A stretch of 38,859 bases of DNA, taken from positions 1 through 38,859 of IMG/VR virus record IMGVR_UViG_3300046514_000359; one strand, given 5' to 3'. The notes under the pieces are model-generated. The model had not been told where the DNA came from. It searched no databases and saw only the letters and a list, made by a program, of their open reading frames with translations. The position numbers were made by a program, and so were the translations under genes. Each line of letters opens with the position of its first letter. Within the stretch, counting starts at the first letter, position 1. The stretch comes from a virus. Positions 1 to 38,859 of the stretch are shown here, one piece after another.

Positions 1-5
1 TTGTG

Positions 6-185
6 TCAATATTCGTGAGCTGATTTAGCACGTTTTTTCATATCTTTTGCAGCTGACTTAGCTTCACGCTTCTCAATCATTTCATGTTTTTTCTTTTTGC
101 CAGTTTCATGTTTAGCTTTTGTTTCATATTTCTTAGCATCTTTGTCTAATGCTTTAGAAGCTTTTTCTAAGATTTTTTTGTGCAT
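6..185 (-). CDS. small Lys/Ala-rich basic protein, 59 aa
   Basis: A 59-residue protein starting MHKKILEKASKALDKDAKK and ending KSAHEY. It is very rich in Lys, Glu and Ala and is predicted helical throughout, with no Cys and no membrane segment. The stop (TGA, 8-6) lies at the very left edge of the window. It is the last gene of the leftward arm and follows two His-rich genes with which it shares the MHKK start. The upstream gene stops only 2 nt before this ATG, so translation is probably coupled. I do not recognise a family. A nucleic-acid-condensing or virion-packaged basic protein is possible but is pure inference. Confidence 0.6.
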   Translation of the reverse strand: MHKKILEKASKALDKDAKKYETKAKHETGKKKKHEMIEKREAKSAAKDMKKRAKSAHEY

Positions 186-187
186 CT

Positions 188-331
188 TTATTTCTCATGA
201 TGTTTGTGTTTTTCTTTATGATGAGGAGATGTAGCAATCTTAGCTTTTAAAGCCATCTTGTGATGATGCTCTTTCTCGTGATGCTTTTTCTCGTGATGAT
301 GTTCTTTGTGTTCATGTTCTTTCTTATGCAT
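188..331 (-). CDS. His/Lys-rich small protein, 47 aa (paralogue of the next gene upstream)
   Basis: A 47-residue protein starting MHKKEHEHKEHHHEKKHHEK, with long runs of His, Lys and Glu and a short normal-composition stretch (MALKAKIAT) in the middle. Its leader and first codons (GGAAAATAGTCATGCATAAG) match those of the gene at 334-561 exactly, so the two arose by tandem duplication. The poly-His composition suggests metal binding (Ni, Zn or Cu) or a pH-sensitive charge switch, but this is inferred from composition alone. Confidence 0.6.
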   Translation of the reverse strand: MHKKEHEHKEHHHEKKHHEKEHHHKMALKAKIATSPHHKEKHKHHEK

Positions 332-333
332 GA

Positions 334-561
334 CTATTTTCCTTTGTGGTGTTTATGACCAGCTTTTGCCATTTTATGCAAAGCACTAATGTGTTTAGAC
401 ATTTCTTTATGGTGATGCATGGCATGTTTCTTATGATCATCATGCGAATGCTCTCCACCTTTAACTTCTTCTTTGTGTGTCAAATGATGATGAGCTTTTT
501 TATGATGTTCTTTTTTTTCATGATGCTTATCTTCTTTCTCATGATGTTCTTTCTTATGCAT
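334..561 (-). CDS. His/Lys-rich small protein, 75 aa
   Basis: A 75-residue protein, about one third His and one quarter Lys, with no Cys. It starts MHKKEHHEKEDKHHEKKEHH and ends with a repeat-like tail rich in H and K. The Shine-Dalgarno AGGAAAA lies 6-7 nt before ATG. It sits 2 nt after the DUF6496-like gene and 2 nt before its own paralogue, so the cluster is a tight leftward operon. The His content suggests metal ions or nucleic acid as ligand. No family is recognised. An antisense reading frame over it is a mirror of the repetitive codons and is not a gene. Confidence 0.65.
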   Translation of the reverse strand: MHKKEHHEKEDKHHEKKEHHKKAHHHLTHKEEVKGGEHSHDDHKKHAMHHHKEMSKHISALHKMAKAGHKHHKGK

Positions 562-563
562 GA

Positions 564-809
564 CTATTTTCCTTTCTTTATTGGGATTTTTGCTCCAGCT
601 TTTCGAGCCTCTGAAAGACCAATAGCAATTGCTTGTTTAGGATTAGTTACTTTTGCGCCTGAACCGCTATGCAATGTTCCACGCTTAAATTCGCCTTCGA
701 CGACTGCAATTTTCTCTTTCGCAGGTAATGCTTCTCTTTTTGCTGCTCCTGCGCCTAGCTTATCCGGATGAATCATTGCAGTTTTTTTGCGAGTTTCTTT
801 GCCTTTCAT
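564..809 (-). CDS. DUF6496-like small basic phage protein
   Basis: An 81-residue basic protein. The segment around residues 35-75 (EGEFKRGTLHSGSGAKVTNPKQ, then AIAIGLSEARKAGAK) is the hallmark of a small family common in tailed phages and their hosts, which I recall as DUF6496. Its function is unknown. The conserved order is a G-rich linker, the VTNPKQAIAI motif, then a short helix. Its ATG overlaps the TGA of the preceding 44-residue gene (ATGA), which argues for coupled translation and supports this start. It lies among other tiny basic proteins downstream of the fibre genes. Confidence 0.75.
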   Translation of the reverse strand: MKGKETRKKTAMIHPDKLGAGAAKREALPAKEKIAVVEGEFKRGTLHSGSGAKVTNPKQAIAIGLSEARKAGAKIPIKKGK

Positions 810-940
810 TTCTTTCCTACTTTTTTTAGCGTTTTTATTAGCTTCTTGTCATCATCAATTTGCTTTCTAAATTCTTTGTCGTCTTTTTTGATGTGACTTA
901 AAACTTTTTTTACGATTTTTTTTTCTTTGCCTTTTGACAT
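806..940 (-). CDS. small Lys-rich protein, 44 aa
   Basis: A 44-residue protein starting MSKGKEKKIVKKVLSHIKKD. Nearly all residues are Lys, Asp, Glu, Ile or Leu, giving one long amphipathic helix. A Shine-Dalgarno-like GAGGCAAAAA precedes ATG, and the stop overlaps the next start (ATGA). It is short but its position in an unbroken chain of coupled genes supports it. Function unknown. Small phage proteins of this composition occur beside DUF6496 genes, but I cannot name a family. Confidence 0.55.
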   Translation of the reverse strand: MSKGKEKKIVKKVLSHIKKDDKEFRKQIDDDKKLIKTLKKVGKK

Positions 941-950
941 TTTTTGCCTC

Positions 951-2084
951 TTACAGTGTAGCTATATAATAAGCAAATGTCATTGTAACAGTATTATTAT
1001 TTGCTGCATTTCCTGATATTTCTGTGACCACTGAATTGTATGCATTTATAGCTAAATTTTCAAAACTTGCTAGAGTTATACTTGCATTAGAAGATATATT
1101 TCCTGTTGAAATAAGAGATGTGGTTCCTGTTAATGTAGCATTAAAAACAAGACCTGTAGTTGAAACTTTTGTAGTAGTTCCATACCATAAAGCAATATCT
1201 TGTGAAGCTCCTGCCACAAATACGTTAGTTCCTCCATAGATAAAATTGCAATATATTGCTGCGAGAACACATATTACTTTTCCAGCTCCAGGTGCTGCTA
1301 CTATTTGTATAGGAGTTCCATGGAGAGCTTTGATTTGTGCTGATGTCAACGTAACCGTTGCCATTTGAACACCTGGAACAGCCGTCCAATTAGTTCCATC
1401 ACTTGTCAAAACATTTCCACTCGTGCCAGGCACTGCCCAAGTTTCAGTACTAGCTACCCAATTTGTACCATCTGAAACAGTCATTTTTCTAGATGTGGCA
1501 CTGGCAGAAGTTGGAAAAGTTGGAACGGAAGTAACATAATTTGTACCATTATCATACAAAATTTTACCTGTGCCAACAGTTGCAGATGGATAAGTTGCTG
1601 TGCTATATACTGGATCGGCAGCTGCTCCACCAGACTGAAGTACCTGGCCAGCTGATCCTAATCCAAGTTTAGTAATTGTTGCGGTGCCAGCACCCACTAA
1701 AAGTGCATGATTCGTTAAACCCGTTAACTGTGCAGTTAATGTGCTTCCGGAACCTGCAACTGTCGTACTACCCGTACCCAGTATATTGAAATTTCCAGCA
1801 GTGGGAGATAATGCACCTCCGCTATTTCCTGTCAGAGTTTCCGTTACTGCTGCACCTGATACATCAAGTGTGATATTTGGAGATGAATATCCTATCGTTA
1901 CAGTACCGCTTGGAGATGTAATAGATCCAACATTGATATGCGTACCACCTGAATTAACAGCAGTACTTCCTATCCACATCTTGCCGTTTGTAACTAATCC
2001 ATTACTTTCAGATGCAAGCAAGCTATTTCCACCTGTAAAATCTGAATTTAACGCATAAAGAACATCATTTACTATGCCTGCCAT
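951..2084 (-). CDS. tail fibre-like structural protein, 377 aa
   Basis: A low-complexity Gly/Thr/Ser/Val-rich protein. Motifs of the type GTNWVAS, GTSGNVLTSDGTNWTAV and GSAGQVLQSGGAAADP (about residues 145-250) are typical of repetitive phage tail fibres and adhesins built from beta-helices. The final ~130 residues are less repetitive and carry hydrophobic beta strands ending TFAYYIATL, likely a C-terminal trimerisation or receptor-binding head. The start at 2084 is chosen because its ATG overlaps the stop of the preceding gene (TAATG); an ATG 12 codons upstream lies inside that gene. It is probably a virion surface protein that contacts the host. Confidence 0.65.
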   Translation of the reverse strand: MAGIVNDVLYALNSDFTGGNSLLASESNGLVTNGKMWIGSTAVNSGGTHINVGSITSPSGTVTIGYSSPNITLDVSGAAVTETLTGNSGGALSPTAGNFNILGTGSTTVAGSGSTLTAQLTGLTNHALLVGAGTATITKLGLGSAGQVLQSGGAAADPVYSTATYPSATVGTGKILYDNGTNYVTSVPTFPTSASATSRKMTVSDGTNWVASTETWAVPGTSGNVLTSDGTNWTAVPGVQMATVTLTSAQIKALHGTPIQIVAAPGAGKVICVLAAIYCNFIYGGTNVFVAGASQDIALWYGTTTKVSTTGLVFNATLTGTTSLISTGNISSNASITLASFENLAINAYNSVVTEISGNAANNNTVTMTFAYYIATL

Positions 2085-2626
2085 TATGTACCCACAATGC
2101 CCGGAAGGGCTATATTCCAATTAATAGTTCTTCCAGCTACACCCAAAACAGTAACTAGAAATTGATTTCCGGATACTCCGGTCGTTACGTTTGTACCTGC
2201 TAGAGATGCATCTCTGTTAACGATCAAATCAGCAGTTCCGACTATACTTGCAACACCAGCTATGTTTTTGCATACGGCTGTACCGTATGCCCCAACTCCG
2301 TCGTTATTATCAGCAAGACCACTTACAATGATTTGATATGTTTCTACTGAGTTCAAAGGAACAGTGATTGACAAGCTAGCTGTAGTAGCTCCGACTGTAG
2401 TTCCAGATGCCTCAACAAATCCAATAATTAAATCACCAAGAGTACCGTTTTGAATCGTTTGAATTCCATTAGTCCCACCTATTCTAATATTATTAGTTAC
2501 AGCGTTGACGGTTCCAGAAGCTGCTAATAATGCTGGGGTAAATGGTTCGTTCAGATCTACATTAAAATTTATGGGTATCTGAACGGGGATATTTCCAGAT
2601 GACATTGGAACAAAAATTTGACTCAT
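2084..2626 (-). CDS. fibre-associated structural protein A, 180 aa
   Basis: A 180-residue beta-rich protein starting MSQIFVPMSSGNIPVQIP. The first ~9 residues match the next protein upstream (MSQIFVP), and both then have a GASGTV or AASGTV segment, so the two share a short N-terminal virion-attachment module followed by unrelated C-termini. The C-terminal 80 residues are hydrophobic with the motif LGVAGRTINWNIAL, resembling a fibre tip or knob. There is no membrane helix. A GAGGTATAC ribosome site stands before the start of its downstream homologue pair. The role in adsorption is inferred from its place between fibre genes. Confidence 0.55.
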   Translation of the reverse strand: MSQIFVPMSSGNIPVQIPINFNVDLNEPFTPALLAASGTVNAVTNNIRIGGTNGIQTIQNGTLGDLIIGFVEASGTTVGATTASLSITVPLNSVETYQIIVSGLADNNDGVGAYGTAVCKNIAGVASIVGTADLIVNRDASLAGTNVTTGVSGNQFLVTVLGVAGRTINWNIALPGIVGT

Positions 2627-2635
2627 GTATACCTC

Positions 2636-3175
2636 TCAAATGTAAATTCCATAAATTACAATTCTTCCTGTTAAAGCTGTTCCAGTGTCTGCAGAAGTTA
2701 CGTTTATCTTAATATCTGTGTTAGATGGAAAAAGAGTTACAGGAGTTGATCCAGTTTGATAAAGTTCGGACATATTTGCTACATTAGGACCAAAACTATT
2801 ACTAGCAATATAATCACTATATGTAGCAGGAGTCCAACCAACTGAAAAATTTCCATTTATGTTTGCAGCAGTGGCACTTTCACAAATCATCTGAGTAAAA
2901 ACAGGAGCAAATCTAAATCCTATAGGAATACTAAATAAAGTAGTAACAGTAACTATTTTAAAGTTAATGATTGGCGAAACAAGAGCAAATACATTTCCAT
3001 TTGCTGTACTTGTGACAGTTACAGTATTTCCAGATCCAGAAGTTACGGTTCCTGAAGCTCCTAAAACATTCAAAACATTAGCTAATGGAATAGCTGTTCC
3101 GTTATCAGTCACAAATGAAGTTGGTACATTGCTAGGAGATGTTGAACCTGAAAATGGAACGAAAATTTGGCTCAT
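2636..3175 (-). CDS. fibre-associated structural protein B, 179 aa
   Basis: A 179-residue protein starting MSQIFVPFSGSTSPSNVP, sharing its first residues and the ASGTVTSGSGNTVTV style with the neighbouring 180-residue protein. The C-terminal half (from about residue 65) is a separate beta-rich domain ending TGRIVIYGIYI, with an aromatic hydrophobic finish typical of phage fibre tips. The two genes look like alternative tips or successive layers on one common attachment peptide. The product is likely a virion surface protein. Exact role unknown. Confidence 0.55.
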   Translation of the reverse strand: MSQIFVPFSGSTSPSNVPTSFVTDNGTAIPLANVLNVLGASGTVTSGSGNTVTVTSTANGNVFALVSPIINFKIVTVTTLFSIPIGFRFAPVFTQMICESATAANINGNFSVGWTPATYSDYIASNSFGPNVANMSELYQTGSTPVTLFPSNTDIKINVTSADTGTALTGRIVIYGIYI

Positions 3176-3178
3176 ATT

Positions 3179-3511
3179 TTATCTCGCATACAAGATTGAG
3201 ACTTTAAAGACTCCTGTTCCTGCCGTTCCAGTAACATAAAACCCAACTCCTGCACCAAAACCCATATTACAAGCGTTACCCTTATTAGATCTACAATCAA
3301 GCACAAATTCTTCTCCTGCTGCCATCGTAGTGCCATTAACTGAACCGGGATTATCAGCAAAAAAGGCTGAAACTGTAGATTGATTTTTTACCAACAGAAT
3401 GACAGGATTATTTTGTAAAATCCCAAGCAATTGCGATGTTCCAGTAAATGGAGCTGAAATACTCATTTCAGCGTCAAATGCAAGCCTTTGATCGAGTGGG
3501 CTATTGCTCAT
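3179..3511 (-). CDS. small virion-type protein, 110 aa
   Basis: A 110-residue protein with a beta-sandwich-like pattern: LLGILQNNPVILLVKNQSTVSAFFADNPGS (pieces) then GTTMAAGEEFVLDC. The phrasing of a ligand-like loop followed by AAGEEFVLD resembles small phage decoration or fibre-accessory proteins that carry a jelly-roll fold; this is a loose fold guess. It overlaps the previous gene by 11 nt and stops 3 nt before the next one, so it belongs to the fibre operon. No family name can be given with confidence. Confidence 0.5.
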   Translation of the reverse strand: MSNSPLDQRLAFDAEMSISAPFTGTSQLLGILQNNPVILLVKNQSTVSAFFADNPGSVNGTTMAAGEEFVLDCRSNKGNACNMGFGAGVGFYVTGTAGTGVFKVSILYAR

Positions 3512-3758
3512 TTAGTACCTCTGAATTGTCTTGTGATGGTAATTCTCCTGAAACAATTTCTTGTGAAGGATTTGCCTCTTCTTGATCTTTTTTAGCTTTT
3601 TCTTGGGCTGATTTAATTTGATCTTCAAGTGTTGCGACTGCTTTTTGCACTTGAAAAAGAGCCTCTTTTACATGATCAATAGATGAATTTGGATCGCATA
3701 AAAAATGGTAAACTTTGTTTTCGATGATAACTTCGAATTTTGCTAATGTTTGAAACAT
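3501..3758 (-). CDS. coiled-coil small protein, 85 aa (possible fibre chaperone)
   Basis: An 85-residue acidic protein. Residues 1-25 form two short beta strands (FEVIIENKVYHFLCDPNSS), residues 28-60 a Lys/Glu/Ala-rich coiled coil, and the tail is disordered and acidic. A Shine-Dalgarno AGGTAAAA precedes ATG. Its end overlaps the next gene by 11 nt. Size, coiled coil and location just after the large fibre gene fit a fibre assembly chaperone or a small adaptor, but no homology is claimed. Confidence 0.55.
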   Translation of the reverse strand: MFQTLAKFEVIIENKVYHFLCDPNSSIDHVKEALFQVQKAVATLEDQIKSAQEKAKKDQEEANPSQEIVSGELPSQDNSEVLNEQ

Positions 3759-3776
3759 GTTTTTACCTATATCTGA

Positions 3777-3807
3777 GGGTGTATAAATTTATATAATCTA
3801 TACACCC
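3777..3807. terminator. 9-bp hairpin between large fibre gene and next gene
   Basis: GGGTGTATA (3777-3785) pairs perfectly with TATACACCC (3799-3807) around a 13-nt AT-rich loop. It lies in the 71-nt gap after the 795-residue fibre gene and just before the ribosome site of the next gene. On the minus strand no U-run follows, so it may act as a processing or attenuation stem rather than a full terminator. On the plus strand it is followed by TTTATT. Confidence 0.4.
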
Positions 3808-3829
3808 TTTATTAAAAATTTACCAGAAA

Positions 3830-6217
3830 TTATACAGGTCGGACTATGAAGTAAGAGTATGTGCTCACATCAGCAACTAAAATTGTTCCTGTTGTCACTC
3901 CCATGCTAGTTACTGTGAATGAAACACCGTTACTTATTGTATAGGTGAACATTCCTAATGCTGTTGATGCAGCTACACCGACACGGGTGATATATATCTG
4001 GTCACCAGTTGCAATATTTGTATTCAATATTGTTTGTGTTCCTGCTGTCAAAACTCCAGTACCACACATGTCAGTTACGACACCTGCTTTAATTTGAAGT
4101 CCTTTTCCTGTTGTGGCAATTTTTAGGTTAGTTCCTGTTACGCTTACATTACCAGATCCAGCTTGTAAAGTTAGTGCTGAGGTTGTATTGGTTGTTCCTA
4201 TCGTAATTACGTTAGCAGCAGCGCCAGTAGCTATATTCAAAGTTTTTACGCCTGTAGAAGCAGCCACATTTATTGTTTGTGCTCCAGTTCCGCCTAGAAT
4301 TGTTGCTGTGCCTGTATTAGCACCAGTTCCACCGAAGTTAATCGTTCCTGAAGTAACTGAAGGCGCAAAAGTATAGTTACTTGTAGCAGCTCCATCTAAG
4401 CTAAAGTTTCCTGTGCCAACTAACATGCTAATGCTAGCCGCTCCTGTTACACTTCCGATTGTCACTACGTTAGCAACTGCACCTGTAGCTATATTCACAG
4501 CCTTAGCATTAGTTGCTCCTCCAGCGATATTAACAGTTGTAGCACCTGCTCCAGCGCCTATTGCTACTATATTAGTTCCTGAAGAACTTCCTAGAGTAAT
4601 GGTTCCTGTTTGAGCAGTTCCGCCAATAGTAATTGTACCTGTAGTTGTACTCGCTCCAATTGCATATGTGCTTGCAGCATTACCATCAAGGCTAAAGTTT
4701 CCTGTGCCAACTAATAAAGAAAGTGACGCAGCAGCAGAAACAGTTCCAATGGTTACAATATTTCCAATTGCTCCAGTGGCTATATTTACAGTTTTTACTC
4801 CAGTTCCACCAGTGGCTATATTAAGAGTCTGAGCACCTGTTCCGGGAGCTATCGAAATAGTTCCTGTTTGTAGTCCTGTTCCTCCTAATGTTATAGTTCC
4901 TGTAGTCATCGCAGTACCCATATTAATGGCACCTGCAACTTGAACAACTCCAAGACTTAATGTTCCAGCCCCTGATCCATTCATGATTTTCACGGCATTA
5001 GTTCCGCTAGATGAACCTAGAACAATATCACCTGTTTGAGCAGTTCCGCCAATCGTTATAGACCCTGTAGTTGTACTAGCTCCAACATTATATGTTGAGT
5101 TAGTCACACCATCTAAACTATAGTTTCCTGTTCCTACTCTCTCTACAATTCCGGTAGCTCCAGTAACGTTACCGATCGTAATAGTTTTTGCAATCGCTGT
5201 TCCAATATTGATAGGTCCTGTTCCTGAATCTACTATTACACTAGTTGCGCCTGTTTGATTTCCGATTGTGACTGTATGAGCAATAGCATTTGTGCCTACG
5301 TTAACACCACCTGTACCAGCATTTAGAGTGATTGTGGTAGCTCCTGAGCTATTCCCTAAGGTCAATGTTCGAGCCGCCGCACCTGTACCTATATTAATAT
5401 TTTGAGCAACTGCATCATTTCCAATTCCGATAACTCCAGCAGAAGAATTCAATTCAAGTACTCCAGCAGAATCAATCAAAACTGTATCTGCTGAGTTTAG
5501 AACGATATCTCCTGCACCTGTACTCGTCACGGTAAATGATCCTGTGCCTGTATTAACATTGACTGCTGTAGCGCCAGTAACGTTACCGATTGTAATTGTT
5601 CTTGCTCCTGCGCCTGTTCCAATGTTAACTGCACCTGTTGATGCATCTGAAGCAAGGTTTAGCGCTGTAGCTCCTGTAGTAATCGTAGCACTTCCACTTA
5701 ATGAAGCAAGTCCGCTAGCTGCAAGTGTTGTGAATGATCCGGCTGCTGGGGTTGTTCCTCCAATAGCTGGAGCCGCTGCAAAAACTGCTGCTAGATTTGA
5801 TGGAGTCACAAATAATGCTAAGATTGGAGTTGATGCAGTACCTGCAACAGCTTCAGCATCTGTAGCTAATTGGCCAATACCTGCCGTGATTGTTGTTGAT
5901 ACTGGGGCACCAGCTACAACAACGCCATCCACATAATCTTTGATTAATTTAACTGGTGGAACAAGAGTTAATGATGATGCGTCTGTTGCAATACTGGAAG
6001 AAAGCGTGACAATACCCGGCGTAGTAGTAGTAGCGTAAGCATTACCGCCTGTTACCCAAGTAGAACCATTATAAATATATTCTGTGTAAGGAATAGTAGA
6101 TGAATCAAAATATTGTTGTCCAATATTTCCCCGTAAATTAGCTGATGGTGCACCGTCTGATATAATCGAACCTGCGTCAACTGTGACTAATCCCCCGAGG
6201 CCGTAAACTTGTGGCAT
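3830..6217 (-). CDS. large repetitive tail fibre protein, 795 aa
   Basis: A 795-residue fibre. Residues 1-60 form a distinct N-terminal domain with an IGQQYFDSSTIPYTEYIYNGSTW-type motif (pieces), common in phage fibre attachment regions. Residues ~190-700 are built from hundreds of short VNIGTGA, TITIGNVTGAT and TGTITLGGT units, plus three longer units starting GTGNxSLDG near 362, 504 and 601; this pattern suggests a long beta-helical shaft. Residues ~715-795 change to a compact domain (ATGDQIYITRVGVAAS, SNGVSFTVTSMG), the likely receptor-binding or trimer cap. It is probably the main adhesin. Low-complexity repeats make recombination and length variation likely. Confidence 0.75.
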   Translation of the reverse strand: MPQVYGLGGLVTVDAGSIISDGAPSANLRGNIGQQYFDSSTIPYTEYIYNGSTWVTGGNAYATTTTPGIVTLSSSIATDASSLTLVPPVKLIKDYVDGVVVAGAPVSTTITAGIGQLATDAEAVAGTASTPILALFVTPSNLAAVFAAAPAIGGTTPAAGSFTTLAASGLASLSGSATITTGATALNLASDASTGAVNIGTGAGARTITIGNVTGATAVNVNTGTGSFTVTSTGAGDIVLNSADTVLIDSAGVLELNSSAGVIGIGNDAVAQNINIGTGAAARTLTLGNSSGATTITLNAGTGGVNVGTNAIAHTVTIGNQTGATSVIVDSGTGPINIGTAIAKTITIGNVTGATGIVERVGTGNYSLDGVTNSTYNVGASTTTGSITIGGTAQTGDIVLGSSSGTNAVKIMNGSGAGTLSLGVVQVAGAINMGTAMTTGTITLGGTGLQTGTISIAPGTGAQTLNIATGGTGVKTVNIATGAIGNIVTIGTVSAAASLSLLVGTGNFSLDGNAASTYAIGASTTTGTITIGGTAQTGTITLGSSSGTNIVAIGAGAGATTVNIAGGATNAKAVNIATGAVANVVTIGSVTGAASISMLVGTGNFSLDGAATSNYTFAPSVTSGTINFGGTGANTGTATILGGTGAQTINVAASTGVKTLNIATGAAANVITIGTTNTTSALTLQAGSGNVSVTGTNLKIATTGKGLQIKAGVVTDMCGTGVLTAGTQTILNTNIATGDQIYITRVGVAASTALGMFTYTISNGVSFTVTSMGVTTGTILVADVSTYSYFIVRPV

Positions 6218-6320
6218 AGATTACCTATTGTAAAGAGTTTTTTCTTTCAATGTCGTCCATATGCAGATAAGGTGCAATATTCATCTTGTACAAATTAGAG
6301 AATGATGGAACTATGAGAAC

Positions 6321-6521
6321 ATGAAGAACAAATTACTTACAGTTAAAGAATTCGCAGCCTTACTTAGGGTTCATCCCATTACAGTAAGGCGTGCTATAGA
6401 ATATGGAAGAATACATGCTTGCAGAGTAGGAACAGGAAAAAAGGCTTCTTATAGAATATTCGAATCTGAATTAGAGCGGATGATGGCCTTTGATTTAAGA
6501 AATATTATTGAGAAGAAGTAG
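6321..6521 (+). CDS. excisionase-type winged-helix DNA-binding protein, 66 aa
   Basis: A 66-residue protein MKNKLLTVKEFAALLRVHPIT followed by VRRAIEYGRIHACRVGTGKK. This is the MerR/excisionase-type HTH: LTVKEFAxLLxVHPxTVRRxIxxGxI, with a wing (ACRVGTGKKASYRI) behind it. It binds DNA and in phages can act as excisionase, antirepressor or regulator; the family (HTH_17) is broad. It is the only plus-strand gene for many kilobases and sits between the fibre block and internal virion genes, so it is probably an independently acquired gene. No integrase is visible, so an excisionase role is doubtful. A weak promoter-like TTGTAC lies just upstream. Confidence 0.8.
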   Translation: MKNKLLTVKEFAALLRVHPITVRRAIEYGRIHACRVGTGKKASYRIFESELERMMAFDLRNIIEKK

Positions 6522-6598
6522 GAACGCTTTTCTTTGGTCTATTCTTTAACTCTTCTCTCACTCTATAATTAAAAAACTTTAAAGTATTCACAGCTTCT

Positions 6599-8161
6599 TT
6601 AAGGTTTTGATTTTTTTCTGGCTTTGGGTTGGATGAGGTTACCGGATTCATCGTATCTTTCCTTTGATATTTTATGAATAGCATTTTGAATATGGTTTAA
6701 AAGGGAATATTCATTTGAGGCATATCCCCACGTTTTATCTTGATTTTCTTTAGAGAATTTAGGGTTCATTTTGATTTCTGTATGAAATCCTGCTCCCCTT
6801 GAATCTGCAACGCCGGGTTTATATTCTGCGATTCCTGTAGTGCCTTGGCCTTTTGGCTCATATGTTCCTAAAGCGATACTCTTATAAGTTTCTTCAGGGA
6901 CTCCCATATACCAAGCCCATTTACCATCATAAAACTGAGTGAGTAATAAATCTGATCCGGGAATGTGTACCATACTTTGCAGTGCAGTTGATTTCATGTA
7001 TTCAGGTATGCTATTAATTATTTCTCGAACTGCTGTTTCAATTCCCTCAGGCTCTTGGACAATAGAATTTTCTTTCTCTTTTCGTGTAGCACCATCTATT
7101 TTCATTGTAGCTACATTATTCTTAACTGACTCGACTTCTCCTATCTTTCCATTTGAGGTCATTGCTAATTTTTTCGTAGCTTCAAGTGGAATTGATACGG
7201 ATTGATCTCCCCTAATATCCATTTTCTTAAATGGTTCCTGTTGAACTTGAGGAACCTGTTGAGTAGGTTGTTTCATCACATCGTTATTCATTATTTCAGT
7301 AGGAGTAATCGACTCTTTCAACTCTGCACGTTCTGGCGGAGAAACTATAGGAGCTTGAAAATTACTTTCTTGCTGATCTTCTTTCTGTTGTTGGTTTTGT
7401 TGTGTTTCAGTCATGAATTTCTTGTAGTCATTCATGACCTTATTAAGTCCCCCTTCAGATTGATCAATAGTATGTAATAACTCTTTTGGGACTGTTTTTC
7501 GTAAGATAAGTTCAGTTGTGTTTTCGTCATATCCAGCACCGATAATATTTTCAAATCGAGAACTTTCACGTAAATTCCTTACTAAATCAACGCTCTTTTG
7601 AATATCTTGCACGGGTGCGGAAGGAGGCATTTGAGGTGATTGTGGTGAAGGTTGGCTTTGATTAGCACGTTGCATTCCCATCGGTGGCATCATTGGAGTT
7701 TGAGGTTGTGGCCGTGGTTGATTAGGCTGTGGTGGTGATTGGCGAGGAACTCCGGGAGGAGGTAATGCCAGTTGTTGTTGAGGTGCACCTAGTTGTTTTT
7801 GTTTTGGTAGTGCAGGCAATATTTCGGGCCTGACAGGAAGATTTCGTTTGTATAATTGATATGCACCAGCAGCTACAGCACCAGCAGTACCAGCGATAGC
7901 AACAGCTTTCATTAAGGCTTGAGTCTTTTGTTCATCTTCTCGCTTCATTGTCTTTTCATAGTCTGTCAGAAAATCGTCAGGATCGTAATTCTTTTTGTCT
8001 TTCTTACTAGCAATTCGGCTAAGGATTTGTTCTGCCGTATATCCTACATAATAAGCATTAGCAATATTATTTGCTTGTTCAGGGAATTTGCGACCGATCC
8101 CATTAAGAATCGATCTAGCACTATATCCTCTACCTATTGCATTAAATAATGCTGATGCCAT
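6599..8161 (-). CDS. internal virion protein candidate with Pro/Gln linker, 520 aa
   Basis: A 520-residue protein. Residues 1-60 are helical with an RSILNGIGRKF motif; residues ~84-104 form a hydrophobic Ala/Gly-rich segment that could span or insert into a membrane; residues ~110-190 are a Pro/Gln linker (PPPGVP, PRPQPQTP); the C-terminal half is globular. Segments SSRFENIIGAGYD (about 200) and WAWYMGVPEETYKS (about 420) resemble halves of KTSC domains, a weak similarity. It overlaps the upstream gene by TAATG. Position next to other internal proteins and the hydrophobic segment suggest an ejection protein of a podovirus core. Not proven. Confidence 0.55.
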   Translation of the reverse strand: MASALFNAIGRGYSARSILNGIGRKFPEQANNIANAYYVGYTAEQILSRIASKKDKKNYDPDDFLTDYEKTMKREDEQKTQALMKAVAIAGTAGAVAAGAYQLYKRNLPVRPEILPALPKQKQLGAPQQQLALPPPGVPRQSPPQPNQPRPQPQTPMMPPMGMQRANQSQPSPQSPQMPPSAPVQDIQKSVDLVRNLRESSRFENIIGAGYDENTTELILRKTVPKELLHTIDQSEGGLNKVMNDYKKFMTETQQNQQQKEDQQESNFQAPIVSPPERAELKESITPTEIMNNDVMKQPTQQVPQVQQEPFKKMDIRGDQSVSIPLEATKKLAMTSNGKIGEVESVKNNVATMKIDGATRKEKENSIVQEPEGIETAVREIINSIPEYMKSTALQSMVHIPGSDLLLTQFYDGKWAWYMGVPEETYKSIALGTYEPKGQGTTGIAEYKPGVADSRGAGFHTEIKMNPKFSKENQDKTWGYASNEYSLLNHIQNAIHKISKERYDESGNLIQPKARKKSKP

Positions 8162-9510
8162 TATTTACCTATGAGATTAAAACCATGAAGAATCGAATCT
8201 AACGCATTTAACGGAGGTTCATCTAAATATTTAAGATGCTTGAATTGATCATCATTTAATACAAATCCACCTTCTATTATAGAATAGTTAATTGCATCTT
8301 TAAAGTCTTGCCAATCAACATTTTTAGGGCCATACCCTTTTCTTAAAAGAATTAAATTTGCTGAAGGATCTTTCTTAAGAATATCACTAACTGATTTATT
8401 GACTAATTCTTTTTGTTCCGCAGTAAGATTAGGTTTAGCTCTAGCTTCAAGAGTTTTTGTTGTTGGCCCAAACCTTCCAGATTTTAAATGAGGAGGTTCT
8501 TTTACTTGTAATACAGGAAATTCAGCCAAAGCTTTCATTGATCCTTCGGGTAGACTAGACACTATAGACTCTCTTTCTTCAAGTCCATAGCCAAGCTCGC
8601 TTAATAAATTTCTAGCTGTATCGAATTGACCTTCTTTCAATAAAGGATCTAATTTCAATCGTAAATCTAATATTTTTTTTTCTGAATCTCTAGATTCTCC
8701 CAAAGCTGATTGTGTCGATCCTAACCTTTCAGGCCCTAATGATTTCTTTACTGCTGCAATTGTATTCTTATATTTTACAGCTTCCTTTGCCATCGTGGCT
8801 TCTATTTCTGCTTGATCTGCTCCGGATTTAGCTGCTTCTATCCCTTTTCGTTTAAAAAGAGCTTCTTGCTCAACGCTTGGATTTTCATAGACTCTCTTAA
8901 AAATTTCAACAGCTTTGTTTCCGTAAGCTTCTTCAGCTTTAGCTTTGTTTAAATTTTCTGTATCCACTAGTGTATTATGATTGATTGCTTCGTTATTTTC
9001 AGCTTGCAATTGTGGATAGGTCTGTTCAACTGTTGTTGGCACTCCGCTTTCAGTTAGAAAGCGAGCTTTTTGTATTGCTGCTTGTTTTAACTGATTGGGA
9101 TCTAACACAGGAACTTTTTGTCCACTCGATGCAACTTGAGGTATATTGCCTTTATCTTGTCGACGATCGACTATTTCACCTAAATCAACAGGTGTTTTCT
9201 TTATGCCTGTTTGAAATTCAGGCATTTCTTTTTTCTGATATAATCCTTGACCTTGATCTTGTGCGCCAATAGATGCTTCTGCTGTCTTTTGCTTTCGTCC
9301 TTGCTGAAGCTCTTGGGATAAAATCTGTGATCGTGTATTTGGATCAGTTATTCCTGATAAATCAATTCCACGCTCTTTTAAGGCTTCATTTTCTTTGTAC
9401 TGATCATAGTATTGTTGGGCCATTGGAAGAGCTTTTTGCAAGCCTTCGCTTAACTGTTCTCCAAAAGATCTTTTTCTAGGTTTTGGATTAGCTGCTATTA
9501 TTTGAACCAT
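8161..9510 (-). CDS. internal virion / ejection protein candidate, 449 aa
   Basis: A 449-residue, mostly helical protein. It starts MVQIIAANPKPRKRSFGEQL, has a basic N-terminus, a Gln-rich low-complexity section at ~65-130, and coiled-coil-prone helices at ~170-300 rich in Ala, Glu and Lys. There are no Cys, no signal and no membrane segment. It is translated next to the 520- and 199-residue proteins with tight spacing, like the three-protein internal cores of short-tailed phages, which are ejected before the DNA. Assignment rests on position and composition. Confidence 0.5.
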   Translation of the reverse strand: MVQIIAANPKPRKRSFGEQLSEGLQKALPMAQQYYDQYKENEALKERGIDLSGITDPNTRSQILSQELQQGRKQKTAEASIGAQDQGQGLYQKKEMPEFQTGIKKTPVDLGEIVDRRQDKGNIPQVASSGQKVPVLDPNQLKQAAIQKARFLTESGVPTTVEQTYPQLQAENNEAINHNTLVDTENLNKAKAEEAYGNKAVEIFKRVYENPSVEQEALFKRKGIEAAKSGADQAEIEATMAKEAVKYKNTIAAVKKSLGPERLGSTQSALGESRDSEKKILDLRLKLDPLLKEGQFDTARNLLSELGYGLEERESIVSSLPEGSMKALAEFPVLQVKEPPHLKSGRFGPTTKTLEARAKPNLTAEQKELVNKSVSDILKKDPSANLILLRKGYGPKNVDWQDFKDAINYSIIEGGFVLNDDQFKHLKYLDEPPLNALDSILHGFNLIGK

Positions 9511-9520
9511 TTTTTACCTC

Positions 9521-10120
9521 CTATAAACCTGAAAGTGCAGTAGAACCTAATGATGCTCCTAACATAGGATTACCCATATACATGCCAGCAATACCACCCC
9601 CAACACCGCCAATAACACTACCCCATCCTCCAAGAGCTTTACCTTGTTCTTCATGAGGCTCTTGTACAAGACCTTTTTCATATGGTTTTTGACCAAGTAT
9701 CTGGTTACTCAATCCCATTAAATCCATAATAGCTTGTTGACGCATCTTTGCTCTATTAGATTGAAGTTGACCTGCAAAATCTTGAGCTGCCGAATTCATA
9801 CTATTCTGAAATCCACTACTATTTCTTGCACCCATTCCCATACCGCTAAATCTAGACGCAATGTTTCCTTGCAATGCATTAAATTGCTGTAATGCTGGCT
9901 TTTCCATTGCTGCAAACTCGTTAGGATCACCCGCTGCCAATCTTGAAAGATAACTATTCGGTGCTACCTGCCCAAACTGTTGACCATGCAATTGCATTTG
10001 TTGATCAGTGTAATTGTTCAATTTATAAGAGCTGTATCCTTCTGGATCCTGCTCTCTAGTTTGAGCGGGTGCGTTTGAATAAGAACCGCTTGAAGAATAT
10101 GCGCCGGGTGGCATTGTCAT
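9521..10120 (-). CDS. internal virion / DNA-ejection protein candidate, 199 aa
   Basis: A 199-residue protein. Residues ~60-150 are Ala/Gln/Met-rich helices with ASRFSGMGMGARNSSGFQNS, then DFAGQLQSNRAKMRQQAIMD, a pattern I associate with small podovirus core or injection proteins that line up in the portal. Residues ~165-199 are a Gly/Ala/Met zipper (GGVGGGIAGMYMGNPMLG), probably membrane-active. It lies just downstream of the nozzle and adaptor genes. It probably leaves the head with DNA and contacts the cell envelope. The family name is uncertain. Confidence 0.6.
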   Translation of the reverse strand: MTMPPGAYSSSGSYSNAPAQTREQDPEGYSSYKLNNYTDQQMQLHGQQFGQVAPNSYLSRLAAGDPNEFAAMEKPALQQFNALQGNIASRFSGMGMGARNSSGFQNSMNSAAQDFAGQLQSNRAKMRQQAIMDLMGLSNQILGQKPYEKGLVQEPHEEQGKALGGWGSVIGGVGGGIAGMYMGNPMLGASLGSTALSGL

Positions 10121-10142
10121 ATATCACCTATTTTTTTCTTGA

Positions 10143-10613
10143 TTATACATTAGATAACCATTCCAGAACAAGAATACCGTTGACAATTGCAGGGGTCCCC
10201 CCACCGTCAAGTATCACAATATTAGTAGGATCCACGTAAAAGGAAATCTGTCCAGCAATAGCAACATTTGAACCGCTTATTGTCCCATACCAATTTGCAC
10301 CATCAGTAAATTCGCCATAACATCTAGTAAACGAATAGATATCACTGAAATTTAATCCATGTGGCACAGATCCAACACCTGTAAAAACATAAGCTTGTCT
10401 AAAACCTTGACGCTTTTTACCGCTATCGATAAACCATTCTTCGCCATTTATGGAAGCTTTATTGGTTGCAAAAAGTCCAATTGTTCTTGCGTTTACTACA
10501 TTAGCAGTATCTAAATAGGCTTTATTCAATTCAACTGATATCTGAGTAATGTCTTCCTTAAAACTTCTTGAAGTTCTTAAGTAGGGCATTTGATTTGCAA
10601 TATTAGCTGACAT
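10143..10613 (-). CDS. tail-associated structural protein, 156 aa
   Basis: A 156-residue protein with central motif RQAYVFTGVGSVPHGLNF and the following FSDIYSFTRCYGEFTDG, then GQISFYVDPTNIVILDGGGT. It resembles small beta-sandwich proteins seen next to nozzle genes in many uncultured short-tailed phages, but I cannot name the family. It lies 6 nt from the stop of the nozzle gene and reads as part of the same operon. It probably is a virion tail protein. Confidence 0.5.
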   Translation of the reverse strand: MSANIANQMPYLRTSRSFKEDITQISVELNKAYLDTANVVNARTIGLFATNKASINGEEWFIDSGKKRQGFRQAYVFTGVGSVPHGLNFSDIYSFTRCYGEFTDGANWYGTISGSNVAIAGQISFYVDPTNIVILDGGGTPAIVNGILVLEWLSNV

Positions 10614-10619
10614 AATACC

Positions 10620-13442
10620 TTAGCATAGCATTTGTGATGGATACACGTCTAACGTAAATCCGTGTAATTCAATCTCAACGAATTGATTCGTAAAATTAAT
10701 ATCTCTCATCTGTTCATCTGACATGGTAAATCCAAGCTGGACTGTGTCTCCAATTAATGATGTATTTAGTCTATGCCAGATTTGAGATTGAGGGCTAGCG
10801 CCTTGGTCGTCTGAAATCATCATCAAGCTTACATTTGCAGGTGTTAAACCTAGATTTGTACTTTCTGGACATGTGTAAAGCGTAGTACTATATATGAGAG
10901 AATCATTTTTACTATTTCTTGCTGGAAAAATAGGCCCTCCGTTGAAGGACTCATCCGAACTTTGACTTAAATAGATCAATAATTGAACTTTTCCGGCTCG
11001 AGTTGTAGTAAATAAATAACGTTGAACACCAATTCTAGTCTTTCTTGCTGAGTTCCAAAAGGCAGGAAACTGCTTTGTTTGAATAAATGGAACATACATC
11101 CGTTTAATAAGTCCGCCACCTATATAAATTCCGGATCCTATATTTATTGGATCGGATGAATTTAGATCAAAAGTATTCTGAGTAATATTTTGAACTGAAA
11201 ATATCTTTCCATTTAATGCAGTAACTCCCATGCATCCAGTAATCACTATGTAGTCATTCTCATTTAATCCATGATCAATAGATGTGATAGTTGCTGTGGC
11301 ATTATTGATAGCTTGAATGAAAAGAGAATCTGATTCATAAGTATTGCCTTTGATTGCATCTTGTCTTACTACAACAAACCCTTGTTGATTACCTGCAATT
11401 ACTTGAGCTGATGAGACTGAAGATGTGCTGGAATTCCAAGGATTATTCCATGCACTCCATGTTCCCACTTCCGCACCAACTGTTCCCCATGTCAACCCAG
11501 TTCGTTTAACGAATTGCCCATAATGCGTATACGATTCATTGAAGATAGCCCATGAATTATCTCTATAGTTGTATAAAAGTGTTTGGGATGGATATATTGA
11601 TTCGCTCTGATTTGAATTGTATGTGTAATATACCCATTCACTAAGAAAATCCCTCTGTCCTGTAAATCTCTCAGCCCCATTATTTAGCAAATTAATCTCA
11701 AAGATTTGATCAGGGATATCTAGATCTATTCTTTTAGCTTCTCTTTGAGAAGTGATTATTATTCCTCTTTCTCCTCGAGTCATTGATCCATGACCCATGT
11801 TAATCGTTGAAAAAGTACTATTTGTTGAAAGCTCACTGTCAATTAAATAAAATTGAAAAGGAAGAAGGTCATTACCTGTGTAAACTAGACGCATTTGATT
11901 AAACGGAGCACCCAAAAGAAGCACGTCTTCATTTTTTATAGAACTGAGAATAGGTTGATCTATTCCAGATACGATGAATCCTCCAAACCCTGGCTGATCT
12001 TCCCACCAAGCATTCGGTGCAGCAGTTTGATTATCTGGGACTAAAACGGGACTGTATACAGTAGTAGATAGTGACGGATCTCCGTTAAAGGACGCTGTGT
12101 AGTATGGCGTTCCATTCTGTGAGTATATTACAGTATCTTGAAGATAGTATTTATCCCCATTTGCCGCTTGCACAACTGGGCCAATAAAAAGCAGTCGGTC
12201 TTTGAAATCTTGAATCAGTCTAGCGCCTACTAAATAATATTGGGCTATAGGTAATTGAGCTATCGAAAAGGCACTTCTGCTTAATGGAGGCATGAAATTT
12301 ACCCAACCTTGACCATCTACTAAAATCGGGGGATTTGCTCCATTGGTAGGATCTCCATCATACCATCTAATGCAATCTAATGTATTATCTGATCTGTTTG
12401 TTAGGTATTGGATTATGCCGAGTGTATAGGTAACCGGAGAAATGATTGTAGTCAATGGGAATGTTATCGTAACTGTTAATAACGCAAAAACACCAGCAAC
12501 AGCGGTTACATATCCCGTTTGTAAATTTATTGACTGTTTAGATGATTCGCTAGGACCTTCCCACTCATTCAAAAACACGAAATCACCAACTACCAAAGGA
12601 CAATTTACTATAGTTACAACTATGCTTTGTGGGGTTGGGCGGTTAATGAAAGTAATCGAAGCGGAAGGAGCGTATTGCATTCCAATATTCGTTAATAGCA
12701 AAGGAACTTGAACGCCATTGGTTACAAAAAAACCACCCTGATAATTCTGCGACCAAAATTGTTGGTATGTCTGACCATTCCATGTAAAAGGAGTTGCATC
12801 TGTTTTGGGAATATACAAATTATAAGGTACAGTTGATATTTTGTAAAAACTTATATCATAAATACGAAAAGGAAAAAATGGAGATATATTATAAGCTCTT
12901 TTATTATCAAATGCTAAAGTTCCACTGAACAAAGTAGGAGTTACATTAAAATATTCTAATCCTAAAACAGGTAATCCCGGATAATACACGAAACTTGCAG
13001 AAATTAAATGTCCAATAGATCCAGCACTATTAAAGTGAACATCTCCAGTTGCGTAATTTATTGTTCCTGATCCTCCAGCATTACCGACAAGAATTCCATC
13101 ACCTGCTGGATCAGTAAATATTTGCCCACTATTTGTATCTGTTAATGTTATTGTCGTAGGGATAAAACTTGAAGAAACTTCTAGTCCAAAACCAGTGATT
13201 AGATTTATATTTCTATTTCCATCTACTACAGTTGTAGAAACTGAGCTATAACTAGTATTTGAAGTATCAACGAACCTTGATAATCGATTCAATAAAGATG
13301 TCCCACGCTTTCGTAATACTCTTCCTCTCCACTGGTAAGCATTTTGCAATACAGGGAATGAATCGTTGTCAATAACGAAAGCTGTTCGGTTTTCTTGAAG
13401 CCCTCTATTTATAGGGCCTACGATTATTTGGTTAGGTGTCAT
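10620..13442 (-). CDS. tail nozzle / packaged-DNA stabilisation-like protein, 940 aa
   Basis: Opens MTPNQIIVGPINRGLQENRT and continues FPVLQNAYQWRGRVLRKRG. A mostly beta protein of this length whose N-terminus says list of values, region of interest, RxGxxxxRxG belongs to the gp10 (P22) or gp12 (T7) class that closes the tail tube, as known of podoviruses. An HGL-x-NDY-x-I-x-G motif near residue 745 (DHGLNENDYIVITG) is an FCCH-like beta repeat seen again in the 392-residue virion protein. Start chosen at 13442, where ATG overlaps the upstream stop (ATGA); an ATG 6 codons earlier has no ribosome site. It plugs and stabilises DNA below the portal. Confidence 0.65.
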   Translation of the reverse strand: MTPNQIIVGPINRGLQENRTAFVIDNDSFPVLQNAYQWRGRVLRKRGTSLLNRLSRFVDTSNTSYSSVSTTVVDGNRNINLITGFGLEVSSSFIPTTITLTDTNSGQIFTDPAGDGILVGNAGGSGTINYATGDVHFNSAGSIGHLISASFVYYPGLPVLGLEYFNVTPTLFSGTLAFDNKRAYNISPFFPFRIYDISFYKISTVPYNLYIPKTDATPFTWNGQTYQQFWSQNYQGGFFVTNGVQVPLLLTNIGMQYAPSASITFINRPTPQSIVVTIVNCPLVVGDFVFLNEWEGPSESSKQSINLQTGYVTAVAGVFALLTVTITFPLTTIISPVTYTLGIIQYLTNRSDNTLDCIRWYDGDPTNGANPPILVDGQGWVNFMPPLSRSAFSIAQLPIAQYYLVGARLIQDFKDRLLFIGPVVQAANGDKYYLQDTVIYSQNGTPYYTASFNGDPSLSTTVYSPVLVPDNQTAAPNAWWEDQPGFGGFIVSGIDQPILSSIKNEDVLLLGAPFNQMRLVYTGNDLLPFQFYLIDSELSTNSTFSTINMGHGSMTRGERGIIITSQREAKRIDLDIPDQIFEINLLNNGAERFTGQRDFLSEWVYYTYNSNQSESIYPSQTLLYNYRDNSWAIFNESYTHYGQFVKRTGLTWGTVGAEVGTWSAWNNPWNSSTSSVSSAQVIAGNQQGFVVVRQDAIKGNTYESDSLFIQAINNATATITSIDHGLNENDYIVITGCMGVTALNGKIFSVQNITQNTFDLNSSDPINIGSGIYIGGGLIKRMYVPFIQTKQFPAFWNSARKTRIGVQRYLFTTTRAGKVQLLIYLSQSSDESFNGGPIFPARNSKNDSLIYSTTLYTCPESTNLGLTPANVSLMMISDDQGASPQSQIWHRLNTSLIGDTVQLGFTMSDEQMRDINFTNQFVEIELHGFTLDVYPSQMLC

Positions 13443-14131
13443 ATTCCTATTGCCATCCATGAAACGCTGATTGTAGAAACCCCCGTTACAGATCCATTAT
13501 TTATAATAGATACGCTAAATCCTGTGGTTGTAACTGTTCCATCGATTATACAGGCTATAGGTTGAGGAGTTCCCAAAACAGAATTTCGAGTAGCAGTTAA
13601 CGTTATTGAATAGGGTGCTAGAGTAAACTCAATTGGAAAGATAACGGCAAAATTTTGTCCAAAACCACCACCAAACGTAATTGAACAAGTACTATACATT
13701 AATAACATTCCGCCTGCAAGAAATGTCCATCCTCCACGTTGTGATGTTATTCCCGATGTATTATAGATTGTATTAGTGGCAAATAGATTGAATTGAGTAT
13801 TATTATTGATAGTTCGTGTTAGCTGATATTCTTTTGCAGATGCGCCAGCAGTATAAAACAGACTGTTCGCACTTTGTGGAGTTGCTGTATACACAGGAAC
13901 ATTTTTCGTATATAAAATACCGCTAGTACTTAATAATCTAGCTGGAATTGCTCCCAAAACAGGCATAGTGACCTGAGCATGTAACCCGCCCAAATTTTGA
14001 GCATTCTTGAACCCATAATGATCAACATCTATCCATGCGCTTATAGAATTGGTGTTAGTTTGCATGTTCGGCTGATCAATCGAGGGATCATTTGATGCAA
14101 AAGGAATATTCGTAAAGTAATTCAAATTCAT
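13439..14131 (-). CDS. tail protein with fibre-type C-terminal domain, 230 aa
   Basis: A 230-residue protein starting MNLNYFTNIPFASNDPSIDQP. Residues ~50-60 read NLGGLHAQVTMPV and the final 60 residues are beta-rich, ending ISVSWMAIGI. Such a SWxAIG ending is typical of gp53-type tail fibre C-terminal domains. It lies between adaptor and nozzle genes with 4-nt overlaps on both sides (ATGA), a hallmark of stoichiometric co-translation. It probably is a tail tip or knob protein attached to the nozzle. Confidence 0.6.
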   Translation of the reverse strand: MNLNYFTNIPFASNDPSIDQPNMQTNTNSISAWIDVDHYGFKNAQNLGGLHAQVTMPVLGAIPARLLSTSGILYTKNVPVYTATPQSANSLFYTAGASAKEYQLTRTINNNTQFNLFATNTIYNTSGITSQRGGWTFLAGGMLLMYSTCSITFGGGFGQNFAVIFPIEFTLAPYSITLTATRNSVLGTPQPIACIIDGTVTTTGFSVSIINNGSVTGVSTISVSWMAIGI

Positions 14132-15315
14132 GGTATTCCGCCTTGTATTCCATTATTAGTTTGTCCATTTCCACGAGAGCTATAAATAGTCTCTGTTCTG
14201 GTTGCTGTCCACTGCCTTTGGCTTCGTTTCCATACGAGTATTTCTTGTTCTCTAAACAAAGGTTCGTAGAAGTTAAATTGTTCTACATCTCCCGTATCAG
14301 TCAATATCTTCCGGGCTGCTCCCCTAGCAATATACTCAGACATATAACCAAACGCAATAGATTCAAACGTATTTAAAAATGCTGCTGGAGTAAGGTACGC
14401 GTCTACTTCTACTACATATTGCTTATCTGGAACGTTTCTAAGAGTTATGCAATTATTGTAGAACAAGGCTGCTCTAGGAAGTCCGCTTTGAAAGAATGAG
14501 CATGTAACATTTATATTATTACCTACAGGAACAGATGAAGGAAACGTGACGTATATTGTTCCTGTAGTATAATTCACAACATTTCTTGTAGAATTATATC
14601 CTCCAGGAATTGCTAAATTCCCTTTTGGGGCTTTTCCCGGAATCATTAATAAGCCGCAATTCTTATTGGTGTCTAGAAATTGCCCGGAATCTGTGATGAT
14701 AATATTTTGATTTGAACTGCTAAGAGTACTGATAAATACTCTTGCTTCTACACTTGTTACAGGAATTCTATCATCAAAAAAAGATACTGTGGGAGGATCT
14801 ATATTATTCGTTGTTGCAATAATTCCAGCCATATCGATGTGACCCCGAATAATAGCGTTTATTGGTGGATTCGGTGGAGGAACAGAAGGTAGGATTGGCA
14901 ATTGTATAGTATAAATAGCAGTGCCATTGCCAACAGCTACAGCTTCGTATTGCTGTAAAATATTAGGCCATACACTGAAAAAACTTTTTTTCTCTGTATG
15001 AAAAGCTATATTTATCCCGTTGACATAACAATTACCAACGATTCCTTGGTATATCGGATACTGCTCAATCGTTTGTGGATTATTATCAGGGCTTTCAAAT
15101 TGATCATCATACATCGGCATATTGTACTGATCAACACCTGGAGTCGTCATAAATTGGTATTTCGTTTTCAGATCAAAGAGTTGAATTCGCGCATCAACAT
15201 CATTGATCCAAAAACGGTTAATATAGTCTATGATTAGGCCGGTAGAAATCGACGTATTACTAGGAGTTTTTATTAAACGCCTAACATAGGTTATAATATC
15301 ATCTAGAATATACAA
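14128..15315 (-). CDS. head-tail adaptor (connector), 395 aa
   Basis: N-terminus MYILDDIITYVRRLIKTPSN then STGLIIDYINRFWINDVDAR, with GVDQYNMP soon after, and a C-terminal helical module FGYMSEYIARGAARKILTDT followed by a Trp-containing end. This arrangement (N-terminal helix that docks on the portal, inserted beta domain with PPPNPPIN loop, C-terminal helices) is that of short-tailed phage adaptors comparable to P22 gp4 or T7 gp11. The beta insertion of ~200 residues is larger than in the model phages. Position before the nozzle gene agrees. The protein joins portal and nozzle. Confidence 0.65.
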   Translation of the reverse strand: MYILDDIITYVRRLIKTPSNTSISTGLIIDYINRFWINDVDARIQLFDLKTKYQFMTTPGVDQYNMPMYDDQFESPDNNPQTIEQYPIYQGIVGNCYVNGINIAFHTEKKSFFSVWPNILQQYEAVAVGNGTAIYTIQLPILPSVPPPNPPINAIIRGHIDMAGIIATTNNIDPPTVSFFDDRIPVTSVEARVFISTLSSSNQNIIITDSGQFLDTNKNCGLLMIPGKAPKGNLAIPGGYNSTRNVVNYTTGTIYVTFPSSVPVGNNINVTCSFFQSGLPRAALFYNNCITLRNVPDKQYVVEVDAYLTPAAFLNTFESIAFGYMSEYIARGAARKILTDTGDVEQFNFYEPLFREQEILVWKRSQRQWTATRTETIYSSRGNGQTNNGIQGGIP

Positions 15316-15933
15316 CTAAACACCTACTATTTCAATCTTTTTAGCATGACATCTTCTGCAAATCCAAATTACATCTAAAGGTTTATTGTAATCTTCATGA
15401 TGCCCTTCAGTTTTACATTCCTTACCACATTCTTCACAATTCTCTCTTCTGACCAACGTTCCATTTTTAATAGCTGTATGAACTTTTTGATGAGAATTGT
15501 GTTTTTCTTTATTCGTCTTCTGCCATCTCTTTACATAACTTCTATACAATTGAGGATTTTTTGTCCTCCATTCTTTTTGTCTTAGATTTTCTTTAATTTT
15601 ACCAAGCTCATCACTTCTTTTTTCTTTTCTTCGTATGGAAATTGAGATTTTATGTTTATAATAGCATTCTCTATTTTTCTCTAATCGTCTTTCTCTGTCT
15701 AACCAGAATGCTTCTCTAGCTTTTTCATTAATTTTTTGTCTATTTTCTTCTCTGTATTTTTCAGCATAAACTTTAAGTTTATTTTTAGATTCATCACTTA
15801 TTCTTTCATTTATTTCTTTTCTAATTATTTTTAGGCAATCTTTACAATAACTACAAAATCCGTCTTTTTTTTGCTTTTCTTTCGTGTAACTTTCAAAACT
15901 CTTTTCCAATTTACATCTGTAACAAATTTTCAT
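15316..15933 (-). CDS. free-standing HNH endonuclease with two zinc-finger modules, 205 aa
   Basis: Start chosen at MKICYRCKLEKSFESY (15933), which has AAGGATAGCAAA before it; an ATG 23 codons upstream has none. Residues 3-36 form a Cys4 finger (CYRC...CSYCKDC), the middle 100 residues are a highly basic helix, and residues ~168-200 form the HNH treble clef (NCEECGKECKTEGHHEDYNKP then ICRRCH). Such HNH proteins nick DNA and spread by homing. It is inserted between a virion gene and the adaptor gene, without visible intron. AT-rich codons differ from its neighbours, suggesting separate origin. Confidence 0.8.
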   Translation of the reverse strand: MKICYRCKLEKSFESYTKEKQKKDGFCSYCKDCLKIIRKEINERISDESKNKLKVYAEKYREENRQKINEKAREAFWLDRERRLEKNRECYYKHKISISIRRKEKRSDELGKIKENLRQKEWRTKNPQLYRSYVKRWQKTNKEKHNSHQKVHTAIKNGTLVRRENCEECGKECKTEGHHEDYNKPLDVIWICRRCHAKKIEIVGV

Positions 15934-16004
15934 TTTGCTATCCTTTTTACCTACACGATAGCAAAACGTTTTATATTTCTCAATGTATTTATTGGATGAC
16001 ATAC

Positions 16005-16589
16005 CTAAAAGTTAGAATTTTGCCCCATAAACACCGTACGTCTAGTGGAAACTGGCATAGCATCCAATCTCTGTATCGTCGTATCTGCTGCCATCGCTCC
16101 ATAATATTCGCCCATTTGATCACCACCAACGCTAGTTGATTGTTTCATAATCAATCTGTGGTAATAGCATCGTTTAATTTGTTCGGCTAAATATCTAGGC
16201 CCCCAAACAGGCTTATTCACAGGTACTTTCCACCATTCAGCAGGCATTCCACCATACGGACGAGTCCAAATATCGATATCCTCGCCTAAGATTTCTCTGT
16301 TTTCAGCTATAAATTGAACGTATTCTTTGTCATATTCAAATTGAGTACGATAATCTTCATTGAATTTGTCTTGGCAACTGACTGTACGGTGAGGTTTCAA
16401 GTATATCTCTTTCTTTTTGGAAAGCTCTTGCTGTGAAAGTTTAGTCTGCTGCTCTACTTCATGTTTTGGGGCTTGATTCATGCGATCAAGTGTTAGGCTA
16501 TTCACGTTATCAGCAAAATCTTTAAATTGTCCTTCGACTTTATCGAGTTCTTTTTCTGATTCTGAATTCATGTTTGGTTTTTTCGACAT
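16005..16589 (-). CDS. conserved-looking virion-region protein, 194 aa
   Basis: A 194-residue protein. Residues 1-60 are charged and probably disordered; from residue ~65 a compact Tyr/Trp-rich domain begins (PHRTVSCQDKFNEDYRTQFE, later DIWTRPYGGMPAEWWKVPVN and WGPRYLAEQIKRCYYHRLIM). It ends with MGQNSNF. It sits between capsid-associated proteins and the adaptor gene, where other phages have head-completion or virion genes. The family is not recognised. The aromatic-rich pattern suggests a stable structural protein. Confidence 0.5.
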   Translation of the reverse strand: MSKKPNMNSESEKELDKVEGQFKDFADNVNSLTLDRMNQAPKHEVEQQTKLSQQELSKKKEIYLKPHRTVSCQDKFNEDYRTQFEYDKEYVQFIAENREILGEDIDIWTRPYGGMPAEWWKVPVNKPVWGPRYLAEQIKRCYYHRLIMKQSTSVGGDQMGEYYGAMAADTTIQRLDAMPVSTRRTVFMGQNSNF

Positions 16590-16594
16590 ACTAT

Positions 16595-17029
16595 TTACTC
16601 TGGTGAAATATTAATGAATGATCCGGGAATAAATGTCCCTTGATCTCTCAATCCTGTTCTATTCGTTACGCCTGTATTCACGTCTCCTATGGCTGCAACT
16701 TGAGGGTTTTGTATCGTTGCTACAGCAGAGGAATTATACTGTGTTACATTTCTGGATGAATCTATCGAAACTTCCATGATTGTAGGGCTGTTAAACGATA
16801 GGACAAATCCTGTTTTTCCATTTAATTCGATGCTACCAAACTGAGGAGGAATTAACAATCTAATCTCTTGCCCGACAACAAAATTTGTTGCTAATGTCGT
16901 TTCAACGAGTGTTGTTACACCTCGAAAAATCCTAGCAATCACAAATACGCTTGGCTGATAATACTCCGCATGAATGGGTACATTTTGATAAACAGGGATT
17001 GGATAGCTGATTACTGTACTGCTAGTCAT
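16595..17029 (-). CDS. virion protein, paralogue of the 392-aa neighbour, 144 aa
   Basis: A 144-residue protein whose residues ~35-140 match the C-terminal half of the neighbouring 392-residue protein: TLVETTLATNFVVGQEIRLL versus TQVTTTMDHNFEVGQQIAFR, and VAAIGDVNTG versus VVAVGDVNTG. It thus arose by duplication and truncation. A terminator hairpin separates the two, and a clear AGGAGTATC ribosome site precedes this ATG. Probably a minor decoration or head protein of the same beta fold. Confidence 0.65.
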   Translation of the reverse strand: MTSSTVISYPIPVYQNVPIHAEYYQPSVFVIARIFRGVTTLVETTLATNFVVGQEIRLLIPPQFGSIELNGKTGFVLSFNSPTIMEVSIDSSRNVTQYNSSAVATIQNPQVAAIGDVNTGVTNRTGLRDQGTFIPGSFINISPE

Positions 17030-17042
17030 GATACTCCTAAAA

Positions 17043-17067
17043 GAGCGAGGGCAAATAGCCCTCGCTC
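17043..17067 (-). terminator. rho-independent terminator after the 392-aa virion gene
   Basis: GAGCGAGGG (17043-17051) and CCCTCGCTC (17059-17067) form a perfect 9-bp GC-rich stem with a 7-nt loop. In the leftward direction the stem is followed by CTTTTAGGAG, a short U-run. It falls between the stop of the 392-residue gene and the ribosome site of its shorter paralogue, so it should reduce expression downstream of capsid and decoration genes. Confidence 0.75.
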
Positions 17068-17078
17068 ATTAATGTTGT

Positions 17079-18257
17079 TTATGGGCGTGCATAATCGTGA
17101 AGATACGCATGCCAATATACAATATCACCTGTCGTGATTAACGTTGCAGATGTATTAGTAACAGCAGTTCCAGCTCCAATCGTAAAGCCCATGCTTGTGT
17201 TATTCACAAAAGCACCCTTAATAGCAGGGCCATTAATCGTATCAACACGATTACTGAACGTTGGAAATCTTGGAGGCGGATACAGCTGAGATCCTGCACT
17301 AATATCTTGACCGCCTGTATTTACATCGCCTACAGCTACAACCTGAGGGAAGCTTAGTCCCGGAATTGTGTTAGTAGGTGTAATAGGTTGGTTAGGATTA
17401 AATGCAGTATATGCAGTGGAATTGATGTTACAAGTAAACGTACGATTACTTGCTACAGAAATTACATATGCATACGCTGGAGATCCAGGAATCAATAGAT
17501 TAGGAAGCGAATTCAATTGCACTGTACCGTATGGTTGCGGAATACGAAATGCAATCTGTTGTCCCACTTCAAAGTTATGATCCATAGTGGTAGTAACTTG
17601 TGTAGTAGCTCCTAGAGAGATCAACGAGATATAATTATCTTGCGGAAGATATAGGAACGGATACAACACTTTCTGTACTGTTGATCCAACAGGTGAACCA
17701 CTCAGTGCAGTATAATTACTTCCGCTAGCATCCCAACTTACTGTAAAAGTATTAGCAGATCCGACAGTAATGATTGTAAACATCATTCCTGCCATTTGAG
17801 CCATACCAGTACTTGCAGATTGATATAATCCTTTCAATAGAACAGTATCACCAACTTTGTAACCGTGGCCTGTAACTGTAAATACTGGAGGATTAGCAGC
17901 AGTTGCACTAACAATTTGTTGTGCTGGTCCATACTGTAACAACTGACCTGCTTGAAATACATTGATCGCTTGATGTGTAGCATCATTTGATATTGTATCA
18001 AAAGCGGTAAATGTGGTTGATCCACTTGGATATAGCTCAATCATAGTTGGAATAGTTGAAGATGTAGTATCTATCAAATTGCTATCCCACCATGCTCTAG
18101 TAACTTTATTAACTGCTGGAGCATTTTTCATGTTAGTATAGTTCCAAATCTCAACAAAATCAGGCATAAAAGGAAGTTTTATTACAGCCGATGTTGCAGC
18201 AGCTTCAGTTCCTGTTGCTACGAAAGAGCCTTTAGCTAATCTTGAATATTCAGCCAT
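17079..18257 (-). CDS. major virion protein next to the capsid gene, 392 aa
   Basis: A 392-residue beta-rich protein starting MAEYSRLAKGSFVATGTEAA. Residues ~120-190 contain the FCCH-like unit VTGHGYKVGDTVLLKG...MFTIITVGSANTFTV. A second similar unit follows from ~225 (VTTTMDHNFEVGQQIAF). The C-terminus ends TGDIVYWHAYLHDYARP. It starts 1 nt after the capsid stop and is closed by a terminator, so it should be made at capsid-like level; this suits a decoration or abundant head protein. I recall similar genes directly behind N4-gp56-type capsid genes. Family not formally named. Confidence 0.6.
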   Translation of the reverse strand: MAEYSRLAKGSFVATGTEAAATSAVIKLPFMPDFVEIWNYTNMKNAPAVNKVTRAWWDSNLIDTTSSTIPTMIELYPSGSTTFTAFDTISNDATHQAINVFQAGQLLQYGPAQQIVSATAANPPVFTVTGHGYKVGDTVLLKGLYQSASTGMAQMAGMMFTIITVGSANTFTVSWDASGSNYTALSGSPVGSTVQKVLYPFLYLPQDNYISLISLGATTQVTTTMDHNFEVGQQIAFRIPQPYGTVQLNSLPNLLIPGSPAYAYVISVASNRTFTCNINSTAYTAFNPNQPITPTNTIPGLSFPQVVAVGDVNTGGQDISAGSQLYPPPRFPTFSNRVDTINGPAIKGAFVNNTSMGFTIGAGTAVTNTSATLITTGDIVYWHAYLHDYARP

Positions 18258-18258
18258 C

Positions 18259-19464
18259 TTATACCCCCAATGCGCTAGAGCGAGTTGAAAGAACGTTGCG
18301 GATAGCTGTATCTTGAGTCAGAGCTTGAGCTTGAGCAAATTTAACAGCAAGAGTAGCGTTCTGAGCTAACATACCAGAATAATAAGGATCACGATAAATA
18401 AGATTCATCGAGAAACCATCTTGATTGATATGCGTAATAGCTTGTTTACCTAAAACGGTGTTGTAGTATACATCAGAAGTCATACCAGCTGAGTTAGTAG
18501 CTGCATTACGCGCCACAGGTGCTTCAGAGCTAGTTAAAATTCTAATATTTGCTACTGCGCCATATTCGGATGGCAACGCGCTACTATTATTTGGATAATT
18601 CCACTGGTTTTGGAATGAAATGTTACCGCTAGCAGCCATTGCATCAAAGTCTGACTGTAGTTCAGTCGAACTTAACATGAAATAACTCGATCTCACGGGT
18701 CCGGTTCCAAAACGTAAATCCCCGTTGATACCTGACATAAATTTGTATGCATTATTAGTATCAAGAGTAGTAGCAACCAAACTAAAATCTGTAACCCCGA
18801 GCGGTGTTGGGTTAAAAGAACCTCCTCCCCCTCCGGCGTTTATTTGACTCGCAGCAGAAACGATATAATCGCGCAAAATCAAATCTTCAGCTTGACGCAT
18901 GGCGACCGCTAAACGCTCTGATACCCACGCTAATACGCCTTCTTGATCTTGCAAAATAACTTGCTCGTTAATGATACATCCTGTACCAAAAAAAGCCATT
19001 TGTGCATCGATGATGTCTCTCTGAGGCACCTGTGCTGGTGGATCAATTCCTGAATTCCCCAACTGTACAGTCGGTGGTTGTAGTGCGCGTGGGCGCATAA
19101 ATCTGCATGTAGTTCCGCCGTTTGCGGGCATAGAAACTTTATCGCACACAGTAATGTAATTCATTGTTGGGGTCGGCACATATCATTTTGTTACTAACAC
19201 TCAACTATTAGTTAACTGTTAGGATAAGTCATTTCTGCTTATCTCATTCCCTTTCGTTGGAATGTTCGGACTGTCGCTTCTCTTTCGAGTTTCTTCACTC
19301 AGTCTCTCAGGCTGTATTTAAACTTGCCCCCTGTCGCCATGCCTTTCGGTTTAGGCTTCCAAGTCAATCAGAAGAAATTTAACGATACCATATTATTTTA
19401 GCATCGCCGGAGCTAGGCTCTGGAGAATCATTGGGCCCAACCCAGAAGTGGTTGTAATACTCAC
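18259..19464 (-). CDS. major capsid protein, N4-gp56 type, interrupted by a group I intron
   Basis: Read as two exons: 19464-19400 (65 nt) and 19183-18259 (925 nt). Exon 1 starts GTG behind AAGGAAATAAGATC and encodes MSITTTSGLGPMILQSLAPAM plus two bases of a Leu codon. Exon 2 continues YVPTPTMNYITVCDKV, then FMRPRALQPPTVQLGNSGID and the helix RLAVAMRQAEDLILRDYIVS. The joined 329-residue protein has the layout of the N4-gp56 capsid family: N-arm, VCDKVSMPANGGTTCRF strand, spine helix, then the A-domain. Without splicing the in-frame TGA at 19185-19183 truncates exon 1 reading and exon 2 has no ribosome site. Forms the shell around the scaffold. Confidence 0.8.
19184..19399 (-). ncRNA. 216-nt group I intron, no internal ORF
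   Basis: Boundaries follow from pairing. P1: exon end GGCGATGCT pairs with GGTATCGTT in the intron, placing a U.G at the 5' site. P10: exon-2 start ATAT pairs with ATAT just before that guide. The intron ends in G (19184). P7 is GACTG (in GAGAGACTGA) with CAGTC (in GCGACAGTCC); P8 is CTC-GAAA-GAG; P9 CATTCC/GGAATG; a further stem GATAAG/CTTATC. The transcript is on the minus strand. It should self-splice with guanosine. At 216 nt it is near the small end for group I introns. No endonuclease ORF fits inside. Confidence 0.85.
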
Positions 19465-19626
19465 GATCTTATTTCCTTGTGGTGGTTACAAGAATGTGAT
19501 ACAATGATTGGTAGACGAGCCTAACTTACGTCCGTTCTCAATATACCTTCAGGGTGTGCGAAGTCCTATTACGCGATAGATTTAACGCATTCCTGCGAAA
19601 CTTCATTTTAACAAAGGAAACATTAT

Positions 19627-20340
19627 ATGCAACAATTAATTGGACTAAGATTTGGGCAATGGATTGTACTTGAATTCTTAGGAAAGTTTGTGCGAGTAAA
19701 CAAATTCAAAGTCAAATGTGATTGTGGGAATGAATCAATTTCAGATTACATAGCTTTAACAAGGGGTAAAAGTACTAAATGCCGATCATGCGCTCGAAAA
19801 ATATCAACTAAAGGAGAGAAAAATGCAGCACATAAGCATGGATATTCTTCTGTAAATCATCCAAATTTTAAAGTGTATACGGCTTGGTGTATGATAAAAA
19901 GTCGATGCACCAGAGAAAAAGATAAGAATTACTCAAATTATGGAGGTAGAGGAATTGTGATGTGTGAACGATGGAAAGAATCGTTCGAAAATTTCTTAGA
20001 AGATATGGGTCATCCAAAACCTCATGAAAGTATAGATCGAATAGATGTTAATGGAAACTATTGCCCAGAGAATTGCAGATGGACAGATCAAGAAACCCAA
20101 AGCAATAACAAGAGGGAGAATATTTATTATGAATATGAAGGATTAAAACTTTCTGAAACTCAATGGGCTAGAAAACTAGGGATTTCTAGAAATAAAGTAA
20201 TGTGGTGGGCTCGCAAAAATGGTATTGAATGGGTTATTAAAAATACTGAATTACTCATCCAAACAAAAGTTGGAATGAGTGATCATGAATACTTGTCATT
20301 AGGTTTAGAATTGCCATCTAAAAAATATAGACTATCTTGA
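19627..20340 (+). CDS. HNH/AP2-type homing endonuclease, free-standing, 237 aa
   Basis: Residues 1-60 have RFGQWIVLEFLG and a CDCGN...CRSC zinc module, usual at the start of these phage nucleases. The core at ~88-160 has YTAWCMIKSRCTREK, NYGGRGIVMCERW, DRIDVNGNYCPENCRW then TDQETQSNNKR, the conserved HNH-like pattern. The last ~70 residues (from about 170) are an extra DNA-binding tail with a YEGLKLSETQWARKLGISR helix-turn-helix. Ribosome site AAAGGAAAC. It lies 162 nt upstream of the intron-containing capsid gene on the opposite strand, between scaffold and capsid, so it is not in the intron. It could promote trans homing of the intron. Confidence 0.85.
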   Translation: MQQLIGLRFGQWIVLEFLGKFVRVNKFKVKCDCGNESISDYIALTRGKSTKCRSCARKISTKGEKNAAHKHGYSSVNHPNFKVYTAWCMIKSRCTREKDKNYSNYGGRGIVMCERWKESFENFLEDMGHPKPHESIDRIDVNGNYCPENCRWTDQETQSNNKRENIYYEYEGLKLSETQWARKLGISRNKVMWWARKNGIEWVIKNTELLIQTKVGMSDHEYLSLGLELPSKKYRLS

Positions 20341-20390
20341 TCCACTCATCCAAACGCTCTTCCCCTCTTCCCTCTCCTGCCTAGATAACC

Positions 20391-20424
20391 GGATATTTCT
20401 GCTTTCGCACTGGCAGAAATATCC
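20391..20424. terminator. 12-bp perfect hairpin between convergent HNH and scaffold genes
   Basis: GGATATTTCTGC (20391-20402) pairs with GCAGAAATATCC (20413-20424) around a 10-nt loop. It lies between the stop of the plus-strand HNH gene and the stop of the minus-strand scaffold gene. Read rightwards it is followed by TTCATTATG; no long U-run follows in either direction. It probably acts as a bidirectional terminator or mRNA 3'-end stabiliser. Confidence 0.6.
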
Positions 20425-20434
20425 TTCATTATGA

Positions 20435-21094
20435 TCATAGTCGCAATCTCGATTGCAGCTCTTTCATCTTATCATATGCTTGCTTCTGTCCGTCCGGTGA
20501 ATAATTACCTACTGATTGATACGGAGCAGCCCCGACGGATGTAGGTTGATAGTATGGGCTACGTCTAGCAGCATCGACTTTTTCTTGTATCGATGTTTCT
20601 TTAACGGGATCTTTATGTAAGCCGAGTTCTTTAATCGTTTGATACACTAGCTTTTGTCTGTCAAATCCAGCGGGCATACGCAATATATTCTCTGCTAGTT
20701 TAGGCGATCTCTCTGCGAATTTGTCAGCTAGTTCTAAAACATGATAGAAATCGGGGTTATTATCTAAGAACATTTCTTGCTTTAACTCTTCTTTAGCCTG
20801 TACTTTAGCTTGCTGCATGGCTTTTTCGATTTGGGATTGATTCGATTGACCGAACTTAGCAAGCTTTTTCTCTAGTCTCTTGTGATCAACGTAAGGCTCT
20901 GGGTCGTCTTCTTCTACTTCTTGCACTTGATTCTGATGTTGAGACATCTCATTCAATCTCTTTTCCATGTCTTCACGTCTAGCACGTTCAGCACCTAGCT
21001 CTTGCTGATACTTGGCTTCCAGCTTTCTGAAATTTAGCTCTTTATCACTGACTTGATTTGTTTGTGGTTGAACATTTTCTGTGTTATCTGTCAT
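20435..21094 (-). CDS. capsid scaffold-like protein, 219 aa
   Basis: A 219-residue, highly charged helical protein. Residues 18-50 form a coiled coil (KELNFRKLEAKYQQELGAER), residues 60-70 are acidic (EVEEDDPEP), and residues ~75-120 are a second Lys/Glu/Gln helix. The C-terminus (GQKQAYDKMKELQSRLRL) is a basic helix, as used by scaffolds to bind the coat. It directly precedes the capsid gene, apart from the inserted HNH gene, and follows the portal, matching the order portal-scaffold-capsid of short-tailed phages. It should guide procapsid assembly and leave before DNA filling. Confidence 0.75.
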   Translation of the reverse strand: MTDNTENVQPQTNQVSDKELNFRKLEAKYQQELGAERARREDMEKRLNEMSQHQNQVQEVEEDDPEPYVDHKRLEKKLAKFGQSNQSQIEKAMQQAKVQAKEELKQEMFLDNNPDFYHVLELADKFAERSPKLAENILRMPAGFDRQKLVYQTIKELGLHKDPVKETSIQEKVDAARRSPYYQPTSVGAAPYQSVGNYSPDGQKQAYDKMKELQSRLRL

Positions 21095-21136
21095 ATATAT
21101 CCTTTGAGACTGTTTTAAATGAACTAGAGGGCCGCT

Positions 21137-21634
21137 ATGATACGTATTGATCGACTAGAAACTCATGATAGACTACAACATTTTACTAGTCAAAATTTTT
21201 CCATCTCTGAATGCTGTCAAGATCTAATTAATCAAAAACCATTTGGGAACTATCCTTTCTACATCTTTGCTCATGCTCGCACCGATGAGAATATATCAGT
21301 AAAAAGGTTGATATGGCAGCCTAGATTGAGTAGACCAAAACCACAAACAAATAGCATGCTGTTCAAGGCATACCCCGGAACAGATATAGTTAAAATCATA
21401 TGGATGATTCCAGCAAGAGAGACATGGAATTCATTTAAGAAAGATCAACTTACCGCCAATCCCGATATTCTAGATAGTATAAATGCCTTTGAACACAATA
21501 GAACATTGTTAGAACGTCCGGAAGATGATGACTTATCAGATGCAGAAATTGATTCTATCTATAGCCAGCTTGCAATAGAAGCAAAGCGTAAAAAGCGAAT
21601 GGATTCGATTTGGATGCCCCCCCCAATAGCTTAA
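21137..21634 (+). CDS. conserved phage protein of unknown function, 165 aa
   Basis: Residues 8-60 read THDRLQHFTSQNFSISECCQ then FYIFAHARTDENISVKRLIW, and ~60-110 hold QTNSMLFKAYPGTDIVKIIW followed by MIPARETW. The acidic LERPEDDDLSDAEIDSIYSQ segment closes a C-terminal helix. I have the impression of a family that recurs beside portal and scaffold genes of short-tailed phages, but its function is unknown. It is the only plus-strand gene here apart from the HNH gene, and its stop meets that of the 56-residue minus gene inside GCTTAAGC. Confidence 0.6.
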   Translation: MIRIDRLETHDRLQHFTSQNFSISECCQDLINQKPFGNYPFYIFAHARTDENISVKRLIWQPRLSRPKPQTNSMLFKAYPGTDIVKIIWMIPARETWNSFKKDQLTANPDILDSINAFEHNRTLLERPEDDDLSDAEIDSIYSQLAIEAKRKKRMDSIWMPPPIA

Positions 21635-21801
21635 GCTAAAGAGCGTGGAGGTTTACTCAGTTTCTTTGTTGGAACTGAATTCATCCCTAATGAATCTTCA
21701 CGCATCTTGCCGACCTTAGCTTTTATACCAGTGCCGTAATAGTCTCCCATAGCTCGACCTGATTGATTAGGTTTAGCTGTGTGTGCGTTCCTAGCCTTCA
21801 T
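21631..21801 (-). CDS. small conserved virion-region protein, 56 aa
   Basis: A 56-residue basic protein starting MKARNAHTAKPNQSGRAMGD, continuing YYGTGIKAKVGKMREDSLGM and ending LSKPPRSLA. Its ATG overlaps the stop of the preceding gene (ATGA), and its stop TAA lies inside GCTTAAGC shared with the convergent plus-strand gene. The MGDYYGTGIKAKVGKMRE block has the look of a conserved small phage protein between portal and scaffold. Too short to assign a fold. Confidence 0.6.
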   Translation of the reverse strand: MKARNAHTAKPNQSGRAMGDYYGTGIKAKVGKMREDSLGMNSVPTKKLSKPPRSLA

Positions 21802-22055
21802 TTCTCTAGCTCAATCACTAAGTTTTTTACTGGAATGTAATCATCTGTCATTCCCATTCCCTTTCCTACTGGAACTGCACCTTTATTCGAATGCGTCTTT
21901 GTGCCTACTGGCTGTCTATATCCAACGCCATGATGCGCACCAGCATTAACGAAACAAGATGAACGTTGGTCATAATCAGGACAAGTAAAATCCCAAGGTG
22001 ATTTACTTGGGGTCTTGGGGAGATCTGGAATTGTGTCTTTAAAGTTCTTTTTCAT
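21798..22055 (-). CDS. small phage protein, 85 aa
   Basis: An 85-residue protein starting MKKNFKDTIPDLPKTPSKSP. The middle (CPDYDQRSSCFVNAGAHHGV then GYRQPVGTKTHSNKG) is rich in Gly, His and Cys and could bind a metal, but spacing is not that of a classical finger. The end (DDYIPVKNLVIELEK) is a short helix. It reads directly into the 56-residue gene by ATGA overlap. It belongs to the block of small genes between portal and scaffold. Function unknown. Confidence 0.6.
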   Translation of the reverse strand: MKKNFKDTIPDLPKTPSKSPWDFTCPDYDQRSSCFVNAGAHHGVGYRQPVGTKTHSNKGAVPVGKGMGMTDDYIPVKNLVIELEK

Positions 22056-22301
22056 GTAACAGCCCTTGTTAATTTAAAATTAACTAACTAAATATCAATA
22101 ACTTGATATATAGCACGATGTAATACGTCTTGTGTTTTTATGTCTAGGGAAAACACAAGCAAAACCTAGATCCCTTTCCTGACAGCTAATCAGGGGCAAT
22201 CTCTTTCAGGTAGCGACAACCCGGCATTTCTGTGTTGGATGCCATCCGCCGCGATTTATTTTACATGTTATGCTTTTCACATGTTAGCGTATAAGAGCTA
22301 A
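22056..22301 (-). other. 246-nt noncoding region rich in hairpins, downstream of a tRNA-like gene
   Basis: Together with the tRNA-like gene this makes the longest stretch (22056-22379) without a protein gene in the window. On the minus strand it holds several stems: GGCAT/ATGCC, CCTGA/TCAGG inside CCC/GGG, and TCTAGG/CCTAGA. On the plus strand the octamer ACATGTTA occurs twice, 10 nt apart, near 22263-22288. No reading frame of note is present. It could be a processed spacer or an unrecognised structured RNA. Confidence 0.4.
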
Positions 22302-22373
22302 TGACACGTGGTTGAATCGAACGAACCGACCCCCCGATTATACATCAGGACTCTCCCACTGAGCTAACGCGTC
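22302..22373 (-). tRNA. divergent or degenerate tRNA, apparent anticodon UAU
   Basis: A 72-nt element with a 7/7 paired acceptor stem GACGCGT/ACGTGTC (one G.U), box-A-like TAGCTCAGTGGGAGAG D-arm, a 5-bp anticodon stem CCTGA/TCGGG, and T-loop TTCGATT. Peculiarities: the anticodon loop TGTATAA has G where U33 is invariant, the T-stem needs a bulged C, and the base between D- and anticodon stems is lost unless the D-stem is shortened. No CCA is encoded. If it works it reads AUA (Ile). It begins 7 nt after the stop of the 73-residue gene. Confidence 0.55.
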
Positions 22374-22379
22374 TAAAAA

Positions 22380-22601
22380 CTAATTACGTGTGCCAGGTTT
22401 CATAGGATGCCCATGAACCTTTTTCTTTGCATTTTCTTGCATTGATTTAATAGTTTCTGTTGTATCTTCGTAATGAGATAATCCGCCAAAACCCTCAGCA
22501 CTAGATTCATCTTTGATCTTATGTCCACCGTCAGGAAATACAGAGCCTTTTGAGCGTCCGCCAATCCAGTTACTGTGATCATCAATTCTTTTACCGCTCA
22601 T
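22380..22601 (-). CDS. small phage protein between portal and tRNA-like gene, 73 aa
   Basis: A 73-residue protein starting MSGKRIDDHSNWIGGRSKGS and continuing VFPDGGHKIKDESSAEGFGG. It is rich in Gly, Ser, Lys, Asp and His with no hydrophobic core, so it may fold only in a complex. The end KKVHGHPMKPGTRN is basic. It has a plausible ribosome site (GGAGATATT). It lies just downstream of the portal. It resembles small proteins in the same place in related phages, but has no known role. Confidence 0.6.
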   Translation of the reverse strand: MSGKRIDDHSNWIGGRSKGSVFPDGGHKIKDESSAEGFGGLSHYEDTTETIKSMQENAKKKVHGHPMKPGTRN

Positions 22602-22664
22602 AATATCTCCTGTAGCCCTTGAAGGCTGTTAATTTAATCCAATCTCTTTATAACATTATTCTAT

Positions 22665-24827
<2,163 letters not shown>

Positions 24828-24848
24828 AGTGACCTCTTTATTATGAAA

Positions 24849-24905
24849 TTAGTTCTTGATTACTTTATAACCGTGTGCATGTAAAAACTCAATAGCCGAT
24901 TGGTC
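24849..24905 (-). pseudogene. orphan C-terminal fragment paralogous to the 53-aa gene downstream
   Basis: Between the small membrane protein gene and the portal, a frame reads DQSAIEFLHAHGYKVIKN then TAA. It mirrors the C-terminus of the 53-residue protein (AIESAIKYLEKHGYTVSEQ) with about half the positions identical. No start codon or ribosome site fits. It either is the remnant of a duplicated gene, or is reached from the membrane protein gene by a +1 shift at AAA TGA C. The residual conservation suggests it was coding recently. Confidence 0.5.
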
Positions 24906-25065
24906 ATTTATTTTTCAGTAACTCGATAAACATTTCATATAATTTATCGATTCTTGCACTTTGAACTTGCATGTCTCCACGGATTTCTCTTATATCATTG
25001 TGGATATAGAAAAGTCCTCCGAGTAATGTAGCCACGATTGTAAAGACTTGTAACCATTCCATCAT
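24904..25065 (-). CDS. small single-span membrane protein, 53 aa
   Basis: MMEWLQVFTIVATLLGGLFY is a 20-residue hydrophobic helix followed by IHNDIREIRGDMQVQSARID and an amphipathic helix KLYEMFIELLKNK. AGGTGAT precedes ATG closely. The shape (N-terminal anchor then charged coiled coil) is that of many small phage envelope proteins, including holins, spanin-like subunits and superinfection factors. It lies between terminase and portal. No family is assigned and a lysis role is only possible. Confidence 0.6.
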   Translation of the reverse strand: MMEWLQVFTIVATLLGGLFYIHNDIREIRGDMQVQSARIDKLYEMFIELLKNK

Positions 25066-25077
25066 ATCACCTATATG

Positions 25078-25239
25078 TTATTGTTCAGATACCGTGTATC
25101 CATGTTTTTCTAAATATTTGATAGCCGATTCAATTTGAGCAGCTAAATCGTTTCCTTGAAATGTTTTATCGAACTTTGCAATTTTAGATTTGAGTTCTTT
25201 CATAGGATCAATAGTAAATTCGTGTTCTCTTGCTGACAT
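25078..25239 (-). CDS. small helical protein, 53 aa
   Basis: MSAREHEFTIDPMKELKSKI, then AKFDKTFQGNDLAAQIESA and a final IKYLEKHGYTVSEQ. It is helical, acidic-basic mixed, without Cys. The start at 25239 overlaps the stop of the HNH gene (TAATG) and has AAGGA 8 nt upstream, which decides against an in-frame ATG 12 codons earlier. A degenerate copy of its C-terminus lies 170 nt downstream. Function unknown. The HGYxV end is a small motif shared with some phage cofactors. Confidence 0.6.
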   Translation of the reverse strand: MSAREHEFTIDPMKELKSKIAKFDKTFQGNDLAAQIESAIKYLEKHGYTVSEQ

Positions 25240-25826
25240 TAGTCGGTCCTTTTTTGTGCGCATGATCTTGAACAATATATATGCTTAGCATATTTATTAG
25301 AGGAGAATTCTTGCAGACATGAAGGACAGTCTTTTATCACATCATCAAGGCCCGAATCTCTTCTAAACTTAGACTTGCATGCATTTGAACAAAACTTTGT
25401 TTTAGATCTTTTTGTTGTTTCGTATTCTTTAGTGCATACTTCGCATTTAAATGTTTTTGCTTCCCACTTTCCAAAGTTATTTTTCAATGCATGATATTTA
25501 TGCCATGCTATACCTTCTTCGCTAGCATGCCATTCTTTTGTTAGATGTCGTATTCCATCCATTCTCGAAGATGCCCAAGCTCTCTTTTCTTCGGTCATAT
25601 GCAAGCGAAGATGCTCCGCTTGTGCCATCAATTCAAGATTGTCAATGCAGTTATCTGACTTATTTCCATTTTTATGATGGATATGACAGCCTTTAGGTAT
25701 CGCTCCATGATGTTGCATCCAAACCCATCGATGGGCTCTTATTTTAGGACATGCTGTTGAAATCCAGTATCCTGTTTTTTTATCTAGATAAAATGTTTTA
25801 TCGTAATGCGTTTGTTTTTCGTTCAT
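25239..25826 (-). CDS. HNH endonuclease with C-terminal zinc fingers, 195 aa
   Basis: Residues ~29-75 form the HNH_3-type core: HRWVWMQHHGAIPKGCHIHH followed by KNGNKSDNCIDNLELMAQAE, with the H-H and N characteristic of the family. Two Cys4-type fingers follow at ~125-150 (CEVC...CSNAC) and ~165-190 (CPSCLQEF...CSRSC), probably for DNA binding. It is placed immediately behind the terminase large subunit gene, where free-standing homing nucleases often sit. Start 25826 (MNEKQTHYDKTF) is preferred; a TTG 12 codons upstream is the alternative. A DNA-nicking enzyme of the homing type. Confidence 0.8.
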   Translation of the reverse strand: MNEKQTHYDKTFYLDKKTGYWISTACPKIRAHRWVWMQHHGAIPKGCHIHHKNGNKSDNCIDNLELMAQAEHLRLHMTEEKRAWASSRMDGIRHLTKEWHASEEGIAWHKYHALKNNFGKWEAKTFKCEVCTKEYETTKRSKTKFCSNACKSKFRRDSGLDDVIKDCPSCLQEFSSNKYAKHIYCSRSCAQKRTD

Positions 25827-25862
25827 ATATCTAAGCATATCAAGGCTAGCAGATAAAGTCAA

Positions 25863-27140
25863 TTACCTTCTGTAATGATCGTATTTATTTTTCCTCCACT
25901 CATCCGCCCTCTCAACATCTTTATATGGTTGGTAAACTTGAACCTTATGCGTTGCCATAGCGTAGCGAGTTGCGTCGAGACAATGATCATTTTTCTTCAT
26001 TGGTTCATCATCCCCTTTCTCCGCCGCCTTTTTATCCCATACATATGATTCCATCTCTCTAATCAAGTTGTTGCATGTATTTAGTATGAATAGATTGCCC
26101 TTTTGCATCTCAGTACCAAGTATTTGAATGCCGTCGAGAACTTCATTGTTTGCATCCATCGTTATTAGTCCAGCTCTACGCATTTCTAGTTTGAATGACG
26201 CAGCACTTGGATCAATGTAGATATTTCTAACGTTGTAGTCTTGCAGGAATTCAACCATATCGTATGCAAATTCGCTGTTAGTTTTTCCTCGTTGCTTAAC
26301 TTGAGGATCCCAGAAATATTCTTTTTCAACCCACATTTTCTTGCCTGTTTGTGTGTACTGGCCTGTTGAAACTCCAATGAGCACACACGCAAATGGATTC
26401 GAAGCGCCGTAATCAATACTTGCAATGTAGTATTCTGCTGCGCAAGGTGGTTTTCGTAGAACGTGGATATTTCTATCAAAGAAGTCAAAGATTGCACCCT
26501 CCGCAAGACACCAAAGACCGAGATAATTTCTTTTATAGAACACTCCAGAAAGAGAGTTTTTAATTCTATCTTTGTAGTCTTGAGGTACATATGGATTGTC
26601 ATCCAGTGTAAAGTGCAGTTGATAATAATTAGGATTACCTTCTTGAGCCTTGTCAATCCATCCTTTAACTTTGTGAGTAGGATAAGAGGGATTCATTGTA
26701 GCATGAGCTTTACTGTGAACACAGCTTAAACGGGTATCTATCATATCAATAATGGACGGAGGATATAAAGTAATTTCATCGCAGTAAGTTAAAGAATGAG
26801 TATCCCCTTGAAAATTCCCGATCGCCCCCTCATCTTTAGCACCTAAGATCGTGATAATCTTCTCTCTAAAATAAAGCTTCTTTCCTGACCATACACAAAA
26901 AGGCCTGAATATCGCCAGTTCATCTGATTCCATTATCAAACGAACTACGTTTCTATATGCTGTATCGAATGTATGGCCTACAATGTATATTTTGCTATCG
27001 GGACATTGGACAGCATCAAGCATAAACTTAAATACAGTTCCTACGGTTTTACCACACCGAACTGATCCGTGTGCTAAATTCCAACGAGAATTTGCTTCTT
27101 TTACGTATTGTAGTTGTTTTTGGGATAGTGCATCAGGCAT
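25863..27140 (-). CDS. terminase large subunit, 425 aa
   Basis: Residues 25-32 GSVRCGKT are the Walker A loop of the packaging ATPase and 117-122 LTYCDE the Walker B with catalytic Glu. The RNase H-like nuclease follows: D243 in SIDYGASNPF, D310 in YIDPSA and D389 in DHCLDATRYA. Length is normal for the family. The enzyme cuts concatemers and drives DNA through the portal. The start lacks a good Shine-Dalgarno. It is separated from the small subunit gene by two plus-strand genes, which is unusual. Closely followed by a homing HNH gene. Confidence 0.95.
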   Translation of the reverse strand: MPDALSQKQLQYVKEANSRWNLAHGSVRCGKTVGTVFKFMLDAVQCPDSKIYIVGHTFDTAYRNVVRLIMESDELAIFRPFCVWSGKKLYFREKIITILGAKDEGAIGNFQGDTHSLTYCDEITLYPPSIIDMIDTRLSCVHSKAHATMNPSYPTHKVKGWIDKAQEGNPNYYQLHFTLDDNPYVPQDYKDRIKNSLSGVFYKRNYLGLWCLAEGAIFDFFDRNIHVLRKPPCAAEYYIASIDYGASNPFACVLIGVSTGQYTQTGKKMWVEKEYFWDPQVKQRGKTNSEFAYDMVEFLQDYNVRNIYIDPSAASFKLEMRRAGLITMDANNEVLDGIQILGTEMQKGNLFILNTCNNLIREMESYVWDKKAAEKGDDEPMKKNDHCLDATRYAMATHKVQVYQPYKDVERADEWRKNKYDHYRR

Positions 27141-27169
27141 ATTTTAAGTATAAGACAGGAGTAAATTTT

Positions 27170-27388
27170 ATGAAAGAACAAGATAAAATACGAGCATATG
27201 TTTGTAGCTCGAATGAATCAATCGAAAAACTTAAGCTATCATGCGATACTCTTGTTATTAATATCGATTCCTGTCTAGACAGTGATGTAAAAATAGTAGA
27301 AATTAGAGTGTACGGGAAAGTGCATAGATATTCTACTAAGCAAGTGTCTCAATTTTTGGATTACATAACAGAAGGATTTTTTGAATGA
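27170..27388 (+). CDS. unknown small protein, 72 aa
   Basis: Start chosen at MKEQDKIRAYVCSSNESIEK because AGGAGTAAATTTT precedes it; an ATG 33 codons upstream lies inside antisense terminase sequence. The protein is a small mixed alpha/beta domain (TLVINIDSCLDSDVKIVEIR then VYGKVHRYSTKQVSQFLDYI). It is transcribed against the terminase genes and overlaps the next plus-strand start. Function unknown. Confidence 0.6.
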   Translation: MKEQDKIRAYVCSSNESIEKLKLSCDTLVINIDSCLDSDVKIVEIRVYGKVHRYSTKQVSQFLDYITEGFFE

Positions 27389-27786
27389 GAAACAGAGCTA
27401 AATGCAAATCATGTGAATCCATCATTGAAAGCATACACGAGCGTGATGAAGTTGGGTGTGCCTGCGGAAAGATAAGTGTAAGCGGGGGTGATAAAATGGG
27501 ATGTGCTGCAACTGATTGGAGCATATTCCTACGCGTTGATGACGAAGGAAATACGTTAGTTCCTCAAATACAAGACGCCAAATCTATTACTCGCGATGAT
27601 CTTCTAGCAGCACTTGACGACATGATTCATCGCATTGAAGAGATGCCTCAGCAAGCGATGATCATATCAATCAACCATTATGACTTCGTATCTTTATTGA
27701 TTTTGCTGTCATCGATATTTAAATCAGAAATACCTTTAGTTGATATGTCAGGTGTTTTAACGCCCGAAAACAAGCTAGCTAAATGA
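27385..27786 (+). CDS. DUF7695-type zinc-ribbon protein, 133 aa
   Basis: Residues 2-38 MRNRAKCKSCESIIESIHER then DEVGCACGKISVSGGDKMGC are the Cys4 zinc ribbon of a family I recall as DUF7695, common in phages and bacteria. It is fused to ~95 residues containing a hydrophobic helix (YDFVSLLILLSSIFKSEIPL). It starts in the stop of its neighbour (ATGA) behind GAAGGA. Its last 109 nt are also the 3' end of the terminase small subunit gene on the other strand, a rare tail-to-tail overlap. Confidence 0.7.
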   Translation: MRNRAKCKSCESIIESIHERDEVGCACGKISVSGGDKMGCAATDWSIFLRVDDEGNTLVPQIQDAKSITRDDLLAALDDMIHRIEEMPQQAMIISINHYDFVSLLILLSSIFKSEIPLVDMSGVLTPENKLAK

Positions 27787-28202
27787 AGAACTGATTCATC
27801 GAATTTCTCTGCTAGTTTTCTGCTAGCAGGGTCCTCATCACGTCCTTGACCACAATTTTCACGGCCAAGCAGTTTAAGCATCTCTACGTTGCCTTCCATA
27901 GCCTTTATATATTGTCTTAACAATATATTTGCAGGCAAACAGGCCGTCATTCCACTGGTGTATTCAGTGAAAGTCATATTATATTCATCTCTGAATCTCT
28001 CATAAAAAGTATCTGGATGAATTCTTAAGCATTTAGCAATTGTCGCTCCTGAAGTCCCAACTTCAATTCTTCTTTCAACTTCTTTCCAATTAATTTCTTT
28101 AAAATTACCGTGAACTTTAACGTTTCCATGTGGCTTGCCAGATGGAGGATCACCGGGATACCTTCTAGCTTTTTCATTAACTTTACTTAATCGTTTTCCC
28201 AT
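27678..28202 (-). CDS. terminase small subunit-like protein, 174 aa
   Basis: Residues 1-45 are basic and Pro-rich; residues ~35-80 contain a helix-turn-helix (NWKEVERRIEVGTSGATIAK then CLRIHPDTFYERFRD), the DNA-recognition module of small terminases; residues ~95-130 form the helical oligomerisation part. The C-terminus is acidic (DDSKINKD). GAGGACATAA precedes ATG. It is promoted from an AT-rich spacer and precedes the large subunit gene in reading direction. It recognises the packaging site and recruits the large subunit. The end overlaps the zinc-ribbon gene. Confidence 0.7.
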   Translation of the reverse strand: MGKRLSKVNEKARRYPGDPPSGKPHGNVKVHGNFKEINWKEVERRIEVGTSGATIAKCLRIHPDTFYERFRDEYNMTFTEYTSGMTACLPANILLRQYIKAMEGNVEMLKLLGRENCGQGRDEDPASRKLAEKFDESVLHLASLFSGVKTPDISTKGISDLNIDDSKINKDTKS

Positions 28203-28379
28203 TTATGTCCTCACTATGCGCTATATATATCGCGTTGTTGTTTTTTTTGAAAAGCCTAAGAAATATGATGAAAGAAAATTCCCTAAAAACCTAATATGAA
28301 ATAGCGTGCATTTTGTTATTTGACAGATTCCTTTTTTTTTGATTTATGGAAATCGATTTTGTCATGTTTATCTCGTTGA

Positions 28380-28408
28380 AAAGCCCTCGTTCGCATTGCG
28401 AGGGCTTT
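28380..28408 (-). terminator. strong terminator after the exonuclease gene
   Basis: AAAGCCCTCG (28380-28389) and CGAGGGCTTT (28399-28408) pair over 10 bp with a 9-nt loop, only 5 nt after the stop of the exonuclease. In the leftward direction it is followed by TTTTCAACG. It closes the early leftward block and separates it from the terminase genes. A less perfect T-rich run on the other side may allow weak rightward use. Confidence 0.75.
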
Positions 28409-28412
28409 GTCT

Positions 28413-29303
28413 TTATTGTATCGTGATACGCCATTCGGATGATGAAGGCTTTCTATGTTTCTCGATATCCACGCCGACACGCTCTTGTAATATCTTCAAT
28501 AATTTACCATATTCCAACACGCCTTTTCTTTCGACTTGCTGTAGTGTCAATCCATTGCCTCGACTGTTCTTTGACATAGAGTAATATATTAGCTGATTTT
28601 TTAAAGATTTTTCTCTTTCTTGTAGAGACACAATCTCTTTACGTACTTTCTTATATTCTTCTGATGCGTTAAACCACATGGGGTCATTTCTGTCGATGAA
28701 ATCATCTTCTTCAAGTTCCGGAGGTTTTCCATCCAATACAGACTGATAAAACTCATAGCATTTCTCTAACATATCATCAATGTAGTCTTGATTTCTTTCT
28801 ACAATTATCGACTCTGTGGTTTCTCCGTCTTCAGAGCTTTCATAGTATATGAAATCTAGCCCTGTGACATGAATAGAAAACTGAAGCTGCGGATAGTACT
28901 TGTCAGGAACTTGTCCCATCATTGCTAGACCGTGATCTTTCTTTCCGGGGCATTTAATCTCAGCTATTATATTTCCATCACTGCTCATAGCATCTAATGA
29001 AGCTAGACACCAACCCCTTACGACTGTAACTTTTTGTAATGCAACACCGTATCTATGCTCTAGTTGATCCCTTATTCCATCTTCTAGATCTAGACCTCGC
29101 TTCATGTAAGGATGTTGCTTTCGTGGAGTTCCAACTCCGATCTTTTCATCGTACAGTTGTTTTTTTGTTTTCCATGGGTCAACGCCCATCAAAACTCTTG
29201 CATCTGTCGCTGTGATCTTAGTGCGTCTTAGAGCTAACCATTCCTCGGAGCCTTGAAACGGCTCCGGGATGATTCTAAATTCATTACTTGCCAAATTTTG
29301 CAT
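28413..29303 (-). CDS. YqaJ-type phage exonuclease, 296 aa
   Basis: Family motifs: GSEEWLALRRTKITATDARV at 18-37, E74 in GLDLEDGIR, D104 in ASLDAMSSDG, and E115/K117 in AEIKCPGK, the D-ExK site of lambda-exonuclease-like nucleases. After residue ~220 a helical C-terminal domain follows. It degrades one strand of double-stranded DNA for the partner annealing protein. Its start overlaps the ERF gene by 20 nt, giving the classical exonuclease-annealase pair. It closes the early leftward operon before a terminator. Confidence 0.85.
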   Translation of the reverse strand: MQNLASNEFRIIPEPFQGSEEWLALRRTKITATDARVLMGVDPWKTKKQLYDEKIGVGTPRKQHPYMKRGLDLEDGIRDQLEHRYGVALQKVTVVRGWCLASLDAMSSDGNIIAEIKCPGKKDHGLAMMGQVPDKYYPQLQFSIHVTGLDFIYYESSEDGETTESIIVERNQDYIDDMLEKCYEFYQSVLDGKPPELEEDDFIDRNDPMWFNASEEYKKVRKEIVSLQEREKSLKNQLIYYSMSKNSRGNGLTLQQVERKGVLEYGKLLKILQERVGVDIEKHRKPSSSEWRITIQ

Positions 29304-30081
29304 TTTCTATCTTCTTTTCTTTTAGTTCATTAAGCACAGCTTCTTTCTTTTTTTGTAGTTCTTTATCTGCTGATACAGTATCTTTCACATCGAAAACAGA
29401 AGGAGGATTTTTGTCTTCAAGCGTAACGACTTTTGACTTTGTTGTCTCAATGTTTTTCAATGCATGTGATTTAAACTCATGGTAATATCTGCTATCAACT
29501 AAACTCATAGAATCAACCCTCAAAGTGTTCTTTAAGAAAGCATGGTGTGATTTTACAAACTCATCGGTGCATTGTGTAAGCAATTGTTCTATTTCTAAAA
29601 CTTGATATGGAGTCATAGCAGAACAAGTCTGTTGTTGCGAATGATGCATATTTTTCCCATCATTCTTTTGACTAACTGTATTAGCGTCGTCATCTTCGGG
29701 ACAAATTCCTACCATCGAGCATAACGAATATCGTCTAAAATAAGTTAAAGCTGATCCGATTTCCTGTGCGTTCATGTTTCGAATGACACCCTGCCGATCT
29801 GTAATCATTCGAGGCATTCTTAAAGTTCCGTCTATCCATTGACCTGATGAATGGATCAATGTAGTCGTTAAACATAGATGTGTTTCGCTGTCATCGCTAT
29901 TTTGAACAACAGCTATTTGATGTTTAGTAAGCTGCTGTCTGCATGCTTCCCAACATGATGTTAGATCGGCGTATTTGCTCTTAAACGCCGGGTTCATAGC
30001 GTCTTTGATTGCGCCTTCAATTTCTCCTTGCACTTTTGATAGTGCAAGGGCTAGCTCATTGATTTGTTCTGATTTTGCCAT
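29284..30081 (-). CDS. ERF-family single-strand annealing protein, 265 aa
   Basis: Residues ~8-135 are the ERF domain: ELALALSKVQGEIEGAIKDA, NPAFKSKYADLTSCWEACRQ, and QEIGSALTYFRRYSLCSMVG then ICPEDDDANT. This fold forms rings on single-stranded DNA and anneals complementary strands. From residue ~150 the protein is helical and charged (DKNPPSVFDVKDTVSADKEL). It forms an operon with the exonuclease, so the pair supports replication and recombination of ends or concatemers. Start follows AATAAA of the preceding small gene. Confidence 0.85.
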   Translation of the reverse strand: MAKSEQINELALALSKVQGEIEGAIKDAMNPAFKSKYADLTSCWEACRQQLTKHQIAVVQNSDDSETHLCLTTTLIHSSGQWIDGTLRMPRMITDRQGVIRNMNAQEIGSALTYFRRYSLCSMVGICPEDDDANTVSQKNDGKNMHHSQQQTCSAMTPYQVLEIEQLLTQCTDEFVKSHHAFLKNTLRVDSMSLVDSRYYHEFKSHALKNIETTKSKVVTLEDKNPPSVFDVKDTVSADKELQKKKEAVLNELKEKKIENAKFGK

Positions 30082-30082
30082 T

Positions 30083-30229
30083 TTATTTGCCTTGTTTTTG
30101 TAGTTCGATGTCGCATAATTTTTCTTCTACTTGATAGATTAGATCCATCACTCGAAGCGTTGTTCGTTCAATATCATCAAGATAAAGTTTTAGGTTGGTA
30201 AGGTTACTTCTTGCTTCAGTTGTTGTCAT
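30083..30229 (-). CDS. small coiled-coil protein, 48 aa
   Basis: A 48-residue helical protein starting MTTTEARSNLTNLKLYLDDI and ending EEKLCDIELQKQGK. The start overlaps the end of the next gene upstream by 14 nt, and the stop falls 1 nt before the ERF gene. No family is recognised. It belongs to the chain of small overlapping genes of the early leftward operon. Confidence 0.5.
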   Translation of the reverse strand: MTTTEARSNLTNLKLYLDDIERTTLRVMDLIYQVEEKLCDIELQKQGK

Positions 30230-30398
30230 ATGGAATACCTGCGATTTTATATAGTTCAATGTCGATTAATCTTAATTCTTCTTTTGCTTTTTCAATATTT
30301 TTTGCGAGATTTGAACGCTTTTCAAATAATCTCAAGTCGTCAAAAAGTTTCTTTAAATCGTCGTCCATCTTTTTATTTTCAATTTCATTCGTTGTCAT
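30216..30398 (-). CDS. small coiled-coil protein ending in GIPYDNN, 60 aa
   Basis: MTTNEIENKKMDDDLKKLFD begins a helical, charged protein, with NIEKAKEELRLIDIELYKIA as a long helix and GIPYDNN at the end. Both starts and ends of this gene and its neighbours overlap by 13-14 nt: the codons for the terminal peptide IGIPYDN contain an AGGT Shine-Dalgarno-like block and the ATG of the next gene. Function unknown. Confidence 0.55.
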   Translation of the reverse strand: MTTNEIENKKMDDDLKKLFDDLRLFEKRSNLAKNIEKAKEELRLIDIELYKIAGIPYDNN

Positions 30399-30612
30399 AT
30401 GGGATACCTATCATTTTTCTGATTGTTCCATTTCCTTTGTTTTTATTTCGAAATTCATCAATTAATTCATCAAATTCGCATGCGTTTAATTCTTCGTCTG
30501 ATACGTTATCTTGATAAATATTTCCTCTAAGCCATCTAAATAAATATCTTTTTGTAAATAGATGCTGAATACCTATACTATTTACAGCTAAAGCAAATTC
30601 TATTTCTTCCAC
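30385..30612 (-). CDS. paralogous small early protein A, 75 aa
   Basis: GTG start, MEEIEFALAVNSIGIQHLFT, and end RKMIGIPYDNE. It is a paralogue of the neighbour at 30600-30809: both start MEEIEF, have a DEL or DKLI helix, a KNKG motif and a KMIGxP end. It overlaps both neighbours. The shared ends suggest that the ribosome-site-coding peptide is retained because it serves translation of the following gene. Function unknown. Confidence 0.55.
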   Translation of the reverse strand: MEEIEFALAVNSIGIQHLFTKRYLFRWLRGNIYQDNVSDEELNACEFDELIDEFRNKNKGNGTIRKMIGIPYDNE

Positions 30613-30809
30613 GGTGTACCTATCATTTTATGAATCAAATGTTCTTTTCCTTTATTCTTCTCTTTCCACATTTCTATTAGTTTGTCTAGGGTATAAGTCT
30701 CAAAACATGAATTTTCATTAACTAAAAGAGAAAATACCTCTTTAGAATATAAGTACTTGGTGTCGCTTCCATCCATGTAATACATCAAAACAAATTCTAT
30801 CTCTTCCAT
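30600..30809 (-). CDS. paralogous small early protein B, 69 aa
   Basis: MEEIEFVLMYYMDGSDTKYL, then KEVFSLLVNENSCFETYTLD and IEMWKEKNKGKEHLIHKMIG. It is the second of two tandem paralogues; the tail KMIGTPWKK is encoded over the GTG start of the next gene. AGAGATAAA precedes ATG. A small alpha/beta protein without membrane parts. Function unknown. Confidence 0.55.
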   Translation of the reverse strand: MEEIEFVLMYYMDGSDTKYLYSKEVFSLLVNENSCFETYTLDKLIEMWKEKNKGKEHLIHKMIGTPWKK

Positions 30810-30810
30810 T

Positions 30811-30939
30811 TTATCTCTCCAACATTAAGCAAAAGTTACATCCATTTCGGCATCTAGCACATACTTCGAAACCATCATCATCTTTTTCAATTTCTACTTC
30901 GTCATCGCTTGGGTCATATCCAATGTCTTCGTAATCCAT
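30811..30939 (-). CDS. tiny acidic protein with Cys-rich end, 42 aa
   Basis: MDYEDIGYDPSDDEVEIEKD followed by DDGFEVCARCRNGCNFCLML. The acidic half and the CxxC...CxxC half suggest a zinc knuckle with an acidic tail. The ATG follows directly on the upstream stop (TAGATG). A DNA mimic or a host-regulator inhibitor is imaginable, but no evidence exists beyond composition. Confidence 0.55.
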   Translation of the reverse strand: MDYEDIGYDPSDDEVEIEKDDDGFEVCARCRNGCNFCLMLER

Positions 30940-31104
30940 CTAAATCACCATCCCTAAAATTGTTTTCACTTCTTCTTTCACATTCTCGAACTCATCATCT
31001 AGAAATCTAACATCTGCTGAATAGAAATCCACGATCTTCTTTCCATTGTCTAGCATTGTAACCGGGAAACTATATCCCCGGTGTGTAATCTCGAAATTTA
31101 ACAT
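30940..31104 (-). CDS. first gene of the leftward early operon, 54 aa
   Basis: MLNFEITHRGYSFPVTMLDN followed by GKKIVDFYSADVRFLDDEFE and ENVKEEVKTILGMVI. A compact beta-beta-alpha pattern, no Cys. GGAGTTAAT precedes ATG. It is the first gene behind the strong leftward promoter, with an ~88-nt leader. In this place early regulators or host-takeover proteins are common, but nothing more specific can be said. Confidence 0.55.
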   Translation of the reverse strand: MLNFEITHRGYSFPVTMLDNGKKIVDFYSADVRFLDDEFENVKEEVKTILGMVI

Positions 31105-31198
31105 ATTAACTCCTTTAACAATCCGTTTTGTTTATCTCACAACTGCTACGACTTCGGCAAGTTACTGCTTTCAGGAGTCGGTTGCTTTGATAACTTAA

Positions 31199-31227
31199 AT
31201 ATAACACATGTCCAGTTTTTAACGCAA
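31199..31227 (-). promoter_or_regulatory. leftward early promoter
   Basis: On the minus strand TTGCGT (31227-31222), a 17-nt spacer and TTATAT (31204-31199) form a good sigma-70 promoter. Transcription starts near 31192 and gives an ~88-nt leader before the first gene. That leader can fold: CGACT pairs with AGTCG and CAAC with GTTG, so a regulatory structure is possible. Confidence 0.7.
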
Positions 31228-31251
31228 GATAAATGTTAAAAAAAAGACAGA

Positions 31252-31280
31252 TTGCGCAAAAAGGAACATTCGTCTACAAT
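31252..31280 (+). promoter_or_regulatory. rightward promoter of the regulator gene
   Basis: TTGCGC (31252-31257), 17-nt spacer and TACAAT (31275-31280). The predicted start lies about 18 nt before the Cro-like gene, and an AGGAGG ribosome site follows. With the leftward promoter it makes a divergent pair separated by 25 bp, a typical switch region for the regulator that it expresses. Confidence 0.75.
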
Positions 31281-31304
31281 CTAAACAAACCAGGAGGAAA
31301 ATCT

Positions 31305-31514
31305 ATGAAACTTAGAAAATATTTATGGGATAATGAATTATGTATGTCTACATTCGCAAAGCAAATAGGCTACAGTCGCACATATATGGCGCAGGTGATG
31401 AATGGTAAGATAAGACCAGGAAAGCGTTGTGCAAGAGATATAGAGATTGGTACAGGAGGATTCATTACTGCACAAGAATTGTTGGATGGATCTTTTTTGA
31501 AGAAGGAGCAATAA
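31305..31514 (+). CDS. Cro/C1-like helix-turn-helix regulator, 69 aa
   Basis: The HTH is STFAKQIGYSRTYMAQVMNG (residues 15-34): FAxxIGYSRTYxxQVxNG is the canonical lambda-repressor-type motif, close to the YdaS/Cro class. A second part (KRCARDIEIGTGGFITAQEL) is the usual dimer-forming end. AGGAGGAAAATCT gives an excellent ribosome site at this ATG; a longer reading from 31233 lacks one. As a DNA-binding protein expressed from its own divergent control region it probably represses one or both promoters. Sits at the arm switch. Confidence 0.85.
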   Translation: MKLRKYLWDNELCMSTFAKQIGYSRTYMAQVMNGKIRPGKRCARDIEIGTGGFITAQELLDGSFLKKEQ

Positions 31515-31515
31515 G

Positions 31516-31767
31516 ATGAAAGATATTTCTAAAAAAGAATATTTAGATGCAGTAAGTCTAGGTGTCAAACAAGCAATTCTGACTATGTGTGAAGCTGGAG
31601 ATGGATTTGATGGAGAGATAATTAGAGAGCCATTTTTAAATTCAATTAGAGAAGGCGTGGAACAAGGTATTTATATTGCTATGCCGGATATGTCATATTT
31701 AAAAGATGATTTGATTGATTCGTTTAAAAATTCGATTAACATTTGGAAAATAAATGAACGAGGTTAA
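31516..31767 (+). CDS. unknown protein, 83 aa
   Basis: MKDISKKEYLDAVSLGVKQA then ILTMCEAGDGFDGEIIREPF: a helical protein with one Cys, no membrane span. GAAGGAGCAATAAG precedes ATG, and its stop lies directly before a small lipoprotein gene. It follows the Cro-like gene with one base between them, so the two are co-transcribed. No family is recognised. Confidence 0.55.
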   Translation: MKDISKKEYLDAVSLGVKQAILTMCEAGDGFDGEIIREPFLNSIREGVEQGIYIAMPDMSYLKDDLIDSFKNSINIWKINERG

Positions 31768-31768
31768 A

Positions 31769-32023
31769 ATGAAAATGCAATGGGCGCAAGTGCTACTTAT
31801 CGTATTCGCAATGTACTATTTATCGGCATGTGAAAGAGACGCGTCGAAAGAAAGTAATCGATTGATGATAGAGACAATCAAGGAAGTATCAAAAGAAGTG
31901 AGAAACGTTAAGTCTGAGCTACTCGACACAAACATAAAATTGATTGAAACGAAGATCCAACTTAGCAGATTTCACTCTGACATGAATGCTCATAATCTAA
32001 AAATGCAAAGGAAAACGCTATGA
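31769..32023 (+). CDS. small lipoprotein with coiled coil, 84 aa
   Basis: MKMQWAQVLLIVFAMYYLSA ends in the lipobox LSAC (Cys 21), so the mature chain would be anchored by lipid. The rest (KESNRLMIETIKEVSKEVRN and so on) is one long coiled coil. The start at 31769 is chosen since GAGGTTAAA precedes it and the signal fits. Such short lipoprotein coiled coils resemble outer spanins (Rz1-like), and a membrane protein gene follows by 4-nt overlap; a lysis role is possible. Superinfection exclusion is an alternative. Confidence 0.65.
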   Translation: MKMQWAQVLLIVFAMYYLSACERDASKESNRLMIETIKEVSKEVRNVKSELLDTNIKLIETKIQLSRFHSDMNAHNLKMQRKTL

Positions 32024-32298
32024 GTAAAGAAATGTATATGTTTACAGAAATTTCTTCAGGGATTTTCATAGCTTTAGTTTTTTTTTGTTTCATATTTAAA
32101 AAACCAATCAAAGAATGGATCAGGAAAATAAAATTGATAAAATATTTATCTTTTTTTGGGATAATATTATTTTTTTTCTATTTTCCTGATCCATTTGGCT
32201 ACTTAATTTTATTTTTCCTTTTTCTTTATCTGTACGAAGAACGAAAAAGCAGTTGGAAAGAAGAATGTAGAAAAGAATGGGAAAAAAAAGAAAAATAA
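32020..32298 (+). CDS. membrane protein with two to three spans, 92 aa
   Basis: Hydrophobic segments at about residues 12-28 (SSGIFIALVFFCFIF), 44-58 (FFGIILFFFYFPDP) and 59-72 (GYLILFFLFLYLY), followed by a strongly charged tail RKSSWKEECRKEWEKKEK. The start overlaps the lipoprotein gene (ATGA). Number of spans, short loops and charged C-terminus fit a class I holin. With the lipoprotein it might form a lysis or envelope-defence pair. There is no nearby endolysin. Confidence 0.6.
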   Translation: MSKEMYMFTEISSGIFIALVFFCFIFKKPIKEWIRKIKLIKYLSFFGIILFFFYFPDPFGYLILFFLFLYLYEERKSSWKEECRKEWEKKEK

Positions 32299-32305
32299 AT
32301 TTACC

Positions 32306-32334
32306 TTGGCTTTTAAGGCATACAGGCATATAAA
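32306..32334 (+). promoter_or_regulatory. promoter of the structured leader
   Basis: TTGGCT (32306-32311), 17-nt spacer and TATAAA (32329-32334). Expected start at 32341-32342, one base from the first hairpin of the structured RNA (32343). The near-perfect agreement between start and first stem supports both. Confidence 0.7.
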
Positions 32335-32342
32335 ATGAAGAA

Positions 32343-32477
32343 GCCCGTGATGTTAGTCACGGGCACTAAGTACGTCGGTCAGGCAATGAACACGCACTTG
32401 GAACAAAACGGATGTTGTCTACACTATAGAACATAGACAATATCACAAGCAAGAGTTTTGTTCAAGGGCCGACGTAC
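32343..32477 (+). ncRNA. structured RNA element before the replication gene
   Basis: Begins with hairpin GCCCGTGA/TCACGGGC (32343-32364). Then come three nested stems: GTACGTCGG/CCGACGTAC (32370-32378 with 32469-32477), CTTGgAACAAAAC/GTTTTGTTCAAG (32397-32409 with 32455-32466, one bulged G) and TTGTCTA/TAGACAA (32415-32421 with 32434-32440, 12-nt loop). A promoter starts directly ahead, and the initiator-like gene begins 34 nt after. It could be a regulatory leader, a small RNA, or the DNA itself could be part of an origin. No known RNA family recognised. Confidence 0.7.
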
Positions 32478-32510
32478 AAAAAATAACAATTGTACACACA
32501 AGGCTTTCTC

Positions 32511-33380
32511 ATGACACTTTCCGAAGAATTATACGCAGTCTACTTAGAGAATGAAGAACCTAATTTCTATTCCAGGGTACCTCATATTCTTGACTATTTA
32601 ACATACGATCACATTGATGAAAAAACTGGAAAAATTGAAATACGCAGACTAAGTATCTACGCAAAAGAATTGTATAGAGTGCTAAAGTCAGTAGCTGGAG
32701 ATCAAGGTGCATGTTGGCAAAACAGAGATAAGTTAGCGGAAACTTGCAATATGTCAGCTGGTCAGATAGGAAATTGCAAAAAAGAACTCACTCAAAAATT
32801 CCATCAACTCGATGGAAATCCTCTTATTCATATTGATAAAGTTCAAAAATGTACTGTAGGAGGTGGGATTATCAAAAATAAAACCTATAACGACAGAATC
32901 AAAGTGAAAAATATTTGGGGTTACAATAATGCATTTATGCGAACCAGAGACCTAAGAAAAAAGGAAGCATCGACACAAGATGACTCCCCTTCTAAAGCAT
33001 CGACACAGAATGACGATGCTACCCAGGAAGCGGTGACATGTGGTGACACAAATAACAACCCTATTAATAACCCATTGTTTATAGAACAACAACCCGGCAC
33101 AGCCGTGCCTGCTGTCGTTCCTTATCAAAAAAACAAAGTTGTTTTTTCAGACGAACGTGATAAATCCTATAACTGGTTGATATCCCTTGGATTCAAAGTT
33201 AAGGATGCATTAAAGATATGCATGGATTACTCTACAGATGAGATCAGAAAAGCTAATGAATATATGGTGAATCAGCTTAAAATCAACACTTCTAAGCGAA
33301 TAGCTTCTCCCTCAAACGAACATGGATACTTCGTAAATATTTTGAGAAATAAATATTGGGAAAAGAAAAAAGCATACTAA
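32511..33380 (+). CDS. replication initiator-like HTH protein, 289 aa
   Basis: Start at MTLSEELYAVYLENEEPNFY, behind AAGGCTTTCTC. Residues ~45-105 contain the winged-helix part (YAKELYRVLKSVAGDQGACW, QNRDKLAETCNMSAGQIGNC) used by phage O-type and DnaD-like initiators. Residues ~150-200 are a disordered Thr/Asn/Asp linker. The C-terminal domain (KSYNWLISLGFKVKDALKI and so on) may bind the host helicase loader or DNA. The structured RNA or repeat region lies in front, as with origins next to initiator genes. A terminator closes the gene. Confidence 0.65.
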   Translation: MTLSEELYAVYLENEEPNFYSRVPHILDYLTYDHIDEKTGKIEIRRLSIYAKELYRVLKSVAGDQGACWQNRDKLAETCNMSAGQIGNCKKELTQKFHQLDGNPLIHIDKVQKCTVGGGIIKNKTYNDRIKVKNIWGYNNAFMRTRDLRKKEASTQDDSPSKASTQNDDATQEAVTCGDTNNNPINNPLFIEQQPGTAVPAVVPYQKNKVVFSDERDKSYNWLISLGFKVKDALKICMDYSTDEIRKANEYMVNQLKINTSKRIASPSNEHGYFVNILRNKYWEKKKAY

Positions 33381-33397
33381 TGTAAAAACTACCATTT

Positions 33398-33432
33398 ATG
33401 ACGGAAAACACCCCTCTTTTTCCGTCATTTTT
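33398..33432 (+). terminator. rho-independent terminator after initiator gene
   Basis: ATGACGGAAAA (33398-33408) pairs with TTTTCCGTCAT (33418-33428), followed by TTTTTG. It ends the transcript of the initiator-like gene. The next gene starts 37 nt behind it. Confidence 0.85.
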
Positions 33433-33468
33433 GACGATTTGCGAGAAAAAATCTCTTAAAGGTGAAAA

Positions 33469-33873
33469 ATGACGACTAAAAGCTTTGAGCTTCCAATAAA
33501 AACAGTAAGCGAAGCAAATTGTACAGAGCACTGGACGACGAAAAGTAAGCGGCATAAGCAACAGGCTTTCTTTGTGCGTATGGCGTTTTTGCAGTACATC
33601 GAGCAAGTTACCCTACCCGTAAAGATTACGATGACTAGGTGCGCCTCTAGAGAGCTAGATAGCGATAATTTGCAGATGGCGTTCAAGTGGATTCGAGACG
33701 AACTTTCCGAACTAGTTATTTCTGATAAAGTAGTACGCACTTACCAGTCAAAATCAGGCAGGACAATAGAAGTACGTGGACGCAATGACTGTCATATCGA
33801 TATTGAATGGGTTTACAAGCAAGAAAAACGCAAGAAAGCTGGTATCATCATCGAATTTGATTTTTTAGCCTAG
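33469..33873 (+). CDS. RusA-like Holliday junction resolvase, 134 aa
   Basis: The pattern is that of RusA-type nucleases: KTVSEANCTEHWTTKSKRHK near the N-terminus, LPVKITMTRCASRELDSDNL at ~49-68 with the conserved Asp of LDSDN, then QMAFKWIRDELSELV and DCHIDIEWVYKQEK. Family members are ~120-135 residues, matching. It cuts branched DNA, working with the ERF-exonuclease pair before packaging. AAAGGTGAAAA precedes ATG. No nearby partner; the 3' end overlaps a possible small gene on the other strand. Confidence 0.75.
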   Translation: MTTKSFELPIKTVSEANCTEHWTTKSKRHKQQAFFVRMAFLQYIEQVTLPVKITMTRCASRELDSDNLQMAFKWIRDELSELVISDKVVRTYQSKSGRTIEVRGRNDCHIDIEWVYKQEKRKKAGIIIEFDFLA

Positions 33874-33997
33874 AAAGTTCGTATGCCTGTAATGAGTGAA
33901 TGCAATCTACTATTTTCGTAGCATCACGAATATGATCGACATTAACCCGTAGCCTCTTGAGCCTCTGAGATACTAAAAAGGCAATCTTTTTTCTCAT
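33848..33997 (-). CDS. possible small helical protein in an overlapping frame, 49 aa
   Basis: MRKKIAFLVSQRLKRLRVNV then DHIRDATKIVDCIHSLQAYE. It overlaps the end of the 100-residue gene in another frame and the antisense end of the RusA-like gene. No clear ribosome site. The amphipathic pattern looks protein-like and the gap behind the 100-residue gene is otherwise empty, so it is listed tentatively. Confidence 0.3.
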   Translation of the reverse strand: MRKKIAFLVSQRLKRLRVNVDHIRDATKIVDCIHSLQAYELSRLKNQIR

Positions 33998-34244
33998 AGT
34001 CAAATTTAACTTCATTTCTCAACCCTAGTTTTTCGTTGGCTTCTTGTAATTGTGTCAAAATCTCTGCATTAGAAAGCTGTACGGCAGTTAATGTCTTCTT
34101 CAATTCTCCGATCTCTGCGAAAAGTTTCTTTCTCACTTTATGCAGAGATTCCGACATTGTACCGATTTGCTTTTCCATGTCAACAAATTTTAAATCAGAA
34201 TTACTCAAATTGTCTAGATTCATTTCGAGTTGTAAATTTATCAT
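33942..34244 (-). CDS. coiled-coil protein, 100 aa
   Basis: A 100-residue protein. Residues 8-75 form a long coiled coil (EMNLDNLSNSDLKFVDMEKQ, LHKVRKKLFAEIGELKKTLT). GGAGGTAGAAA gives a strong ribosome site at this ATG. It has its own minus-strand promoter and runs against the surrounding genes. Function unknown. Its C-terminus is in an overlapping frame with a possible 49-residue protein. Confidence 0.7.
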   Translation of the reverse strand: MINLQLEMNLDNLSNSDLKFVDMEKQIGTMSESLHKVRKKLFAEIGELKKTLTAVQLSNAEILTQLQEANEKLGLRNEVKFDYEKKDCLFSISEAQEATG

Positions 34245-34268
34245 TTTCTACCTCCACGTAGCAGTTCT

Positions 34269-34297
34269 ATTATGCATAATTAAGGGAAAGAAAGCAA
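34269..34297 (-). promoter_or_regulatory. promoter of the minus-strand coiled-coil gene
   Basis: On the minus strand TTGCTT (34297-34292), 17-nt spacer and CATAAT (34274-34269). It drives only the 100-residue gene (and maybe the overlapping 49-residue frame). It is divergent from the strong rightward promoter 8 bp away. Confidence 0.7.
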
Positions 34298-34304
34298 GAG
34301 AAGC

Positions 34305-34333
34305 TTGACATAAATTTACATTTTGTATATATT
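34305..34333 (+). promoter_or_regulatory. strong rightward promoter of the right-arm small genes
   Basis: TTGACA (34305-34310) is the perfect -35 consensus, a 17-nt spacer follows, and the -10 is TATATT (34328-34333). The expected start is near 34340. It opens the long chain of overlapping small genes that ends with the GroES-like gene; no other convincing promoter was noticed within that chain. Confidence 0.85.
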
Positions 34334-34358
34334 TAAGGAAAGCAACACGGAGGTTAAC

Positions 34359-34424
34359 ATGTTTTTCACATTTTTGGCATTTATTTTAGGGCAGCTCACA
34401 TACACGTTTTTTTGGGGGGAATAA
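34359..34424 (+). CDS. tiny hydrophobic peptide, 21 aa
   Basis: MFFTFLAFILGQLTYTFFWG followed by E and TAA. CGGAGGTTAAC before ATG is an excellent ribosome site, and the stop overlaps the next start (TAATG). A 20-residue hydrophobic peptide would enter the inner membrane; micro-holin or regulator of a membrane enzyme are options. The strong ribosome site right behind the strong promoter is the main support. Confidence 0.55.
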   Translation: MFFTFLAFILGQLTYTFFWGE

Positions 34425-34492
34425 TGGAAAAGATAACAGATGAAAATGAACTATTGGAAATGATTCAAACATTAAATAAATTTAAATCATAA
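34424..34492 (+). CDS. tiny acidic peptide, 22 aa
   Basis: MEKITDENELLEMIQTLNKF followed by KS and TAA. It is an amphipathic helix, starting in the stop of the hydrophobic peptide (TAATG). The pair may form a translationally coupled micro-operon. Being so short it may have only regulatory value as a leader. Confidence 0.45.
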   Translation: MEKITDENELLEMIQTLNKFKS

Positions 34493-34499
34493 AAGTATA

Positions 34500-34694
34500 A
34501 TGTTAAATATAAATAGAAAAAAATACCAGTATAAAACAATCGACGGCAGAAAAAAGCGTATACACAGGCACATAATGGAAGAAAGGTTAGGCCGATTTCT
34601 TGAAAGTAATGAGCATGTGTATCACTTGAATGGGGATTCGCAAGATAATAGCATTGAAAACTTGGTGGTGATTGTCAAGAAGGAAAAAAAATGA
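34500..34694 (+). CDS. miniature HNH-type protein, 64 aa
   Basis: The core is HRHIMEERLGRFLESNEHVY followed by HLNGDSQDNSIENLVVI, the HNH_3 pattern (H..ME..LGR...E.VHHLNGD..DN..ENL). The usual first His of HH is Tyr here (VYHLNGD). No zinc fingers or DNA-binding tail remain. It may be an inactive remnant or a minimal nickase. The next gene overlaps by ATGA. Confidence 0.7.
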   Translation: MLNINRKKYQYKTIDGRKKRIHRHIMEERLGRFLESNEHVYHLNGDSQDNSIENLVVIVKKEKK

Positions 34695-35182
34695 TTGAAT
34701 ACCCTCCCTGCAAAAAATGCAGAAAATCCCACGGAATGGGAGTTGAAAATATGGGGACTGGTGAGATTACTCCGTTAGATATTTGTTCAGATTGCCTTTA
34801 TGGTGGAACAAAATACGGGTGTATGAATTCAGAGCCAGAATACCCAAAAGTTCGTTTGACTATTGATGATTTAGAAAAAATGAATAATGACGATGAACTT
34901 ATATTAAAAACTCCCGAAACTGTTGTTCTTGAAGAAGAATTTGGATGTAATCAATCTGTACGTTTATGGAATCCAAAATTATACGATGATGAAGGAAATG
35001 AAATAATGTGTGCATGCGGAAAATCTGCCGAACAAATTACAGTCGGAAAAGAATCGTATTTGGCAATGTGTAATTCATGCATACAAGATTACGAAAATGA
35101 ATTTATTAATCCAGGAACTCATGTATTTAAAAGATATCCTCCTTTAATTCCCCCTAAAATCGGAGAAAAACTATATGATTAA
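34691..35182 (+). CDS. Cys-rich zinc-binding protein, 163 aa
   Basis: Two Cys clusters: CKKCRKSHGMG...CSDCLYGG (residues 7-37) and CACGKSAEQI...CNSC (about 113-133), each resembling a zinc ribbon. The middle ~60 residues are acidic. The start overlaps the mini HNH gene (ATGA). Function unknown; zinc-ribbon pairs like this suggest binding of nucleic acid or a host protein. Confidence 0.55.
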   Translation: MIEYPPCKKCRKSHGMGVENMGTGEITPLDICSDCLYGGTKYGCMNSEPEYPKVRLTIDDLEKMNNDDELILKTPETVVLEEEFGCNQSVRLWNPKLYDDEGNEIMCACGKSAEQITVGKESYLAMCNSCIQDYENEFINPGTHVFKRYPPLIPPKIGEKLYD

Positions 35183-35642
35183 CTGGACACTAGGCATATA
35201 TCAGATAAAAGACCTCAAAGCTAACGAGAAGAATCCCCGTCAAATCTCGAAAGATCAATTCAATCAGCTTCAAGTTTCGATAGAGAAATTCGGTTTCATC
35301 GATCGCCCGATCATCAATAAAAATCTACAGATAATCTGCGGTCATCAACGCATAAAAGTTTTGAAGCGACAGAAAGCAAAGACCGTAGAATGCTGGGTTC
35401 CCGATAGGATGCTTGAAGAAAGTGAAGTTGAAGAATTAATGGTACGCCATAACTTAAACACTGGCTCTTTCGATTTCGATATACTAGCCAACGAATTCAA
35501 TGCTCTTGAATTGCTAGATTGGGGTTTCACTGAATCGCAATTGATGGGGACATTCGACGACAAGAAAGATGAAGAAAGCGAAGAAAAAACATCTAAGAAA
35601 GGTAAGAAGAATACTTGCCCGATGTGTTCACATGAATTTTGA
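35175..35642 (+). CDS. ParB/Srx-like nuclease-domain protein, 155 aa
   Basis: Residues ~12-100 are the ParB-type core: LKANEKNPRQISKDQFNQLQ, SIEKFGFIDRPIINKNLQII then CGHQRIKVLKRQK and VECWVPDRMLEESEVEELMV. In phages such domains often precede a DNA methylase; here no methylase follows. The tail is charged (DEESEEKTSKKGKKN) and ends with a zinc hook-like CPMCSHEF. It may bind DNA or act as a CTP-binding or nuclease domain. Overlaps its neighbour by 8 nt. Confidence 0.75.
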   Translation: MINWTLGIYQIKDLKANEKNPRQISKDQFNQLQVSIEKFGFIDRPIINKNLQIICGHQRIKVLKRQKAKTVECWVPDRMLEESEVEELMVRHNLNTGSFDFDILANEFNALELLDWGFTESQLMGTFDDKKDEESEEKTSKKGKKNTCPMCSHEF

Positions 35643-35648
35643 GGAATA

Positions 35649-35933
35649 ATGGACTATATTTTTGACGGAGAAGTACATTCACTGAATGATAAATATTTCT
35701 ATATCATAGAAAAGTATAGATCTTGTGAGCATTTTAATGAAAAAGATACAAAAAGAAAATTTTTGGATAAATACATTTGGTATCTATTTTCCGTAGATTT
35801 TTCGCATTCACAAATAGAAGATATCATTAACGAAAAAGAAAGATTTGTATTTATCAATGAAAAGCCTTTCGACACAGCGTCTGTACGAAAATGCGGAACT
35901 TATTGCATGAAATTTAAAAAGGAAAATAGATGA
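35649..35933 (+). CDS. unknown protein, 94 aa
   Basis: MDYIFDGEVHSLNDKYFYII then EKYRSCEHFNEKDTKRKFLD. Tyr, Phe and Lys-rich, AT-biased, without membrane parts. GAGGAATA precedes ATG. Overlaps the following lipoprotein gene (ATGA). I see no family. Its codon use fits the small right-arm genes rather than virion genes. Confidence 0.5.
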   Translation: MDYIFDGEVHSLNDKYFYIIEKYRSCEHFNEKDTKRKFLDKYIWYLFSVDFSHSQIEDIINEKERFVFINEKPFDTASVRKCGTYCMKFKKENR

Positions 35934-36088
35934 AAACAACAATCAGCCTCTTAACATGTCTTAGTCTTTGTGCCTGTACTTACAATATCTCAATGGTGCA
36001 TACAGAAGGAACTGCATCAGATGTAATCGATGAGACAAACGCAAATACGCCTACAGTGACAGCGACTATCAAGCCAGCAGGAATTTAA
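35930..36088 (+). CDS. short lipoprotein, 52 aa
   Basis: MKTTISLLTCLSLCACTYNI: a signal with lipobox-like LCAC, Cys 16, followed by SMVHTEGTASDVIDETNANT and a Thr/Pro tail. I have seen short lipoproteins with SMVHTEGxAxDVxDE in phages and some Gram-negative genomes, but no function is known. The length and lipid anchor fit an outer spanin. AAAGGAAAATAG gives a ribosome site; the start is coupled with the stop of its neighbour. Confidence 0.65.
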   Translation: MKTTISLLTCLSLCACTYNISMVHTEGTASDVIDETNANTPTVTATIKPAGI

Positions 36089-36089
36089 T

Positions 36090-36290
36090 ATGTCAAAAGT
36101 ATATTTATTTGATTTTGATGATCTTAAAATTTGCATCGATTTAGATACAGTCAGTATGATTACATTCCGAGAGTCTCAAATTCGAATTGTATTTAAAGGA
36201 TCAACTGATATCTCTGAATTTGACTTTTCAAAAAACATCATTCACACAAAAGAGTTTTACAATAAGTTGATTGATTTTTGGATGTCATAG
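36090..36290 (+). CDS. unknown small protein, 66 aa
   Basis: MSKVYLFDFDDLKICIDLDT then VSMITFRESQIRIVFKGSTD: three beta strands and a helix (NKLIDFWMS). The start lies 1 nt behind the lipoprotein stop; CAGCAGGAATTTAAT offers a ribosome site. Function unknown. Confidence 0.5.
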   Translation: MSKVYLFDFDDLKICIDLDTVSMITFRESQIRIVFKGSTDISEFDFSKNIIHTKEFYNKLIDFWMS

Positions 36291-36358
36291 AGATATTCCT
36301 CTTTATAATAAATAGACAATGTGTTAAGATATGGATAGAGATAAACACAAGGGTAAAA

Positions 36359-36592
36359 ATGAACGAAAATAAATTAGAGAATATTTCCTCTGGATGCAAA
36401 CAGCAAGAAGAGCCAGAAATTCTATATTCGCTGACGTTAGATCAAATAGACTGTTTCAATACAATAATTGATGGATTAAAAGATCAACCTATCAGAATAG
36501 ACCATTTTGCTATATATTCTGATTCGTCAGTGTCATTAATATTCAAACCGCTTTCTTTAGCAAAATTACATGAGGTTTCCTATGAAAATTGA
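36359..36592 (+). CDS. unknown small protein, 77 aa
   Basis: Start at MNENKLENISSGCKQQEEPE, behind AAGGGTAAAA; a longer reading from 36278 has no ribosome site. The second half (LTLDQIDCFNTIIDGLKDQP) is a compact alpha/beta pattern (ASLIFKPLSLAKLHE-like end). It overlaps the next gene. No family recognised. Confidence 0.5.
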   Translation: MNENKLENISSGCKQQEEPEILYSLTLDQIDCFNTIIDGLKDQPIRIDHFAIYSDSSVSLIFKPLSLAKLHEVSYEN

Positions 36593-36920
36593 AAATGAAT
36601 GGCTAGACGCTGAGATAAATATGTTAACACTAGAAAATAAGCAAAAAAAGAAAAGAAAAATCTCAGACAATTTTATCACGTTCAAACTTTTTTTAATGTT
36701 GACCGCAGTTTTTTTTTATGCGCCTTTAATTGAAGCTCGTTGTACTGGAAAAATTATTTGTTTTAATAAGAATTTTAACTCAAATATGGCAGTAGTAGAC
36801 GGAGGACATAGACAATTTAAATGTCAAAAATGCAGATCTGTTCAATGGCATGACAAAAAAAATGCAGATTGGGCAGGTAATTTTTATTGTACAGTATGCG
36901 GAGCTAATTTAGGAAAATAA
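36582..36920 (+). CDS. membrane-anchored zinc-ribbon protein, 112 aa
   Basis: Start at MKIENEWLDAEINMLTLENK behind GAGGTTTCCT. A hydrophobic segment FKLFLMLTAVFFYAPLIEA (about residues 34-52) is a membrane anchor or uncleaved signal; behind it follow Cys pairs CQKCRSV...CTVCGAN (about 85-108), a zinc ribbon. The zinc ribbon would be on the far side of the membrane if N-in. Function unknown. Confidence 0.6.
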   Translation: MKIENEWLDAEINMLTLENKQKKKRKISDNFITFKLFLMLTAVFFYAPLIEARCTGKIICFNKNFNSNMAVVDGGHRQFKCQKCRSVQWHDKKNADWAGNFYCTVCGANLGK

Positions 36921-36921
36921 T

Positions 36922-37191
36922 ATGGAACGACCAAATATTACAGAAGAAAGATTTGATGAAATTATGTTGTTAGGTTCACGTATAGACTCTGTTATAGATA
37001 TGATGTGTGCTGACTATGATCCCCATGAAAGATATATTATTATTTCTTTACTATTTACAAAGCAAATTAGTCAGAATATCGAAAAGAATTCTGATGGTGA
37101 AAAAGAATGCGAGAGAAATCTAATATACGTCAGAGATCTTATGATAAGAAAAGCTAACTCCGAAGCAGCTAAAGAAAAGAAAAATGGGTAG
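36922..37191 (+). CDS. unknown helical protein, 89 aa
   Basis: MERPNITEERFDEIMLLGSR then IDSVIDMMCADYDPHERYII: a helical small protein rich in Glu, Ile and Asp. It starts 1 nt behind its neighbour's stop and its stop overlaps the HTH gene by 8 nt. No family recognised. Confidence 0.5.
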   Translation: MERPNITEERFDEIMLLGSRIDSVIDMMCADYDPHERYIIISLLFTKQISQNIEKNSDGEKECERNLIYVRDLMIRKANSEAAKEKKNG

Positions 37192-37345
37192 AAAGTCAAT
37201 ATTAAACGATTTTCAGATACTAAAAATTGTCGATTTGATAGAAACAACTCGACAGAGCAAGTCCTCTATTGCTAAGAAATTTTGTATTTCAAGAGCTACG
37301 TTGTATAAATATTTAAATATATTTTATGCAAAAACAAAGAAATAA
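37184..37345 (+). CDS. small HTH protein of recombinase-tail type, 53 aa
   Basis: MGRKSILNDFQILKIVDLIE followed by TTRQSKSSIAKKFCISRATL and YKYL. SIAKKFCISRATLYKYL is a helix-turn-helix like the DNA-binding tail of resolvases and invertases (HTH_7), here standing alone. It probably binds DNA as a regulator. Start and end overlap the neighbours. Confidence 0.7.
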   Translation: MGRKSILNDFQILKIVDLIETTRQSKSSIAKKFCISRATLYKYLNIFYAKTKK

Positions 37346-37370
37346 ATTATTTAAAAAAAATTGGGGAAAT

Positions 37371-38282
37371 ATGAAAAATTATCTTTTATCTGCGTCGGTT
37401 ATTTTCAGCATAATGAATATTTCAGCATGTGAAGATTGGAGTCATCATTATGTGAAAGGAGCACAATTTTATCAAAATAAACAATATGAAATAGCTGATA
37501 TTGCATTTTCTGAAGCCGTTAATCTCACTAAAAATGAGAAAGACGAATCGCATATTTTTATACGAATAAACAGAGCTAAAAACTTTTTACAGTTAGACGA
37601 ATGCTATAAAGCTCTAGAAGATATCAATGAAGTCATTGATTGCCCGTCTCTTTCTAAAAAAGATCTTATTAATGCTTTAGAAATACGAATGAGAGCATAT
37701 GCAGGACTTGAAATGCATTCTAGATTTAATGAGGACTATATTTGGTATAAATCAGTAAATCCAAATATGCCTATCTTTGAATACACAGAAAAGTTTATTG
37801 TGATTCGTCATTGTGAAACAATGGAAAAGAATGATCAAGAAATATTGTATGGACTGTTCGTTGCATCAGGACTTTGTGAAGATGTGTCTAAAATCACACA
37901 ACTAGACGATTTGATTATTATTGAACGTAATAATAAAGAAGGATATCGATGTCCTTGCGGCCCTTGTAATACAGAAGAAATGGAAGCTGAAAACGAAAAA
38001 AAGAAAAAACTTGAAGGTTGCTACTGGCATTGTAATATTGTTGCGGGGATGGCTTCTGAAATGGCTGGTAAATTGATTCAGATAAATCCTGTTTTTTTTC
38101 CGACTTTGATAATGATAGAAATTCTCAATTGTGTCTGTAAAGATTGTTGTGGTGATAATGGAGGGTTTTATATGAACTGTATTGAACCTATTCGGGAGTA
38201 TTATGAGATCATTAAGATAAAAATTAAACAATTAATTAATCATGTTTCTGTAAATGATAAAAAGGAATATATAAACAAATGA
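37371..38282 (+). CDS. TPR lipoprotein with Cys-rich domain, 303 aa
   Basis: Start at MKNYLLSASVIFSIMNISAC (GGGGAAAT before), a lipoprotein signal with Cys 20. Residues ~28-105 form TPR-like helices (YVKGAQFYQNKQYEIADIAF, INRAKNFLQLDECYKALEDI). After ~150 follows a ligand-like domain (FIVIRHCETMEK) and then Cys clusters CPCGPC, CYWHCN, CVCKDCC. I recall similar TPR/Cys-rich lipoproteins from environmental chlamydiae. It is a large gene for the right arm; likely a host-derived virulence or surface protein. Confidence 0.7.
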   Translation: MKNYLLSASVIFSIMNISACEDWSHHYVKGAQFYQNKQYEIADIAFSEAVNLTKNEKDESHIFIRINRAKNFLQLDECYKALEDINEVIDCPSLSKKDLINALEIRMRAYAGLEMHSRFNEDYIWYKSVNPNMPIFEYTEKFIVIRHCETMEKNDQEILYGLFVASGLCEDVSKITQLDDLIIIERNNKEGYRCPCGPCNTEEMEAENEKKKKLEGCYWHCNIVAGMASEMAGKLIQINPVFFPTLIMIEILNCVCKDCCGDNGGFYMNCIEPIREYYEIIKIKIKQLINHVSVNDKKEYINK

Positions 38283-38452
38283 AAATAAGAAATAAACATG
38301 TTCGAAGGACAATTTTTATCATAAGTTTACCATTCATGATTCCGTTCATTTTTATATTTACTATTGTAGACATGACTAGGGAGTCATATAGAGAATTCAT
38401 TCATTTTTGTAAATCCATGTGGTTTGGTCAAGACAATGAATTCGAGGATTGA
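38279..38452 (+). CDS. small membrane protein, 57 aa
   Basis: MKIRNKHVRRTIFIISLPFM then IPFIFIFTIVDMTRESYREF: one hydrophobic span (residues 11-30) behind a basic N-terminus, so N-in orientation. Its start overlaps the TPR lipoprotein stop (ATGA). Function unknown. Confidence 0.55.
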   Translation: MKIRNKHVRRTIFIISLPFMIPFIFIFTIVDMTRESYREFIHFCKSMWFGQDNEFED

Positions 38453-38519
38453 AATAGATGAATTCATGGTTAAAAGATATTGGTTCGAATTAAAGGAAAA
38501 GGAAAAAGAAAATGATTAG
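38436..38519 (+). CDS. possible very small linker peptide, 27 aa
   Basis: MNSRIEIDEFMVKRYWFELK followed by EKEKEND. The start lies in the end of the membrane protein gene and the stop overlaps the GroES-like start. Short and with no clear ribosome site, but the frame continuity between two coupled genes supports it as translational bridge. Confidence 0.35.
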   Translation: MNSRIEIDEFMVKRYWFELKEKEKEND

Positions 38520-38763
38520 ACCCTTAGCAAAAAACATGTTGATCAAAAAAATCAAAGAAGAAAAACCATCTTTGATTATTGTACAAACATCCATTACAGG
38601 ACCGTTTAAGGCTGTATTGATATCTAAAGGAAATCAAGTTGATCTTGAAGTAGAAATTGGAGATATACTTCTCATAAATCAGTTTGGACCTGTACAATTC
38701 GACAAAGAAGATGATGAACATCTGCTAATAACGGAAAGAGATGTTTTAGGTGTTATTATTTAA
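38512..38763 (+). CDS. GroES-like co-chaperonin, 83 aa
   Basis: The order of motifs matches GroES: MIRPLAKNMLIKKIKEEKPS at the start (IRPLxxxxLxKxxxxE), then VLISKGNQVDLEVEIGDILL (VGDxVL part), and EHLLITERDVLGVII at the end (xLIxxxxDILxVI). At 83 residues it is slightly shorter than the host's ~95-100. GroES-like proteins of phages, such as T4 gp31, adapt the host GroEL for folding of the capsid. The last gene of the rightward arm, before the terminators. AAAGGAAAAGGAAAAAGAAA precedes ATG. Confidence 0.8.
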   Translation: MIRPLAKNMLIKKIKEEKPSLIIVQTSITGPFKAVLISKGNQVDLEVEIGDILLINQFGPVQFDKEDDEHLLITERDVLGVII

Positions 38764-38768
38764 CTGAA

Positions 38769-38817
38769 TGCACACGAAGTGTCATGAAGTGTGCAGATAG
38801 TCTATAATAGACTATCT
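38769..38817. terminator. double hairpin at the convergent end of the right arm
   Basis: First stem TGCACAC (38769-38775) with GTGTGCA (38789-38795); second stem AGATAGTCTA (38795-38804) with TAGACTATCT (38808-38817), 10 bp with a 3-nt loop. They follow the GroES-like gene and face the leftward arm that ends 6 nt from the other edge of the window. Probably a bidirectional terminator; no long U-run. Confidence 0.7.
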
Positions 38818-38859
38818 GACACAAATCTGGATCAATTTAAATACGACACAAATTTGTGT
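38818..38859. repeat. GACACAAAT repeat and palindrome joining the two ends of the window
   Basis: GACACAAAT occurs at 38818-38826 and 38845-38853. The last six bases (TTGTGT) equal the first six of the window; if joined there, GACACAAATTTGTGTC forms a perfect 16-bp palindrome that bridges the ends. This fits a circular or permuted genome whose assembly stopped at a palindrome, and the palindrome may be part of the terminator cluster. Confidence 0.6.

Follow-up and report, generated by a model that had tools for sequence, protein, structure and literature searches.

The N4-gp56 major capsid gene (mcp) on the minus strand of the window (the whole 38,859-nt stretch that was analyzed, numbered from its first letter) is interrupted by exactly 216 nt (19399..19184). 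This insert is very probably a group I intron that excises itself from RNA, and its mobility probably depends on a neighboring, divergently oriented HNH endonuclease gene. The explanation as a whole, in which a self-splicing intron spreads by collaborative homing with a free-standing HNH gene, is considered very likely. The intron and the homing are of known kinds; their concentration at the start of one capsid gene is unusual.

Exon 1 (19400..19464, minus strand; 65 nt) consists of a GTG start, 21 codons and 2 nt, and AAGGAA, a good ribosome site, lies 8 nt upstream of GTG 19464. From this GTG the frame encodes VSITTTSGLGPMILQSLAPAML and ends at a TAA formed by nt 5–7 of the intron. Exon 2 (18259..19183, minus strand; 925 nt including the stop) matches the TIGR04387 model (NCBIfam, N4-gp56 family major capsid protein) and phrog_1357 (major head protein). 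The downstream open reading frame starts at GTG 19179, with an in-frame TGA just upstream (19185–19183). Joining of exon 1 to exon 2 yields 330 codons including the stop, and hence a 329-residue protein, which scores 80.8 bits against TIGR04387 (79.8 bits for exon 2 alone; cut-off 60), a model that is also matched by all 16 relatives tested. The tblastn search for capsid matches in named phages gave none. The preliminary description had claimed an N4-gp56 capsid gene whose apparent start has no ribosome site and is preceded by a stop, 21 missing N-terminal residues supplied by an upstream frame with a good ribosome site, and a single splice solution that restores the frame, and each of these features was recovered here. 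About the first 22 residues of this capsid protein will escape gene callers.

That the insert remains unspliced, and is either bypassed by ribosomes (as at T4 gene 60) or separates two distinct peptides, is very improbable. The length of 216 nt is a multiple of three and the second open reading frame has a GTG start, as such a reading would have it, but the exon 1 frame runs into the TAA described above, the ribozyme core is conserved and covarying, and an intron bounded by U and G with a matching guide is possible at all five insertion sites in this capsid family (see below).

Assignment of the insert as an ORF-less group I intron (19184..19399, minus strand) is supported by covariance models, a table of splice sites and empty sites in relatives. 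The internal guide sequence GGTATCGTT (19381..19389) pairs with the end of exon 1, GGCGATGCT (19408–19400), to form a 9-bp P1 helix that places a U.G pair at the splice point; none of 20,000 shuffled intron starts reached its score. The adjacent P10 strand ATAT (19390..19393) pairs over 4 bp with ATAT at the start of exon 2 (19183–19180), and the terminal G of the intron is 19184. In the core, the P3 5′ strand TTTCTTC (19371..19377) pairs with the 3′ strand GAAGAAA (19290–19296), P4 (CTTG/CAGG) encloses P5 (GCC/GGC) at 19330..19363, and P6 (GGC/GCC) occupies 19310..19328. The guanosine-binding helix P7 (19269..19304), formed by GACTG (19304–19300) and CAGTC (19273–19269), makes a pseudoknot with P3 and contains P8 (CTC GAAA GAG). 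Strand folding places the hairpins P9 (CATTCC/GGAATG) and P9.1 (GATAAG/CTTATC) at 19223..19264. All of these elements lie on the minus strand. In the intron family the P7 letters are GACUA/UAGUC, as in T4 td and nrdB. The P1 with its U.G pair, the P10, the terminal G and the P7 pairing, which had been proposed earlier as agreeing with one splice solution, are all borne out.

Guide pairing extends to the sister introns. Within this capsid family, ten introns spread over five sites were compared, and homology to uninterrupted genes located their junctions within a few nt. Each fits a U-ending exon 1 and a G-ending intron, and their guide helices are 6–9 bp long, each guide matching its own exon. 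When exons and guides were swapped among eight introns, the mean total score was 58 vs 125 observed, and only 1 of 20,000 permutations reached 125. A compensatory change of exon and guide is seen between L044 (CCAACCAT with GTGGTTG) and L055 (CCAACGAT with GTCGTTG).

Sequence and covariation show that the intron in the transcript folds into a P3–P9 ribozyme whose guide base-pairs with the last nucleotides of exon 1. Guanosine held in P7 would then attack after U19400, and the freed exon 1 would attack after G19184, so that the exons would be joined in frame to encode the 329-residue capsid protein. Splicing should be efficient because the capsid protein is abundant and the gene indispensable.

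Covariance models built from other introns recognize the same core. Model R1 comprised 62 aligned cores and left out the introns of loci L001–L087 in the capsid family of the window. In this set 98.2% of the cells assigned to P3, P4, P5, P6, P7 and P8 hold standard base pairs, both sides have changed in 269 cells vs 66 in shuffles, and pairing falls to 40–45% when partners are slid by one column. Since related capsid genes (L124, L159, L194 and L195 among others) had contributed introns to R1, a cleaner model, R2, was built from 33 introns, each without a nearby match to this capsid protein, and with P7 omitted from the model; in these 33 introns the core pairs including P7 are 98.9% paired, with 129 double changes vs 31 in shuffles. 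With E-values that are rough owing to short calibration, R1 gave 96 bits (E 1.3e-21) on the window intron and R2 gave 83.2 bits (E 3.2e-17) at 19266–19378, the runner-up place in the window scoring 15.1 bits. The R2 score and the covarying P3/P7 core confirm the 216-nt group I intron at the position first proposed. A match to the Rfam group I model had also been expected, and this expectation failed: Rfam scans at gathering and permissive E-values reported no group I match in the window. The T4 td and nrdB introns, used as a control, were likewise unreported, and the silence of Rfam is therefore given no weight. The Rfam group I model fails to report a common phage intron family; the published Rfam seed is without subgroups ID and IE (PMC11878797).

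Relatives of the capsid locus were sampled by tblastn as 80 viral contigs, a sample whose ranking introduces a bias into the linkage of intron and HNH gene described below. Exclusion of L001–L003 (which carry the same insert), L077 (incomplete) and six other interrupted loci leaves 70 intronless loci, and in these 70 relatives the N-terminus is unbroken and reads MSITTTGNLGPMILQSLAPAMLYVPTPTMNYITVCDKVSMP or close to MSITTTGNLGPMILQSLAPAMLYVPTPTMNYITVCDKVSMP. Exon 1 of the window matches these relatives in frame and N-terminus. The preliminary description had regarded uninterrupted relatives whose protein starts at the second exon as evidence against an intron; uninterrupted relatives do exist, yet the exon 1 residues are part of their N-terminus, which does not begin at exon 2, and the intron is thereby supported. 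L004 provides a near-identical empty site for the intron position of the window and has its own intron 35 nt upstream of that position, so that L004 and the window are mutual empty sites. In the N-terminus survey L064 showed a long open reading frame, yet the start of this frame lies inside an intron.

As all data are metagenomic contigs, an assembly artefact or a degenerate, non-functional gene has to be considered. This is extremely improbable: the insert is carried by three further contigs (L001–L003), of which L003 is identical to the window, mcp is the sole capsid copy within the window, and L001 and L003 differ at 41 positions in exon 2 with the protein unchanged.

Sister introns in relatives occupy five sites spanning 63 nt at the start of the capsid gene: after nt 30 of the capsid frame (L004, L064), nt 62 (L087), nt 65 (the window, L001–L003, L159), nt 86 (L044, L055) and nt 93 (L071, L075, L087). 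When the intron label is mapped onto the exon 2 codon tree, seven changes are needed for eight rows, and no fewer than four of these changes fall on well supported branches. The capsid gene of L087 (minus strand, about 1357–830) holds two group I introns with a 31-nt exon between them; near codon 7 the reading frame of its exon 1 is disturbed (GGGTTGAACTTAGGT). The 541-nt intron of L064 (about 3421–3962) follows codon 10 and holds a 142-aa open reading frame, for which no convincing Pfam or PHROG match was found. These sister introns, together with phage introns of ~206 nt (PMC12363816), do not sustain the earlier view that small ORF-less introns are uncommon.

The intron family extends beyond these loci. 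Other capsid genes of the N4-gp56 kind are interrupted at points further downstream, and some of those introns enclose LAGLIDADG genes. The pattern CTGATTGACTYGGAAGCC, derived from sibling introns, matched at least 120 viral stretches and a further 28 from prokaryote genomes. The core matches number at least 155, with at least 27 inside such capsid genes with both flanks recognized and at least 24 more touching such a gene on one side, these counts from a pattern scan being lower bounds and not frequencies. Related capsid genes in L195, L194, L124 and L159 have two or more interruptions, including this intron family, several with LAGLIDADG genes.

The free-standing HNH endonuclease gene (19627..20340, plus strand; phrog_374, 8.6e-53) is divergent from mcp and lies 162 nt from exon 1. 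At the DNA level, matches in named phages are confined to this gene; no usable solved structure was found for its protein. HNH homologues occur in the same place and orientation in L001–L004, L044, L055, L071, L075 and L087, and none was found in the other loci of the 80-contig tblastn sample. With the window group counted once, the HNH gene is present in 6 of 7 intron-bearing lineages and in 0 of 70 intronless loci, at least two of which (L019, L020) have less than 900 nt of upstream sequence (Fisher p 3e-8, a value that ignores the shared ancestry of lineages). When supported branches only are used, HNH gene and intron occur together in all four independent pairs (sign test p 0.125). L087 (HNH present) and L159 (HNH absent) were found via their introns and stand outside the 6/7 count. 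Two loci count against collaborative homing and weaken a perfect HNH–intron linkage: L159 has an intron at the site of the window without an adjacent HNH gene, and L064, the exception within the count, has its ORF-bearing intron without one. The HNH proteins show two domain orders, the zinc-binding part lying before or after the HNH part, and form three sequence groups that track the insertion sites: window/L004/L087 (nt 30–65, and 93 in L087), L044/L055 (nt 86) and L071/L075 (nt 93).

These associations are consistent with a pathway in which the intron, having no endonuclease of its own, relies on the divergent HNH enzyme, whose probable target is the conserved stretch of ~35 codons at the start of capsid genes that have no intron; there it would introduce a cut or a nick. 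Repair templated by the donor would then copy the HNH gene, the leader, exon 1 and the intron together. Comparison of close relatives offers support for such transfer. The flanks of L055 and its close sister L041, which has neither the HNH gene nor the intron, are about 90–100% identical by segment, whereas leader plus exon 1 are 76% identical and the first ~170–180 nt of exon 2 about 83%; the difference looks like a single imported tract running from the HNH gene through the intron. Among the near-clonal L001, L002 and L003, whose exon 2 proteins are identical, differences fall in nested tracts with a common left end 22 nt inside the intron (before its 3′ end), extending to 4027 (L002) or 4405 (L001) in locus coordinates. 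Such nesting would fit repeated repair events at this spot; because the contigs are metagenomic, chimeric assembly near conserved exons is also possible.

An alternative that appears rather unlikely keeps the splicing intron but treats the HNH gene as a free-standing homing gene that is unrelated to it and shares its hot spot, the intron having arrived with an endonuclease since lost or by means of one in another intron. L159, in which the same-site intron has no HNH gene next to it and the second intron encloses a LAGLIDADG gene, speaks for this, and for loci of this type the turnover of endonuclease genes is accepted as another explanation (PMC10448857). Against it stand the distribution of the HNH gene (6/7 intron-bearing lineages, 0/70 others), the tracking of insertion sites by the three HNH groups, and the single replaced tract in L055 that contains both HNH gene and intron. 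The introns could conceivably act as shields, although this is a doubtful proposal: one HNH lineage would target the conserved capsid start, and any intron within the ~65-nt target would give immunity and so be carried along. This would explain why different introns (nt 30, 62, 65 and 93) are found beside the HNH genes of the window, L004 and L087, which are 65–69% identical to one another.

A conserved mcp leader of ~120 nt (about 19485..19605, minus strand) is present with and without the HNH gene and is not part of the intron. It is kept in most relatives (alignment A3, 44 relatives). Because most intronless, HNH-less relatives have it, the block is assigned to the capsid gene as its leader, and its interpretation as part of a mobile cassette was rejected. 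Two of its arms resemble tandem H-type pseudoknots, and their helix partners outscore those shuffled among sequences (z 10.8 and 8.8; 0/1000 each). A search of the leader against Rfam gave no match, and a weak match to the DUF2815 RNA (E 7.8) was taken as chance. As an RNA element the leader possibly regulates the capsid gene in cis.

Phage capsid genes interrupted by group I introns are already known, as are phage introns of ~206 nt and collaborative homing. For mycobacteriophage LittleE, RT-PCR and protein sequencing demonstrated that the group I intron of its major capsid gene is spliced (PMC3706429), and Tuc2009 is cited in the same paper for another phage capsid-gene group I intron. As in LittleE, the intron of the window interrupts the gene for the major capsid protein of a phage, U is the last letter of exon 1, G is the last letter of the intron and the joined protein matches relatives; the LittleE intron is about 820 bp long with its own endonuclease gene inside, whereas the present one has 216 nt and no ORF, the endonuclease gene lies outside, and splicing is predicted from sequence. 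The Jug phages also have small group I introns (~206 nt on average; 37 of 76 checked were spliced in metatranscriptomes) and mostly stand-alone endonuclease genes (PMC12363816), but these are huge gut phages with introns in terL, nrdD and DNA polymerase, whereas the phages described here are of ~39 kb and have the capsid gene as their hot spot.

Collaborative homing loci, in which an ORF-less group I intron similarly adjoins a free-standing endonuclease gene, have been described in T3/T7-like phages, a cyanophage and the ICP1 terminase gene (PMC3984707, PMC10448857). In two known phage systems the endonuclease target was demonstrated to be the intron site, whereas the present evidence is comparative; unlike the known loci, the capsid locus presents several introns at five close sites beside related HNH genes. 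T4 segD is likewise a free-standing endonuclease gene in opposite orientation beside a major capsid gene, gene 23 (PMC2988022), but it belongs to the GIY-YIG family and no gene 23 intron is reported alongside it, whereas here an HNH gene and an intron occur together. Within the literature searched, this intron, the frequent occurrence of its family in N4-gp56 capsid genes and the clustering of varied introns beside a divergent HNH gene are new. Repeated invasion at neighboring sites, matched empty alleles and a candidate endonuclease make the locus a test bed for collaborative homing.

Several further features of these genomes were observed. The gene after mcp (17079–18257) is major tail protein-like (phrog_584), with a weak partial second copy just downstream (16670–16960; 34% identity). 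A tRNA-Ile gene with anticodon TAT (22302–22373, minus strand) lies between the portal gene and a 219-aa gene upstream of mcp. L243, a phage contig found via the HNH protein, is matched six times by the intron model over about 5.5 kb.

Follow-up and report, generated by a model that had tools for sequence, protein, structure and literature searches.

In the window studied here, a 38,859-nucleotide stretch of phage DNA, the replication initiator gene is preceded by a strongly folded leader that recurs in diverged phages, carries compensatory changes and has two computed alternative folds, one of which leaves the Shine-Dalgarno (SD) sequence of the gene open and the other closes it. On this modeling, the leader is likely a translational switch of the initiator mRNA, exposing or hiding its ribosome-binding site. 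As the trigger of the switch, an antisense RNA encoded on the opposite strand is somewhat favored.

Structure of the leader and its conservation

The elements of the leader, all on the plus strand, are as follows.

32306–32334, plus strand: probable (predicted) sense promoter, TTGGCT-17-TATAAA, hexamers and spacing kept in the relative L006
32343–32364, plus strand: P1 hairpin, GCCCGTGA-TGTTAG-TCACGGGC, located where the sense RNA is predicted to begin (RNA folding)
32370–32477, plus strand: P2, long imperfect helix (RNA folding; compensatory double changes relative to L006)
32370–32380/32467–32477, plus strand: P2a, outer stem of P2, GTACGTCGG/CCGACGTAC, 9 bp (11 with the next two pairs)
32397–32409/32455–32466, plus strand: P2b, middle stem, 12 bp, one bulged G
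32411–32421/32434–32444, plus strand: P2c, inner stem, TTGTCTA/TAGACAA, 11 pairs when extended, one of them G-U
within 32370–32477, plus strand: conserved 3′ internal loop of P2, ATCACAAGCAAG
32465–32470, plus strand: anti-SD AGGGCC, within the P2 3′ arm and able to pair with GGCTTT at 32502–32507
32474–32495, plus strand: P3, GTACAA-10-TTGTAC, component of the SD-closed fold
32500–32503, plus strand: SD sequence AAGG of the initiator gene

The structure is real and is the least probable fold within the window. Region 32338–32490 folded as RNA at −56.4 kcal/mol (z −7.65), none of 200 shuffles being as good, and the leader ranked first by z among the 1108 strand-windows of a whole-genome folding scan. 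The first-pass annotation had described nested stems of 9, 12, and 7 bp over 108 nt, judged them unlikely to be accidental, and known no matching family; the stems are there over exactly this span (32370–32477), the statistics bear out the second statement, and the third is correct for Rfam, whose covariance models at gathering score matched no family in the window or its relatives.

Other folds also stood out in the scan. The lowest energy belonged to the scan segment containing a very strong hairpin at 17040–17070 (GAGCGAGGGC..GCCCTCGCTC), which lies between two minus-strand genes and is probably an intrinsic terminator. A minus-strand fold at the right end (38711–38850; z −6.7) overlaps the end of a GroES-like gene (38512–38763), and 15891–16030 and 9941–10080, in the structural gene region, had z below −6.

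A leader of this layout was found at the same place, ahead of homologous initiators, in five diverged phage lineages (L006, L016, L026, L035, and L036). Initiator identity to the window was 46% for L006, 36% for L016, and 45% for L026 (the same as L027), and for the partial sequences of L035 and L036 it was 46% and 32%. A sixth lineage, L019, has a weakly homologous initiator (E = 1.3e-5) and a similar leader, and one virus contig (L002/L003) is identical to the window at the leader. L019, L020, and L023 share with the window mainly the gene downstream of the initiator, which we take, by reading of its sequence, to be RusA (the putative RusA gene had no match in Pfam or PHROGs); their leaders were strongly folded too. 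In a further RusA relative, L024, no strong structure was found ahead of the gene at the initiator place. A DNA similarity search against phages and an initiator protein search in phages and plasmids returned nothing useful, and the genome contigs searched for relatives yielded none. Pattern searches were set aside: the outer stem gave one chance match, within a structural gene of L004, and the loop gave five matches, all by chance.

A covariance check among related phages, proposed in the first-pass annotation, came out in favor of the stems. L006 is the nearest alignable relative; its altered stems read GTACGTAAGGCAC/GTGCCTTACGTAC and GATATAC..TGAA/TTCA..GTATATC. With the P2 arms of the two phages aligned by hand beforehand, we counted seven compensatory double changes, three in P2a and four in P2c. 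Watson-Crick pairing is kept at 11 of 11 positions in P2a and 10 of 11 in P2c; simulated arms kept as many pairs in 47 and 44 of 200,000 trials, respectively. The single broken pair (C-A) reads as a wobble on the minus strand. In L016, L026, L035, and L036 the layout of hairpin, long helix, and SD-proximal hairpin before the initiator is retained, with stem sequences that are unalignable.

At the upstream end, TTGGCT (32306–32311), a 17-base spacer, and TATAAA (32329–32334) are in place as had been noted earlier, so the predicted start falls directly upstream of the P1 hairpin. In L006 both hexamers and the spacer length are unchanged, the 276 bp upstream are only 25% identical, and P1 is 95% identical to that of the window. 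By weight-matrix score and shuffling, the predicted promoter had p about 0.035 at 32306–32334; support was equal, at p about 0.03, in the window, L006, and L016, and none of this kind was obtained in L026. A region-wide promoter scan found 37 sites against 40.6 expected, within chance, and 32306–32334 was absent from the sites listed. In L035 a bidirectional terminator (L035:3711–3736) immediately follows the TATAAA box, and transcription of the initiator would thus depend on a separate promoter in this phage. A short upstream ORF (32387–32437, 16 codons) was dropped as a candidate; L006 has no start codon at the corresponding place.

Predicted alternative folding at the ribosome-binding site

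P3 and P2a have the sequence GTAC in common and are therefore mutually exclusive. We computed the accessibility of the SD core in the full leader and in its 3′ half, obtained by cutting the leader at the top of the P2 helix; leader boundaries and SD core were picked by hand for nine leaders and fixed for control genes. Without the 5′ half, the 3′ half of the window leader folds onto the SD, and the unpaired probability of G32502-G32503 falls from 0.74 to 0.001. The whole-AAGG average barely moves (0.57 to 0.50), because the pairing involves the GG only. The corresponding values for the SD core GG were 0.95 to 0.03 in L006, 0.52 to 0.01 in L016, 0.49 to 0.01 in L026, 0.55 to 0.00 in L019, and 0.29 to 0.00 in L035, so that the computed switch is present in six of the nine leaders. 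In folding of the other three, L036 and L023 had a closed SD in both states, that of the full leader included, and no switch was seen in L020. When the 5′ half was shuffled, the observed SD opening was reached in 0–1 of 200 trials for each of the six switching leaders. By the same definition, a switch was computed for just one of 62 other genes from these phages (Fisher p = 4e-6).

The 5′ arm of P2 contains an SD look-alike, AAGG in L006 and L035 and GAGG in L016 and L026, and such a copy is what a pre-emptor requires. We read the switch as the main function since it explains the recurrence of the helix, the exclusion of P2a and P3, and their closeness to the SD despite sequence change. Of the roles proposed in the first-pass annotation, that of a cis-regulatory leader is the one supported by the compensatory changes, the common layout in diverged relatives, and the SD-closing alternative fold. 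We dropped the idea of P3 as a fixed 22-bp dyad serving as a protein operator: the corresponding elements of L035 and L036 differ in length and pair with the SD.

A candidate antisense RNA on the opposite strand

Three features are predicted on the minus strand.

32489–32517, minus strand: candidate antisense promoter, GTGTCA (32517–32512)-17-TACAAT (32494–32489), start at about 32482
32329–32364, minus strand: candidate antisense intrinsic terminator, P1 hairpin with T-rich tail TTCTTCATTTTATA, at the tO position and the first terminator-like site in a scan of the region
32329–32482, minus strand: proposed antisense RNA, some 150 nt long and complementary to P1-P2, as deduced from the predicted promoter and terminator

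The number of T per 10 bases in the minus-strand tail is 7 in the window, 8 in L006, 8 in L016, 9 in L026, 6 in L020, and 7 in L023; on the plus side of the same six leaders it is 2, 3, 0, 3, 3, and 3. Pooled, the minus tails have 45 T in 60 positions (p about 6e-9 against a background of 38% T). L026 and L036 have minus-strand hairpins that carry a UUCG loop and are followed by seven to nine T; in L036 the upstream end of the leader holds a tandem pair of minus-strand terminator-like hairpins (L036:840–925), one of them with the UUCG loop and nine T. L019 has no T-tailed minus-strand terminator.

In the window, L006, L016, and L026, the best promoter predicted on the minus strand around the initiator start places its −35 element on the start codon and its −10 element 6–11 bases from the end of P2 (p = 0.07, 0.003, 0.15, and 0.06, respectively), and its sequence block is conserved between the window and L006. 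The best minus-strand promoter of L035 is weak. As a control, the same script recovered lambda pO and an OOP RNA of about 80 nt. The independent RNA that the first-pass annotation had considered is hence plausible, but on the strand opposite to the initiator gene, where the predicted promoter and the T-tailed terminator are found.

The initiator gene, probable origin, and neighborhood

32511–33380, plus strand: replication initiator gene, 289 aa (weak match to phrog_270, replication initiation protein, E = 0.0019)
32965–33014, plus strand: two 20-bp iteron-like repeats with spacing 30, inside the initiator gene, probable origin

The gene after the leader is initiator-like, as first annotated, and its length of 289 residues was confirmed. 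It has homologs in L006, L016, L026, L035, and L036; a search of Pfam gave no match, and with it no membership in RepA_N or Rep_trans. Direct repeats lie within the initiator genes, two in the window, three each in L006, L016, L026, and L023, and four in L019, roughly 296–560 nt from the gene start; those of L006, L016, and L026 are placed like the pair in the window. The script used for this search also found the four lambda O iterons, at 349–416. Because the repeats are found there, as in lambda O, the replication origin is probably inside the initiator gene. The proposal in the first-pass annotation of an origin with initiator-bound dyads is disfavored by these repeats and by stems that alter their sequence and keep their pairing.

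The gene order is a small HTH gene (weak PHROGs match), small ORFs, the leader, and the initiator. One of the ORFs upstream of the leader (32020–32298), which contains a 33-nt inverted repeat (82% complementary; 32114–32195), is missing at the corresponding place in L006. Further downstream, a ParB-like gene (35175–35642) encodes 155 aa; its L006 homolog has the same start and 416 aa, so the window version looks truncated or split.

Discussion

In the mechanism that we propose, the 5′ half of P2 in the nascent leader would capture the 3′ half and thereby leave the initiator SD open (ON). Were the 5′ half occupied, the freed 3′ arm with its anti-SD would, together with P3, pair over the SD, which would then be closed (OFF). 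The occupying agent would most likely be an antisense RNA of about 150 nt that starts at the promoter over the initiator start codon, runs opposite to the gene, and ends at the P1 intrinsic terminator; its level would go up with phage genome copies and less initiator would be made. We infer this RNA, its binding, and the copy-number feedback, and the switch and its antisense trigger, taken jointly as described, have about an even chance of being right. Since no T-run follows the downstream hairpin on the plus strand, transcription termination is not predicted, and control would be at translation.

A possible but fairly improbable alternative keeps the switch and gives it another operator, such as the initiator protein, a host protein, temperature, or transcription speed, the T-tailed hairpin only stopping stray antisense transcription. 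The sense strand by itself predicts the switch, the sense promoter is conserved, and the folding z was lower on the plus than on the minus strand in six of seven leaders, by a small margin in some (the minus strand of 32338–32490 gave z −4.82); what this reading leaves unexplained is the recurring minus-strand promoter at the start codon and the minus-strand terminator at the far end.

It is unlikely that an OOP-type antisense RNA or the convergent promoters act by RNA polymerase collision or alone, the leader fold then being a side effect of complementarity. The location corresponds to that of lambda tO-oop-pO, flanked by a Cro/CII-like gene and by an O-like gene that contains iterons, and lambda pO lowers transcription from pR near the origin and affects replication (PMC3985674). 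A module of this type would not predict the SD switch, however, and lambda oop, which is antisense to cII, overlaps cII with its 3′ end (PMC3349717), whereas the predicted RNA would end at about 32329, some 30 bases downstream of the upstream ORF end at 32298, and so stop short of the upstream gene.

We consider it very improbable that the leader is a DNA element serving the replication machinery either as an origin dyad or as a single-strand initiation site. Folding of 32338–32490 is strong with DNA parameters too (z −6.70), and wobble pairs counted over the leaders show no preference for either strand, but the location of the origin-like repeats within the gene speaks against this reading, which also fails to explain the coupling to the SD. 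Just as little probability goes to a put-like antiterminator RNA. In HK022, put is a double structure at the 5′ end of the RNA that makes RNA polymerase read through downstream terminators, and the present leader likewise has a hairpin one or two bases past the predicted start and then a second structure; sequence and Rfam lend this reading no support, and it does not predict the SD switch. Functionless inverted repeats produced by chance or mutation are extremely unlikely in the face of compensation and recurrence across diverged phages; other inverted repeats do lie nearby (32114–32195).

A translational switch of the initiator leader suggests that early phage replication may be controlled at initiator translation. 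More tentatively, several diverged lambda-like lineages might limit early genome number in this way, an antisense RNA at the oop position flipping a pre-emptor switch in the initiator leader. The layout (a structured leader ahead of an initiator gene containing repeats and, at the distal end of the leader, a terminator on the minus strand) could guide searches where sequence similarity is lacking.

Antisense-RNA copy-number control is textbook knowledge for plasmids, and the phage leader would be a variant of this known kind; predicted convergent promoters around a complementary folded leader are the layout of an antisense-controlled replicon. In pSK41 the origin lies within rep, and RNAI, once bound, brings about a stem-loop that blocks the ribosome site of rep; the pre-emptor of pT181 sequesters an arm of a downstream hairpin (PMC5703833). 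Mutually exclusive pre-emptor and SD-closing hairpins of this sort are present in our computed folds, and by analogy the leader may work like the antisense replication control of these plasmids. With pSK41 (staphylococcal RepA_N plasmids) it would share an origin in the initiator gene, a counter-transcribed RNA complementary to the leader (here predicted), and an SD-closing stem-loop that forms once the upstream part of the leader is sequestered (PMC5703833); unlike pSK41, it belongs to a phage with an unrelated initiator, and the proposed RNA of about 150 nt would cover the whole helix, whereas RNAI has about 83 nt and lies about 100 nt upstream. As in pT181 and pIP501 attenuation, a segment of the 5′ leader pre-empts a downstream hairpin that antisense binding would release (PMC5703833); the plus strand differs from both in lacking a T-run after that hairpin.

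No sequence similarity was found between the leader and lambda tO-oop-pO. The position is the same, between a gene at the place of cII and an O-like gene with internal iterons, and a minus-strand promoter near the start codon and a self-terminating antisense RNA, as in lambda, are predicted here. Lambda OOP is 77 nt long (PMC3985674, PMC3349717); the RNA predicted here would differ in its estimated length of about 115–180 nt, in having the initiator leader as its complement, and in its coupling to an SD switch. The role of lambda oop/pO in replication has been disputed for decades (PMC3985674, PMC3349717), and a conserved leader switch at the oop place offers a concrete, testable link between it and plasmid control. 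If diverged lambda-like phages do limit their genome number in this way, lambda OOP would represent one version of a broader group of counter-transcribed controls next to O-like genes.
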